44,561 nt of DNA from Planctomycetota bacterium. GTDB lineage: Bacteria > Planctomycetota > Phycisphaerae > Tepidisphaerales > Tepidisphaeraceae. The stretch spans positions 1 to 44,561 of the forward strand of contig JBCDCH010000030.1 of the NCBI GenBank assembly GCA_039182125.1, written 5' to 3'. The notes beneath the pieces were generated by a model. That model saw nothing but the letters and a program-made list of their open reading frames with translations, was not told the origin of the DNA and ran no database searches. The position numbers and the translations under genes were made by a program. Below are positions 1 to 44,561 of the stretch, piece by piece; position 1 is the stretch's first letter, and each line of letters starts with the position of its first letter.

Positions 1-18
1 CGAGCGTACTCTCAGCCC

Positions 19-834
19 ATGCGAATCGCGATCCTTGCCGACTGTCACGTCTCCTCGCCGAACGCGCCCGACGGGGAAGAGAACCACGCTCAGGGGCTCG
101 GCATGCTCGAGCGTACAGTCGGCGTGATCGGCACACTCGATGTCGACCGCACGATCATCGTCGGTGACCTCGTGAACATGGGCTACGAGGTCGAGTACGC
201 CGACGCCAAACGCGTACTCGCTCCACTCGGCGACGCGCTCGACGTCATCCCCGGCAATCATGAGATGGGCGACGGTGATCTCGACCGGTTCATCGCCAAC
301 TTCGGCGACCCCGTCCGTCGGATCAAGCTTGGCATCCACGATGCCCAGCTGCTCAACACGGCGCAGACGTCAATGGACCATCGGCTCTGGTTCGGCGAGT
401 TGAGCGAACTCTCTCGCCAGCAACTTGCCGACTACGTCACGCCCCTGGTGTTTGCCCATCATCCGTTCAGTGACACGGTCCGCTCCGCGCCGTATCCGAT
501 GATGAGCCAGGTCGGCGACCACGCCGAGCGACATGCGTTGGTGGGCCGGACCAGTTCCACCGTCGTCTTCACCGGCCACGCTCACCGCGCGGACCTGCGC
601 CGCATCGGCAACTGCACGTTCGTTGGCTGCCCGCCGCTGTGCTTCTGGCCGCATGCGTTTCTCATCGCCGACCTGGACGACACGCACATCCACGTCCGGA
701 CGCTCCGCCTCGTCGAAAACGTCGCCGACTCGCCGGACCCGAAGACGCGGGAGGGTGAGCGACACCTGACGGCCGAGGAATACGTCGCCGAATGCGAGCC
801 GCCGGTGCCGAGCTTTTCGGTTCGGCTTCGATAA
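19..834 (+). CDS. Calcineurin-like metallophosphoesterase
   Basis: A 271-residue protein with the full metallophosphoesterase motif set: DCH at residues 8-10, GD at 49-50, GNHE at 79-82, a histidine pair at 147-148 and GHAH at 186-189. These positions normally bind two metal ions and hydrolyse phosphomono- or diesters. No signal peptide is visible, so it is probably cytoplasmic. The substrate cannot be told from sequence; cyclic nucleotides, nucleotides or phospholipid headgroups are all possible in this superfamily. The M20 gene starts 9 bases after its stop on the same strand, so the two may be co-transcribed. The start is the ATG at 19; only 18 bases of upstream DNA are in the window, so promoter and ribosome site cannot be judged. 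Confidence 0.88.
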   Translation: MRIAILADCHVSSPNAPDGEENHAQGLGMLERTVGVIGTLDVDRTIIVGDLVNMGYEVEYADAKRVLAPLGDALDVIPGNHEMGDGDLDRFIANFGDPVRRIKLGIHDAQLLNTAQTSMDHRLWFGELSELSRQQLADYVTPLVFAHHPFSDTVRSAPYPMMSQVGDHAERHALVGRTSSTVVFTGHAHRADLRRIGNCTFVGCPPLCFWPHAFLIADLDDTHIHVRTLRLVENVADSPDPKTREGERHLTAEEYVAECEPPVPSFSVRLR

Positions 835-843
835 CATCGGCGC

Positions 844-2049
844 ATGCCATCGCTGCGTGAACGGGTCGAAAAAGAACTGCTGCGCGTCACGACGCTCCGC
901 CACAAACTCCACGAGATTCCCGAGCTTTGCTTCGAGGAGCACAAGACCGCCGACTTCATCCGCGGCGAGTTGATGACGCTGGGCATCGACTTCATCGACG
1001 GCATCGACAACTGCGAGACCGCGACGATTGCCCATGTCGGCCCGGCGACCAACCCGTGCATCGCGCTGCGGGCCGACATCGACGGCTTGCCCATCACCGA
1101 GCGGATCGACCGGCCGTACAGGAGCAAGCACGACGGCCGGATGCACGCCTGCGGCCACGACGGTCACACCGCGACACTGCTCGGCACGGCTGCCATTCTC
1201 AAACAGATCGAGCGCGACCTGAGCTTCTGCGTGAAGCTGATCTTCCAGCCGGCCGAGGAGGGGGGCGGCGGTGGCGAGCGGCTGATGAAAGCCGGCCTCG
1301 CTGAGGGGAAGCTCGGCCCAAAGCCCGAAGCGATCTTCGGGCTGCACGGTTGGCCCAACCTGCCGACCGGCCGCGTCTCGAGCAAAGCCGGCCCGTTGCT
1401 CGCCGCGACCGATCAGTTCTACATCAATCTCGTCGGCAAAGGCACGCACGGCGCGATGCCGCACACCGGGCGCGATCCGGTCGTTGCCGCGGCGGAACTC
1501 GTGAGCAATCTGCAGCAGGTCGCGAGCCGGGACTTCGACCCGACCGAGCCGGTGGTTGTCACCGTGGGCAAGCTCCACGGCGGCACGGCGGTGAACGTGA
1601 TCCCTGATGAGGCGTTGATCGCCGGCACCGCGCGGACGCTATCAGAGCCGGCGCGGAAGCTCGTGCGCGAAGCACTCGAACGCCGCACCCACGGCGTCGC
1701 TGCGGCCAACGGTTGCAATGCGGACTTCGATTGGCGCGTCGGCTACCCGCCGCTCATCAATGACCCCACCGCGTTCAACTACGTCGTTCGCCAGGCTCGT
1801 CACGCACTCGGCAACAACGCGTTCATCCCCGCCGCCAAGCCCGCGATGGGCGGAGAAGATTTTTCGTACTATCTCAAGAAGATTCCCGGCTGCTTCTTTC
1901 TCGTCGGTTTGCAGCACGGTTCCGAACCGATGCCGCAGTTGCACAGCGACCGGTTCGACTTCACCGACATGGCGCTGGGCACCGGCATGATGATGTTCCT
2001 GCACCTGGTACAGAACTTCGGCTCGTGGCGCGATCCGAACGCGCGGTGA
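844..2049 (+). CDS. M20 family amidohydrolase / metallopeptidase
   Basis: A 401-residue member of the M20D branch (hippurate hydrolase, IAA-amino-acid hydrolase, N-acyl-amino-acid deacylase). Visible features are ALRADIDGLP around residues 74-83, the metal motif HACGHDGH at 101-108 with Cys103 and His105, the catalytic and metal glutamates in PAEEG (136-140), FGLHGW at 165-170, and a late GGEDF motif that supplies the last ligands. The family removes acyl groups from amino acids or short peptides in the cytoplasm. Length is normal for the family. It follows the metallophosphoesterase by 9 bases. The exact substrate is not predictable; a scavenging or peptidoglycan-peptide role is equally possible. 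Confidence 0.92.
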   Translation: MPSLRERVEKELLRVTTLRHKLHEIPELCFEEHKTADFIRGELMTLGIDFIDGIDNCETATIAHVGPATNPCIALRADIDGLPITERIDRPYRSKHDGRMHACGHDGHTATLLGTAAILKQIERDLSFCVKLIFQPAEEGGGGGERLMKAGLAEGKLGPKPEAIFGLHGWPNLPTGRVSSKAGPLLAATDQFYINLVGKGTHGAMPHTGRDPVVAAAELVSNLQQVASRDFDPTEPVVVTVGKLHGGTAVNVIPDEALIAGTARTLSEPARKLVREALERRTHGVAAANGCNADFDWRVGYPPLINDPTAFNYVVRQARHALGNNAFIPAAKPAMGGEDFSYYLKKIPGCFFLVGLQHGSEPMPQLHSDRFDFTDMALGTGMMMFLHLVQNFGSWRDPNAR

Positions 2050-2211
2050 GCAGCCGTTGAGGATGAGCGCAGCAAAAAGGGCCGGTGCTCGCCGAAACAC
2101 CGACCCACACGGCTGCCCGGGCACAATGGCCCGGAGACCCACAGCCACCTTGTGCATCGGCCACGCATCGGGGCGACTTGATCTTTCGATCCGCGCCTAC
2201 GCTGTGGCATC

Positions 2212-3363
2212 GTGTCCGATACTCCCGCACCCACCGCCCGGCTCGCACTCGAAGATGGCTGTGTTTTTACCGGAACCGCTTTCGGCGCACCGGTCGATGG
2301 CGTGGGTGAAGTGGTCTTCAATACGTCGATGTCCGGGTATCAGGAGATCCTCACCGACCCGTCGTACGCCGGGCAGATCGTGTGCATGACCGTGCCGCAG
2401 ATCGGCAACACCGGCGTGAACGTGCGCGACAGCGAGTCGGCCAAGCCGCAGGTGGCGGGGTTTGTCGTCAAGGAACTCTCGCGGACCGTGAGCAACTACC
2501 GCTCGGAGCAGCCGCTTTCGGATTACCTTGCTGACCACGGCATCTCCGGCATCACCGGCATCGACACGCGGGCCTTGGTCCGACGCCTGCGCGACACCGG
2601 CGCGATGCGCGGCGTGCTCACGACCGACGCCGACATCACCGACGCGGAACTCGTCGAACGTGCCAAGAGCGCGCCGAACATGGCCGGCGCGGATTGGGTG
2701 ACGGAGGTCAAGCCGACCGAGCGTTACGACTGGTCGGACCGGCGCGGCGACTGGACCGCCGGCGAGCCGATCGACGGCAGCGGGTTGCATGTTGTCGCGC
2801 TCGACTGCGGCGCGAAGCACAACATCTTGCGCCACCTCGCCGATCGTGGCGTGAAAGTGACGGTGCTGCCGCCCGACGCATCGGCCGAGGACATTCTCGG
2901 GCATGAGCCGGACGGCCTGTTCGTCTCCAACGGTCCTGGCGATCCGGCGGCGGTCGACTACGCCGTGGCCACGCTGCGTACGCTCATGGACCGCAAGCTG
3001 CCGACGTTCGGCATCTGTCTCGGACACCAACTGCTCAGCCGTGCGATCGGGGCCGAGACGTACAAGCTCAAGTTCGGCCATCGCGGCGGCAACCAGCCGG
3101 TCAAGGACCTCACCACCGGCAAGGTCGAGATCACCAGCCAGAACCACGGCTTCGCCGTCGATCGCGCATCCCTTGAATCCGCTGGCGGCGTCGTCACGCA
3201 CATCCACCTCAACGATCAGACCGTCTCCGGCTTCCGCCATGGCGAGCTGCCGGTCTTCGCCGTGCAGTACCACCCCGAAGCCAGCCCCGGCCCCCACGAC
3301 GCGGCCTACCTCTTCGACCGCTTCGTCCAAAGCATGCTCGACGCAAAGCCAACGCGTCAATGA
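2212..3363 (+). CDS. carA: Carbamoyl-phosphate synthase small subunit
   Basis: A 383-residue protein with the CPSase small-chain N-terminal domain (about 8-140, including the SMSGYQE stretch) and a class I glutamine amidotransferase domain (about 192-375). The catalytic triad is visible: Cys269 in GICLGHQ, His354 and Glu356 in YHPEASPGP. It releases ammonia from glutamine for the large subunit CarB, giving carbamoyl phosphate for pyrimidine and arginine synthesis. carB is not in the window, so the two subunits are unlinked or distant. The start is GTG at 2212, chosen because it opens directly into the conserved N-terminal fold; no strong Shine-Dalgarno is seen. The preceding 162 bases (2050-2211) show no gene and no clear attenuator. 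Confidence 0.97.
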   Translation: MSDTPAPTARLALEDGCVFTGTAFGAPVDGVGEVVFNTSMSGYQEILTDPSYAGQIVCMTVPQIGNTGVNVRDSESAKPQVAGFVVKELSRTVSNYRSEQPLSDYLADHGISGITGIDTRALVRRLRDTGAMRGVLTTDADITDAELVERAKSAPNMAGADWVTEVKPTERYDWSDRRGDWTAGEPIDGSGLHVVALDCGAKHNILRHLADRGVKVTVLPPDASAEDILGHEPDGLFVSNGPGDPAAVDYAVATLRTLMDRKLPTFGICLGHQLLSRAIGAETYKLKFGHRGGNQPVKDLTTGKVEITSQNHGFAVDRASLESAGGVVTHIHLNDQTVSGFRHGELPVFAVQYHPEASPGPHDAAYLFDRFVQSMLDAKPTRQ

Positions 3364-3483
3364 CCGGTTCGCTCACTCCTCGTTATCGGAACTGAAAGCC
3401 GAGCAGTACGCGTCGAAAGCGTCACTCTCCGCTTGCGTCATTCGTTCGCGTGTCCAAAGCCACTCAAGGCAGTTCTCACCCGG

Positions 3484-4056
3484 CTAGCCGGTAAACTCCC
3501 CGATGTCGTCGCTACTGCCGACCATCACGACCTGCCCTTGGTACATGATCGCGCCCATGCCGTGCTCTGTATCCCAAGCCGGCCTCATCGTGAAGTTCAA
3601 GTGCCTGTCAGTGACGACCAAGCTGTCGAACTCCACGAGCGAGGCAAGATTCTCGCGGCTCGGATTGGCAAACTTCTCGTCGTCCTCCAGCGCGTCCCAG
3701 TCGTCGCGGACTGCGCCGTAATAGCGAGTCAATGCGTCGACGACACGATCGCAATACGTCTGTTCGTTCTCAACGAAGGCATTGAAGATCTCTTTCTGTT
3801 TTGGCGTGGGCAGACCTTCGCTCAGATCCAGTTCGTGTACACCCAGGCGGTGCAGCTGCGCACGCAAGGTAAAAGACCGAGCCTCTGTCGCCAGTTCGGC
3901 GATATGGTTCTGCCAGTCAGTGACGCGTGGGTCGTCACCGGGCGAGTGTTGGGACGCAAAGTCAGCGAGGTATGTAAACTGACGCAAAGTTATCCAACCG
4001 CCGAATCGATCTGTCGTGATCAACCCGAACACATCGTCTTGGGGTGTCTCACTCAT
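3484..4056 (-). CDS. Hypothetical protein, DUF6985-like
   Basis: A 190-residue acidic soluble protein. The C-terminal half carries a stretch ending in WDTEHGMGA followed by a short beta-rich tail, resembling the DUF6985 pattern (a WDxEHG core near the C-terminus), a family of unknown function often met near toxin-immunity or stray hypothetical genes. The start at 4056 (MSETPQDD) is preferred over the upstream ATG at 4158, which would run into the divergent gene at 4149. Codon use is weaker than in neighbours, with less third-position G/C. After its TAG stop the same frame stays open for 36 more codons, ending at 3373. No function can be assigned. Confidence 0.65.
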   Translation of the reverse strand: MSETPQDDVFGLITTDRFGGWITLRQFTYLADFASQHSPGDDPRVTDWQNHIAELATEARSFTLRAQLHRLGVHELDLSEGLPTPKQKEIFNAFVENEQTYCDRVVDALTRYYGAVRDDWDALEDDEKFANPSRENLASLVEFDSLVVTDRHLNFTMRPAWDTEHGMGAIMYQGQVVMVGSSDDIGEFTG

Positions 4057-4148
4057 GACCACGAAGATACCACGCTCCGGTCCGATGCAACTGGCCATCG
4101 AACCGTCGCGAAGCCAGTAAGCCTGGCGCGATACGGTAGACTGGGCCA

Positions 4149-4769
4149 ATGCACACACTTCTGCTCTTGCTGCTGCTCTTCACGGATCAGACGACCCAGC
4201 CGACAAAGCAACCGGTGGACGAGGACGTCGAAGTTTTGTCGGCGTACCTCACCGGTCACTTCTCCTCCGCCGCGCAGGCCGAAGGTGATCCGTCGTACTT
4301 CGATGTGCATTTGCGGGCGGTGCCGATCTGGGGCGACCGTGGCGACGGTCCATGGCTGTACGTCGAGCAGGCCATCGCGTCGGCGTTGGATCGGCCCTAT
4401 CGGCAACGCGTTTACAAGCTCAGCGTCGACGGCGATCAGTTCCGCAGCGACGTGTACACCTTGCCCGGCGATCCGTTGCAGTTCGCCGGTGCCTGGCGCG
4501 AGCCGGGGCGGTTCGACGACCTGCAGGCTGAGGCGCTGACGCTCCGCGCCGGCTGCGGGATCGTCATGCGGTTCGACGGCGATGCGTTCGTCGGTGGCAC
4601 GGTCGGTCGCGGTTGCGAGAGTTCCCGCGCCGGTGCGGCCTACGTTACCAGCGAGGTCCGCCTCACGCCGACGCAGGTCATCAGCTGGGACCGTGGCTTT
4701 TCCGACGATGGCACGCAGGTGTGGGGTGCCGAGAAGGGCGGCTACGTCTTCGACCGCATCACCGACTGA
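4149..4769 (+). CDS. CpcT/CpeT-like chromophore lyase family protein
   Basis: A 206-residue protein with a short, very hydrophobic N-terminus (a run of leucines at residues 4-10) that probably acts as a signal peptide, then the fold typical of CpcT/CpeT proteins: LTGHFSSAAQAEGDPSYFDV, a VPIW segment, PWLYVEQA, and QRVYKL. In cyanobacteria these beta-barrel proteins attach phycobilins to phycobiliproteins. There is no sign of phycobiliproteins here, and members in non-photosynthetic bacteria have unknown roles, so lyase activity should not be assumed. A GCGIVMRF segment and an ESSRAGAAYVTSEV segment also match the family. It ends 30 bases before the convergent aldehyde dehydrogenase gene; no terminator hairpin is visible between them. 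Confidence 0.82.
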   Translation: MHTLLLLLLLFTDQTTQPTKQPVDEDVEVLSAYLTGHFSSAAQAEGDPSYFDVHLRAVPIWGDRGDGPWLYVEQAIASALDRPYRQRVYKLSVDGDQFRSDVYTLPGDPLQFAGAWREPGRFDDLQAEALTLRAGCGIVMRFDGDAFVGGTVGRGCESSRAGAAYVTSEVRLTPTQVISWDRGFSDDGTQVWGAEKGGYVFDRITD

Positions 4770-4799
4770 CGCGTGTTGCCTGGATCGCACTTAACGGAA

Positions 4800-6326
4800 T
4801 CAGGCTTTGAAGTTGATGCCTTGGGCGAGGGGGAGGTCGGTGCCGTAGTTGACGGTGTTGGTGGTGCGGCGCATGTAGTTTTTCCAGGCGTCGGAGCCGG
4901 ACTCGCGTCCGCCGCCGGTTTCCTTTTCGCCGCCGAACGCGCCGCCGATCTCGGCGCCGCTGGTGCCGATGTTGACGTTGGCGATGCCGCAGTCGGAGCC
5001 CGAGGCAGCCATGAACCGCTCGGCCTCGCGGACGTCGGTCGTGAAGACGGCTGACGAAAGCCCCTGCGGCACACCGTTCTGAATCGCGATCGCTTCGTCG
5101 AAGTCCTTGTACGGCAATACGTACAGGATCGGCGCGAACGTCTCGGCTTGCACGATGTTTGCATCCGGCGCGACGCCCTCGACGAACGCGGGGCGGACGT
5201 AGAAGCCGGCGGGGACGTTGTCGGTCACGCGCTCGCCGCCGGAGATACTGCCGAGTTTGCGGGCGGCGTCGAGCGTTTTCTGCATGCCGTTGAAAGAATC
5301 CTCGTCGATCAGCGGCCCGAGCAGCGTCGCTTCATCACGCGGGTCGCCGACTGGCAGTTTGCCGGCGATCTGCTTCAAGCGCGGAACGATCTTGTCCACC
5401 ATTGACTCATGCACGATCAAACGACGCAGCGTCGTGCAGCGCTGGCCGGCGGTGCCGAAGGCGCTGAACGTCGCGGCTCGGACGCACAGTTCCACGTCGG
5501 CCGAGGGCGTGACGATCATCGCGTTGTTGCCGCCGAGTTCGAGCAGGCTGCGACCAAGGCGCGCACCGACGGCCGCGCCGACGTTCTTGCCCATGCGGAC
5601 ACTACCGGTCGCGGAAACCAACGGGAAGCCGGGGTGGTTCGCCATCGCCTCGCCGACATCGCGGCCGCCGACGATAACGCTGCTCAGCGCTGCCGGCACG
5701 TCGAGGTCGCCGCTCTCGGCAATGACTTCCTGCGTCAGCGTCTGGCAAGTGATCGCCGTCAGCGGCGTCTTCTCGCTCGGCTTCCAAACGACCGGGTTGC
5801 CGCACACGAACGCCAGCGCCGCGTTCCACATCCACACCGCGACGGGGAAGTTGAACGCGCTGATCACCGCGACCGGGCCGAGCGGGTGCCACTGCTCCAT
5901 CATGCGATGGTCGCCGCGTTCGGTGGCGATGGTCAGGCCGTAGAGCTGTCGCGAGAGGCCGACCGCGAAGTCGCAGATGTCGATCATCTCCTGCACTTCG
6001 CCGAGCGCTTCCTGGACGATCTTGCCGGCCTCGAGCGTGACGACTTCGGCGAGCTCTGCTTTGTGCTCGCGGAGCTTGTTGCCCAGACGGCGGACGAACT
6101 CGCCACGCTTTGGTGCGGGGATGTTCCGCCAGGAAGCAAACGCTTCCTGTGCGGCCTTCACCGCCGTGTCAACGTCCGTCGCAGTGGCTTGGGGGAACGT
6201 TGCCGTCGTCGAACCGTCGATGCAACAACGGGCGATCAGCTTCGCGTCGCCGCCGGCCGACGGTCTGTTACCGATGTGGACGGCGTGGACGGGCTGGTCA
6301 ATGAGCGGCACTTGGATCGCGGACAT
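4800..6326 (-). CDS. ALDH7-type aldehyde dehydrogenase (probable aminoadipate-semialdehyde dehydrogenase)
   Basis: A 508-residue NAD(P)-dependent aldehyde dehydrogenase. Visible catalytic residues are Asn159 in SAFNFPV, Lys182 in WKPSEKTPL, Glu263 in LELGGNN and the nucleophile Cys297 in GTAGQRCTTL. The long N-terminus, the AFNFPVAVWMWN stretch and the QRCTTLRR active site match the ALDH7/antiquitin branch, whose usual substrate is alpha-aminoadipate semialdehyde (allysine). It is the last gene of a tight minus-strand operon after a lysine 6-dehydrogenase-like gene and an alpha/beta hydrolase (12-base gap), which supports a role in lysine breakdown: allysine to alpha-aminoadipate. A broader semialdehyde specificity cannot be excluded. 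Confidence 0.93.
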   Translation of the reverse strand: MSAIQVPLIDQPVHAVHIGNRPSAGGDAKLIARCCIDGSTTATFPQATATDVDTAVKAAQEAFASWRNIPAPKRGEFVRRLGNKLREHKAELAEVVTLEAGKIVQEALGEVQEMIDICDFAVGLSRQLYGLTIATERGDHRMMEQWHPLGPVAVISAFNFPVAVWMWNAALAFVCGNPVVWKPSEKTPLTAITCQTLTQEVIAESGDLDVPAALSSVIVGGRDVGEAMANHPGFPLVSATGSVRMGKNVGAAVGARLGRSLLELGGNNAMIVTPSADVELCVRAATFSAFGTAGQRCTTLRRLIVHESMVDKIVPRLKQIAGKLPVGDPRDEATLLGPLIDEDSFNGMQKTLDAARKLGSISGGERVTDNVPAGFYVRPAFVEGVAPDANIVQAETFAPILYVLPYKDFDEAIAIQNGVPQGLSSAVFTTDVREAERFMAASGSDCGIANVNIGTSGAEIGGAFGGEKETGGGRESGSDAWKNYMRRTTNTVNYGTDLPLAQGINFKA

Positions 6327-6338
6327 GCCGCGAGCATA

Positions 6339-7421
6339 TCACTCGCCCGCGTCCGCGCCGAACCGCTCGTTGATCCACGGTGCGATCGTTTCCCAAACCA
6401 CCGGCGACATCGTCTGCTCGCTTCGGTCGTAGGCGAACACGGCGGCGGGCGTCTTACCGACGTCGTGGAGGAAGTGACTCAACCCCGGCAGGGTGACGAC
6501 CGTCACGTCGTCGGTCGGTGCATCGTCAAGAATCGCTTCGACCACGGGCGCGTTCTGCTCGGCGCTCACTTGCAAGTCCTGCCCTGCGAAGATCGCGAGT
6601 ACGGGTACGTCGAGTTGGCCGAGCGAGTCGGCCGGGTCGGTGTTGAGAAACACCTTGAACCACGGCGCTTGCAACTGCGGCAGCACGGCGTTGACGGTCT
6701 GGTCGATCTGCGCCTGTTGCGCTTCGTTGGGCTCGCCGGTGATGCCGAACTGGGCTGTGACAAGCGCGGCGATCATCGGTCGCAGCGTCTCGGCGTCGGC
6801 ACCGTTGGCGGCGGCGGTCAGGGCGGTTCGGTTCAGCTCCCCGATGCGCTCGGCACGCTCGGCGGGCACGCCCATCGCCGCGATCAGATCCGCGCTCTGG
6901 CGGGCGAGGATGTCGATGCCGTTGAGCCCCGGGCCGGCGAGTGTGATGACGAAGTCGATCGGCGAGTCGTCGCGGATCGTGGCCATGGGTCCAGTGATGC
7001 CGCCCTCGGAGTGGCCGATGAAGCCGACGGCATCGAGTTCGGGCAGGGCGTCGGCGAAGCTGGCGGCGGCGTGGGCGTCGGCCGCGAAGTCGTTGATCGT
7101 CGAGGCCGCGAAGTCACCGGTGGAGGCGGCGAAGCCGCGGTCGTCGTAGCGCAGCACGGCGATGCCTCGGCGGGTCAGCGCGTCGGCAAGCACGGCGAAA
7201 GGCCGATGGCCAAAGAGCGCCTCGTCTCGGTCCTGCGGCCCGCTGCCGGTGAGCAACACCGCCGCCGGCCACGGGCCTTCGCCCTCGGGCACGGTCAAGG
7301 TGCCGGCGAGTGTTACATCGTCGACCGACGCGATCTCGACTTCACGCACTTCGTACGGGAACGGCGGAACGGAATCCTGCGGCTTTTCGGCGACGACGAC
7401 GGCAAGGGCTACAGCAAGCAT
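6339..7421 (-). CDS. Alpha/beta hydrolase, probably exported
   Basis: A 360-residue alpha/beta hydrolase. The nucleophile elbow is GHSEGG with Ser138; the likely acid is Asp282 in IFAGQDLQV and the likely base is His316 in LPGLSHFLH. The oxyanion-region motif LTGSGPQDRDE at 57-67 is typical of the dienelactone-hydrolase/BAAT-like esterases also annotated as S9-like. Residues 1-11 are hydrophobic and may be a short signal peptide or anchor. It lies 9 bases after the lysine-dehydrogenase-like gene and 12 before the aldehyde dehydrogenase. Its substrate is unknown. If exported, it may feed the pathway from outside rather than act in it. No clear Shine-Dalgarno precedes the ATG, so it may be translated by coupling. 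Confidence 0.88.
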   Translation of the reverse strand: MLAVALAVVVAEKPQDSVPPFPYEVREVEIASVDDVTLAGTLTVPEGEGPWPAAVLLTGSGPQDRDEALFGHRPFAVLADALTRRGIAVLRYDDRGFAASTGDFAASTINDFAADAHAAASFADALPELDAVGFIGHSEGGITGPMATIRDDSPIDFVITLAGPGLNGIDILARQSADLIAAMGVPAERAERIGELNRTALTAAANGADAETLRPMIAALVTAQFGITGEPNEAQQAQIDQTVNAVLPQLQAPWFKVFLNTDPADSLGQLDVPVLAIFAGQDLQVSAEQNAPVVEAILDDAPTDDVTVVTLPGLSHFLHDVGKTPAAVFAYDRSEQTMSPVVWETIAPWINERFGADAGE

Positions 7422-7430
7422 GGCTGAAGC

Positions 7431-8564
7431 TTAGAGTGCCGATGGCACGTACGGATCGTCGATCTGCTCGACGCCGTCACGGCTGGTCGCGTAGCAGCAG
7501 CCGAAGCGGTTGGCGAGGAAGTCGGCCAGGTCGATCTGTTCCTGCTTGACGAAGCCTTTGCTCGGCAGTTTGCCGGTCGCGTGCATGTCGAGCACGGCGC
7601 ACAGGCTGGCGGCGGTGGTGATCTGAATGCCGGACATGTCCACGCCGCGGAAGGGGCCGTGGTAGACCTTGCGAGCGTCGGTCACCTGCGTGAGCCGGCC
7701 GTCTTTCTGACCTGTCGCCGTGCAGAAAATCAGCACCACGTCCTGGGGCGTCATCGGGATGGCGTTTTCGAAGATGTCCTTGAGCAGCTCGCGGCGTTCG
7801 TTGAGCCGAAGGTCGTTCATGAGGAACCGGATCAGGTCGCGGTGTCCGCGATAGCGAATGGTTTTGTAGTCGAGGTTGCGGACGGAGCCGGCGAGCGTCT
7901 CGGCGAGCGTCCCGACACCGCCGGAGGTGTTGAACGCCTCGTACATCACGCCGTCGAGCGAAAACTGTTCGTGGCCCTCGAGCGGGAGCACGTCGATTTG
8001 CTCGCCGTTGACGACGGCTTCGCACGGGTTGCCGTATTCGTTGATGAGGCCGTCGGTGCTCCAGGTGAGGTTGTACTTGAGTTCGTTGGTCGGGAAGATC
8101 GGCAGAGCACCGACGCGAAGCCGGACGCTGTCGAGCGTGTCGAGCTTTTTGGCTAGATCGTTCGCGGCGATGGAGACGAAGCCCGGCGCCAGCCCGCACT
8201 GCGGCATGAAGATCTGGCCGTCTTTCGCGCCCTGCGACACTTCGCGCACGAGCTTGGTCGTGGCAACGTCCTCGGTCAGGTCGAAGTAGCTCAAGCCGAG
8301 TTCCTTGGCACACTCGGCAACGAGCGGATTGTGGGTGAACGAGAGGGCCGACAGCACCGACTGCCGGCCGTTCATCGCCTTGCGTAAGGCGGCGACGTCG
8401 TCAACGTCGATCGCGGCGGTGCTGACATTGTCGAGGCCTTCGAGGCGATCGAGTGCATCCGGTGACGCGTCGCCGACGAGTACGTCGTAGTCGCCCGTGT
8501 CGCCCAGAAGTTTCGCGACGGCCGAGCCGATTTTTCCAGCACCGAGAAGCAGTACGCCATGCAT
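7431..8564 (-). CDS. Lysine 6-dehydrogenase-like protein (saccharopine dehydrogenase family)
   Basis: A 377-residue oxidoreductase. Residues 4-13 form a Rossmann nucleotide site (VLLLGAGKIG). The CGLAPGF motif at 123-129, the FNTSGG segment at 211-216 and YKTIRYRGH at 233-241 match what I recall of lysine 6-dehydrogenase of Geobacillus and relatives within the saccharopine-dehydrogenase-like superfamily; length also fits. That enzyme oxidises L-lysine to allysine (piperideine-6-carboxylate), the substrate of the ALDH7 enzyme encoded two genes downstream. A saccharopine reductase role is the alternative. The start at 8564 is chosen over the longer frame because an AGAAGG-type Shine-Dalgarno sits 8 bases upstream and the Rossmann motif begins at once. 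It is divergent from the gene at 8614. Confidence 0.85.
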   Translation of the reverse strand: MHGVLLLGAGKIGSAVAKLLGDTGDYDVLVGDASPDALDRLEGLDNVSTAAIDVDDVAALRKAMNGRQSVLSALSFTHNPLVAECAKELGLSYFDLTEDVATTKLVREVSQGAKDGQIFMPQCGLAPGFVSIAANDLAKKLDTLDSVRLRVGALPIFPTNELKYNLTWSTDGLINEYGNPCEAVVNGEQIDVLPLEGHEQFSLDGVMYEAFNTSGGVGTLAETLAGSVRNLDYKTIRYRGHRDLIRFLMNDLRLNERRELLKDIFENAIPMTPQDVVLIFCTATGQKDGRLTQVTDARKVYHGPFRGVDMSGIQITTAASLCAVLDMHATGKLPSKGFVKQEQIDLADFLANRFGCCYATSRDGVEQIDDPYVPSAL

Positions 8565-8613
8565 GTGTGAGACCTTCTTGTAAGATGTTCGAGAACCGAC
8601 CGGAGCATAACGC
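8565..8613. promoter_or_regulatory. Short divergent intergenic region
   Basis: Only 49 bases separate the divergent start codons of the lysine-dehydrogenase-like gene and the 454-residue unknown protein. Both ribosome sites lie inside it: an AAGAAGG on the minus strand and CCGGAG on the plus strand, each 8 bases from its ATG. The two promoters must therefore overlap or lie partly inside the opposite gene, which favours joint control. A TAAGAT at 8577-8582 could be a plus-strand -10 box, but no convincing -35 is seen. Confidence 0.5.
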
Positions 8614-9978
8614 ATGAACGACGAACTGACGAAGTGGCACTGGGAACAACAGCCCGAAGCGGCGAACCTCCTCGCAGGTTGGCTGGATGATGCCTGTTCG
8701 AAAAACGCTTGGCTCAAGGACTTTGGCGAGCGGCTCTACGCGACTAGTGGCAACCGTCTGGGCGACCTCGTTGAAATGTGGATCGTGCCGGATAACGAGG
8801 AGAATCGCGGTGATCTGGGGCGCGTCGGTTACGTCGAGCAGGACGTGCCGGCCGACGGGCCGATCTTCCACCATCCCGGCGGCATGTTTCCGCGCGTCAT
8901 GCTCGCGCCACACCACGAGACCGACCTCGGTATCAAGGTCGAGTCTTGTGCCGACTTCGCCGTTGCCCATGGGCTGACATCGGCGATTCACGGCAAGCCG
9001 GGGCAGTTGGTCCGTTATGTCGCGGCGGCCAAGGAGAACGGGCTCAACGTCTACGGCATCGAGCGGCGCGGAACCCTCGTCGCCGACTGCGCGAAGCTCG
9101 ACTCACCGAGCGTCGCCGACCAAGCCGAGGTGCTCGAAGCGTTTCGGACTCGGCCGCGCAAGTTCGACGACGAAGTCGCCGGCTTCGAACAGATGGCGAC
9201 GCTTATCGACAATGCTGTCGACAAGGTTGGGCGGGACGTGGCTTGCGAGCTGTGGTTCGCTGCCGAACGCGATTACTGGCAACGCCGCAATCGTGCTGCT
9301 CGTTGGCAGTACGCCCGCCAGGATGCGCTCGGCGTCGGATGGGCCAACCACGACCACCATACCTATCGCTCGTCACGCAAGCACTTCCATCGTCTCGTTG
9401 CGCTCTGGGAGAAGCTCGGCTTCCACTGCCGCGAACGCTTCTACCCCGGCCCTGAAGCTGGCTGGGGGGCGCAGGTCATGGAGCAACCGGTGTGCGGGAT
9501 CGTCACGTTCAACGACGTCGACATCTCGCCCGACGAACTGCTCACCGACTTCGCCCACGAGCCGATGGAAGAACGCGACGAGCTCGCGACCGTCGGACTC
9601 TGGTGCGGCCTCCACGGCGAGTCCGTCCTCCAGGCGGGTATGCACCACCTCGAATGCACGTTCGACTTCGTTGCGTTGCGTGATCAGATGGCCGACGACG
9701 GCATCAAGACGATGCGTGCGTTCAGCGACTTCGATTATCTCAAGCAAGCATTCACCGAGGGCGAGCGTTGGCCCGTTGCCGAGGATCGCATCGCAGCGCT
9801 GCTCGACGCCGGCAAGATCGACGCCGCCCAGGCCGATGAGTTCCGCAACAACGGAGCGATCGGCAGCCACCTCGAAAACCTCGAACGCAACAACGGCTTC
9901 AAGGGCTTCAACCAAACTGGTGTAACGCAGGTTATCAAGGAAACCGACCCCCGCCGTCAGAAGCTCGCGGGGGTGTGA
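8614..9978 (+). CDS. Unrecognised 454-residue protein with VOC-like motifs, divergent from lysine-catabolic genes
   Basis: I do not recognise a named family. The protein is soluble, 454 residues, with no signal peptide. It appears to have two halves, each with a pattern like vicinal-oxygen-chelate (glyoxalase-type) modules. The first half has a histidine pair at 100-101 and a KVES strand with Glu109 or Glu110. The second has HDHHTYRS at 246-253 leading a helix that ends in LGF, then VMEQP with Glu290, and HHLECTFDF at 344-352. These could supply iron or other metal ligands. The C-terminus ends in a conserved-looking FNQTGVTQVIKETDP. Its start is supported by GGAG 8 bases upstream. The divergent arrangement with a lysine 6-dehydrogenase/ALDH7 operon suggests, by inference only, a role in lysine or 2-oxoadipate breakdown, where a VOC-fold oxygenase (HglS) is known elsewhere. 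Confidence 0.8.
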   Translation: MNDELTKWHWEQQPEAANLLAGWLDDACSKNAWLKDFGERLYATSGNRLGDLVEMWIVPDNEENRGDLGRVGYVEQDVPADGPIFHHPGGMFPRVMLAPHHETDLGIKVESCADFAVAHGLTSAIHGKPGQLVRYVAAAKENGLNVYGIERRGTLVADCAKLDSPSVADQAEVLEAFRTRPRKFDDEVAGFEQMATLIDNAVDKVGRDVACELWFAAERDYWQRRNRAARWQYARQDALGVGWANHDHHTYRSSRKHFHRLVALWEKLGFHCRERFYPGPEAGWGAQVMEQPVCGIVTFNDVDISPDELLTDFAHEPMEERDELATVGLWCGLHGESVLQAGMHHLECTFDFVALRDQMADDGIKTMRAFSDFDYLKQAFTEGERWPVAEDRIAALLDAGKIDAAQADEFRNNGAIGSHLENLERNNGFKGFNQTGVTQVIKETDPRRQKLAGV

Positions 9979-9996
9979 GTCGCGTACCATGTCGAC

Positions 9997-10749
9997 GTGC
10001 GGCTTTTGACTTACAACATTCTCGATGGCGGCGTTGGGCGGGCGGATCCGTTGGCCGAGGTGATGCTGGCAAATGATCCGGACGTGGTCGCGCTCATCGA
10101 GGCCGAGGATGACGAACAGGTTCGGCGGATCGCCACGCGTTTGTCGATGGACGTCGTACCCGCGCCAGGGCGGTCCCGGCAATGTGTTTTACTTTCGCGG
10201 TTGCCGGTGACATCGTCGGTGAATCACGGGCTTGCGTCGGACGGACCTAGGTCGTGTGTCGAGTGTGAGGTAAACGGGCTGCCGATCGCCGTGGTTCATT
10301 TGCACCCGCATCGCCCCCGGCACGACGAAGACCAGCGATTGCGTGAGATCGGCTTTGTCCTCGGCAAGCTCGAACGCCACCGCGTCGCCGGTCGGCCGCA
10401 CGTGATCATGGGTGACTTCAACTCGGTTTCGCCGCTGCAACACGTCGAGGAATCGAAGCTTCGCCCCGGTGATCTGCACGGGTTGCGGGAGAATGAGAAC
10501 ACGTTTCCGCGCGACGTCGTTCAGACAATGCTCGACAGTTACTACGTCGACGTCTTCGCCGAGTTGAACCCGAAGACCGTTGCGAATGCCGGTACGCTCG
10601 ACACGATTCATGCGGGGTTGCGGGTGGACTACGTCTTTGCGTGGGGGTTCCCGCCCGAAGCGCTGCTTGATGCGAAGATCGAGACCGACCGCTTGGCGAA
10701 GTACGCGAGCGATCACTATCCGGTAGTCGCGGAGCTCAAGTGGCCGTAG
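9997..10749 (+). CDS. Endonuclease/exonuclease/phosphatase (EEP) family protein
   Basis: A 250-residue protein of the DNase I/exonuclease III-like EEP fold. Motifs include the N-terminal RLLTYNILDGG with Asn7, a glutamate around residue 35 (LIEAED), VVHLHPHRPR, MGDFNSVSP at about 139-147 and the terminal SDHYPVVAEL with Asp and His. The family hydrolyses phosphodiesters in nucleic acids or phosphate esters in lipids and CCR4-like substrates; which one applies here is unknown. The start is GTG at 9997 because the nearby ATG at 9989 is out of frame and the GTG opens straight into the first motif. The next gene starts inside its last codons (10-base overlap), indicating a shared transcript. Confidence 0.9.
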   Translation: MRLLTYNILDGGVGRADPLAEVMLANDPDVVALIEAEDDEQVRRIATRLSMDVVPAPGRSRQCVLLSRLPVTSSVNHGLASDGPRSCVECEVNGLPIAVVHLHPHRPRHDEDQRLREIGFVLGKLERHRVAGRPHVIMGDFNSVSPLQHVEESKLRPGDLHGLRENENTFPRDVVQTMLDSYYVDVFAELNPKTVANAGTLDTIHAGLRVDYVFAWGFPPEALLDAKIETDRLAKYASDHYPVVAELKWP

Positions 10750-11687
10750 ACGACCGGTCGGACCCATTGCTGAGTTGGCGGCGATTCGCCGATGCGCTCA
10801 AGCGTCGGCCGTGGGTGTTGCGCGTGGCGGATCGGCTCGGGCGTGGACGGGGACGTATCAGGCCTTTGGGCGGGTGGTGGCCGCCGCCCGCGCCGCCGAA
10901 TCGGCCAGACCTGAACGCGTTTCTCACTGCCGACTTCGCGGCGTGCTGGCTCGGACATGCGACACTGCTCTACCGCGTTGCCGGCAAGACGATCCTGGTC
11001 GATCCCGTCCTCGGCACGCGTGTCGGGATGGACCTTGGCTTTACCACGCTCGGGCCGCGGCGTCGCCAGCGATCGGCGTTGTCGATCGGGCAACTGCCAC
11101 CGATCGACCTCCTCGTCGTGACCCACGCACACTTCGATCACCTCGATCGGCCGACGCTGCATCGTCTTCCGCGAGACGTCGATGTCGTGACCGCGCCGGG
11201 CGTGGGCGATTTGCTGGATGATCTGGGCTTTCGAAGTGTCGCTGAGATCGCGGCCGGCGAGTCGAGTGTTTTTGCCGGTGTCGAGGTGCGCGGCGTGCAG
11301 ACAAATCACTGGGGGCCGCGCGTCTTCTTCGACGACCATCGCGGGTACGTCGGGTTCATTTTCGAAGCCGATGGTCGGCGTGTTCTGCACACGGGTGACA
11401 CGGCCGACACCGATGCGTTTGACGATCTTGGTCCGTTCGATCTCGCCGCGTTCGGCATCGGTGCGTACGACCCGTACGTCGCGGCCCATGCCACGCCGGA
11501 GCAGGTGTGGCGCATGTTCACTTCGACGGGATCGGAGCGGCTCATTGCGTACCACCACACGACGTTCAAGCTGAGCCGGGAGCCGATGGATGAGCCGTTG
11601 CGTCGACTGCGTGCAGCGGCGGGAGATCAGGCCGATCGGGTGGTGATCTCCGAAGTCGGCGAGACGTGGTTACCGGCCACGCGTTGA
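10740..11687 (+). CDS. MBL-fold metallohydrolase, NAPE-PLD/UlaG-like
   Basis: A 315-residue metallo-beta-lactamase-fold hydrolase. The metal motif THAHFDHLD lies at 128-136, followed by a ligand His at about 190 (TNHWG), HTGD at 217-220 and a final YHHTTF. The N-terminal proline-rich segment (WWPPPAPP) and WLGHAT at 70-75 resemble the N-acyl-phosphatidylethanolamine phospholipase D/UlaG-like subfamily, so phospholipid or lactone hydrolysis is possible. GTG at 10740 overlaps the EEP stop by 10 bases. The 3' end overlaps the convergent SpoIIE-type phosphatase gene by about 60 bases, giving antisense mRNA tails. Confidence 0.9.
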   Translation: MAVDDRSDPLLSWRRFADALKRRPWVLRVADRLGRGRGRIRPLGGWWPPPAPPNRPDLNAFLTADFAACWLGHATLLYRVAGKTILVDPVLGTRVGMDLGFTTLGPRRRQRSALSIGQLPPIDLLVVTHAHFDHLDRPTLHRLPRDVDVVTAPGVGDLLDDLGFRSVAEIAAGESSVFAGVEVRGVQTNHWGPRVFFDDHRGYVGFIFEADGRRVLHTGDTADTDAFDDLGPFDLAAFGIGAYDPYVAAHATPEQVWRMFTSTGSERLIAYHHTTFKLSREPMDEPLRRLRAAAGDQADRVVISEVGETWLPATR

Positions 11688-13219
11688 AGGGAGCATGCTT
11701 CGTCGGAGAAGTGGCGTTGGATGCAGACCACGGTCAAGTCATCACTGAGCGGCGTGCCGGCGCGATGGTTGGCGATCTCGGTGACGAGGTCGTCGATGGT
11801 CTGCTCGGCGGTGGAGAGGCGGTTGTTGAGAAAGTTGTGGAGTCGGTGGTCGCCATACAGCTCGCGCTCGGCGTTGGACGCTTCGGTGACGCCGTCGGAC
11901 GCGAGCAACACCGAGTCGCCCGCGTCGAGATGAAGCGTGGTTGCGAGGTCGTCGTTGTTGAACCACGGCACGCCGACGGGCGTGCGATGGGCCACGAGCG
12001 GTTTGATGCTCCCCGGCTTGACGCAGACGGCCGGGCCATGGCCAGCGTTGCAATAGACGAATCGCCCGTCGGCGTGGAGCACGCCATAGAGCAGGGTGAT
12101 GAAGCGACCGCCCCGCAGGTCGCCCTTGACCAGTTCGTCGAGCTTCGTGACCAGCTCGTCGGGTTCTTCGACCACCTCGGCAAGCGCGCGGAGCGAGCCG
12201 CGGGCGGCGGACATCAAGAGCGAGGGTCCGAGCCCGTGGCCGGTGACGTCGCCGATCACCACCCCGACGCGATCGCCGGGCAACACGAACGCGTCGTAGT
12301 AGTCGCCGGCCGTCGCGTCACACGCGATACTCCGGCCGGCCAAGTGCCAGCCGTGCGCGTCGGGCATCGTGTCGGGCGTCAGGTCCGAGTGGACGCTCGA
12401 AGCGACCTGTAGTTGATGGGCGAGCTCGTCGAGGGATTCGCCCAGATCTTCGTACTCGTCGCCGGTGGTGACGCCGGTGCGCTTGTCGAACCTTTTGGCG
12501 GCGATCGCGAGCACGGTCTGGTGTATTTTCTCGATGGGCCCGGTCACCGTTCGCCGCAGGAAGATCCATGAGCCGAGTGCGGCAATCAGCAGTGCGGTCG
12601 AGCCGTTTTTGATCACGCTCGACGTGACGACGTCTGCTCGTGAGAGATACTCCTCGGCGTTGCGGTCGACTTCGAGAATGCCGACGATTTCTCCGGCGGA
12701 GTTGTAAATCGGTGCGTATGCGCTGATCCAGGTGCCGTTGTTGTCGGAGTAGATGGGGCGGTCGGCGACGGCGCCTTGCTCGAAGACCGTTCGCATGATG
12801 CTGGACAAATCGTACAGGTCGCCGGTGAACGGCTTTGGGTGGGTCATCACGCCGAAGTGGGCGACGAATCGATTTTCGGGCGAGCGGTAGAACGTGTAGA
12901 TGTGTTCGGCCGGGAGACCGTTGCGGTCGCGCACGGCCATGAGCTGCTCTTTGATGATTTGGAAGCCGGGCGTGTCGGACCCGTTACCGTTGGCGAGTTG
13001 GGCGGCGACGACCTGTTCATGGGCGTCGCCGTTGATGGTCAGCGCGGCGGTACCGGCGATCGCGCGCAACTCCGACCGAAGGTCTTCCTCGATCTGGCGC
13101 CGCATGGCACTGTTCAGCGGCACGGCAACCAGCAGCGTCAGCCCGAGCAGCACGACCGTGAAGCCGAGCAACAGCTTGAATGCGAGGCGGCGATAAAAGG
13201 GCGGGCGATCCGACCGCAT
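11627..13219 (-). CDS. Membrane-bound SpoIIE/PP2C-type serine phosphatase with HAMP domain
   Basis: A 530-residue signalling protein. Residues about 12-34 and 207-225 are membrane helices flanking an extracytoplasmic sensor domain (35-206) of CACHE/PAS type. A HAMP linker follows (about 223-275). The C-terminal SpoIIE domain shows GDYYDAF with Asp306, IGDVTGHG with Asp324, NAGHGPA and LASDGVTEASN, the metal-binding residues of PP2C phosphatases. It probably dephosphorylates an anti-sigma-factor antagonist in response to an external signal; no such partner gene is adjacent. The start at 13219 is chosen over the upstream in-frame ATG at 13417 because it begins just before the first helix and avoids overlap with the next gene. 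Confidence 0.92.
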   Translation of the reverse strand: MRSDRPPFYRRLAFKLLLGFTVVLLGLTLLVAVPLNSAMRRQIEEDLRSELRAIAGTAALTINGDAHEQVVAAQLANGNGSDTPGFQIIKEQLMAVRDRNGLPAEHIYTFYRSPENRFVAHFGVMTHPKPFTGDLYDLSSIMRTVFEQGAVADRPIYSDNNGTWISAYAPIYNSAGEIVGILEVDRNAEEYLSRADVVTSSVIKNGSTALLIAALGSWIFLRRTVTGPIEKIHQTVLAIAAKRFDKRTGVTTGDEYEDLGESLDELAHQLQVASSVHSDLTPDTMPDAHGWHLAGRSIACDATAGDYYDAFVLPGDRVGVVIGDVTGHGLGPSLLMSAARGSLRALAEVVEEPDELVTKLDELVKGDLRGGRFITLLYGVLHADGRFVYCNAGHGPAVCVKPGSIKPLVAHRTPVGVPWFNNDDLATTLHLDAGDSVLLASDGVTEASNAERELYGDHRLHNFLNNRLSTAEQTIDDLVTEIANHRAGTPLSDDLTVVCIQRHFSDEACSLQRVAGNHVSPTSEITTRSA

Positions 13220-13296
13220 GCGTCTCAGTATGCTGGATCGTCGCGGAAGATGCACGGTAAGAAGTCGCGCAAAGTGTCTATGCCTTTCGGCCGATG

Positions 13297-13346
13297 CCGC
13301 AACACGACAAGCCCAGCCGTAAACGGCGGAGCTTGTCACGTTGCGG
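13297..13346. other. Long imperfect hairpin between the PA14 gene and the phosphatase gene
   Basis: Arms 13297-13312 and 13331-13346 pair over 16 positions with a central 2-base mismatch. The 18-base loop holds a second small hairpin (GCCGT/ACGGC, 13316-13327). It lies 12 bases past the stop of the giant minus-strand gene and 77 bases before the phosphatase start. There is no T-run on either side, so if it ends transcription it is not a classic intrinsic terminator; it could instead protect the mRNA 3' end. Confidence 0.6.
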
Positions 13347-13358
13347 GTGAACGTCGAA

Positions 13359-16300
13359 TCAACTCTCGAAACCGAGTCGGCGGATTCTGCCGTTGATGTC
13401 GACGACGTAGATCGCACCGTCGATGCCCTGATCCATCATGACCAGTCGTCCTTCGGGATCAGTCAGCGATTCGATGCTGTTCACAGAGCCGTCGGGGTTG
13501 AGGATCATCGCTCGGACGTCGTTGCGGCCATAGTCGGTGAAGAAGAAGGCGTTTTCGTACAGGTCGGGGTAGTAGTTGGTTTCCCCGGTGTAGAAGTCGC
13601 CGGCCGTGACCGCGACCGCACCGTCGGCACCGCCGTGTCGTCCAGACCAGAGCGGGACGATAGCGGAGTTGTTGAGATAGAACTCCTGGGCGGCGGGCAG
13701 ATCACGGTAGCCGCGCGTCGGGTCATTGCCCGAGTCGGCCCCCTCGTACCACGGCCAGCCGAAGTTCTCGCCGCCGCCGTCAGAGAAGTCGACGACGTTG
13801 ATCTCTTCCCACGTACCCCAGCCGACATCGCCTAGGAAGATGTCGTTGGTCTCGGGGTGGATCGCCATGCGATAGGGGTTCCGCAGGCCCAGGGCGAAGA
13901 CCTTGGAGCGATTGGAGTCGAGATCGCCGTCGAAGAACGGGTTGTCCGCGAAGCCGCGGCCGGTGAGCGGGTCAACGCGTAGCAGCTTGCCGGAGAGGTT
14001 GTCCAGGTCCTGGACACGCTCGGACCGCGGGTCGACCGCGCCGTAGCTGGTCCCGTCGCCGTTGGAAATGTAGAGCGCGCCGTCGGTGCCGAAGCGGAGT
14101 GCGCCAATGGAGTGCGACTGGCTATCGGTGCCGAGGAAGTCCTGAACCCAGGTGCCGTCAGGGTTCTGGCCCGAGGGCGGCAGGTCGAAGTTCTGGGTCG
14201 AGTCGAGATCGGGTCGGGTGACGTGCTCCCAGGTGGAGTTCTTGCCGACGATGACCTCGCCCGAGCCGGCCTCGGCGATTTCGAAGCCGCTCTCGGCGGT
14301 GGCGGTGAGCTTGACCACGCGGGACGGCCGGTTGCCGCGCTCGTCGCGCCCGGCCAGGCCGAGCGTGTTGCCGTTGGCCTCCGGCGGGTCGTAGGTGTAG
14401 GCCGCGTAGACGTACGGCTGTTGCGGGAAGTCCGGATGGACTGCGAAGCCGATCAGCCCACGGTCGCGGACGTTGTTCACGTCGTCCCGCAGGTCGGCGA
14501 ACTGGGTGACCTGCCCGTCCTTGAAGAGCTTGATGATGCCTGACTTTTCGGCGATGAACATCCAGCCGTCGGACGTGTGATCGATCGCGGTCGGCTGGGT
14601 GAGGCCGGTGACGTAGTCTTCGAGCACGAAGTCGCCAGCGGTCGGGGCCGGGGGCGTTTCGGCGGGGTAGAGCTGGGTCGAGGGAATCACTTCCAGCGGG
14701 GTGTTGGGGCCTTGCCACAGCAGGCGCATTGCCGACTGGCCGCCGGCCTCGTAGTACTCGACGCGGATGTCATACTTCACGCCGGCCTCGAGGCTGATCT
14801 GGCCCTGGTGTGCGGTGTACGCCTGGTCGACCCACTGATTGATGATGAGGTTACCGTCGACCCAGAGCCGGACGCCGTCGTCGGACTCGGTGCGGAAGGT
14901 CCAAGTACCAGTGGTGCGTGGCTCGACCTGACCGTCCCAGCGGATGCTGAAGTCGTTCACGCCCATCGTCGGCACGGGCGCCTCGATGCCAAAGTCGAAG
15001 TCGATGGTTTCATCGACGCGGAGCACCTTGCGGCGGGTGAAGTCGCGGTTGTCGAAGTACTGTCCGAGCAGGCCGGTGCCGGTGCCGATGGGCGTGCCGT
15101 TGCTGCCGGAGTAGAGCTGCGACTGCGGGACGACTTCCTTCGATTGGCTGCTGCTGGACCACGAAAGGCTGGCCGATGCCCAGCCGGTGTTCTCACGGAA
15201 GCGCAGCTCGATGGGGACTTGCTGACCTTCGACGAGCGTGATTTGTCCGGTGTACTCGGGTGCGGGTGTCCAACTCGGGACGTCGATGATTTTGACGCCG
15301 TCGACGAACAGCTCGGCCGCGTCGTCGACGCTCAGGTGGAAGGTGTACGTCTCGCCGTAGCGCGGCTCGATGAAGCCGGACCAGACGACGCTGAAGTTGT
15401 CAGCAGGAATGTCGGCCCGCGGACTGCCGTCCTGCCAGCCGAAGTCGATACGCTGGTCCACGCGCTCGAAGACGTCGTTGGTGAACGTGTTGTCGTCGAA
15501 GTAAGTGCCGAGAAGCCCGTCGCCGCTGCCGCTGGCCGGAGGCTCGGGGGCGTCGACGCTGTACAGCTGTGACTGCGGAACGATTTGCTTCGGCTGCGAG
15601 GCGGAAGACCAGAACAAGCGTGCCTGTGCCCAGCCGCCGCCCTCATTGTAGTCGAGGCTGATGTCGTACCGCTGACCGGCTTCGAGGGTGATCGTGCCGA
15701 TGTACTCGGTCGCGGGCGTCCACTCGGGCTGGTCGATGAGCGTCTGGCCGTTGACCTTGAGCGTGACGCCGTCGTCGGCTTGGACGTGGAAGGTGTATTC
15801 CTCGGTGTAGAGCGGCTCGATCTGGCCCAGCCAGCGGACGCTGAACTGGTCAACGCCGACGCGGCTGTCGGGGCCGCCGGCCTGCCACTCGAAGTCGACC
15901 GTGGCGTCGATCCGCTCGAACTGCAGATCGGAGAACGTCTGACCGTCGTAGTACAGGCCACGCAAGCCGTCGCCAGTGCCGGAGGTCGGCGGAGCGTCGG
16001 GGGTGAAGAGCTGGCTGCGCGGCACGATCTCCTTGGCCTGGCGTGCGCTGCTCCACGAGAGCTTCGCCTTCGCCCAGCCGCTGCCCTCGATGAACTCCAT
16101 GCGCAGGTCGTACTCTTGGCCGGCCTGGAGGTTGATGGTGCCGGTGTACTCGTCGGCCGCGGTCCACGAGGGTTGATTGATCAGCAACTGCCCGTCGACC
16201 CAGAGCCGCACACCATCGTCGGCCTCGGCGTGGAACGTGTAGGTTTCGGTGTAGAGTGGCTTGACCGTGCCGGTCCATCGGACGCTGAAGTTGTCCTCGT

Positions 16301-17525
16301 TGAGTCGGGCCTCGGGCTTGTTGTCTTCCCACTCGAAGTCGATCCGCGGGTCGATGCGGGTAAACGCGAGGTCGTTGAACTCGGTGTCGCGGAAGTAGTC
16401 AGCCTGTAGTCCATCGCCTTCACCGACCGGCTGCGGTTCGTCGTCCTGGATCACGACGGTCGTGGTGCGCGGCGCGTCCAACGCACCGGGACCCGCGACC
16501 GCGTTGAGGCTCGTGTTGAACGTCTCGTCACCCTCGACCTCGGTGTCGTTGAGAATCGGAATGACGACGTTGGCCCGGACCTGTCCGTCCGCGAAGTTCA
16601 CGGTGCCGGTGACGTCGGTGTAGTCGAGGCCGGCTTTGGCGGAGGCGTCGACGACTTCGTAGTTGACGACGGCCGCGCCGTTCGAGCCGTCAATACGGAT
16701 GACCGGGACGGTGACGGTGCCTGCGTCTTCGTCCACGGTGTAGAGCGTGGTTTCCCAGCGGAACTTGCCGTCGGCTTCGGGGTTGGCCAGCGCTTTGATC
16801 TCGCCGCCGGAGATGCCCTGTTTGTAGATCTTGACATCGTCAATCGTGCCTTTAAAGAAGGCCGTGCCGATCGGATTGCCCTGCGTGCGTGCGCGACCGA
16901 CCGTCACGAATCCGCCCTCACTTGCGGGCATGTCCCACTCGACGCCGGCGCGGACGGTGGACTTTTGGCCGTTGATCCAGAGAGCGGTTTCCGAACCATC
17001 GTTCGTGATGGCGATGTGGTTCCACTGGTTGTCCGGTAGGGAGATCGCCGACTCGAACTCGAAGCTTGCTCCCTGCCCATCTCGAATCCAGACGGAGACG
17101 GTGTTGTCCGGTTCAAGATAAAGGTCGAGACCCGACTCGACGCTGTATCCAAACGGACTCACACCGTTGGTATGGTGGCTCAGCAGACCCTGACGCGCGA
17201 CGGTCGGCTCGGGACGGACCCACAAGCTGTGCGAGAAAGTCGGTCCCGTCACCACATTGTCAATGAGGACGTACTCGTTGACGCCATCGAACCGCAAGCC
17301 GTTGTTGAACCGCCCGTCGACACGGTCGACGTCTTCCATGTTGATCAGCGAGCCCGTGGAGCCGGCGACGGCGTTGGTCGCGATGGTGCCGGTGCTCTCG
17401 TCGAACTGCCAGTGCCCGGCCAGCGCGCTATCGAGCAGCCGGCGCTGTTCAAGCGTTTCGGTCACGGCACGATCGAGCGATGTACGGGGTGCGTCGGCAC
17501 AAAAGCGTTGGCTCTGGCGGGGCAT
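13359..17525 (-). CDS. Giant secreted LamG / Calx-beta / PA14x4 / sugar-dehydrogenase protein
   Basis: A 1388-residue multidomain surface or secreted protein. In order: an N-terminal LEQRRLL motif (25-31), the tag common in planctomycetal exported proteins; a LamG/concanavalin-like domain (33-241, with FDGVNEYV and GTIDDVKIYKQ); a Calx-beta domain (252-363); four tandem PA14 domains (370-511, 518-659, 667-811, 816-956) each with a DDGVRLWVDG-like core; and a glucose/sorbosone-dehydrogenase beta-propeller (966-1386, with HPDFPQQPYVY, ALGLRNPYRMAIHP and GDVGWG). PA14 domains usually bind carbohydrates, so the protein may dock on polysaccharide and oxidise a sugar. The start at 17525 has an AGGA Shine-Dalgarno 6 bases upstream; the longer frame lacks one. 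No C-terminal anchor is visible. Confidence 0.93.
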   Translation of the reverse strand: MPRQSQRFCADAPRTSLDRAVTETLEQRRLLDSALAGHWQFDESTGTIATNAVAGSTGSLINMEDVDRVDGRFNNGLRFDGVNEYVLIDNVVTGPTFSHSLWVRPEPTVARQGLLSHHTNGVSPFGYSVESGLDLYLEPDNTVSVWIRDGQGASFEFESAISLPDNQWNHIAITNDGSETALWINGQKSTVRAGVEWDMPASEGGFVTVGRARTQGNPIGTAFFKGTIDDVKIYKQGISGGEIKALANPEADGKFRWETTLYTVDEDAGTVTVPVIRIDGSNGAAVVNYEVVDASAKAGLDYTDVTGTVNFADGQVRANVVIPILNDTEVEGDETFNTSLNAVAGPGALDAPRTTTVVIQDDEPQPVGEGDGLQADYFRDTEFNDLAFTRIDPRIDFEWEDNKPEARLNEDNFSVRWTGTVKPLYTETYTFHAEADDGVRLWVDGQLLINQPSWTAADEYTGTINLQAGQEYDLRMEFIEGSGWAKAKLSWSSARQAKEIVPRSQLFTPDAPPTSGTGDGLRGLYYDGQTFSDLQFERIDATVDFEWQAGGPDSRVGVDQFSVRWLGQIEPLYTEEYTFHVQADDGVTLKVNGQTLIDQPEWTPATEYIGTITLEAGQRYDISLDYNEGGGWAQARLFWSSASQPKQIVPQSQLYSVDAPEPPASGSGDGLLGTYFDDNTFTNDVFERVDQRIDFGWQDGSPRADIPADNFSVVWSGFIEPRYGETYTFHLSVDDAAELFVDGVKIIDVPSWTPAPEYTGQITLVEGQQVPIELRFRENTGWASASLSWSSSSQSKEVVPQSQLYSGSNGTPIGTGTGLLGQYFDNRDFTRRKVLRVDETIDFDFGIEAPVPTMGVNDFSIRWDGQVEPRTTGTWTFRTESDDGVRLWVDGNLIINQWVDQAYTAHQGQISLEAGVKYDIRVEYYEAGGQSAMRLLWQGPNTPLEVIPSTQLYPAETPPAPTAGDFVLEDYVTGLTQPTAIDHTSDGWMFIAEKSGIIKLFKDGQVTQFADLRDDVNNVRDRGLIGFAVHPDFPQQPYVYAAYTYDPPEANGNTLGLAGRDERGNRPSRVVKLTATAESGFEIAEAGSGEVIVGKNSTWEHVTRPDLDSTQNFDLPPSGQNPDGTWVQDFLGTDSQSHSIGALRFGTDGALYISNGDGTSYGAVDPRSERVQDLDNLSGKLLRVDPLTGRGFADNPFFDGDLDSNRSKVFALGLRNPYRMAIHPETNDIFLGDVGWGTWEEINVVDFSDGGGENFGWPWYEGADSGNDPTRGYRDLPAAQEFYLNNSAIVPLWSGRHGGADGAVAVTAGDFYTGETNYYPDLYENAFFFTDYGRNDVRAMILNPDGSVNSIESLTDPEGRLVMMDQGIDGAIYVVDINGRIRRLGFES
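14658..16418 (-). repeat. Four tandem PA14-domain repeats (intragenic)
   Basis: Four diverged copies of about 140 codons each, at 15993-16418, 15549-15974, 15093-15527 and 14658-15080. All begin with a G-x-G-x-GL-x-Y/YF pattern and end in a VPxSQLY/F motif. Spacers are only about 5-8 codons. The first three copies are most alike; the fourth has lost the WSS motif and has a shifted WxxQAY segment, suggesting it is the oldest or functionally distinct copy. Confidence 0.85.
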
Positions 17526-17718
17526 TTTCGTCCTACGGGTTATCGTCAAGCTACAGAGTTCTCCCCAAACGACGGCGATCGCCGCGCCTGGCTGCACAGC
17601 TCACAAGAAACCATGGCACCACGTCGGTTGCAAGCAGATTTTTGAAGACCGCAAAGGCCAATAAACCGATGCGTGACTCTGATTCCGTTTGTGCGGTTTG
17701 GCGCGGTTGGTCGGTCGT

Positions 17719-18123
17719 TCAGTCGAAGGTCTTGACGTAGACCAACCCGTCTTCGTTCTCGAAGAGGTCTTTCGCCGTGGAGACGTGCTGATAGCCCCGG
17801 CCGCTGATGAGCGCGCGGGCCTTGACCTGCGATTGCTGACGGACTTGGCACCAGATGCGGCGTAGCGATCGGCCGTGGTACTTACCGATCTGTTTCTCCG
17901 CTGCCGTTAGTAATGATTTCGCATGGCCCTGCCGGCGGTCGGGTTCGCGGACGAACAGGTCGAGCAACTGGGCGACGCCATCGGAACCCACGGTGTGCCA
18001 ACGGACCGAACCGATCGTCCGCTTGCCGTCGGCGATGCGCAGTTCCTGGGTGAACGGTCCGCCGGCGGTGGGGTCGTTGTTTCCGCCGGCCGGAAGCCTC
18101 GGGTGGTGAGAGATCGTCGGCAT
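17719..18123 (-). CDS. GNAT family N-acetyltransferase
   Basis: A 134-residue protein with the GNAT acetyl-CoA motif: LDLFVREPDRRQGHAKSLL (beta4 plus the R/Q-x-x-G-x-A/G loop), followed by the usual amphipathic helix and a GYQHVST segment near the C-terminus. It transfers an acetyl group from acetyl-CoA to an unknown amine. The ATG at 18123 overlaps the stop of the upstream amidohydrolase as TGATG, a classic translational coupling arrangement; a GTG at 18126 is the alternative start. The coupling suggests both proteins act on related metabolites. It is followed by about 190 bases without a gene before the giant PA14 gene. Confidence 0.82.
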   Translation of the reverse strand: MPTISHHPRLPAGGNNDPTAGGPFTQELRIADGKRTIGSVRWHTVGSDGVAQLLDLFVREPDRRQGHAKSLLTAAEKQIGKYHGRSLRRIWCQVRQQSQVKARALISGRGYQHVSTAKDLFENEDGLVYVKTFD

Positions 18124-18971
18124 CACGCGAGGTTGAGAAGTTCGAGGGCGTCACGCTCCACGATCCCGCGCAACTCTTCACGCGGGATTACCGGCAGGTT
18201 CGTGCCCTGCACCATCTGGTTCAGCGAGTACAGCGTCTGGATGCATTGCTGCGCGTCGGCGAACGGAAAGTCGGAGCCGAAAAGCAGCTTTCCCATGACG
18301 CCGGCTTGGAACGTGTTGATGAGCGCGTTGTACGCCAACCACGGGCGGGACGTGAGCACGGACACGTCGGCGTAAACGTTGCGGTGCTTGGCGAGCAGCA
18401 GGATCGCCTCCTCGATCCACGGTTGGCCGAGCTGGGCGATGACGATGCGCAGGCCCGGGAAGTTGCGGGCGACCTCGTCGATGAGATGGGGGCGCGAGTA
18501 ACTAAGCTTGCTCGCCTCGGTCATCGGGCCGCCGGGGTGGAAAAGGATCGGCATCCCGAGCTTCTCGGCCTTGGCGTAAAGGTCCATCGCCCGTGTGTCG
18601 GCGGGGTGGAAGTCCTGGTTGGCCGGCGAGACGGTCACTCCGCGCAGGCCAAGTTCTTCATGCGCTAGTTGCAGCTCATCAACGGCGGCTTCCTGGGTCG
18701 GGTCGATGCCCGCGAAGCCGAACAAACGCTGGGGGTCGCGGCCGCAGTAGTCGGCGACGACACGGTTGGGCACGTCGGCCTCGAGGTACTTGCTCTTGAA
18801 CCCAAGCACGAACGCCTTGTCGACTTGGCGGGTTTGCTGAAAGTGAGCGTCAGGGTCGGCGGCGGGTGTGTTGCCCTGGCGTTTGCCGGTGCGGGGTGGA
18901 ACGCCGCCGAGTGTCGCGCGGCCGAGTTGCTCGGGACTTTGCCAAACGTGCGTGTGACAGTCGATAATCAT
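18123..18971 (-). CDS. Amidohydrolase family protein (amidohydrolase-2 type)
   Basis: A 282-residue TIM-barrel metal hydrolase or decarboxylase. The first metal motif is DCHTHVW at residues 4-10; later ILFHPGGP carries the barrel histidine, VIAQLGQPW replaces the usual H in the next strand, and LLFGSDFPF supplies the catalytic Asp. This layout matches the amidohydrolase-2 family (ACMSD, gamma-resorcylate decarboxylase and uronate-isomerase-like enzymes), usually with one divalent metal. The apparent Gln/Leu-Gly-Gln in place of a metal His should be noted. Its stop overlaps the GNAT start. Substrate unknown. Confidence 0.88.
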   Translation of the reverse strand: MIIDCHTHVWQSPEQLGRATLGGVPPRTGKRQGNTPAADPDAHFQQTRQVDKAFVLGFKSKYLEADVPNRVVADYCGRDPQRLFGFAGIDPTQEAAVDELQLAHEELGLRGVTVSPANQDFHPADTRAMDLYAKAEKLGMPILFHPGGPMTEASKLSYSRPHLIDEVARNFPGLRIVIAQLGQPWIEEAILLLAKHRNVYADVSVLTSRPWLAYNALINTFQAGVMGKLLFGSDFPFADAQQCIQTLYSLNQMVQGTNLPVIPREELRGIVERDALELLNLA

Positions 18972-19063
18972 GCTGCGTGTGTGGAGCTTGCCCCTGGGAG
19001 GAATGGTAGAGCCGCGGGCGTGGCTCGCAAACCCGCGGTAAGCTGCGCCGCCGGCATCTCCGG

Positions 19064-20338
19064 ATGATTATGAAAGTTCTCGCCCTCGACATCGGAAGCT
19101 CCTCGGCCAAGGCGGCGATCGTCGTCGATGGGGAGATCGTCGGGTCGGTCTTGCGGGAACCCTTCCGGACCGACACGCAGGGAGTGAAAGTCAGCGTGAC
19201 TGCGCAAGAACTCCTTCGTGCGGCATTTGCCGTGCTCGGGGCGATCGACGGGACCGGCGTGGACGTGCTCGCTTTGACCGGCATGTCCCCCGCATGGCTG
19301 GCCATGGGGCCGAACGGCAAAGAGCTTTCGGACATCATCACACACGCCGATCGGCGATCCGTTGCCCAAGCCCATGCGATTGAAGCGGCGCTCGGCCGTG
19401 ACGATCACCTGCGACGTGTCGGCAACCGACCGTTCCCCGGCGGCATCAGCTCCACGTCGTGCAAATGGTTCGCCGACAACCACGGCATGTCGGGCGTTGA
19501 TCTCGTTGGCCACATAACGACGCTCCTGCACACGAGCCTCACCGGCGCGCGTGTGATGGACGTGTCCAACGCCGGCTTCACCGGGCTTTGGCGGGTCGAT
19601 GGCACCGGTTGGGACGAGGAGTTGGTCGATCTCGTCGGGTTGAAAATGTCGCAACTGCCGAGCGTGGTCGATTCCGGTGAGGTCGTCGGCAAACTTCTTC
19701 CCGGCGCGTCGGTCGTGTTGAAGCTGCCCGAGGGGCTTCCGGTGACGGCCGGCATGGTCGACGGCAGCGGGGCGTTGCTGTTGGCCGGGGCGCGGCCGGG
19801 GCAGCTGGTCAACTCGGCGGGGAGTACGGACGTGCTGGCCGTTTGCCTCGATCATCCCGAGCCGAGGGCCGACCTGCTCACGCGTCCCCTGGGCATCGGT
19901 CGCAAGTGGGTGAGCGCCGCGACCGAGGCGGCCGCCGGCAGCACGATCGCCTGGGCCCGCCGTGAACTTTTCCGCGATCTTGACGACGCCGCGTTCGAGC
20001 GATTGCTCACCCAGACGCGTTCGACCGACGTCGCGTTCGACCTGCGCCTCGCCGGTAGCCGCACCGAGATCGACCAGCCGACCGGCGGCATGTCCGGGCT
20101 CACGCTTGGCTCCACCCGTGACGACATCCTCGGTGCCATCGTCGCCGCTTTGGATCGGAGCCGCCGCGAACGGCTGGCCAAGCTCGAATCGCTCGGTACG
20201 CCGCTACTCGATGATGTCATCCTCACCGGCGGCGGGGCGACCCCGCATCCGTGGACAGATCGCTTCAACGTTCGCCTCGAAGAAGAAGCGACGCTCTGCG
20301 GAGCGGCATTGGCGACTCAGCAAGGGAGCGCCGCCTGA
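19064..20338 (+). CDS. FGGY family carbohydrate kinase
   Basis: A 424-residue sugar kinase of the actin-like ATPase fold. The N-terminal phosphate-1 motif is LALDIGSSSAK; a TGMSPAW segment, the catalytic-Asp region TAGMVDGSGALL, the NSAGSTDVL segment and an adenosine-binding ILTGGGATPHPW near the C-terminus are visible. Members phosphorylate xylulose, gluconate, ribulose, glycerol or similar. At 424 residues it is shorter than the usual 480-520. The sugar cannot be assigned. The start may be ATG 19064 or ATG 19070 (MKVLALD); neither has a strong Shine-Dalgarno. Its stop overlaps the next start as TGATG. Confidence 0.9.
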   Translation: MIMKVLALDIGSSSAKAAIVVDGEIVGSVLREPFRTDTQGVKVSVTAQELLRAAFAVLGAIDGTGVDVLALTGMSPAWLAMGPNGKELSDIITHADRRSVAQAHAIEAALGRDDHLRRVGNRPFPGGISSTSCKWFADNHGMSGVDLVGHITTLLHTSLTGARVMDVSNAGFTGLWRVDGTGWDEELVDLVGLKMSQLPSVVDSGEVVGKLLPGASVVLKLPEGLPVTAGMVDGSGALLLAGARPGQLVNSAGSTDVLAVCLDHPEPRADLLTRPLGIGRKWVSAATEAAAGSTIAWARRELFRDLDDAAFERLLTQTRSTDVAFDLRLAGSRTEIDQPTGGMSGLTLGSTRDDILGAIVAALDRSRRERLAKLESLGTPLLDDVILTGGGATPHPWTDRFNVRLEEEATLCGAALATQQGSAA

Positions 20339-20835
20339 TGATCGTGTTTCACATCTTGCTGCTCTCTACGGCGTTGTTTTGCACACTTGTTACGGGGTTG
20401 GTCCTTTGGTTTGCGATCGTCGTGATGCCGGGGATTGCCAGGTTGCCCGACCGTGCGTTTGTTCGTGCGTTCCAGGTCATCGACGGCGTTATCCAGAACA
20501 ACCAGCCGATCTTCATGGCGATCTGGGTTGGTTCGATCCCGTTGCTCGCGGTCACGGCGGTTTGGGGAGCGGTGCGGCTCGACGGGGTTCCCCGCGTCTT
20601 GCTCATGGTGGCGGCAGCGGTGTACATACTCGGCCTTCAGTTGCCGACGTTCCTGTTCAATATCCGGCTCAACAACGCACTGCAGATGGTCGATGCCGAT
20701 GCCGCGGATGATGCGACGGTCAACAAGGCGCGCTTGGTGTTCGAGCGGCCGTGGAACCGGTGGAACAACGTCCGATCGGTCATGGGGCTGATCGCATCGG
20801 TGCTACTGCTGGCAGTGTTGCTGCTGGTCGATTGA
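20338..20835 (+). CDS. DUF1772-like integral membrane protein
   Basis: A 165-residue protein with four predicted membrane helices, near residues 3-33, 54-77, 83-105 and 143-164. A conserved-looking [10 protein letters not shown] precedes the last helix, as in DUF1772 (anthrone-oxygenase-like) proteins. That family includes fungal anthrone oxygenases, but bacterial members are uncharacterised. The ATG overlaps the FGGY kinase stop (TGATG), so they are translated together. The longer in-frame start at 20251 lies inside the kinase gene and is rejected. Confidence 0.8.
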
Positions 20836-20880
20836 TCCACACGGGTCAGCCGGCGTCGCCGTGGCATCCCTGCTCCTACC

Positions 20881-22734
<1,854 letters not shown>

Positions 22735-23196
22735 TCACGCGCACATGCTTACGCGCGGGTCTTGCTTGACCTGTTTGGCTTCGTCAGCTTCGAGTCGTTC
22801 GAGAAGCATCGCCCACGTCTCGCGCTGATACCGCAGCACGTTCAGGGCTTCGTCGAGCGCTTCCTCGGAGTGATGGATGTTGGCTTCGACCAGCTTGAGG
22901 TAAGCGAAGTTGTAGAGCGCTTCGAGTTGCTTGCAGGTGACCGGGTCGTGCTCGGGTCGCAGGCCGTGGATGAGTTCCTGAACGATGCGCTGGACGCGTT
23001 TGAGCTTGTCGTGGCTCAGGTCGTAGTCGTGGTTGCGCAGGCCATGTCGCGCCTGTTCGCCGAACCGGAGTGCGCCGTCGAAGAGCATCAGTTGGATTCG
23101 CTCGGGAGACGCGGTCATGACCTGTGCACGCAGGTACTGGTTGACACCGTTCTTGGCGGCGGGAACTACAGCATGTCGGCGTGCTTGAGAACTCAT
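22735..23196 (-). CDS. fliS: Flagellar export chaperone FliS
   Basis: A 153-residue mostly helical protein. The N-terminal YLRAQVMTASPERIQLMLFDGALRF-like segment (about 22-46) with the TASPE and LMLFDGAL motifs is diagnostic of FliS, the cytoplasmic chaperone that caps flagellin's C-terminus before export. It is slightly longer than the usual 120-140 residues because of short extensions at both ends. It follows fliD by 69 bases on the same strand, the common fliD-fliS order. No Shine-Dalgarno precedes the ATG at 23196. Flagellin genes are not in the window. Confidence 0.93.
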   Translation of the reverse strand: MSSQARRHAVVPAAKNGVNQYLRAQVMTASPERIQLMLFDGALRFGEQARHGLRNHDYDLSHDKLKRVQRIVQELIHGLRPEHDPVTCKQLEALYNFAYLKLVEANIHHSEEALDEALNVLRYQRETWAMLLERLEADEAKQVKQDPRVSMCA

Positions 23197-23265
23197 GGTG
23201 GCAGTATCGGTGTCGTGGGGTGAACGCGGACAGTTTCAAAACAGCAGCTTGAAGGCGGGGGCGGT

Positions 23266-26028
23266 TTAGCTGTCGCCACCACCGGTGCCACGGAAGTTAA
23301 ACGGCTGGAAGCTACTCACGGCCGCCTGTTGATCCTGCAGGCCAGCGATGGCGAGTTCCATGTTGAAGAACTGCCGTTCGAGCCGGGCACGCTTGCCGTC
23401 GAGCAGGGCGTTGAGCTGGTCGATGCGGTCTTCATAGCCGCGGGTGACTTCGTCGATCGCGTCGGCGGTTCGTTTGATGATGCCGTCGACCGGGTCGACG
23501 ATCCGGTCGAGCCTTTCTTCGATGAGCCAGCCGAGGCCGACGCCGACGACCGCCTCCTCGCCCTCGTCGTCGAGCTGAGTGGTCGTGGCCGTGAAGAGCC
23601 GTTCGACAGCCCGCGGGTCGTCGGCGTAGGCGGCGTTGAAGGTTTCCTCGTCGAACGTCAGTTCGCCGCCGTTTTCGATGTTCACGCCGATGTCGCCGAG
23701 CCGCTGGTATTGGCCGCCTTCGACGACACGGTCGCGCAGCAACGCGTACAACTCGGACTCGATCCGCTGCACCGCCGACTCGCCGAGCAACTGCCCGCGG
23801 CGACCGGTCTCGACGTCGAAATCGGTCAACGAGCGGATCTCGGAGATCGTGGTGTTGAACCCCTCGACAAGGGCTTTGAGTTGGTCCTTGACCGGGGTCG
23901 TGTCGGAAGCGACTTCGATGTTGATTGCCTGATCGCTCACGCCGGTGAGTTCGAAGGACACGCCGCGGACAGCGTCGCTGATCGTGTTGGACTTGCTGGA
24001 GATGGCGATCGCGTCGGCACCGCCGCCGATGTAGGCCAGCGCGTCACTCGCCTCGGATAGGTCGCGTGTGCGGAGACTGGTGGCGCCGCCGTCGACGAGT
24101 ACTTGCCCCGCGAGACCCGGTCGCCGGCCGGTGAGCGACAGTCGGAAGGGCGTGTTGCCGCCGTCGTTGAGCAACGTCGCGGCCACGCCGGCGTCGGATT
24201 CGTTGATCTTCGTGATGACCTCGTCGAGCGTGTCGGAGGCGGCGACTTCGATGGTCGTTTCGTAACTGCCGGTCAGCGTCGTCTCGCCGGTCTCGGCCTC
24301 GCCGGTGATCCGCAGGGCGCTGCCGATCTGGCCCTCGACGTCGTTGATCCGTAGCTGCGTCGCGCCGCCGGCGGTGTCGGTGACGGTGAAGCCGTCGCCA
24401 TTGTCGTTGAGTCCGATGCTCACGCCGAAGCTTGCGGCCGTGTCGTTGATCTTGGCGAACAGGTCATCGACGTTGGTGATGTCGTCCTCTTCGTCGATCA
24501 CGACTTCGAAGACGTCGCCGTTGGAGTTGGTGAACTCGAGCGTGCCGGCCCCGATGCCGTTGCCGCCGTCGAGGTCGGCCACCTCGGTGGTGCCGTAGAT
24601 CCACTGGCGTTGCAGGTTCGCGCCCTTGGCGTCGGGCGCGTTGGGATCGGTGTTTGGGGCGAAGGTGCCGAGCAGGCCGAGGTCGGCCGCGGTGGTGCCG
24701 CCGCGCTCGGCCATGGTGAGATCGCCGTTGCCGCCGGTGAGGTCGATCAGGTCGATGCCGTTGCCCGCGTCGTTGATCTGGGCTTCGACGCCGGCACCGG
24801 CATTGTTGATCGCGTCGATCAGTCCGGCGACGTCCTCGGCTTGCGTGTCGATGTTCGTGGTGACGCCGGCACGGTTGGTGACGGTCAGGCCGCCGCTCGT
24901 GTCAATGCCGTCGCCCCCGGCGAGGGACTGGATGAGCACGCTGCCGTTGCTCGCGACGATCTGCCGGCCGTTGAACGTGCCGGTCGTCGAGCTGCCGATC
25001 AGCCCGAGGTCTTGCACGGCCGACGAGCCGTTGGCGCTGGCAACGGACGTCTGCCCAATGCCCAGCGGCGGTATGGTCGTGTTGTCGTTGATGATCAGCC
25101 GGTTGCCGCTGATGGTCAGGGTCGCGTCGCCGCCAGCCGCGTCGTCGAACCTTTCGATCACGTCGCCGATCGTTTTCGCATCGGTCAGGTCGACGTCGAA
25201 GTTGCTGCCGTTGAGCAAGGTGACGGTAAGGTCGGCGTTGAGACCGACATCGACGCCGCGGCCATCGTTGAGACTCGAAAGGGTGGTGGTCTCGGCGAGG
25301 CCATCGAGTTGCGCGCCGGTGATGGTCGTGGCGGAGACGCGTTGATCGATGCCGAGCTCTTCGGCGGCGGTTCCGTCGATATCGCGGACGGCCAGTTGGC
25401 CGCTGCCGCCGGTGAAGTCGGTGAGCACGAGCTTGCCGTCCTCGATGTCGGCCTGCACGTTGACGTCGGTGTTGCGGCTGATGCGCAGGGCGAGTTCGTC
25501 GAGGTCTCGGACGCCCGCGGTGTCGATGACCGCCGAGTCGCCGGCGCGGTCGGTGATGCGGAACAGGCCGGCCGAGATGCCCTGACCGCCGCGTAGGTCG
25601 TTGATGCTCGACTCGGACCGCAGTCCCTTGCCGCCGAGTTCGAAGGTCAGATTGCCGATGCCGAGCGTGTCGGTCGGGGACGCGAAGCCTTGCGAAACGG
25701 TCTGCTGGCTCGACGCGAGTTGTGCGACGCGAACCTGGAAGCTGCCGGTGGCGGCGCGGTCGCTCGCGGTGGCGACAACGACGTCGTCGTTGCCGCTGGT
25801 CGCCGTGGCTGCCTGAAACCTCTGCGAAAGCTTGAGTTGCTGGCCGGCGAGGCGGAGCGAGGCAAGCCGTGTTTCGAGCGTGGTGTAGGCGAGGCGGCGC
25901 GACTCATTGCCGGCAATGCGTTGCTCGTACAAGGCACGCGGACGCGCCTCGATCTGCATGAGCTGCTCGATGATCTGCTGCGAGTTGATGCCGCTGGCTA
26001 GGCCAACGCCGGATGAAATCGTACCCAT
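23266..26028 (-). CDS. fliD: Flagellar hook-associated protein 2 (filament cap), unusually long
   Basis: A 920-residue filament-cap protein; typical FliD is about 450-680. Residues 1-110 are FliD_N (SSGVGLASGINSQQIIEQLM start, then heptad-like segments). Residues 143-574 hold four repeats of about 90 residues resembling flagellin hook IN modules, and 590-650 a fifth partial one. Residues about 660-900 are FliD_C, with AFxxxYNxTISEI-like VEGFNTTISEIRSL and a C-terminal coiled coil (about 850-905). It caps the growing filament and folds flagellin outside the cell. The start at 26028 is set by a GGAG 8 bases upstream; the longer open frame to 26787 is a shadow of the FAS1 gene. fliS follows. Confidence 0.95.
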   Translation of the reverse strand: MGTISSGVGLASGINSQQIIEQLMQIEARPRALYEQRIAGNESRRLAYTTLETRLASLRLAGQQLKLSQRFQAATATSGNDDVVVATASDRAATGSFQVRVAQLASSQQTVSQGFASPTDTLGIGNLTFELGGKGLRSESSINDLRGGQGISAGLFRITDRAGDSAVIDTAGVRDLDELALRISRNTDVNVQADIEDGKLVLTDFTGGSGQLAVRDIDGTAAEELGIDQRVSATTITGAQLDGLAETTTLSSLNDGRGVDVGLNADLTVTLLNGSNFDVDLTDAKTIGDVIERFDDAAGGDATLTISGNRLIINDNTTIPPLGIGQTSVASANGSSAVQDLGLIGSSTTGTFNGRQIVASNGSVLIQSLAGGDGIDTSGGLTVTNRAGVTTNIDTQAEDVAGLIDAINNAGAGVEAQINDAGNGIDLIDLTGGNGDLTMAERGGTTAADLGLLGTFAPNTDPNAPDAKGANLQRQWIYGTTEVADLDGGNGIGAGTLEFTNSNGDVFEVVIDEEDDITNVDDLFAKINDTAASFGVSIGLNDNGDGFTVTDTAGGATQLRINDVEGQIGSALRITGEAETGETTLTGSYETTIEVAASDTLDEVITKINESDAGVAATLLNDGGNTPFRLSLTGRRPGLAGQVLVDGGATSLRTRDLSEASDALAYIGGGADAIAISSKSNTISDAVRGVSFELTGVSDQAINIEVASDTTPVKDQLKALVEGFNTTISEIRSLTDFDVETGRRGQLLGESAVQRIESELYALLRDRVVEGGQYQRLGDIGVNIENGGELTFDEETFNAAYADDPRAVERLFTATTTQLDDEGEEAVVGVGLGWLIEERLDRIVDPVDGIIKRTADAIDEVTRGYEDRIDQLNALLDGKRARLERQFFNMELAIAGLQDQQAAVSSFQPFNFRGTGGGDS
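24307..25602 (-). repeat. Four tandem hook-IN-like repeats inside fliD
   Basis: Repeat units at residues 143-227, 250-345, 366-454 and 483-574. Each runs: a leucine-rich L-x-GGxGI/V opening, a short G-L-x-I/V-T strand, a hydrophobic helix ending in IxR/N-(x)N, a gl-x-L-x-D-tGG strand pair, and an ending A-x-DLGL(I)G. The second unit is the most degenerate in its opening. They are diverged in DNA, so they are old duplications rather than recent slippage. Confidence 0.8.
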
Positions 26029-26048
26029 ATGGCTTGCTCCAATAACCT

Positions 26049-26076
26049 GTATCGGCAAGCCGTGGCGTTGGCTGTA
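26049..26076 (-). promoter_or_regulatory. Possible sigma-28-type promoter of fliD
   Basis: On the minus strand TACA (26073-26076), a 16-base spacer and GCCGATAC (26049-26056) resemble the flagellar sigma-28 consensus TAAA-N15-GCCGATAA, with 7 of 8 bases in the -10. The predicted start near 26042 leaves a leader of only about 14 bases but still includes the GGAG ribosome site. Weak on the -35 side. Confidence 0.35.
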
Positions 26077-26169
26077 GCCCGTCGGAAGGTGGTCGAGCGG
26101 CGATCTCGGAGAAAACTTGGCGAGATGGGAAAGCGGTGCGGGCTTTCCACGTCCGGATAAATTCTGACG

Positions 26170-26194
26170 CCAACTTTGCCGCTTCGATGCGTCC
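26170..26194 (+). promoter_or_regulatory. Candidate ECF-sigma promoter of the FAS1-sigma-anti-sigma operon
   Basis: CCAAC (26170-26174), a 15-base spacer and CGTCC (26190-26194) resemble the ECF-sigma pattern GGAAC-N15/16-CGTC. It sits about 85 bases upstream of the FAS1 ATG. Because the operon itself encodes an ECF sigma factor, self-activation is a natural guess. The rest of the 249-base gap between fliD and the FAS1 gene shows no gene. Confidence 0.35.
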
Positions 26195-26277
26195 GGCGAG
26201 GCGTCCGGTGCGAAGGAGAGGACAGAGCCACACGAGTGGCCGCCGCCGGCCGTCCACCCCACACCCCGGAGTCCCGC

Positions 26278-27264
26278 ATGTTCTCTTCCGCAACCACCCT
26301 TGCCGGCGTCGCGATCGTCGGCTTTCTCGTCCCGGTGACCTTCGCCGGCGACTGCGACGAGAAGACCACGCCGCAAAACACGAGCTTCATCGCCGCCGCC
26401 CACGATGCCGTGCCCTCGATCTTCGAGATCGCGTTCACCACGCCCGACTTCAGCACGCTCGCCGGACTGATCGCCGTGGCCGATCTCGACGAGCCGCTGA
26501 ACCAGAGTGGTGATTTCACCGTCTTCGCCCCGACCAACGACGCGTTCGAGGCACTGCCGGACGGCACGCTCACCGAGGTCATCAACGACAAAGACCTTCT
26601 GACGAAAATCCTGACCTACCACGTCGTTCCCGGCCGGATCTTCGCGGACGACATTCCGCAGGGTCGCACCGAGGTCGAAACCCTCGGCGGTGAGATATTG
26701 ATCATCGATCGGGCCGGCGCTGACATCCGCATCAATGGCAACCAGGTCGTGGCCGCCGATATCGAGGCGTCCAACGGCGTCGGCCACGTGATCGAAGGCG
26801 TGCTGCTCCCCGGAAAGGAGAAGCCGAAGAACACCCTCGACCTCTTCGACGTCTTGGAACGGACGAGCGAACTCTCCACCCTCGAGACAGCGGTCAAGGC
26901 GTCCGGCTTCGCCCGTTCGCTGGGCAACGATGGTCCGTACACCGTCTTCACGCCGACCAACGACGCGTTCGCTGCATTACCAAGCGGCACCGTCGAGTCG
27001 CTGCTTGATCACAGCAACGTCAACGACCTGCGGGCCGTGCTTCGTCTGCACATTCTCGCGGGTGAGGTCGATGCCCGTGGCGCGGTCGTCGCCGGTGAGG
27101 CCGAGAGTCGCGAGGGCAGCACGCTCCGCTTCGAGATCGAAGACGGCCAACTGTTCGTCGTCGGACCGACCAATCGTGCCAAGGTGATCAAGACCAACAT
27201 CACCGCCGAGAACGGCATCGCCCATGTCATCGACACGGTTCTTTTGCCGGGCGACTCGCACTGA
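26278..27264 (+). CDS. Secreted fasciclin (FAS1) domain protein, two domains
   Basis: A 328-residue exported protein. Residues 1-23 are a signal peptide (hydrophobic core then TFAGDCDEK). Two FAS1 domains follow, about 34-180 and 190-325, each with the H1 motif (TVFAPTNDAFEALP, TVFTPTNDAFAALP), a central Y/LH (ILTYHVVPG, VLRLHILAG) and the H2 motif ending in GVGHVIEGVLLP or GIAHVIDTVLLP. FAS1 domains mediate adhesion or matrix binding. The start at 26278 has GGAG 6 bases upstream. It is followed after 11 bases by an ECF sigma gene and then an anti-sigma gene, so expression is probably linked to that switch. Confidence 0.93.
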   Translation: MFSSATTLAGVAIVGFLVPVTFAGDCDEKTTPQNTSFIAAAHDAVPSIFEIAFTTPDFSTLAGLIAVADLDEPLNQSGDFTVFAPTNDAFEALPDGTLTEVINDKDLLTKILTYHVVPGRIFADDIPQGRTEVETLGGEILIIDRAGADIRINGNQVVAADIEASNGVGHVIEGVLLPGKEKPKNTLDLFDVLERTSELSTLETAVKASGFARSLGNDGPYTVFTPTNDAFAALPSGTVESLLDHSNVNDLRAVLRLHILAGEVDARGAVVAGEAESREGSTLRFEIEDGQLFVVGPTNRAKVIKTNITAENGIAHVIDTVLLPGDSH

Positions 27265-27275
27265 ACGGCTAAGCT

Positions 27276-27905
27276 GTGCTACTGGTGAACCCCGCCACAC
27301 CGAGTTCGACAACCGCGTCGCCGCCGCCGGTCCTGCCGGCGGTGGCCCGTGGCGTCGCGGGCGCGGCCGAGACGTGCATAGACCGCTACGGCGGGCTGAT
27401 CTGGTCCGTGGCCAAACGGTATTGTCAAAGTGCAGCCGATGCCGAGGACGCAGTGCAGGACGTGTTCATCGAGCTTTGGCGGAAGGCGGGGGATTTCGAT
27501 GAGCAACGCGGGACCGAGGCGGCGTTCGTATCGACCGTTGCCCGCCGCCGGCTGATTGATCATCTCCGCAAGCGCGGTCGTCGGAAAGACGTTGAGCAAC
27601 TTGGCGACGTGGCCGCCACCGACGGCGACGACCATGACGATGAGGCCGACGCTGCCCGGGAAGCACTGGGCGACCTGAACGACAGCCAACGGACCGTGAT
27701 CACGTTGACGGTGTTCGAGGGGCTGAGTTATCCGGAGATCGCCGAGAAGCTCGCGATCCCGCTGGGCACCGTCAAGGCACAGGCCCGACGCGGGTTTGCG
27801 GCGGTGCGTGACGCACTGACCCGACGGCGTGAGGCGGCGACCGTCCGGCGGGCGATGTTCCGACAGCAACGGGGGCTGCAACAGCCAAGGCTGGAGCAAA
27901 ACTGA
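27276..27905 (+). CDS. ECF-family RNA polymerase sigma factor
   Basis: A 209-residue sigma-70-family protein. Region 2 (about 33-100) shows YGGLIWSVAKRYCQSAADAEDAVQDVFIELW and the -10-recognition helix ending in RRRLIDHLRKR (quoted in parts); region 4 (about 130-185) has LNDSQRTVITLTVFEGLSYPEIAEKLAIPLGTVKAQ-type helix-turn-helix motifs. The architecture matches the SigK-like ECF group, which is normally held by a RskA-type membrane anti-sigma factor, encoded next. The start is GTG 27276 or GTG 27285; residues 1-30 are low-complexity and may be partly untranslated. The TGA overlaps the anti-sigma ATG (TGATG). Confidence 0.94.
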   Translation: MLLVNPATPSSTTASPPPVLPAVARGVAGAAETCIDRYGGLIWSVAKRYCQSAADAEDAVQDVFIELWRKAGDFDEQRGTEAAFVSTVARRRLIDHLRKRGRRKDVEQLGDVAATDGDDHDDEADAAREALGDLNDSQRTVITLTVFEGLSYPEIAEKLAIPLGTVKAQARRGFAAVRDALTRRREAATVRRAMFRQQRGLQQPRLEQN

Positions 27906-28630
27906 TGACCGACCAACCGACACAAAACGAACCGATGGTCGACGAGCCGACGCTCGCGGCGGTGTGGCGTAGTGGCGGGGACGCGCGTGTGGCACTGCCG
28001 ACGGGTCTGCGGGCCAAGCTCATCGAAGACGCACGGCTACACCTGCTCGCGCCGAAGTCGCTCCCGATCGGCGCCGCGACGTCACCATCGCCGTGGCTTG
28101 CGTGGTCCGGCTGGATCGCTGCCGCAGCGGCGGTGGTCGTCTTGCTGGTGTTCTTCGCGACAAGGCCGCAGCCGGAGGTGGCGGGCATCCCTGACCAGCC
28201 GGCGATCGAACTGGTCGAGCCGTTGGGATTCGAGGCGTTGCTCGCGGCTTGCGAGCTGGAGCCGGTCAAGCTCGACGTGCTGGCCATGGATGACGACTTC
28301 GATCAGGCCGAGGCTGAGGTTGCTTGGGACAACGAGCAACAGATCGGCGTGCTGCGTGTCCGAAATCTCCCGGCCAACGATGTCGTCGAGGCGCAGTACC
28401 AGCTTTGGATCGTCGACGCGACGCGCCCCGACGACAACGGCCGCAACCGTGTGGATGGCGGGGTGTTCGATGTCGCCCCGGAAACGTTGAATGTCGACGG
28501 TTGGTCGGAGATTCAGATCGACAGCAAGCTGCCGGTCGGCGACGCGGTCGGTTTCGCGATCACGCTCGAACCGCCCGGCGGAAGCGTCGTGAGTGAACTC
28601 GGGCCACGGCTGTTGATGATCACCGGCTGA
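27905..28630 (+). CDS. Membrane anti-sigma factor, RskA-like C-terminal domain
   Basis: A 241-residue single-pass membrane protein. The cytoplasmic N-terminal part (1-62) is short and contains no HxxxCxxC zinc site; a membrane helix spans about 66-86; the outer C-terminal domain (about 100-240) contains QYQLWIVDATRP and GGVFDVAP, typical of the anti-sigma-K factor C-terminal domain. It should bind and inhibit the sigma factor encoded just upstream until released by an outside signal or regulated proteolysis. The start overlaps the sigma stop (TGATG). Its last 11 bases overlap the convergent GNAT gene. Confidence 0.9.
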   Translation: MTDQPTQNEPMVDEPTLAAVWRSGGDARVALPTGLRAKLIEDARLHLLAPKSLPIGAATSPSPWLAWSGWIAAAAAVVVLLVFFATRPQPEVAGIPDQPAIELVEPLGFEALLAACELEPVKLDVLAMDDDFDQAEAEVAWDNEQQIGVLRVRNLPANDVVEAQYQLWIVDATRPDDNGRNRVDGGVFDVAPETLNVDGWSEIQIDSKLPVGDAVGFAITLEPPGGSVVSELGPRLLMITG

Positions 28631-29120
28631 GCTTGAGCGGGCGACACATCTCCAACTCGCGCAGACTTGGTACGCGTGGGTGCGGCTCGCTAGAGCCGGT
28701 CATGTCGAAGCCGAGGTTTTGGTAGAGCAGCCGGGCGGGATCGTTGCCTTCGGTAACGTGGAGGCGCAGTTCTTCGAACTCGCGTTGCTCGGCCCACGAG
28801 ATGACCGCTTCGATCAGCCGGCGGCCGATGCCGTGCCGGCGGTGACTGGGGCTGACCCACATCGAAACCAGCCACGCGATTCGTTTCGGTTGTGTGTCAT
28901 CCGGCTCACCGCCGGCGAGCCCACAGTCGACGCCGGTATCATGTGCGACCAACGTCGGAACACGCCGTCGCAGACGATCCCGCCAGCGTGTTTCATCGAA
29001 AGCGGCTTCGTCCGCGTGAGCTGAGCCGAAGAAATCCGGCGAATCCGCAAGTGCCGCGAGCCGGACCGCGCGGTAACGCTGCCACTGGTCGGGCCCGAGT
29101 TCTTCGATGATGATGGGCAT
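28620..29120 (-). CDS. GNAT family N-acetyltransferase
   Basis: A 166-residue acetyltransferase. The acetyl-CoA loop is visible in SMWVSPSHRRHGIGRRLIEAV (the V-x-P-x-x-R-x-x-G-I-G-x-x-L pattern), followed by LRLHVTEGNDPARLLYQNLGF, the common helix and beta-5 segment of GNAT proteins. It likely acetylates a small amine or protein N-terminus; the target is unknown. Its ATG overlaps the ilvC stop as TGATG, so it is probably translated from the ilvC transcript. The longer frame upstream lies within ilvC and is rejected. Confidence 0.88.
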   Translation of the reverse strand: MPIIIEELGPDQWQRYRAVRLAALADSPDFFGSAHADEAAFDETRWRDRLRRRVPTLVAHDTGVDCGLAGGEPDDTQPKRIAWLVSMWVSPSHRRHGIGRRLIEAVISWAEQREFEELRLHVTEGNDPARLLYQNLGFDMTGSSEPHPRVPSLRELEMCRPLKLSR

Positions 29121-30133
29121 CAGTCGACCGGTCGCGTCTTCGCGCCGAGCCAAGGCATCATGCCGCGGAGCTGCTTGCCGATCTGCTCGACCGGATGCTG
29201 GGCTTCGTCGGCTTCCATCTGGCGGAACTCGCCGCTGCCGGCTTCGTACTCGGCACGCCACTGCCGGGCGAACTCGCCGGACTGGATCTCTTCGAGGATC
29301 TTCTTCATCTCGGCCTTGGCTTCGGGGCCGACGACGCGCGGGCCGCGGGTGAGATCGCCGTACTCGGCGGTGTTGCTCACCGAGTACCGCATGTAGTCGA
29401 GGCCGCCCTGGAAGATCAGGTCGACGATCAGCTTCACCTCATGGACGGTCTCGAAGTACGCCATTTCCTCGGGGTAGCCCGCCTCGGTGAGCGTCTCGAA
29501 CCCGGCCTTGATCAGTGCCGCGAGACCGCCGCAAAGCACGGCCTGCTCGCCGAAGAGGTCGGTCTCGCACTCGTCCTTGAAGGTGGTCTCGATGATGCCC
29601 GACCGACCGCCGCCGACGCCGTTGCACCAAGCCAGCGCCGTGGCGCGGGCGTTGCCGGTGGCGTCCTGATGGACGGCGAAGAGCGTCGGCACGCCGCCAC
29701 CGCCCTCGAACTCGCTACGTACCAAGTGTCCCGGCCCCTTGGGCGCGACCATGATCACGTCGACGTCGCTGGGCGGGGTGATGGTCGTGAAGTGGATGTT
29801 GAACCCGTGGGTGAAGCCAAGCGTCTGGCCGGGCTTGAGGTTCGGGGCGATATCCTTCTCGTACACGCCCGGCTGCACCTCATCGGGCAGGGCGACGATG
29901 ATCAGGTCCGCATCCCGCACGGCCTCGGCGACGGGCATCGGCGTGAAGCCCTTTTCCGTCGCGAGGCGACCGTTGGCCGAGTCGGGGCGGTTGGCGACGA
30001 TGACGTTCACGCCGCTGTCCCGCAGGTTCTGTGCGTGGGCATGGCCCTGGCTGCCGAAGCCGAGCACGGCGACGGTCTTGCCATCGAGCGGGGAGAGGGG
30101 GGCATCGTCGTTGTAGAGCATCGTGAGGGCCAT
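29120..30133 (-). CDS. ilvC: Ketol-acid reductoisomerase (class I)
   Basis: A 337-residue class I KARI, the length expected for the short form. The Rossmann motif is [19 protein letters not shown] (23-41); the cofactor loop (NRPDSANGR) with Arg and Ser fits NADPH preference. [14 protein letters not shown] and [12 protein letters not shown] contain the Lys and the Asp/Glu metal ligands. It rearranges and reduces acetolactate or acetohydroxybutyrate in valine and isoleucine synthesis. The start at 30133 is preceded by AAGGA about 9 bases upstream; ATG 30121 (MLYNDD) is a weaker alternative. Other ilv genes are not in the window. The GNAT gene overlaps its stop. Confidence 0.97.
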
Positions 30134-30266
30134 GAGCGAGTTTCCTTGGGAGAAGTGGGGCGACGACGGTAGGGCCGGAACCGACCGTCTGCAACGGGAC
30201 GGGCCGACGGGGCGAGTTTCCCGCTTGCCCATTCGACATATTCCGGCGATGCGTGGGTTTTGATAG

Positions 30267-32910
<2,644 letters not shown>

Positions 32911-32923
32911 AGGCCCCGCCGCG

Positions 32924-33448
32924 CTACGCATGGGGCCAAGCCGCGAACACGAGGAACAGCCACATCACGACACCACAGCCGGTTTTGGCGAGTATCCCGA
33001 TCGCTCGGCCCTTGGCCGCGCCGAGGCCGACGTCGGTGAGTTGCCGCCAGTCCTTCTCGACGAACAACTCCAACGCGACCGCGCCGACGGCTGCCCCCAG
33101 GATCGCGCCGATGATCGAACCGATCAGCGGGACGGGGATCAGGAACGTAGCAAGCAATCCGCCGATGAGCCCGCCGCCGATGGCACCGAGCATGCTCCGC
33201 CAACTGCCGCCCGCTTGTTTGCTGCCTGCCGCTCCGGCGACGAACTCGATCACCTCCGCGAGCACTGCCAGCAGCAGCACGGTCAGTAATCCCGGCCACG
33301 CGAGGTGCGTCCACCCGCCGATCCATGCGTAGAAGATCGCCGCGATCGCGAGCACCCACAGGCCCGGAATGCCCACGATCGTCACGAAAACGCAAAGTAG
33401 TCCGGTGAACAGGAGCAGCGCGTAGTAGGTCAGGTCCAGCCAGTTCAT
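32924..33448 (-). CDS. DUF456 family membrane protein
   Basis: A 174-residue integral membrane protein, strongly hydrophobic, with several helices (near 7-33, 45-72, 84-105, 108-130 and 155-172). Glycine-rich GAIGGGLIGGLLATFLIP and LIGSIIGAILGAAVGAV helices and the WPGLL segment are typical of DUF456. Its function is unknown. It lies 6 bases downstream of the sigma-like protein and just upstream of the exostosin gene, in one operon. Confidence 0.87.
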   Translation of the reverse strand: MNWLDLTYYALLLFTGLLCVFVTIVGIPGLWVLAIAAIFYAWIGGWTHLAWPGLLTVLLLAVLAEVIEFVAGAAGSKQAGGSWRSMLGAIGGGLIGGLLATFLIPVPLIGSIIGAILGAAVGAVALELFVEKDWRQLTDVGLGAAKGRAIGILAKTGCGVVMWLFLVFAAWPHA

Positions 33449-33454
33449 CTTCGT

Positions 33455-34282
33455 TCACCATTCCACATTCTGAATGACCCACCAGGTTGCGACGCCAAGG
33501 CCGATGAGCCAGAGGATCAGGAGCATCCACTGCAGCGCCCGTTTGATCCGACGAGGCAATAGCGCCCGCCGGGTCTGCTGCGTGATGAAGCGGACTTGTT
33601 CGGGTTCGGGCGGGGTGAGTCCGCTCCAGGCGGTCGCGATCGCATCGACTTGGCGTTCGAAATCGTCGGCGACCAAGCGCAACGCCTTGTCGGCCGCGCG
33701 GAGGTGGTTGCCGGCGGCTTCGACGCTGCAGTCCATCGACACCGCCAGCGTGCGTGGCCCGAGTTTCTCGGCGTGGTGCAGGAGGAAGGCCTCGCGTTGT
33801 TGGTGCGGGAGTTTCCGCACGGCGGCGAGAAACGCGGCTGCCCGTGCATCCGCGTCGGGCGTGAGGAGCACATCGCGGCGGGTGCCGATGTTGTGCGCGA
33901 GGGCGTGGCGGACTTCGATGATCGTGTGATGGCGGTACCACCGCTCAGGTGCGTGTTCGTCCCGCCAACGCTGCATGGCCGTGACGGAACGGCGCACGAT
34001 GTTGCGTGCGACCTTCGGGCCGAGGTCGTCGCGTCCGGTCATGCCGAGGGACATGCGGGCGACGCTGGGATAGAACCGACCGGCCAACTTCGCGACGGCG
34101 GCGGGCTTCCCGTCGGCCGCGCGGCGGACGTCCTTGACGGACACATCCGATGCTTCGTCGAGTTGGCCGGCCTTGGCATCCACGGTCTGGATCGTAGTGC
34201 GTACGGCCGATCCAAATAACACGCCGCGACCGGGCCCAGTCGCGGCGTGATACATATCGAGAGCTCTTCGCCTCCCATACAT
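33455..34282 (-). CDS. Sigma-70-like protein with C-terminal membrane helix
   Basis: Up to 275 residues. Residues about 57-110 resemble sigma region 2 (AAVAKLAGRFYPSVARMSLG), and about 157-205 resemble region 4 (LPHQQREAFLLHHAEKLGPR then a helix-turn-helix ending in DKALRLV). Residues 250-270 form a clear membrane helix (WMLLILWLIGLGVATWWVI) near the C-terminus, after a basic RRIKR. A sigma-like protein tied to the membrane is unusual and could be an autoinhibited or released-by-proteolysis factor. The start is uncertain: ATG 34282 has GGGAGG 9 bases upstream; GTG 34183 would place it after the hairpin at 34220-34249. First gene of the operon with DUF456 and exostosin. Confidence 0.72.
   Translation of the reverse strand: MYGRRRALDMYHAATGPGRGVLFGSAVRTTIQTVDAKAGQLDEASDVSVKDVRRAADGKPAAVAKLAGRFYPSVARMSLGMTGRDDLGPKVARNIVRRSVTAMQRWRDEHAPERWYRHHTIIEVRHALAHNIGTRRDVLLTPDADARAAAFLAAVRKLPHQQREAFLLHHAEKLGPRTLAVSMDCSVEAAGNHLRAADKALRLVADDFERQVDAIATAWSGLTPPEPEQVRFITQQTRRALLPRRIKRALQWMLLILWLIGLGVATWWVIQNVEW
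34220..34249 (-). promoter_or_regulatory. Terminator-like hairpin near the start of the sigma-like gene
   Basis: A perfect 11-base-pair inverted repeat, arms 34220-34230 and 34239-34249 with an 8-base loop, all G/C rich. Read on the minus strand it is followed by TTATTT, so it could act as an attenuator if translation begins downstream (for example at 34183). Upstream on the same strand, two 20-base direct repeats (34271-34290, 34292-34311), each of form CCTCC-N10-GGAGG, could be protein-binding sites. Confidence 0.5.
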
Positions 34283-34380
34283 CTCGGAGGCCCTCCCAAA
34301 CAACTCGGAGGTGTCAGTGATACGCCCGGCCCGCAAGTCGGTTCGCCAGACGGTTGTGTTTTCGGGTAGAAATCGTCCGC

Positions 34381-35043
34381 ATGACGAATAACGACCCGAT
34401 GAGGTCAGGCTACGACGACATGCCACCGCTGGGTATGTCACGAACCGCATGGCGGACGCTCCTCGTGGTTTTTGCAAACGTGTTCGTGCTTGTCGGCGTG
34501 TTGGCGTTGGGCTGGAGCTTGCGCGACGTGTTGTTGGTGTACTGGGCCGAGACGGTCGTGATCGGCGTGCTCTGCATGGCCCAGTGGCTGTTGCTCCACG
34601 GGATCAAGGCGCTGCCGATCGTGGCGTTCTTCACCGTGCATTTCGGCATCTTTTCGTTTGTGCATCTCATGTTCCTGATCGTGCTGACCTCCGGCGTGTT
34701 TACCGGCGGGGGCGATCCGTTCGACGACATCCCGACAGTGTCGCCGTGGTGGGCAGGGGGCTTGGCGTTGCTCGCGGTGCCACACGTGTTTGCGGCGGTT
34801 CGGCGGGTACGAGCCAACTGGAACGACCCGCCGCCGCTCATGGCTGGGAAAAACAAAATGAGCGACACGGCCGATGGCATGCCGTACGGACGCGTCGTGG
34901 TTATGCACATCACGATCATCGGAGGCGCGTTCATTGCGCTGTTGCTGGAGTCACCGATCGGCTTGTTGGTTCTGCTGGTGGTGCTCAAAACCGGTTTCGA
35001 TCTGATTGTCGAAAGGCGTGCACAAAAGAAAACCCACGCCTAG
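34381..35043 (+). CDS. DUF6498-like integral membrane protein
   Basis: A 220-residue membrane protein with about five or six helices. The LLVYWAETVVIGVL motif, followed by a helix with HFGIFSFVHLMFLIVL and later MHITIIGGAFIALLLESPIGLLVLLVVLKT (quoted in parts), matches the DUF6498 pattern of unknown function. The ATG at 34381 is chosen over 34354, which would need a poor leader. It ends in a hairpin that also serves clpC. It is divergent from the sigma-like gene across about 98 bases. Confidence 0.82.
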   Translation: MTNNDPMRSGYDDMPPLGMSRTAWRTLLVVFANVFVLVGVLALGWSLRDVLLVYWAETVVIGVLCMAQWLLLHGIKALPIVAFFTVHFGIFSFVHLMFLIVLTSGVFTGGGDPFDDIPTVSPWWAGGLALLAVPHVFAAVRRVRANWNDPPPLMAGKNKMSDTADGMPYGRVVVMHITIIGGAFIALLLESPIGLLVLLVVLKTGFDLIVERRAQKKTHA

Positions 35044-35054
35044 TTCGGCGTGGG
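35033..35054. terminator. Bidirectional intrinsic terminator between DUF6498 gene and clpC
   Basis: A perfect 8-base-pair stem CCCACGCC/GGCGTGGG with a 6-base loop (35041-35046). On the minus strand it is followed by TTTTCTTTTG, a good U-tract, so it should end clpC. On the plus strand it is followed by CTTTCT and begins inside the last codons of the DUF6498 gene. The stem is identical to the second hairpin of the REPIN-like element at 38833-38906. Confidence 0.8.
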
Positions 35055-35083
35055 CTTTCTCGGTTCAGGGTTATCGGTGCGGG

Positions 35084-37654
<2,571 letters not shown>

Positions 37655-37885
37655 GTTTCGGTTCTCCGTTTCGCGTGACCGACGCGCTGCCCGACATCGG
37701 CGAAGGGCCCGGCCGTCGGTTTGTCATCCACACCTTATGCAACCCGAACCTCTGCCATCCCGGCAGGTGCTCGTGATATGAAACCCGGGGGTACGGTTTG
37801 CGTATCGGTCGTACGTCCCCGCCACAGCACCGGATCATCACGGCATTGGATTTTCGGCCGCGACATGTCGATGCTCGGGGTGTCC

Positions 37886-38827
37886 ATGGAACGCCCGACC
37901 GAGACCGACAGCCCGCCAACTCAGGCCACCCACACGCCGATCTTCCGGACGCTCTTCACCGGCGGACTAATGGGCCTGGCCAACCTCGTGCCCGGCGTCT
38001 CGGGGGGGACGATGGTGCTGATCATGGGGCTGTACGACCGGTTTATCGGCAGTGTCGCCGACATCACCCGGCTGCGGTTCAGTCGATCGGCCTTGATCTT
38101 TCTCGGGCTGATCATCGCAGGGGCGGGCGTGGCGATCGTCGGGCTCTCGACGGTGATGTCCTACCTGGTGCGGACGCACGAGTCTCTGATGTATGCGTTG
38201 TTCATCGGGATGACGCTGGCCGGAGCGCCGCTGCTTTGGAAGATGTGCCGGCCGATCAAGTGGCCGACGGTCATTGCGTTTGTCGTGGGCTTCGGGCTGA
38301 TGCTGGCGATTTTTCTGACGGAGGACGAAGGAGCGAAGGCGGCGGCACGGGAGGTGCGGGCGGCCGAGACGTTCGTGCCGAGCGTGAGCATCGGTCGGGA
38401 CATCGCCGGCGGGGCGTTGGCGATGAGCGCGATGATCCTGCCGGGGATTAGCGGGGCTTACATGATGCTCATCCTCGGGCGCTACGAACACATCACCGGC
38501 GCGGTTTCGCTGCTCAAGGACATCGCCCGGGGCGACACCGAGCACGCCATGACTGCCCTGCAGATTCTGGGCCCGGTCGCGGTCGGGGCGATCCTCTCGC
38601 TGGTGCTGCTCTCGAACCTGCTGAAGTATCTGCTCAAACACCACGAACAGCCGATGGGCGGGCTGCTGCTCGGCGTGTTGATCGGCAGCGCGGTGGCGAT
38701 CTGGCCGTTCACTAGCGAATCGACCGGCCGAGACTACGCGATCGGCGCGGCGGCATGTATCGGTGGTTTTGTCGCGGTGCTGGCGTTGACGTTCTTCGTG
38801 ACGCCGAAAGATGAGCCTCAAACTTAA
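37886..38827 (+). CDS. DUF368 family protein (polyprenyl-phosphate translocase family)
   Basis: A 313-residue multi-pass membrane protein. The family hallmarks are GLANLVPGVSGGTMVL near the start and ILPGISGAYMMLILGRYE in the second half, forming an inverted internal repeat. DUF368 members (PopT) have been shown to return undecaprenyl phosphate across the membrane for wall and glycan synthesis, so that is the probable role. The start at 37886 (MERPTETD) has a GGGG 6 bases upstream; ATG 37871 and 37865 are alternatives. Separated from divergent clpC by 231 bases, in which I see no gene. A REPIN-like element follows. Confidence 0.92.
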   Translation: MERPTETDSPPTQATHTPIFRTLFTGGLMGLANLVPGVSGGTMVLIMGLYDRFIGSVADITRLRFSRSALIFLGLIIAGAGVAIVGLSTVMSYLVRTHESLMYALFIGMTLAGAPLLWKMCRPIKWPTVIAFVVGFGLMLAIFLTEDEGAKAAAREVRAAETFVPSVSIGRDIAGGALAMSAMILPGISGAYMMLILGRYEHITGAVSLLKDIARGDTEHAMTALQILGPVAVGAILSLVLLSNLLKYLLKHHEQPMGGLLLGVLIGSAVAIWPFTSESTGRDYAIGAAACIGGFVAVLALTFFVTPKDEPQT

Positions 38828-38832
38828 TCCCC

Positions 38833-38906
38833 GAACGCCCACGGCTTCAGCCGTGGGTCGGCAAGCGGCACCGAACGCGGACCCACGCCTGAAGGCGTGG
38901 GCGTTC
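38833..38906. repeat. REPIN-like element: two inverted REP hairpins
   Basis: Two hairpins in inverted orientation. The first pairs CCCACGGC (38838-38845) with GCCGTGGG (38850-38857) around a TTCA loop; the second pairs CCCACGCC (38882-38889) with GGCGTGGG (38894-38901) around TGAA. The outer flanks GAACG and CGTTC also pair. The G/C swaps in the two stems are compensatory, so both arms are kept folded. This is typical of REPINs mobilised by RAYT transposases; no such gene is in the window. It lies just past the DUF368 stop and may also stop transcription. Confidence 0.75.
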
Positions 38907-38934
38907 TTGGTCGGTTTTCTGTAACCTGTGGAGT

Positions 38935-40158
38935 ATGTCGGAGCCCACCGCGCTTGCTGGACCGGTCAAACGTGCTGATCGTATCGATTCGCTGGACGTG
39001 CTACGCGGGGTTGCGGTGCTGGGCATTCTGGTGATGAACATCATCGGCTTCTCGCAGATCGGCAACGCGTACATGGTGCCGAGCTACGTCGAAGGCGGAA
39101 TCGAGGAAGCGAACGGAACGGTCTACGCGTTACAGCGGATGTTCGCGGACCAGAAGTTCATGTCGCTGTTCTCGATGATGTTCGGGGCCGGCGTGCTGCT
39201 TTCGACGCGGCGGGCCGACGAAGCCGGGCGTGCAGTGAAGTTTCACTACACCCGTACCGCGTCGCTTTTCGCGATCGGCATGATCCACGCATACCTGCTC
39301 TGGTTCGGAGACATCCTCGTGCTTTACGCGGTGTGCGGGGCCGTCGTTTTCCTGTTCCGCAAGCTCTCGCCGACGGCGCTCATCTGGTCGGCAGCGGGGT
39401 TCGTCGCGCTCAGTGGCGTGCTCTTGCTGGGTATGGGCGCGCGTCTGTGGGCTGCCGGTGAGCTTGGTGAGCAGGACATCGTCGAGATGATGGAGATGAC
39501 ACCCGAAGCGATCGCCGCCGAAGTCGCGGCGTTCCGGGGCAGCTATGCCGAGCAGGCCTGGTACCGCCTGACGCTCAACGTGTTCAACCAGCCGTTCATG
39601 GTCATCTTCTTTGGCCCGCGCGTATTGGGGCTGATGCTCGCCGGTATGGCCTTACTCAAGCTCGGGCTGTTCGACGCGCGGACGTCCGTCACGAAGTTCC
39701 TCCCGCTGCTCGCGATCGGGCTGGTCGTCGGTTTACCGATCACGATCATCGACACAATCCTGGCACTGCGAAACGACGACGACATTCTCTATATGTTCTC
39801 CGCCGCGATGCAATGGAACTACTGGGGCAGTGCGTTTCTAGCGTTGGCGTACATCCCGCTGATCATGTTCGCCTGCAAGATCGCCGGGGCGTTGCTGACA
39901 CCCATCGCGGCGGTGGGGCGGATGGCGCTAACAAACTACCTCGCCCAATCGGTCATCGCGACGGCGTTCTTTTACACCGGCGACCGTTTCCAAGCGTGGG
40001 AGCGGACGGAACTCGTGTGGTTCGTGCTGGCCGTGTGGGTTGTGCAGTTGGTGTGGAGCCCGATCTGGCTCACGTTCTTCCGCTTCGGTCCGGCTGAATG
40101 GTTGTGGCGTTCCGTGAACTATGCAAAGCCGCAACCGTTGTTACGCTCGGCGGCATGA
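38935..40158 (+). CDS. DUF418 family membrane protein
   Basis: A 407-residue polytopic membrane protein. The N-terminal LDVLRGVAVLGILVMNI, the FSMMFGAGVLLSTRR segment and the C-terminal WxxxxRYGPAEWLWR-like FFRFGPAEWLWRSVNY are diagnostic of DUF418, an acyltransferase-3-like group whose function is not known. Around 8-10 helices are visible. Its stop overlaps the next start as ATGA (40155-40158), so the two genes are co-translated. GGAG lies too close to the ATG to be sure of the ribosome site. Confidence 0.9.
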   Translation: MSEPTALAGPVKRADRIDSLDVLRGVAVLGILVMNIIGFSQIGNAYMVPSYVEGGIEEANGTVYALQRMFADQKFMSLFSMMFGAGVLLSTRRADEAGRAVKFHYTRTASLFAIGMIHAYLLWFGDILVLYAVCGAVVFLFRKLSPTALIWSAAGFVALSGVLLLGMGARLWAAGELGEQDIVEMMEMTPEAIAAEVAAFRGSYAEQAWYRLTLNVFNQPFMVIFFGPRVLGLMLAGMALLKLGLFDARTSVTKFLPLLAIGLVVGLPITIIDTILALRNDDDILYMFSAAMQWNYWGSAFLALAYIPLIMFACKIAGALLTPIAAVGRMALTNYLAQSVIATAFFYTGDRFQAWERTELVWFVLAVWVVQLVWSPIWLTFFRFGPAEWLWRSVNYAKPQPLLRSAA

Positions 40159-41261
40159 GCAACGCACTCCGCCCTGTCCGCGTCGGTGTCCTCGGCTGCG
40201 GGAACATTTCCGATCAGTATTTCGAAAACGCTACAAACCTGAACGTGATCGACATGGTCGCCGTTGCCGATCTGAAGCGCGATGTCGCCGCGGCGCAGGC
40301 TGCGAAGTACGGCGTGAAGTCCGTGTTGATGCCGGATGAGTTGATCGCATCTGATGACGTTGAGGTCGTTCTCAATCTGACGATCCCGCACGTTCACGTC
40401 GAGACGATGCTCAAGACGCTCGACGCCGGCAAGCACACGTTCTGCGAGAAGCCGCTGGGCGTGGACCGCGAGGAAGGGCGGAAAGTGCTGGAGAAGGCGG
40501 AGCAGACCGGTCTACTCGTCGGCGTCGCGCCCGACACCGTCCTCGGTTCGGGCATCCAGACCGCACGTAAGGCCATCGACGACGGCATGATCGGCACGCC
40601 CACCGCCGTGACCGCGATCATGGCCGGCGGGGGCCACGAAACGTGGCACCCCTCGCCTGAGTTCTACTACAAGCCCGGCGGCGGGCCGATGTTTGACATG
40701 GGGCCGTACTACCTCACCGCGCTGCTGCAGATGCTCGGGGCAATCACCCGCGTTTCCGGCTTCGCCAACATCGCGATCACCCCGCGAACCATCACGTCCG
40801 AGCCGCTCAACGGCACGAAGGTCGACGTGGAAACCCCCGACCACTACGTTGCCATCCTTCAGTTTGCCAACGGCGTCACGGGCACCATCGTGCAGAGTTT
40901 CGCCATGCCCGGCAGTCCTCACGACGCGGCACATCCCATCGTTATCACCGGAACCGAGGGCGTGCTCAAAGTTCCCGATCCCAACAGCTTCGATGGCGAC
41001 GTACACCTCTCGGAACGTGGCTCCGGCGAGTGGCAAACACTCTCGCCGGTCACGCCGAAAGGCTACGGCCGCAGCGTGGGGCTCGCCGATCTTTGTGCCG
41101 CAATCCAGCAGGATCGCAAACCCCGCTGCAACATCGACCAGGGATTCGTCGTCCTCGACGCCATGCAGGGTTTCCGTGACAGCAACGGCAACGCCGTCGA
41201 GATCACCACGCCGTACGACCGCCCGCCACTGATGCCGAGCGAGTTCGGGGTGTTTGCTTGA
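40155..41261 (+). CDS. Gfo/Idh/MocA family oxidoreductase
   Basis: A 368-residue NAD(P)-dependent dehydrogenase. The Rossmann motif VGVLGCGNIS lies at 10-19, the catalytic-loop EKP at 98-100 (FCEKPLGVD), and the C-terminal beta-sheet domain shows GGPMFDMGPYYL. Members oxidise or reduce sugar carbonyls, such as inositol or scyllo-inosose derivatives. Planctomycetes encode many of these. The substrate is not predictable. The start at 40155 overlaps the DUF418 stop. The next gene, ychF, starts 27 bases later. Confidence 0.93.
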   Translation: MSNALRPVRVGVLGCGNISDQYFENATNLNVIDMVAVADLKRDVAAAQAAKYGVKSVLMPDELIASDDVEVVLNLTIPHVHVETMLKTLDAGKHTFCEKPLGVDREEGRKVLEKAEQTGLLVGVAPDTVLGSGIQTARKAIDDGMIGTPTAVTAIMAGGGHETWHPSPEFYYKPGGGPMFDMGPYYLTALLQMLGAITRVSGFANIAITPRTITSEPLNGTKVDVETPDHYVAILQFANGVTGTIVQSFAMPGSPHDAAHPIVITGTEGVLKVPDPNSFDGDVHLSERGSGEWQTLSPVTPKGYGRSVGLADLCAAIQQDRKPRCNIDQGFVVLDAMQGFRDSNGNAVEITTPYDRPPLMPSEFGVFA

Positions 41262-41288
41262 GCGTGGCCGCACCTACCCTGAACGACC

Positions 41289-42383
41289 ATGGCACTTGAA
41301 GTCGGCATCGTCGGTCTGCCCAACGTTGGGAAATCCACCCTGTTCAACGCACTTACCGCGGCCGGGGCACTCGCGGCGAACTATCCGTTTGCGACCATCG
41401 AGCCGAACGTCGGCGTCGTCGCGGTGCCCGATCCCCGGCTCGACGTGATCGCGGAGCACATCAAGACCGAGCAGGTCATCCCCGCTCAGCTGCGCATCGT
41501 CGATATCGCCGGCATCGTCAAAGGTGCCTCCGAGGGCGAGGGTTTGGGCAACAAGTTCCTGTCGCACATCCGTGAGGTCGACGCGATTTTGCATGTGGTG
41601 CGCTGCTTCGAGGACGATGACATTCAGCACGTCGACGGTGGCCCAGACCCGCTGCGGGATATCGACACCATCGACACCGAGCTCTGTTTGGCCGACCTGG
41701 AAACCGCGACCAGCGCCCGCGACGGCGCGGTCCGCAAGGCCCGCGGTGGCGACAAGGACGCCAAGGCCCGTCTCGAAACACTCGAGAAAGCCTTGCCCAT
41801 CCTCGATGAAGGCAGGCCGCTACGGTCGGGCGAGTGGGACGAGGACGAACGCAAAATCCTTCGCGGTTGCGGGATGATCACACTCAAGAAGGTGCTGTAC
41901 GTCGCCAACGTGGATGAGGACGACGCCCTGGGCGAAGGCCCGATGGTGGCACAAGTGCGTGAGCGTGCCGAGGCGGAGGGCGGCGGCATCGTGCCGGTGT
42001 GTGCGAAAATCGAGAGTGAGTTGGCCGAGTTGGAGGAGCCGGACAAGAGCGAGATGCTCGAAGCGGTTGGGCTGAAAGAGCCGGCCTTGGCGACGTTGGC
42101 ACGTGAGGCGTATCGCATGCTCGGGCTGCAGAGCTTCTTCACCGCCGGGCCGAAGGAGATTCGTGCCTGGCCGGTCCGTCAGGGCGCGACCGGCCCACAG
42201 GCGGCGGGCGTGATCCACACCGATTTCGAGCGTGGGTTCATCCGCGCCGAGGTGTACAGCGTGGACGACCTCATCGAGCACAAGACCGAGGCGGCCATCA
42301 AAGCGGCCGGAAAAATGCGGTCCGAAGGTAAGAGCTACACCATGCGCGAAAGTGATATATGCCACTTCCTATTCAACGTGTAG
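41289..42383 (+). CDS. ychF: Redox-regulated ATPase/GTPase YchF
   Basis: A 364-residue OBG-family P-loop protein. The G1 motif is GLPNVGKST (9-17), G3 lies in [12 protein letters not shown], and the usual NKxD is replaced by NVDE (in [10 protein letters not shown]), the change that makes YchF/OLA1 prefer ATP. The C-terminal TGS domain ends with [16 protein letters not shown], close to the family's end. It binds ribosomes and modulates oxidative-stress responses. It begins 27 bases after the Gfo/Idh gene and ends 10 bases before a lipoprotein gene, suggesting one transcript. Confidence 0.97.
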
Positions 42384-42393
42384 CCTCGCCGGC

Positions 42394-43209
42394 ATGAGAT
42401 TGGTTACGACTCTCGTTTTGCTTGTTTTCGCCGTCGGTTGCGGCGGGGGATCGGTCGCGTCGCAATACCGGCCCACCGCCGCGCTGAGCGCGTGGTCCGA
42501 CGAGGAGTGGGCCCATGTGCTCGACGTTGTCGTGACGCCCGATGGTTATGTCCGTTGGGACAAACTCCGATCGAACGAGGCCGGTAGCCGCGACGCGCTG
42601 CTCCACTACGTCGGCCGGATCGAAGCGGCGAGCCCGGGGAAGCGCCCGGACCTGTTCATCACCGACGCGCAAAAGCAGGCGTACTACGTCAACGCCTACA
42701 ACGCGCTGTGCATGTTCGGCGTGATGAAGCGGGGCTATCCGGACAACATCATCCTGACGTTTCCGCCGGCCGCGTTGTTCTTCTTCGATCGGTTCAACGT
42801 CGGCGGACAAGGCATCACGCTCGACACGCTCGAACAGAAGAAGCTGCTCGACCGCTGGGATCGTGACCCGAGGTTTCACTTCGCGTTCAACTGTGCCAGC
42901 ACGTCCTGTCCGCCGTTGCGGAATGAGCCGTACGACGCGGGCCGGCTCGACGAGCAACTCGCCGAACAAGCACGGGTCACGCTCAGCGATGACCGGGCCG
43001 TTCGTCGACTCGCCGATGGCACAGTCGGGCTCAACGACATTTTCACGAAGTTCTACAAAAGTGATTTCACCCGCGATGAAAAAATCGATCTTCTCGACAC
43101 GCTGCGAGGGCTTGCAGGCCCGGATTCGCCGGTTCACGACGCGACGGGCTACACGGGGATCGGCTACGACTGGAGCCGGAACAGTCCGCCAGCGGAACAA
43201 CCCGAATGA
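42394..43209 (+). CDS. DUF547-domain lipoprotein
   Basis: A 271-residue exported lipoprotein. The signal peptide MRLVTTLVLLVFAVGC has a lipobox (FAVGC, Cys16). The DUF547 core is seen in YYVNAYNALCM and FAFNCASTSCPPLR; the second stretch has the two cysteines kept in the family. Function is unknown; DUF547 proteins occur beside glutaredoxins and cell-surface genes in other organisms. The start at 42394 sits 10 bases after the ychF stop; the longer frame lies inside ychF. Confidence 0.92.
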   Translation: MRLVTTLVLLVFAVGCGGGSVASQYRPTAALSAWSDEEWAHVLDVVVTPDGYVRWDKLRSNEAGSRDALLHYVGRIEAASPGKRPDLFITDAQKQAYYVNAYNALCMFGVMKRGYPDNIILTFPPAALFFFDRFNVGGQGITLDTLEQKKLLDRWDRDPRFHFAFNCASTSCPPLRNEPYDAGRLDEQLAEQARVTLSDDRAVRRLADGTVGLNDIFTKFYKSDFTRDEKIDLLDTLRGLAGPDSPVHDATGYTGIGYDWSRNSPPAEQPE

Positions 43210-43237
43210 CAAAATACCTACTCATCTCTAGGGAATA

Positions 43238-43266
43238 TTGACATTGGTCGTTGGGCCACCAATGCT
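43238..43266 (+). promoter_or_regulatory. Candidate cys-operon promoter with palindromic operator
   Basis: A perfect TTGACA -35 (43238-43243), 17-base spacer and AATGCT -10 (43261-43266). A palindrome CATTGGT-N9-ACCAATG (43242-43248 and 43258-43264) sits between and over the boxes, a good place for a repressor. The predicted transcription start near 43273 coincides with the GTG of cysH, which would make the mRNA leaderless. Confidence 0.5.
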
Positions 43267-43272
43267 CGCCTC

Positions 43273-44010
43273 GTGCACTTACCCGTCCACCAAAGCGTCT
43301 TTCCGGAGCCCACCGCCCCGGACCTGCCGGCCGATCCGCCGGCCCAAGACGCCGCGCCCGCCGACATCCTCGACTGGCTGGCTGAGTCGACCGACCCGGC
43401 CCGCTGGGTTTTGACCACGAGCTACGGCATGGAAGGGTGCGCCCTGATCGACATGGTCGCCGAGCTCGATGTCCCAGCTCGCGTGGTCATGGTCGACACG
43501 AACTTTCTCTTCGACGAGACGCTCGAGGTGGAACGCTTGATGCAGCTACGGCATCCACATCTGAGCTTCGAGCGTGTTGCCACCGATCTGACGCCGGCGT
43601 TGCAGGAACAGGTGTACGGGCCCAAACTTTGGGAGCGCAAGCCCGACCTTTGCTGTGCGTTGCGGAAGGTCGAGCCGTTGCGCAAGGCGTTGGCGGATGC
43701 CGACGTTTGGATCACCGCGTTGCGGCGGTCGTCGAATCCATCCCGGGCCGACGCGCCGATCGTGTCGCGGCACTTCGGTTACGGTGTGCTCAAGGTCGCA
43801 CCGTTGGCGGCCTGGGAACGTCGCGACGCGTGGGAGTTCGTCAAGCAGCACGGCACGCCCATCAACAGCCTCTACGAACGCGGCTATCCGTCCATCGGCT
43901 GCACCCACTGCACGCGACCCGTCGACGGTGCCGCTCCGACCGACGACACCCGCGCCGGCCGATGGAGCGGCAGCGAAAAAACCGAGTGCGGCCTGCACTA
44001 TCAAATCTGA
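43273..44010 (+). CDS. cysH: Assimilatory adenylyl-sulfate (APS) reductase, CysH family
   Basis: A 245-residue PAPS/APS reductase. The PP-loop-like TSYGMEGC (49-56) and DTNFLFDETL (75-84) lie in the N-terminal half. LCCALRKVEPL with Cys127-Cys128 and GCTHCTRPVDG with Cys210 and Cys213 are the four cysteines that bind a [4Fe-4S] cluster in the APS-reducing type; ECGLH (238-242) carries the catalytic Cys239. It reduces APS to sulfite with thioredoxin. GTG 43273 is the only in-frame start near the conserved region. It is followed after 19 bases by cysI. Confidence 0.95.
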   Translation: MHLPVHQSVFPEPTAPDLPADPPAQDAAPADILDWLAESTDPARWVLTTSYGMEGCALIDMVAELDVPARVVMVDTNFLFDETLEVERLMQLRHPHLSFERVATDLTPALQEQVYGPKLWERKPDLCCALRKVEPLRKALADADVWITALRRSSNPSRADAPIVSRHFGYGVLKVAPLAAWERRDAWEFVKQHGTPINSLYERGYPSIGCTHCTRPVDGAAPTDDTRAGRWSGSEKTECGLHYQI

Positions 44011-44029
44011 TCACCCCAACCTGATCACC

Positions 44030-44561
44030 ATGACCGCCAAGCTTTCCAAAGTTGAAGTTGCCAAGCAGAACTCGAAGCACCTCCGCGGGACGATCCTGCC
44101 GGTGCTCCGCGATGAGTCCGTCGCCGCGTTCGAGCATGATGACCTTCAGGTGCTCAAGTTCCACGGCATCTACCAGCAGGACGACCGCGACAAGCGCATC
44201 GAGCGTCGCAAGGCCGGCCTCGACAAGGCTTACAGCATGATGATCCGCATCGCGCTGCCCGGCGGGAAGTGCTCGGCGGGGCAGTACCTCGATCTCGACG
44301 ACCTCTGCGACACCCACGCCAACGGTACGCTGCGCGTCACCACCCGCCAGGCGTTCCAACTGCACGGCGTGCTCAAGGGCAACCTCCACGCGACGGTGAA
44401 GCGGATCGTCGATCAACTCATGACAAGCCTGGCCGCCTGCGGTGACATCCCGCGGAACATGACCGCTACCCCGGCACCGATTCGCGACGAAGCCCACCTG
44501 CACGCACAGAAGCTCGCCGCCGAACTCGCGCTTGACCTGGCTCCCAAGAGCGGTGCATACC
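44030..44561 (+). CDS. cysI: Sulfite reductase hemoprotein subunit (partial, 3' end outside window)
   Basis: The first 177 residues are visible and remain open to the last base. Translation gives MTAKLSKVEVAKQNSKHLRG, then DLQVLKFHGIYQQDDRD, RIALPGGKCSAGQYL and GTLRVTTRQAFQLHGV, the usual N-terminal half of assimilatory nitrite/sulfite reductase proteins of the CysI type. The HGIYQQDDRD motif and the LRVTTRQ stretch are typical of NADPH-type CysI. It reduces sulfite to sulfide using siroheme and a 4Fe-4S cluster; those ligand cysteines lie beyond the window. Operon with cysH. Confidence 0.93.
   Translation, partial: MTAKLSKVEVAKQNSKHLRGTILPVLRDESVAAFEHDDLQVLKFHGIYQQDDRDKRIERRKAGLDKAYSMMIRIALPGGKCSAGQYLDLDDLCDTHANGTLRVTTRQAFQLHGVLKGNLHATVKRIVDQLMTSLAACGDIPRNMTATPAPIRDEAHLHAQKLAAELALDLAPKSGAY

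Follow-up and report, generated by a model that had tools for sequence, protein, structure and literature searches.

HglS closes the non-ketogenic lysine route to 2-oxoglutarate in bacteria and plants, and genomes with the upstream part of the pathway and no PF07063 (DUF1338) gene appear to miss this step. Specifically, in the HglS of Pseudomonas putida, H70, H226 and E294 are the metal ligands, while R74 holds the distal carboxylate of 2-oxoadipate; activity was abolished in the R74A variant, and this Arg together with the HHE triad has been proposed as a hallmark of 2-oxoadipate use (PMC7286885).

The gene pursued here is located in a window of 44,561 nucleotides, by which we mean the whole stretch of planctomycete DNA that was analysed. 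It occupies positions 8614–9978 of the forward strand and encodes a tandem-VOC, HglS-like protein of 454 residues, which we propose as a 2-oxoadipate dioxygenase/decarboxylase. An initial annotation, made from the sequence alone, had suggested an iron enzyme of the VOC type, either a distant relative or an analogue of HglS, that acts downstream of the neighbouring lysine pathway. Both suggestions gained support, in that DUF1338/HglS structures ranked first for both halves of the protein and the HglS residues were conserved, while the lysine-gene neighbourhood was conserved in the family and canonical HglS was nearly absent from genomes bearing the gene.

Family membership and predicted fold

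The frame at 8614–9978 starts with ATG and runs uninterrupted for its 454 residues, the opposite strand contains internal stops, and the gene is present as a single copy in its own genome. A scan of bacterial genomes recovered 240 relatives, mostly from Planctomycetota and also from Verrucomicrobiota, Chlamydiota and Acidobacteriota, and the best 80 of these were approximately 44–52% identical to the protein across nearly its full length. As the initial annotation had it, the protein was unrecognised, with no family match in Pfam, NCBIfam or PHROG and no sequence match in the PDB. Given the number of relatives, their identity among the best 80 and the absence of a library match, the family is real, conserved and unnamed in the libraries searched. 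Additionally, a literature search returned no description of a tandem HglS-like family. Two divergent paralogues, L093 and L094, were about 400 residues long and 24–27% identical. At a further locus (L091; G097:C157, 798–2112), the gene adjoins a lysine dehydrogenase gene and is seemingly split between two frames, which may reflect a frameshift, a pseudogene or an assembly error.

An AlphaFold2 model, for which 65 own or locus-derived sequences were aligned, had a pLDDT of 93.8 and a pTM of 0.92, and comprised two VOC-type domains; the N-terminal 186 residues modelled alone reached a pLDDT of 90.5. Fold searches with the full model and with the N-terminal half exposed VOC modules of the metal-binding-barrel type, so that the two halves seen in the initial annotation both folded as VOC domains, and a fold lacking VOC modules did not occur. 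With the full-length model, Foldseek placed 4-hydroxyphenylpyruvate dioxygenase (HPPD) and hydroxymandelate synthase (HMS) on top, aligned across both halves and above DUF1338. Using VIA, the best match to the C-terminal half was rice FLO7 with 2-oxoadipate (6w1k; Z 16.4, 3.3 Å, 213 residues), spanning model residues 201–452, followed by 3iuz (Z 16.3) and 3lho (Z 15.2), with HMS and HPPD at 13.1 and below. The top five matches to the N-terminal half were all DUF1338 structures (3lho 12.2, 3iuz 11.9, 6w1k 11.2, 2rjb 8.7 and 6w1g 8.5), and the next stood at 7.3.

At the profile level, the DUF1338 comparison envisaged in the initial annotation had a divided outcome. The PF07063 and NCBIfam HglS models gave no match to the protein at E ≤ 1, but the N-terminal half alone matched short DUF1338 proteins weakly in hhalign (P 2.9e-4, as against P 0.4 for HPPD). 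For the C-terminal half, profile–profile comparison to DUF1338 or HPPD was not significant, a result that is uninformative because the positive control within PF07063, short against long members, failed equally.

Because VIA placed DUF1338 first for both halves and hhalign recovered the N-terminal signal, the protein as modelled is a tandem of two HglS-type domains, and it seems to be related to HglS by true, if remote, homology and not only by analogy. The N-terminal DUF1338/HglS-fold domain (residues 1–186; 8614–9171, +) was assigned from the model and from the VIA and hhalign comparisons, and is degenerate by its column make-up. The C-terminal HglS-fold domain (residues 196–454; 9199–9975, +) is predicted to be the catalytic one, based on the VIA results and on conservation, since C-terminal halves were 56–68% identical between relatives, compared to 23–40% for N-terminal halves, and the latter have no ligand set.

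Candidate active-site residues

The HglS sequence at the ligand sites reads RHGAIR, NHLTP, LRQTS and GEIEQR, and the counterparts in the C-terminal half are DHHTYR (H248, R252), HHLE (H345), LKQAF (Q378) and HLENLER (E421, R425). These motifs keep the HglS order and, in the model, lie on equivalent strands, namely the first strand of each module and the last strand. The H248xxxR252 motif (9355–9369, +) thereby supplies the predicted first metal ligand and the predicted 2-oxoadipate-binding Arg, corresponding to H70 and R74 of HglS on the basis of alignment, conservation and the published enzyme (PMC7286885). The predicted second ligand lies in H344–H345 (9643–9648, +; N225–H226 in HglS), on the first strand of the second module, and this pair was kept in 88–89 of 90 sequences. 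Between this pair and the last strand is an LxQ378xF motif (9739–9753, +), comparable in PDB sequences to L264xQ266 of HglS and LxQS of FLO7, in which L376, Q378 and F380 were invariant, barring the single Q378 exception counted below. Finally, E421xxxR425 (9874–9888, +; E294xxxR298 in HglS) contributes the predicted third ligand from the last strand, and MAFFT placed it onto E234/R238 of short DUF1338 proteins.

Conservation at these positions was close to complete among the 90 sequences, with H248 and R425 in 90/90 and R252, H345, Q378 and E421 in 89/90, and every deviation from the HglS-type residues fell in one of the two divergent paralogues. Of the three C-terminal ligand positions, L093 keeps one and has lost the others, while in L094 a Trp replaces R252, and judging from these substitutions the two are possibly non-catalytic or altered members. 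The loss of candidate His and Glu residues among homologues that the initial annotation had named as evidence against its reading did not occur for H248, H345 and E421. Unguided MAFFT placed H248, R252, E421 and R425 onto H40, R44, E234 and R238 of short DUF1338 proteins, which themselves align to FLO7, albeit not all four in every mode; R252 fell on R44 in two of three unguided alignments, and H345 was about 10 residues out of register with the reference His in all modes. The H248/H345/E421 triad was accordingly assigned by motif, order and alignment, with ligand geometry drawn from topology and conservation, and these three residues form the predicted ligand-like set of the C-terminal half. 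Column make-up of the alignment revealed no HglS ligand set, no conserved HHE triad and no corresponding Arg in the N-terminal half. The family further conserves four histidines that are peculiar to it, H246, H249, H334 and H419.

The Glu-containing motifs that the initial annotation had put forward as metal-binding (KVES, VMEQP and HHLECTFDF) are present as written, but the ligand-like Glu is E421 and none of theirs. E110 of KVES sits in the degenerate N-terminal domain and is often Asp in relatives; E347 of HHLECTFDF gives way to Ala in 7 of 90 relatives; and E290 of VMEQP, although conserved, is off the HglS ligand position.

Gene neighbourhoods and canonical HglS

In the window, the gene is divergent from a lysine-6-dehydrogenase-like gene (7431–8564, −; 377 aa), assigned by Pfam to the saccharopine dehydrogenase family. 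The closest full-length solved chain to its product was 3abi/PH1688 (E 1e-17), a lysine 6-dehydrogenase, compared with E values of 1e-5 to 1e-4 for true saccharopine reductases. No sigma-70 consensus site was found in the 49-bp intergenic region between the two genes (8565–8613). Located further along is an L-piperidine/piperideine-6-carboxylate (P6C) dehydrogenase, that is, a 2-aminoadipate semialdehyde dehydrogenase (4800–6326, −; NF050084, 771.5 bits against a cut-off of 730). An alpha/beta hydrolase gene (6339–7421, −) lies between these two lysine genes; a hydrolase of this kind was near none of the loci of 80 relatives, and it was left out of the system. The window had no match in Rfam. 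Elsewhere, it encodes a 1412-residue protein in which a glucose/sorbosone dehydrogenase domain occurs together with Laminin_G_3, Calx-beta and four PA14 stretches (13359–17597, −), and an unusually long FliD flagellar cap protein of 1173 residues, in which about 480 residues separate the FliD N-terminal and flagellin-hook motifs (23266–26787, −).

Among the 80 loci, a lysine dehydrogenase was nearby in 20, a P6C dehydrogenase in 17 and at least one of the two in 26, leaving 54 with no lysine gene nearby, although contig ends shorten many of the loci. An unselected tally of immediate neighbours ranked aldehyde dehydrogenases first and the saccharopine dehydrogenase family second. The lysine genes occurred in two arrangements, which fall in different branches of the family tree. 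In one, the gene is divergent from the lysine dehydrogenase, as seen in many branches of the tree, in Planctomycetota and also in one member of the Verrucomicrobiota (L061). In the other, found in five Verrucomicrobiota, the P6C dehydrogenase is directly upstream on the same strand, with gaps of 4–9 nt where complete. Two apparent P6C dehydrogenases beside the gene were removed from the count, one being a 2-hydroxymuconate-semialdehyde-dehydrogenase-like protein (L018) and the other AstD (L077). The product of ydiJ is a D-2-hydroxyglutarate dehydrogenase (PMC9504171), and ydiJ-like genes adjoined the studied gene at two loci, beginning 95 nt downstream at L054 (969 bits, under the equivalog cut-off of 1350) and adjacent to it at L077 (514 bits).

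We then compared 50 genomes with the gene to 137 genomes of the phylum without it. Lysine dehydrogenase (E ≤ 1e-40) was present in 32/50 of the former, hence missing from 18, and in 20/137 of the latter (p 2e-10, uncorrected for kinship), and ydiJ-like genes were present in 26/50 and 23/137, respectively. Canonical HglS (PF07063) occurred in 1/50 genomes with the gene and 12/137 without, an anti-correlation that taken alone is not significant (p 0.19). Upstream of the lysine dehydrogenases in genomes without the family, no clear alternative enzyme was seen.

The sole gene-bearing genome with canonical HglS among the 50, G182, contains two lysine clusters of the same layout. On one contig (C30), the family member is divergent from a lysine dehydrogenase gene that is followed by a P6C dehydrogenase gene, and on another (C105; L155, 860–5045), canonical HglS takes the place of the family member, with the two lysine dehydrogenase copies being 78% identical. 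No other single observation points as strongly to equal function as this slot shared by the two genes. G182 is a MAG, and its two contigs could stem from two organisms, but the same-slot argument is independent of this.

The genome from which the window comes has, on another contig (C71:6972–8669), a canonical HglS of 566 residues (protein P0003; L157/L081), which is its sole PF07063 match. The studied gene is thus not required there to fill a gap. Canonical HglS is also present in relatives of its class that lack both the gene and the lysine dehydrogenase, so that the lysine cluster of the window may represent a second module gained by acquisition. The C71 homologue contains an additional stretch of about 90 residues between two conserved blocks, a longer form that is common to the class relatives G002, G034 and G095. 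In these same three genomes, where the studied gene is absent, a P6C dehydrogenase gene lies 2–3 kb or less from a ydiJ-like gene (G002:C19, 361132–366234; G034:C1; G095:C1).

Proposed function and relation to known oxygenases

We consider the 454-residue protein to be, most probably, a divergent two-domain 2-oxoadipate dioxygenase/decarboxylase of the HglS (DUF1338) group that stands in for HglS. The predicted fold, domain duplication, residue conservation, gene linkage and HglS replacement at the same locus were computed, and we infer the metal identity, substrate, product and stereochemistry. The protein would belong to the VOC-fold, Fe(II)- and O2-dependent 2-oxoacid oxygenases, with an N-terminal domain that is presumably a decayed copy serving a structural function. 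In the preceding steps, lysine would be converted to piperideine-6-carboxylate (by the product of 7431–8564), to 2-aminoadipate (4800–6326) and, by an aminotransferase, to 2-oxoadipate. H248, H345 and E421 of the C-terminal domain would hold Fe(II), to which 2-oxoadipate would be chelated by its 2-oxo acid end, with R252 holding the distal carboxylate, and O2 would drive decarboxylation and intramolecular hydroxylation to D-2-hydroxyglutarate, for conversion to 2-oxoglutarate by D-2-hydroxyglutarate dehydrogenase.

A different substrate or product in or near lysine catabolism, with the VOC fold and Fe(II) oxygenase chemistry retained, is rather unlikely, although several observations favour it: the own genome already has canonical HglS, many loci are without lysine genes nearby, and the protein diverges strongly outside the triad, the Arg and the LxQ motif, with conserved histidines of its own. 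Such an enzyme might act on another dicarboxylic 2-oxo acid or an intermediate before 2-oxoadipate, or might decarboxylate 2-oxoadipate oxidatively to glutarate. R252 at the R74 position of HglS, the adjoining ydiJ-like genes at L054 and L077 and the occupation of the canonical HglS position in G182 all argue for 2-oxoadipate and D-2-hydroxyglutarate instead. We regard as improbable that the protein has no catalytic role and acts as a binding or regulatory VOC protein in the lysine cluster, so much so that we would give this the least credence; the loss of ligands from the N-terminal half, and of two of three C-terminal ligands from L093, would fit, but the triad, Arg and Gln of the C-terminal half are nearly invariant and this half is twice as conserved as the other, as expected of an active site.

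The Foldseek ranking at full length raises the further prospect of a two-domain relative of HPPD or HMS whose substrate is an aromatic 2-oxo acid and whose gene lies beside the lysine genes by chance. In HPPD, too, the N-terminal VOC domain is inactive and the C-terminal one active, and its FFEIIxRR stretch is similar to the C-terminal HLENLERNxGFKGF of the studied protein. Such a relationship is nevertheless very unlikely, as in both halves VIA ranked DUF1338 over HPPD, with a large gap in the case of the N-terminal one, the hhalign signal of that half was to short DUF1338 proteins and not to HPPD, no Pfam or NCBIfam HPPD model matched (TIGR01263 included), and R252 lies within the HglS motif HxxxR. 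A search of the own genome for HPPD returned no match at E ≤ 1e-20.

If the protein is indeed a 2-oxoadipate dioxygenase/decarboxylase, the family supplies the HglS step, and annotation pipelines could complete lysine degradation in planctomycetes and their relatives. It would also be the first tandem-domain form of an HglS-type oxygenase, with which ideas on how two-domain VOC oxygenases such as HPPD evolved could be tested. Tentatively, an HglS domain may have been duplicated and fused, and its first copy inactivated, giving rise to an HPPD-like two-domain oxygenase that displaced canonical HglS from lysine breakdown in a large part of the Planctomycetota and in some Verrucomicrobiota and Chlamydiota, perhaps with a distinct substrate range by way of H246, H249, H334 and H419.

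Compared with known systems, the protein resembles HglS (DUF1338, PF07063; P. putida HglS, E. coli YdcJ and rice FLO7) in the predicted VOC fold of its C-terminal half, in the order and spacing of the HxxxR, His, LxQ and ExxxR motifs, and in its lysine-catabolic neighbours, including the position beside lysine and P6C dehydrogenases in G182. It differs in having two HglS-type domains in tandem rather than one, in lacking a PF07063 profile match, in its motif letters (NHDHHTYR, MHHLE and HLENLER), and in a distribution that is largely confined to Planctomycetota and certain related phyla. With HPPD and HMS it shares a pair of VOC domains, of which the first is inactive and the second active, and a His-His-Glu iron site on equivalent strands, both as predicted here, but its N-terminal half is DUF1338-like, it has the HglS Arg, it matches no HPPD profile, and its context is that of lysine and not tyrosine. 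Short DUF1338 proteins (3lho and 3iuz type) have NDHxxFR, NHF and YYEFARR motifs that align with the C-terminal half, alongside weak profile similarity to the N-terminal half, but are single-domain proteins of about 265 residues. The protein is therefore reported as an HglS-like variant and kept out of PF07063, being not a standard DUF1338 member by profile or domain number, yet DUF1338-like by fold and predicted active-site residues.

What the first reader, a model, noticed from the sequence alone, without database searches (positions are those of the whole stretch)
24307..25602. FliD enlarged by four tandem hook-IN-like repeats
Four repeats of about 90 residues (plus a partial fifth) lie between the conserved FliD ends, raising the length to 920 residues. 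Such an array would make an unusually large cap with long outward domains, perhaps for adhesion or for capping a thick filament. The repeats are diverged, so the design is old.
Basis: partly seen in the sequence, partly recalled or inferred. Interest (0 to 1): 0.6.

Follow-up and report, generated by a model that had tools for sequence, protein, structure and literature searches.

The report
Flagellar cap with tandem D3-like domains
The protein that caps the growing bacterial flagellum carries four extra copies of one of its own outer domains in this bacterium, and the same module also appears in the protein ring on which the cap first sits, an ancient arrangement shared by many planctomycete bacteria.

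Summary
Window 23266-26028 (-) encodes a 920-residue FliD whose middle carries four homologous units of 93-98 residues. The 'partial fifth' is the ancestral D3 domain with the Pfam hook-IN motif. A confident model (pLDDT 91.7) shows a normal FliD with extra D3-like domains inserted in its head.

It is not a peculiarity of this genome. In its class, 86 of 127 measured FliDs are 905-1254 aa and carry 3-7 strong repeats. Repeats keep their order between species and are as conserved as the D0-D1 core, so the design is old and constrained.

New here: the same module occurs in the junction protein FlgL (three copies in this genome). In 34 FliD/FlgL pairs, all 14 long FliDs pair with FlgL carrying 2-4 modules, and all 20 short ones with none. 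A FliD tree reduces this to one ancient event. Within the long lineage the two lengths still covary (contrast r 0.74, n=14).

The thick-filament and adhesion ideas gain no support. My preferred function is cap-head packing against the enlarged FlgL ring (inferred); anchoring a flagellar sheath is the main rival.

The parts
23266..26028 (-). fliD, 920 aa filament cap protein (HAP2)
   Evidence: ORF and start; FliD_N and FliD_C over Pfam cut-offs; fold match to solved FliDs
25705..25995 (-). FliD_N, residues 12-108 (D0-D1 N helices and start of the head)
   Evidence: Pfam
25324..25614 (-). Repeat R1, residues 139-235
   Evidence: modelled alone with pLDDT 91.2, matches FliD D3 of Serratia and E. 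coli
24988..25281 (-). Repeat R2, residues 250-347
24661..24939 (-). Repeat R3, residues 364-456
24295..24588 (-). Repeat R4, residues 481-578
24052..24282 (-).
   Evidence: Pfam IN at E 2.6e-8 on this stretch; aligns to the Campylobacter FliD IN region
23335..24042 (-). FliD_C, residues 663-898 (D2 completion, D1 and D0 C helices)
   Evidence: Pfam; model
22735..23196 (-). fliS, flagellin export chaperone, directly downstream of fliD
   Evidence: Pfam FliS E 1.7e-29

Best explanation
This is the flagellar filament cap protein FliD of a planctomycete lineage (most of the class, parts of other classes) whose head domain D3 was multiplied in tandem long ago. Four extra D3-like beta domains sit inside the head, between the first strands of D3 and the canonical IN part of D3, so each subunit carries an arm of about five D3-like domains above an ordinary D0-D1-D2 cap. 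Shown by computation: identity, repeat homology, fold, age, and the same module in FlgL. Inferred: the arms form a broad outer shell on the cap that packs against the equally enlarged FlgL ring on which the cap first docks, and then over the outer domains of the first flagellins; the D0-D1 part does the flagellin folding as in other bacteria. I put the identity and architecture at about 0.95 and the packing function at about 0.4; the figure below is for the whole statement.
For: Family: FliD_N and FliD_C over cut-off, fliS next door. Fold: model pLDDT 91.7, pTM 0.74; E. coli D1-D3 Z 21.4 over 334 residues, E. coli D2-D3 Z 18.4 at 1.8 A over 177 residues spanning model 73-709, which places the array inside the head. 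Single repeat R1 against solved structures: best rows are Vibrio FlaA outer domain (Z 8.1) and FliD D3 of Serratia (7.9), E. coli (7.4), Pseudomonas (7.1). Age: 127 class FliDs fall into length steps and all 86 of 900 aa or more carry 3-7 repeats of at least 40 bits, while 34 of the 41 shorter ones carry none, six carry one and one carries two. Positional orthology 1203 of 1520. Constraint: R1-R4 mean pairwise identity 0.40-0.46 against 0.34-0.42 for the D0-D1 parts in 32 class sequences, 0.38-0.44 against 0.34-0.44 in 70 others. FlgL link: in the own genome the repeat model rings, apart from one weak hit at E 0.002, only in FliD (4) and FlgL (3); FlgL repeats align to FliD repeats R1-R4 at 98.4-99.8% probability; 14 of 14 long FliDs pair with FlgL bearing 2-4 repeats and 20 of 20 short ones with none; within the long clade FliD and FlgL lengths covary (contrast r 0.74, sign-flip 79/5000) whereas FlgK does not (r 0.01). 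Precedent read in passages: in the Campylobacter cap-on-junction structure the FliD D4 domain lies between D3 and an FlgL subunit and FlgL has a bulky D2 (PMC12221982).
Against: The FliD/FlgL co-occurrence is one split on the FliD tree (that branch has weak support, 74), so it is a single co-inherited event and no proof of contact. Length covariation rests on 14 genomes, with the largest pair (1973/1556 aa) having leverage; in the short clade FliD follows flagellin, not FlgL (r -0.06 with FlgL). No complex was modelled, so the direction of the arms is unknown. In Pseudomonas the D2-D3 head is dispensable for filament formation and motility (PMC8533109 section 9), so a large head need not serve assembly at all.
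Confidence: 0.5

Rival explanations
1. Sheath-tip anchor. The array sits on top of the cap and touches the inner leaflet of a membranous flagellar sheath, coordinating sheath and filament growth, as proposed for the extra FliD domain of Vibrio.
For: Vibrio and Helicobacter FliD carry extra head domains (D4, D4-D5); deleting Vibrio D4 gave empty sheath extensions while motility remained (PMC13106801, passages). Some planctomycetes are reported to have sheathed flagella (PMC7175336, passage). The array is strongly acidic (pI 4.05).
Against: No evidence that this genome or class has sheathed flagella. The rest of FliD is almost as acidic (pI 4.25). It does not explain why FlgL has the same modules.
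Confidence: 0.2
2. Accretion without a specific job. The head is dispensable, so copies of D3 accumulated and persist as decoration.
For: Head removal or replacement, even by the four-domain Helicobacter head, is tolerated in Pseudomonas (PMC8533109). The count of strong repeats varies between 3 and 7 in the class.
Against: Repeats are as conserved as the core, keep positional identity, and no class member of the long type in the sample has fewer than three strong repeats except G001 with two.
Confidence: 0.15
3. Adhesion: the arms bind surfaces or glycans at the flagellar tip.
For: [quoted passage not shown] Flagellar outer domains are exposed.
Against: Conservation equals the core; the same module in the FlgL ring near the cell is hard to read as a tip adhesin; no convincing match to a binding domain among the rows shown, which is weak evidence.
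Confidence: 0.1
4. Capping a thick filament: the cap is wide because flagellin outer domains are large.
For: Across 30 family means FliD and flagellin lengths correlate (rho 0.75), and in the short-FliD clade contrasts give r 0.50 (221/5000). Giant flagellins making thick filaments are reported, and giant flagellins occur in planctomycetes too (PMC6248924, passages).
Against: Own flagellins are 442 (cut) and 499 aa open frames. Within the long clade r is 0.28, not significant; FliDs of 910-1055 aa occur with flagellins of about 480-515 aa.
Confidence: 0.1

Closest known systems
FliD D2-D3 head of E. coli, Salmonella, Pseudomonas, Serratia (PDB 5h5v, 5h5w, 5h5t, 5fhy, 5xlj)
   Same: D0-D1-D2 and one D3 domain superpose on the model; repeat R1 modelled alone has the D3 fold
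   Different: One D3 only; proteins of roughly half the length
Campylobacter FliD with D4 and a bulky FlgL D2 (6sih, 9gsx; PMC7316729, PMC12221982)
   Same: Enlarged FliD paired with enlarged FlgL, in contact in the solved cap-on-junction complex
   Different: D4 is inserted in the D1 helix bundle (PMC7316729 passage), not in D3; seven class relatives do have one extra repeat in their C-terminal part, the window protein does not
Helicobacter D4-D5 and Vibrio D4 FliD inserts (PMC13106801)
   Same: Extra head domains on the cap
   Different: Vibrio D4 is described as helical; no tandem array of D3 copies is described in the passages read
Pfam PF07196 Flagellin_IN
   Same: R5 matches it; R1-R4 are homologous to R5 in profile comparison
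   Different: R1-R4 do not reach the Pfam cut-off
Giant flagellins (PMC6248924)
   Same: Length growth of outer domains in flagellar axial proteins, also in planctomycetes
   Different: Growth is here in the cap and junction proteins, with ordinary flagellins in this genome

Membership tests
FliD / HAP2 filament cap | Pfam FliD_N and FliD_C over gathering scores, in this order at the two ends | tested here: met
   71.6 bits (cut-off 24.8) and 136.8 bits (25.4)
FliD / HAP2 filament cap | D0-D1-D2-D3 fold with the head inserted between the terminal helices | tested here: met
   Z 21.4 to E. coli D1-D3, Z 20.5 to the Salmonella cap chain
FliD / HAP2 filament cap | Flagellar gene neighbourhood | tested here: met
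   fliS directly downstream
FliD / HAP2 filament cap | Pentameric cap at the filament tip, needed for filament growth | not testable with these tools
   needs structure or genetics
NCBIfam FliD equivalogs (PRK08032 and others) | Curated equivalog score | tested here: not met
   best 137.4 bits against 387 for NF005955; all seven FliD equivalogs listed are below cut-off, so it is not filed under any of these narrower models
Pfam PF07196 Flagellin_IN, for R5 | score over 22.7 bits | tested here: met
   34.4 bits
Pfam PF07196 Flagellin_IN, for R1-R4 | score over 22.7 bits | tested here: not met
   R4 7.9 bits, R1-R3 no match
D3-like flagellar domain, for R1 | fold of FliD D3 | tested here: met
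   Z 7.9 at 2.2 A over 83 residues to Serratia FliD 115-210, with the first 15 rows all flagellar proteins. These Z values lie near the level where common arrangements also appear; the profile result supports the reading
Vibrio-type sheath-anchoring FliD domain | helical D4 on top of D3 and a sheathed flagellum | tested here: not met
   repeats are mostly strands with short helices; the sheath itself is not testable here

The most novel reading that the evidence does not exclude
Planctomycetota hold two ancient flagellar-tip architectures. In one, the cap (FliD) and the ring it docks on (FlgL) are built from the same tandem D3 module, so cap and junction mate through a shared module and change size together. 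Other phyla were not searched for it here.
Probability: 0.3. Interest if true: 0.6.

Novelty: new variant of a known kind. Interest (0 to 1): 0.42.

Why it matters
Cap and junction structures are solved only from a few bacteria with small or moderately enlarged heads. A lineage in which the cap head carries four to seven extra or repeated modules and the junction ring carries the same module is a natural experiment on what the FliD head is for, a question left open by the finding that the Pseudomonas head is dispensable. It also gives clear deletion and structure targets, and a warning that FliD length alone does not predict filament thickness.

Tried and rejected
Independent covariation of FliD and FlgL was my first reading of the phylum table (family means rho 0.73); the tree showed that the presence or absence of the arrays needs one change only, so I withdrew presence as independent evidence and kept only the contrasts within clades.

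Global inflation of flagellar proteins was tested with FlgK: negative or no relation (rho -0.38 over 31 family means; r 0.01 in the long clade).

Sequence similarity of the repeat profile to ubiquitin chains (best E 4.6e-5, with no single stretch passing on its own in that row) suggests a beta-grasp-like strand-strand-helix start; I did not treat it as homology.

The viral fold library gave only weak matches to phage and viral structural proteins with low TM-scores and was not used. A structure match that is absent is not counted as evidence.

Literature: no paper describing tandem D3/IN repeats in FliD, or planctomycete FliD architecture, appeared in the listings; the library lacks most subscription journals. 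Full texts were not read. Passages were read of PMC7316729, PMC12221982, PMC6248924, PMC5072837, PMC8533109 (section 9 whole), PMC10256154, PMC13106801, PMC6155364, PMC7175336.

Sampling limits. Class survey: 134 of 198 genomes have FliD_C; I fetched 128 and had the window; 5 fragmentary ones (G058, G074, G104, G115, G156) were not fetched and 2 loci lacked the N-terminus, leaving 127. Phylum: 99 of 199 genomes have FliD_C; I chose 53 genomes (54 FliD systems) with readable FliD and FlgL for by hand, then 34 pairs; the others were dropped. Lengths are hit spans or open frames copied by hand. FlgL states of 40 class genomes were assigned by hand; G001 (708 aa, two strong repeats, FlgL open frame 832) was labelled long. 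Some class genomes have FlgL frames that fit neither class cleanly, for instance G163 545, G074 563, G019 219, G191 159, G153 299; none of these five entered.

The repeat model was trained on the same proteins in which repeats were counted. The genome-contig scan used one peptide pattern from the repeat, so it favours relatives with that peptide: 280 relatives, 80 kept, 76 of them labelled Planctomycetota.

Full report
What is there. Pfam finds FliD_N at 12-108, FliD_C at 663-898 and one clear hook-IN motif at 587-628. fliS lies directly downstream at 22735-23196. The gene is fliD.

The repeats. Four units, R1 139-235, R2 250-347, R3 364-456 and R4 481-578, start 111, 114 and 117 residues apart. 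In shuffle tests five of the six pairs among R1-R4 beat all 500 shuffles and R2-R4 was reached by 7 of 500; comparisons with R5 by simple alignment were weak, two of them indistinguishable from chance. With profiles of 32 class sequences per unit, R1-R4 align to each other at 99.3-99.8% and to R5 at 84.5-94.5%. Pfam's IN model itself accepts R5 only.

Fold. With 70 sequences in the alignment the model has mean pLDDT 91.7 and pTM 0.74. It matches solved FliDs throughout; the E. coli D2-D3 head superposes at 1.8 A over 177 residues spanning model 73-709, which places residues about 137-580 as an insertion inside the head. R1 modelled alone (pLDDT 91.2) is closest to a Vibrio flagellin outer domain and to FliD D3 of several species, Z 7-8. 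The array is thus a set of extra D3-like domains.

How common and how old. In the class, 134 of 198 sampled genomes have FliD_C. For 127 proteins I could measure, lengths form steps: 9 under 600 aa, 22 at 666-708, 10 at 785-813 and 86 at 905 or more. All 86 have 3-7 strong repeats; of the other 41, 34 have none, six one, one two. Longer ones have five to seven repeats, up to 1254 aa, and seven carry one more repeat near the C-terminus. Of 80 named relatives, 76 are labelled Planctomycetota; 79 gave a full FliD, most with four repeats plus R5. Between 20 species a repeat's best partner has the same position in 1203 of 1520 cases. Repeats are as conserved as the D0-D1 parts, in a sample found through the C-terminal domain as well as in the sample found through the repeats.

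The FlgL link. In the own genome the repeat model finds FliD (4), the junction protein FlgL (3), and one weak hit (E 0.002) in a very long frame. FlgL here is 633 aa and lies next to FlgK. FlgL repeats align to FliD repeats R1-R4 at 98.4-99.8%. In 61 class genomes 38 have the repeat at all. In 34 FliD/FlgL pairs taken from across the phylum, all 14 FliDs of 905 aa or more pair with an FlgL bearing 2-4 repeats, all 20 FliDs of 762 aa or less with an FlgL bearing none.

What the tree says. On a tree of 74 FliD cores without the repeats, long and short types are the two sides of one branch, with weak support (74). Both types occur within the class and within family f48, which suggests old co-existence or transfer of whole flagellar sets; I did not test which. 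The co-occurrence is one event. Within the long side, independent contrasts still tie FliD length to FlgL length (r 0.74, 79 of 5000 sign flips, n=14) and not to FlgK (r 0.01) or significantly to flagellin (r 0.28); within the short side FliD follows flagellin (r 0.50) and not FlgL. This is suggestive with small numbers.

Function. In Pseudomonas the FliD head is dispensable and a four-domain head from Helicobacter is tolerated (PMC8533109 section 9), so the array need not serve flagellin folding. In the Campylobacter cap-on-junction structure an extra FliD domain lies between D3 and FlgL, and FlgL has a bulky D2 (PMC12221982 passages). By that precedent, and because the same module sits in FlgL and the repeats are constrained, I favour packing of an enlarged cap head on an enlarged FlgL ring (about 0.4). 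The sheath-tip role proposed for Vibrio D4 (PMC13106801 passages) is the main rival, since some planctomycetes are reported to have sheaths (PMC7175336 passage). The thick-filament reading is disfavoured for this genome: its flagellin frames are 442 (cut by a contig end) and 499 aa. Adhesion is untested.

Novelty. FliDs with extra domains are known; a tandem array of D3 copies shared with FlgL was not described in any paper listed in my searches, which cover open-licence papers only and of which I read passages, not whole texts. I file it as a new variant of a known kind.

Noticed in passing
L310 (G000:C2:9900-12400): The own genome's FlgL is 633 aa with three repeats of the FliD family at 208-297, 319-406 and 413-506.
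   Followed up: yes
L085, L091, L109, L113, L121, L125, L129 near residues 815-947: Seven class FliDs carry one more repeat near the C-terminus, close to where the query-to-Campylobacter FliD alignment breaks off. It may be the site of the Campylobacter D4 insert.
   Followed up: partly
phylum survey: FlgK spans also fall in steps (about 446-450, 551-595, 637-652, 760-780, 800-955 residues), longest where FlgL is short.
   Followed up: partly
G287 contigs C25, C31 and C19: One genome holds two flagellar sets, with FliD/FlgL sizes of about 1461/1502 and 1088/959 aa (pairing of the first set is inferred).
   Followed up: partly
G000:C66 end and G000:C25 end: A flagellin gene seems broken at a contig end: C-terminal domain positions 3-52 match on C66 and 47-86 on C25.
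   Followed up: no
window 26176-28630: A two-domain fasciclin protein (26176-27264 +) followed by an ECF-type sigma factor (27276-27905 +) and an RskA-like anti-sigma protein (27905-28630 +).
   Followed up: no
window 13359-17597: A 1412-aa protein with laminin-G, Calx-beta, four PA14 stretches and a glucose/sorbosone dehydrogenase domain.
   Followed up: no
window, FliD residues 541-546: R4 holds a largely conserved N-D-N-G-D-G turn between two strands; it resembles a calcium-binding loop (recalled motif), untested.
   Followed up: no
alignment A2 profile: The repeat profile shows weak sequence similarity to ubiquitin chains, in line with a beta-grasp-like start of the domain.
   Followed up: no
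L168, L201: Two loci are labelled Solirubrobacteraceae and Vicinamibacteraceae but carry planctomycete-type FliD; mislabelled or contaminated bins are likely.
   Followed up: no
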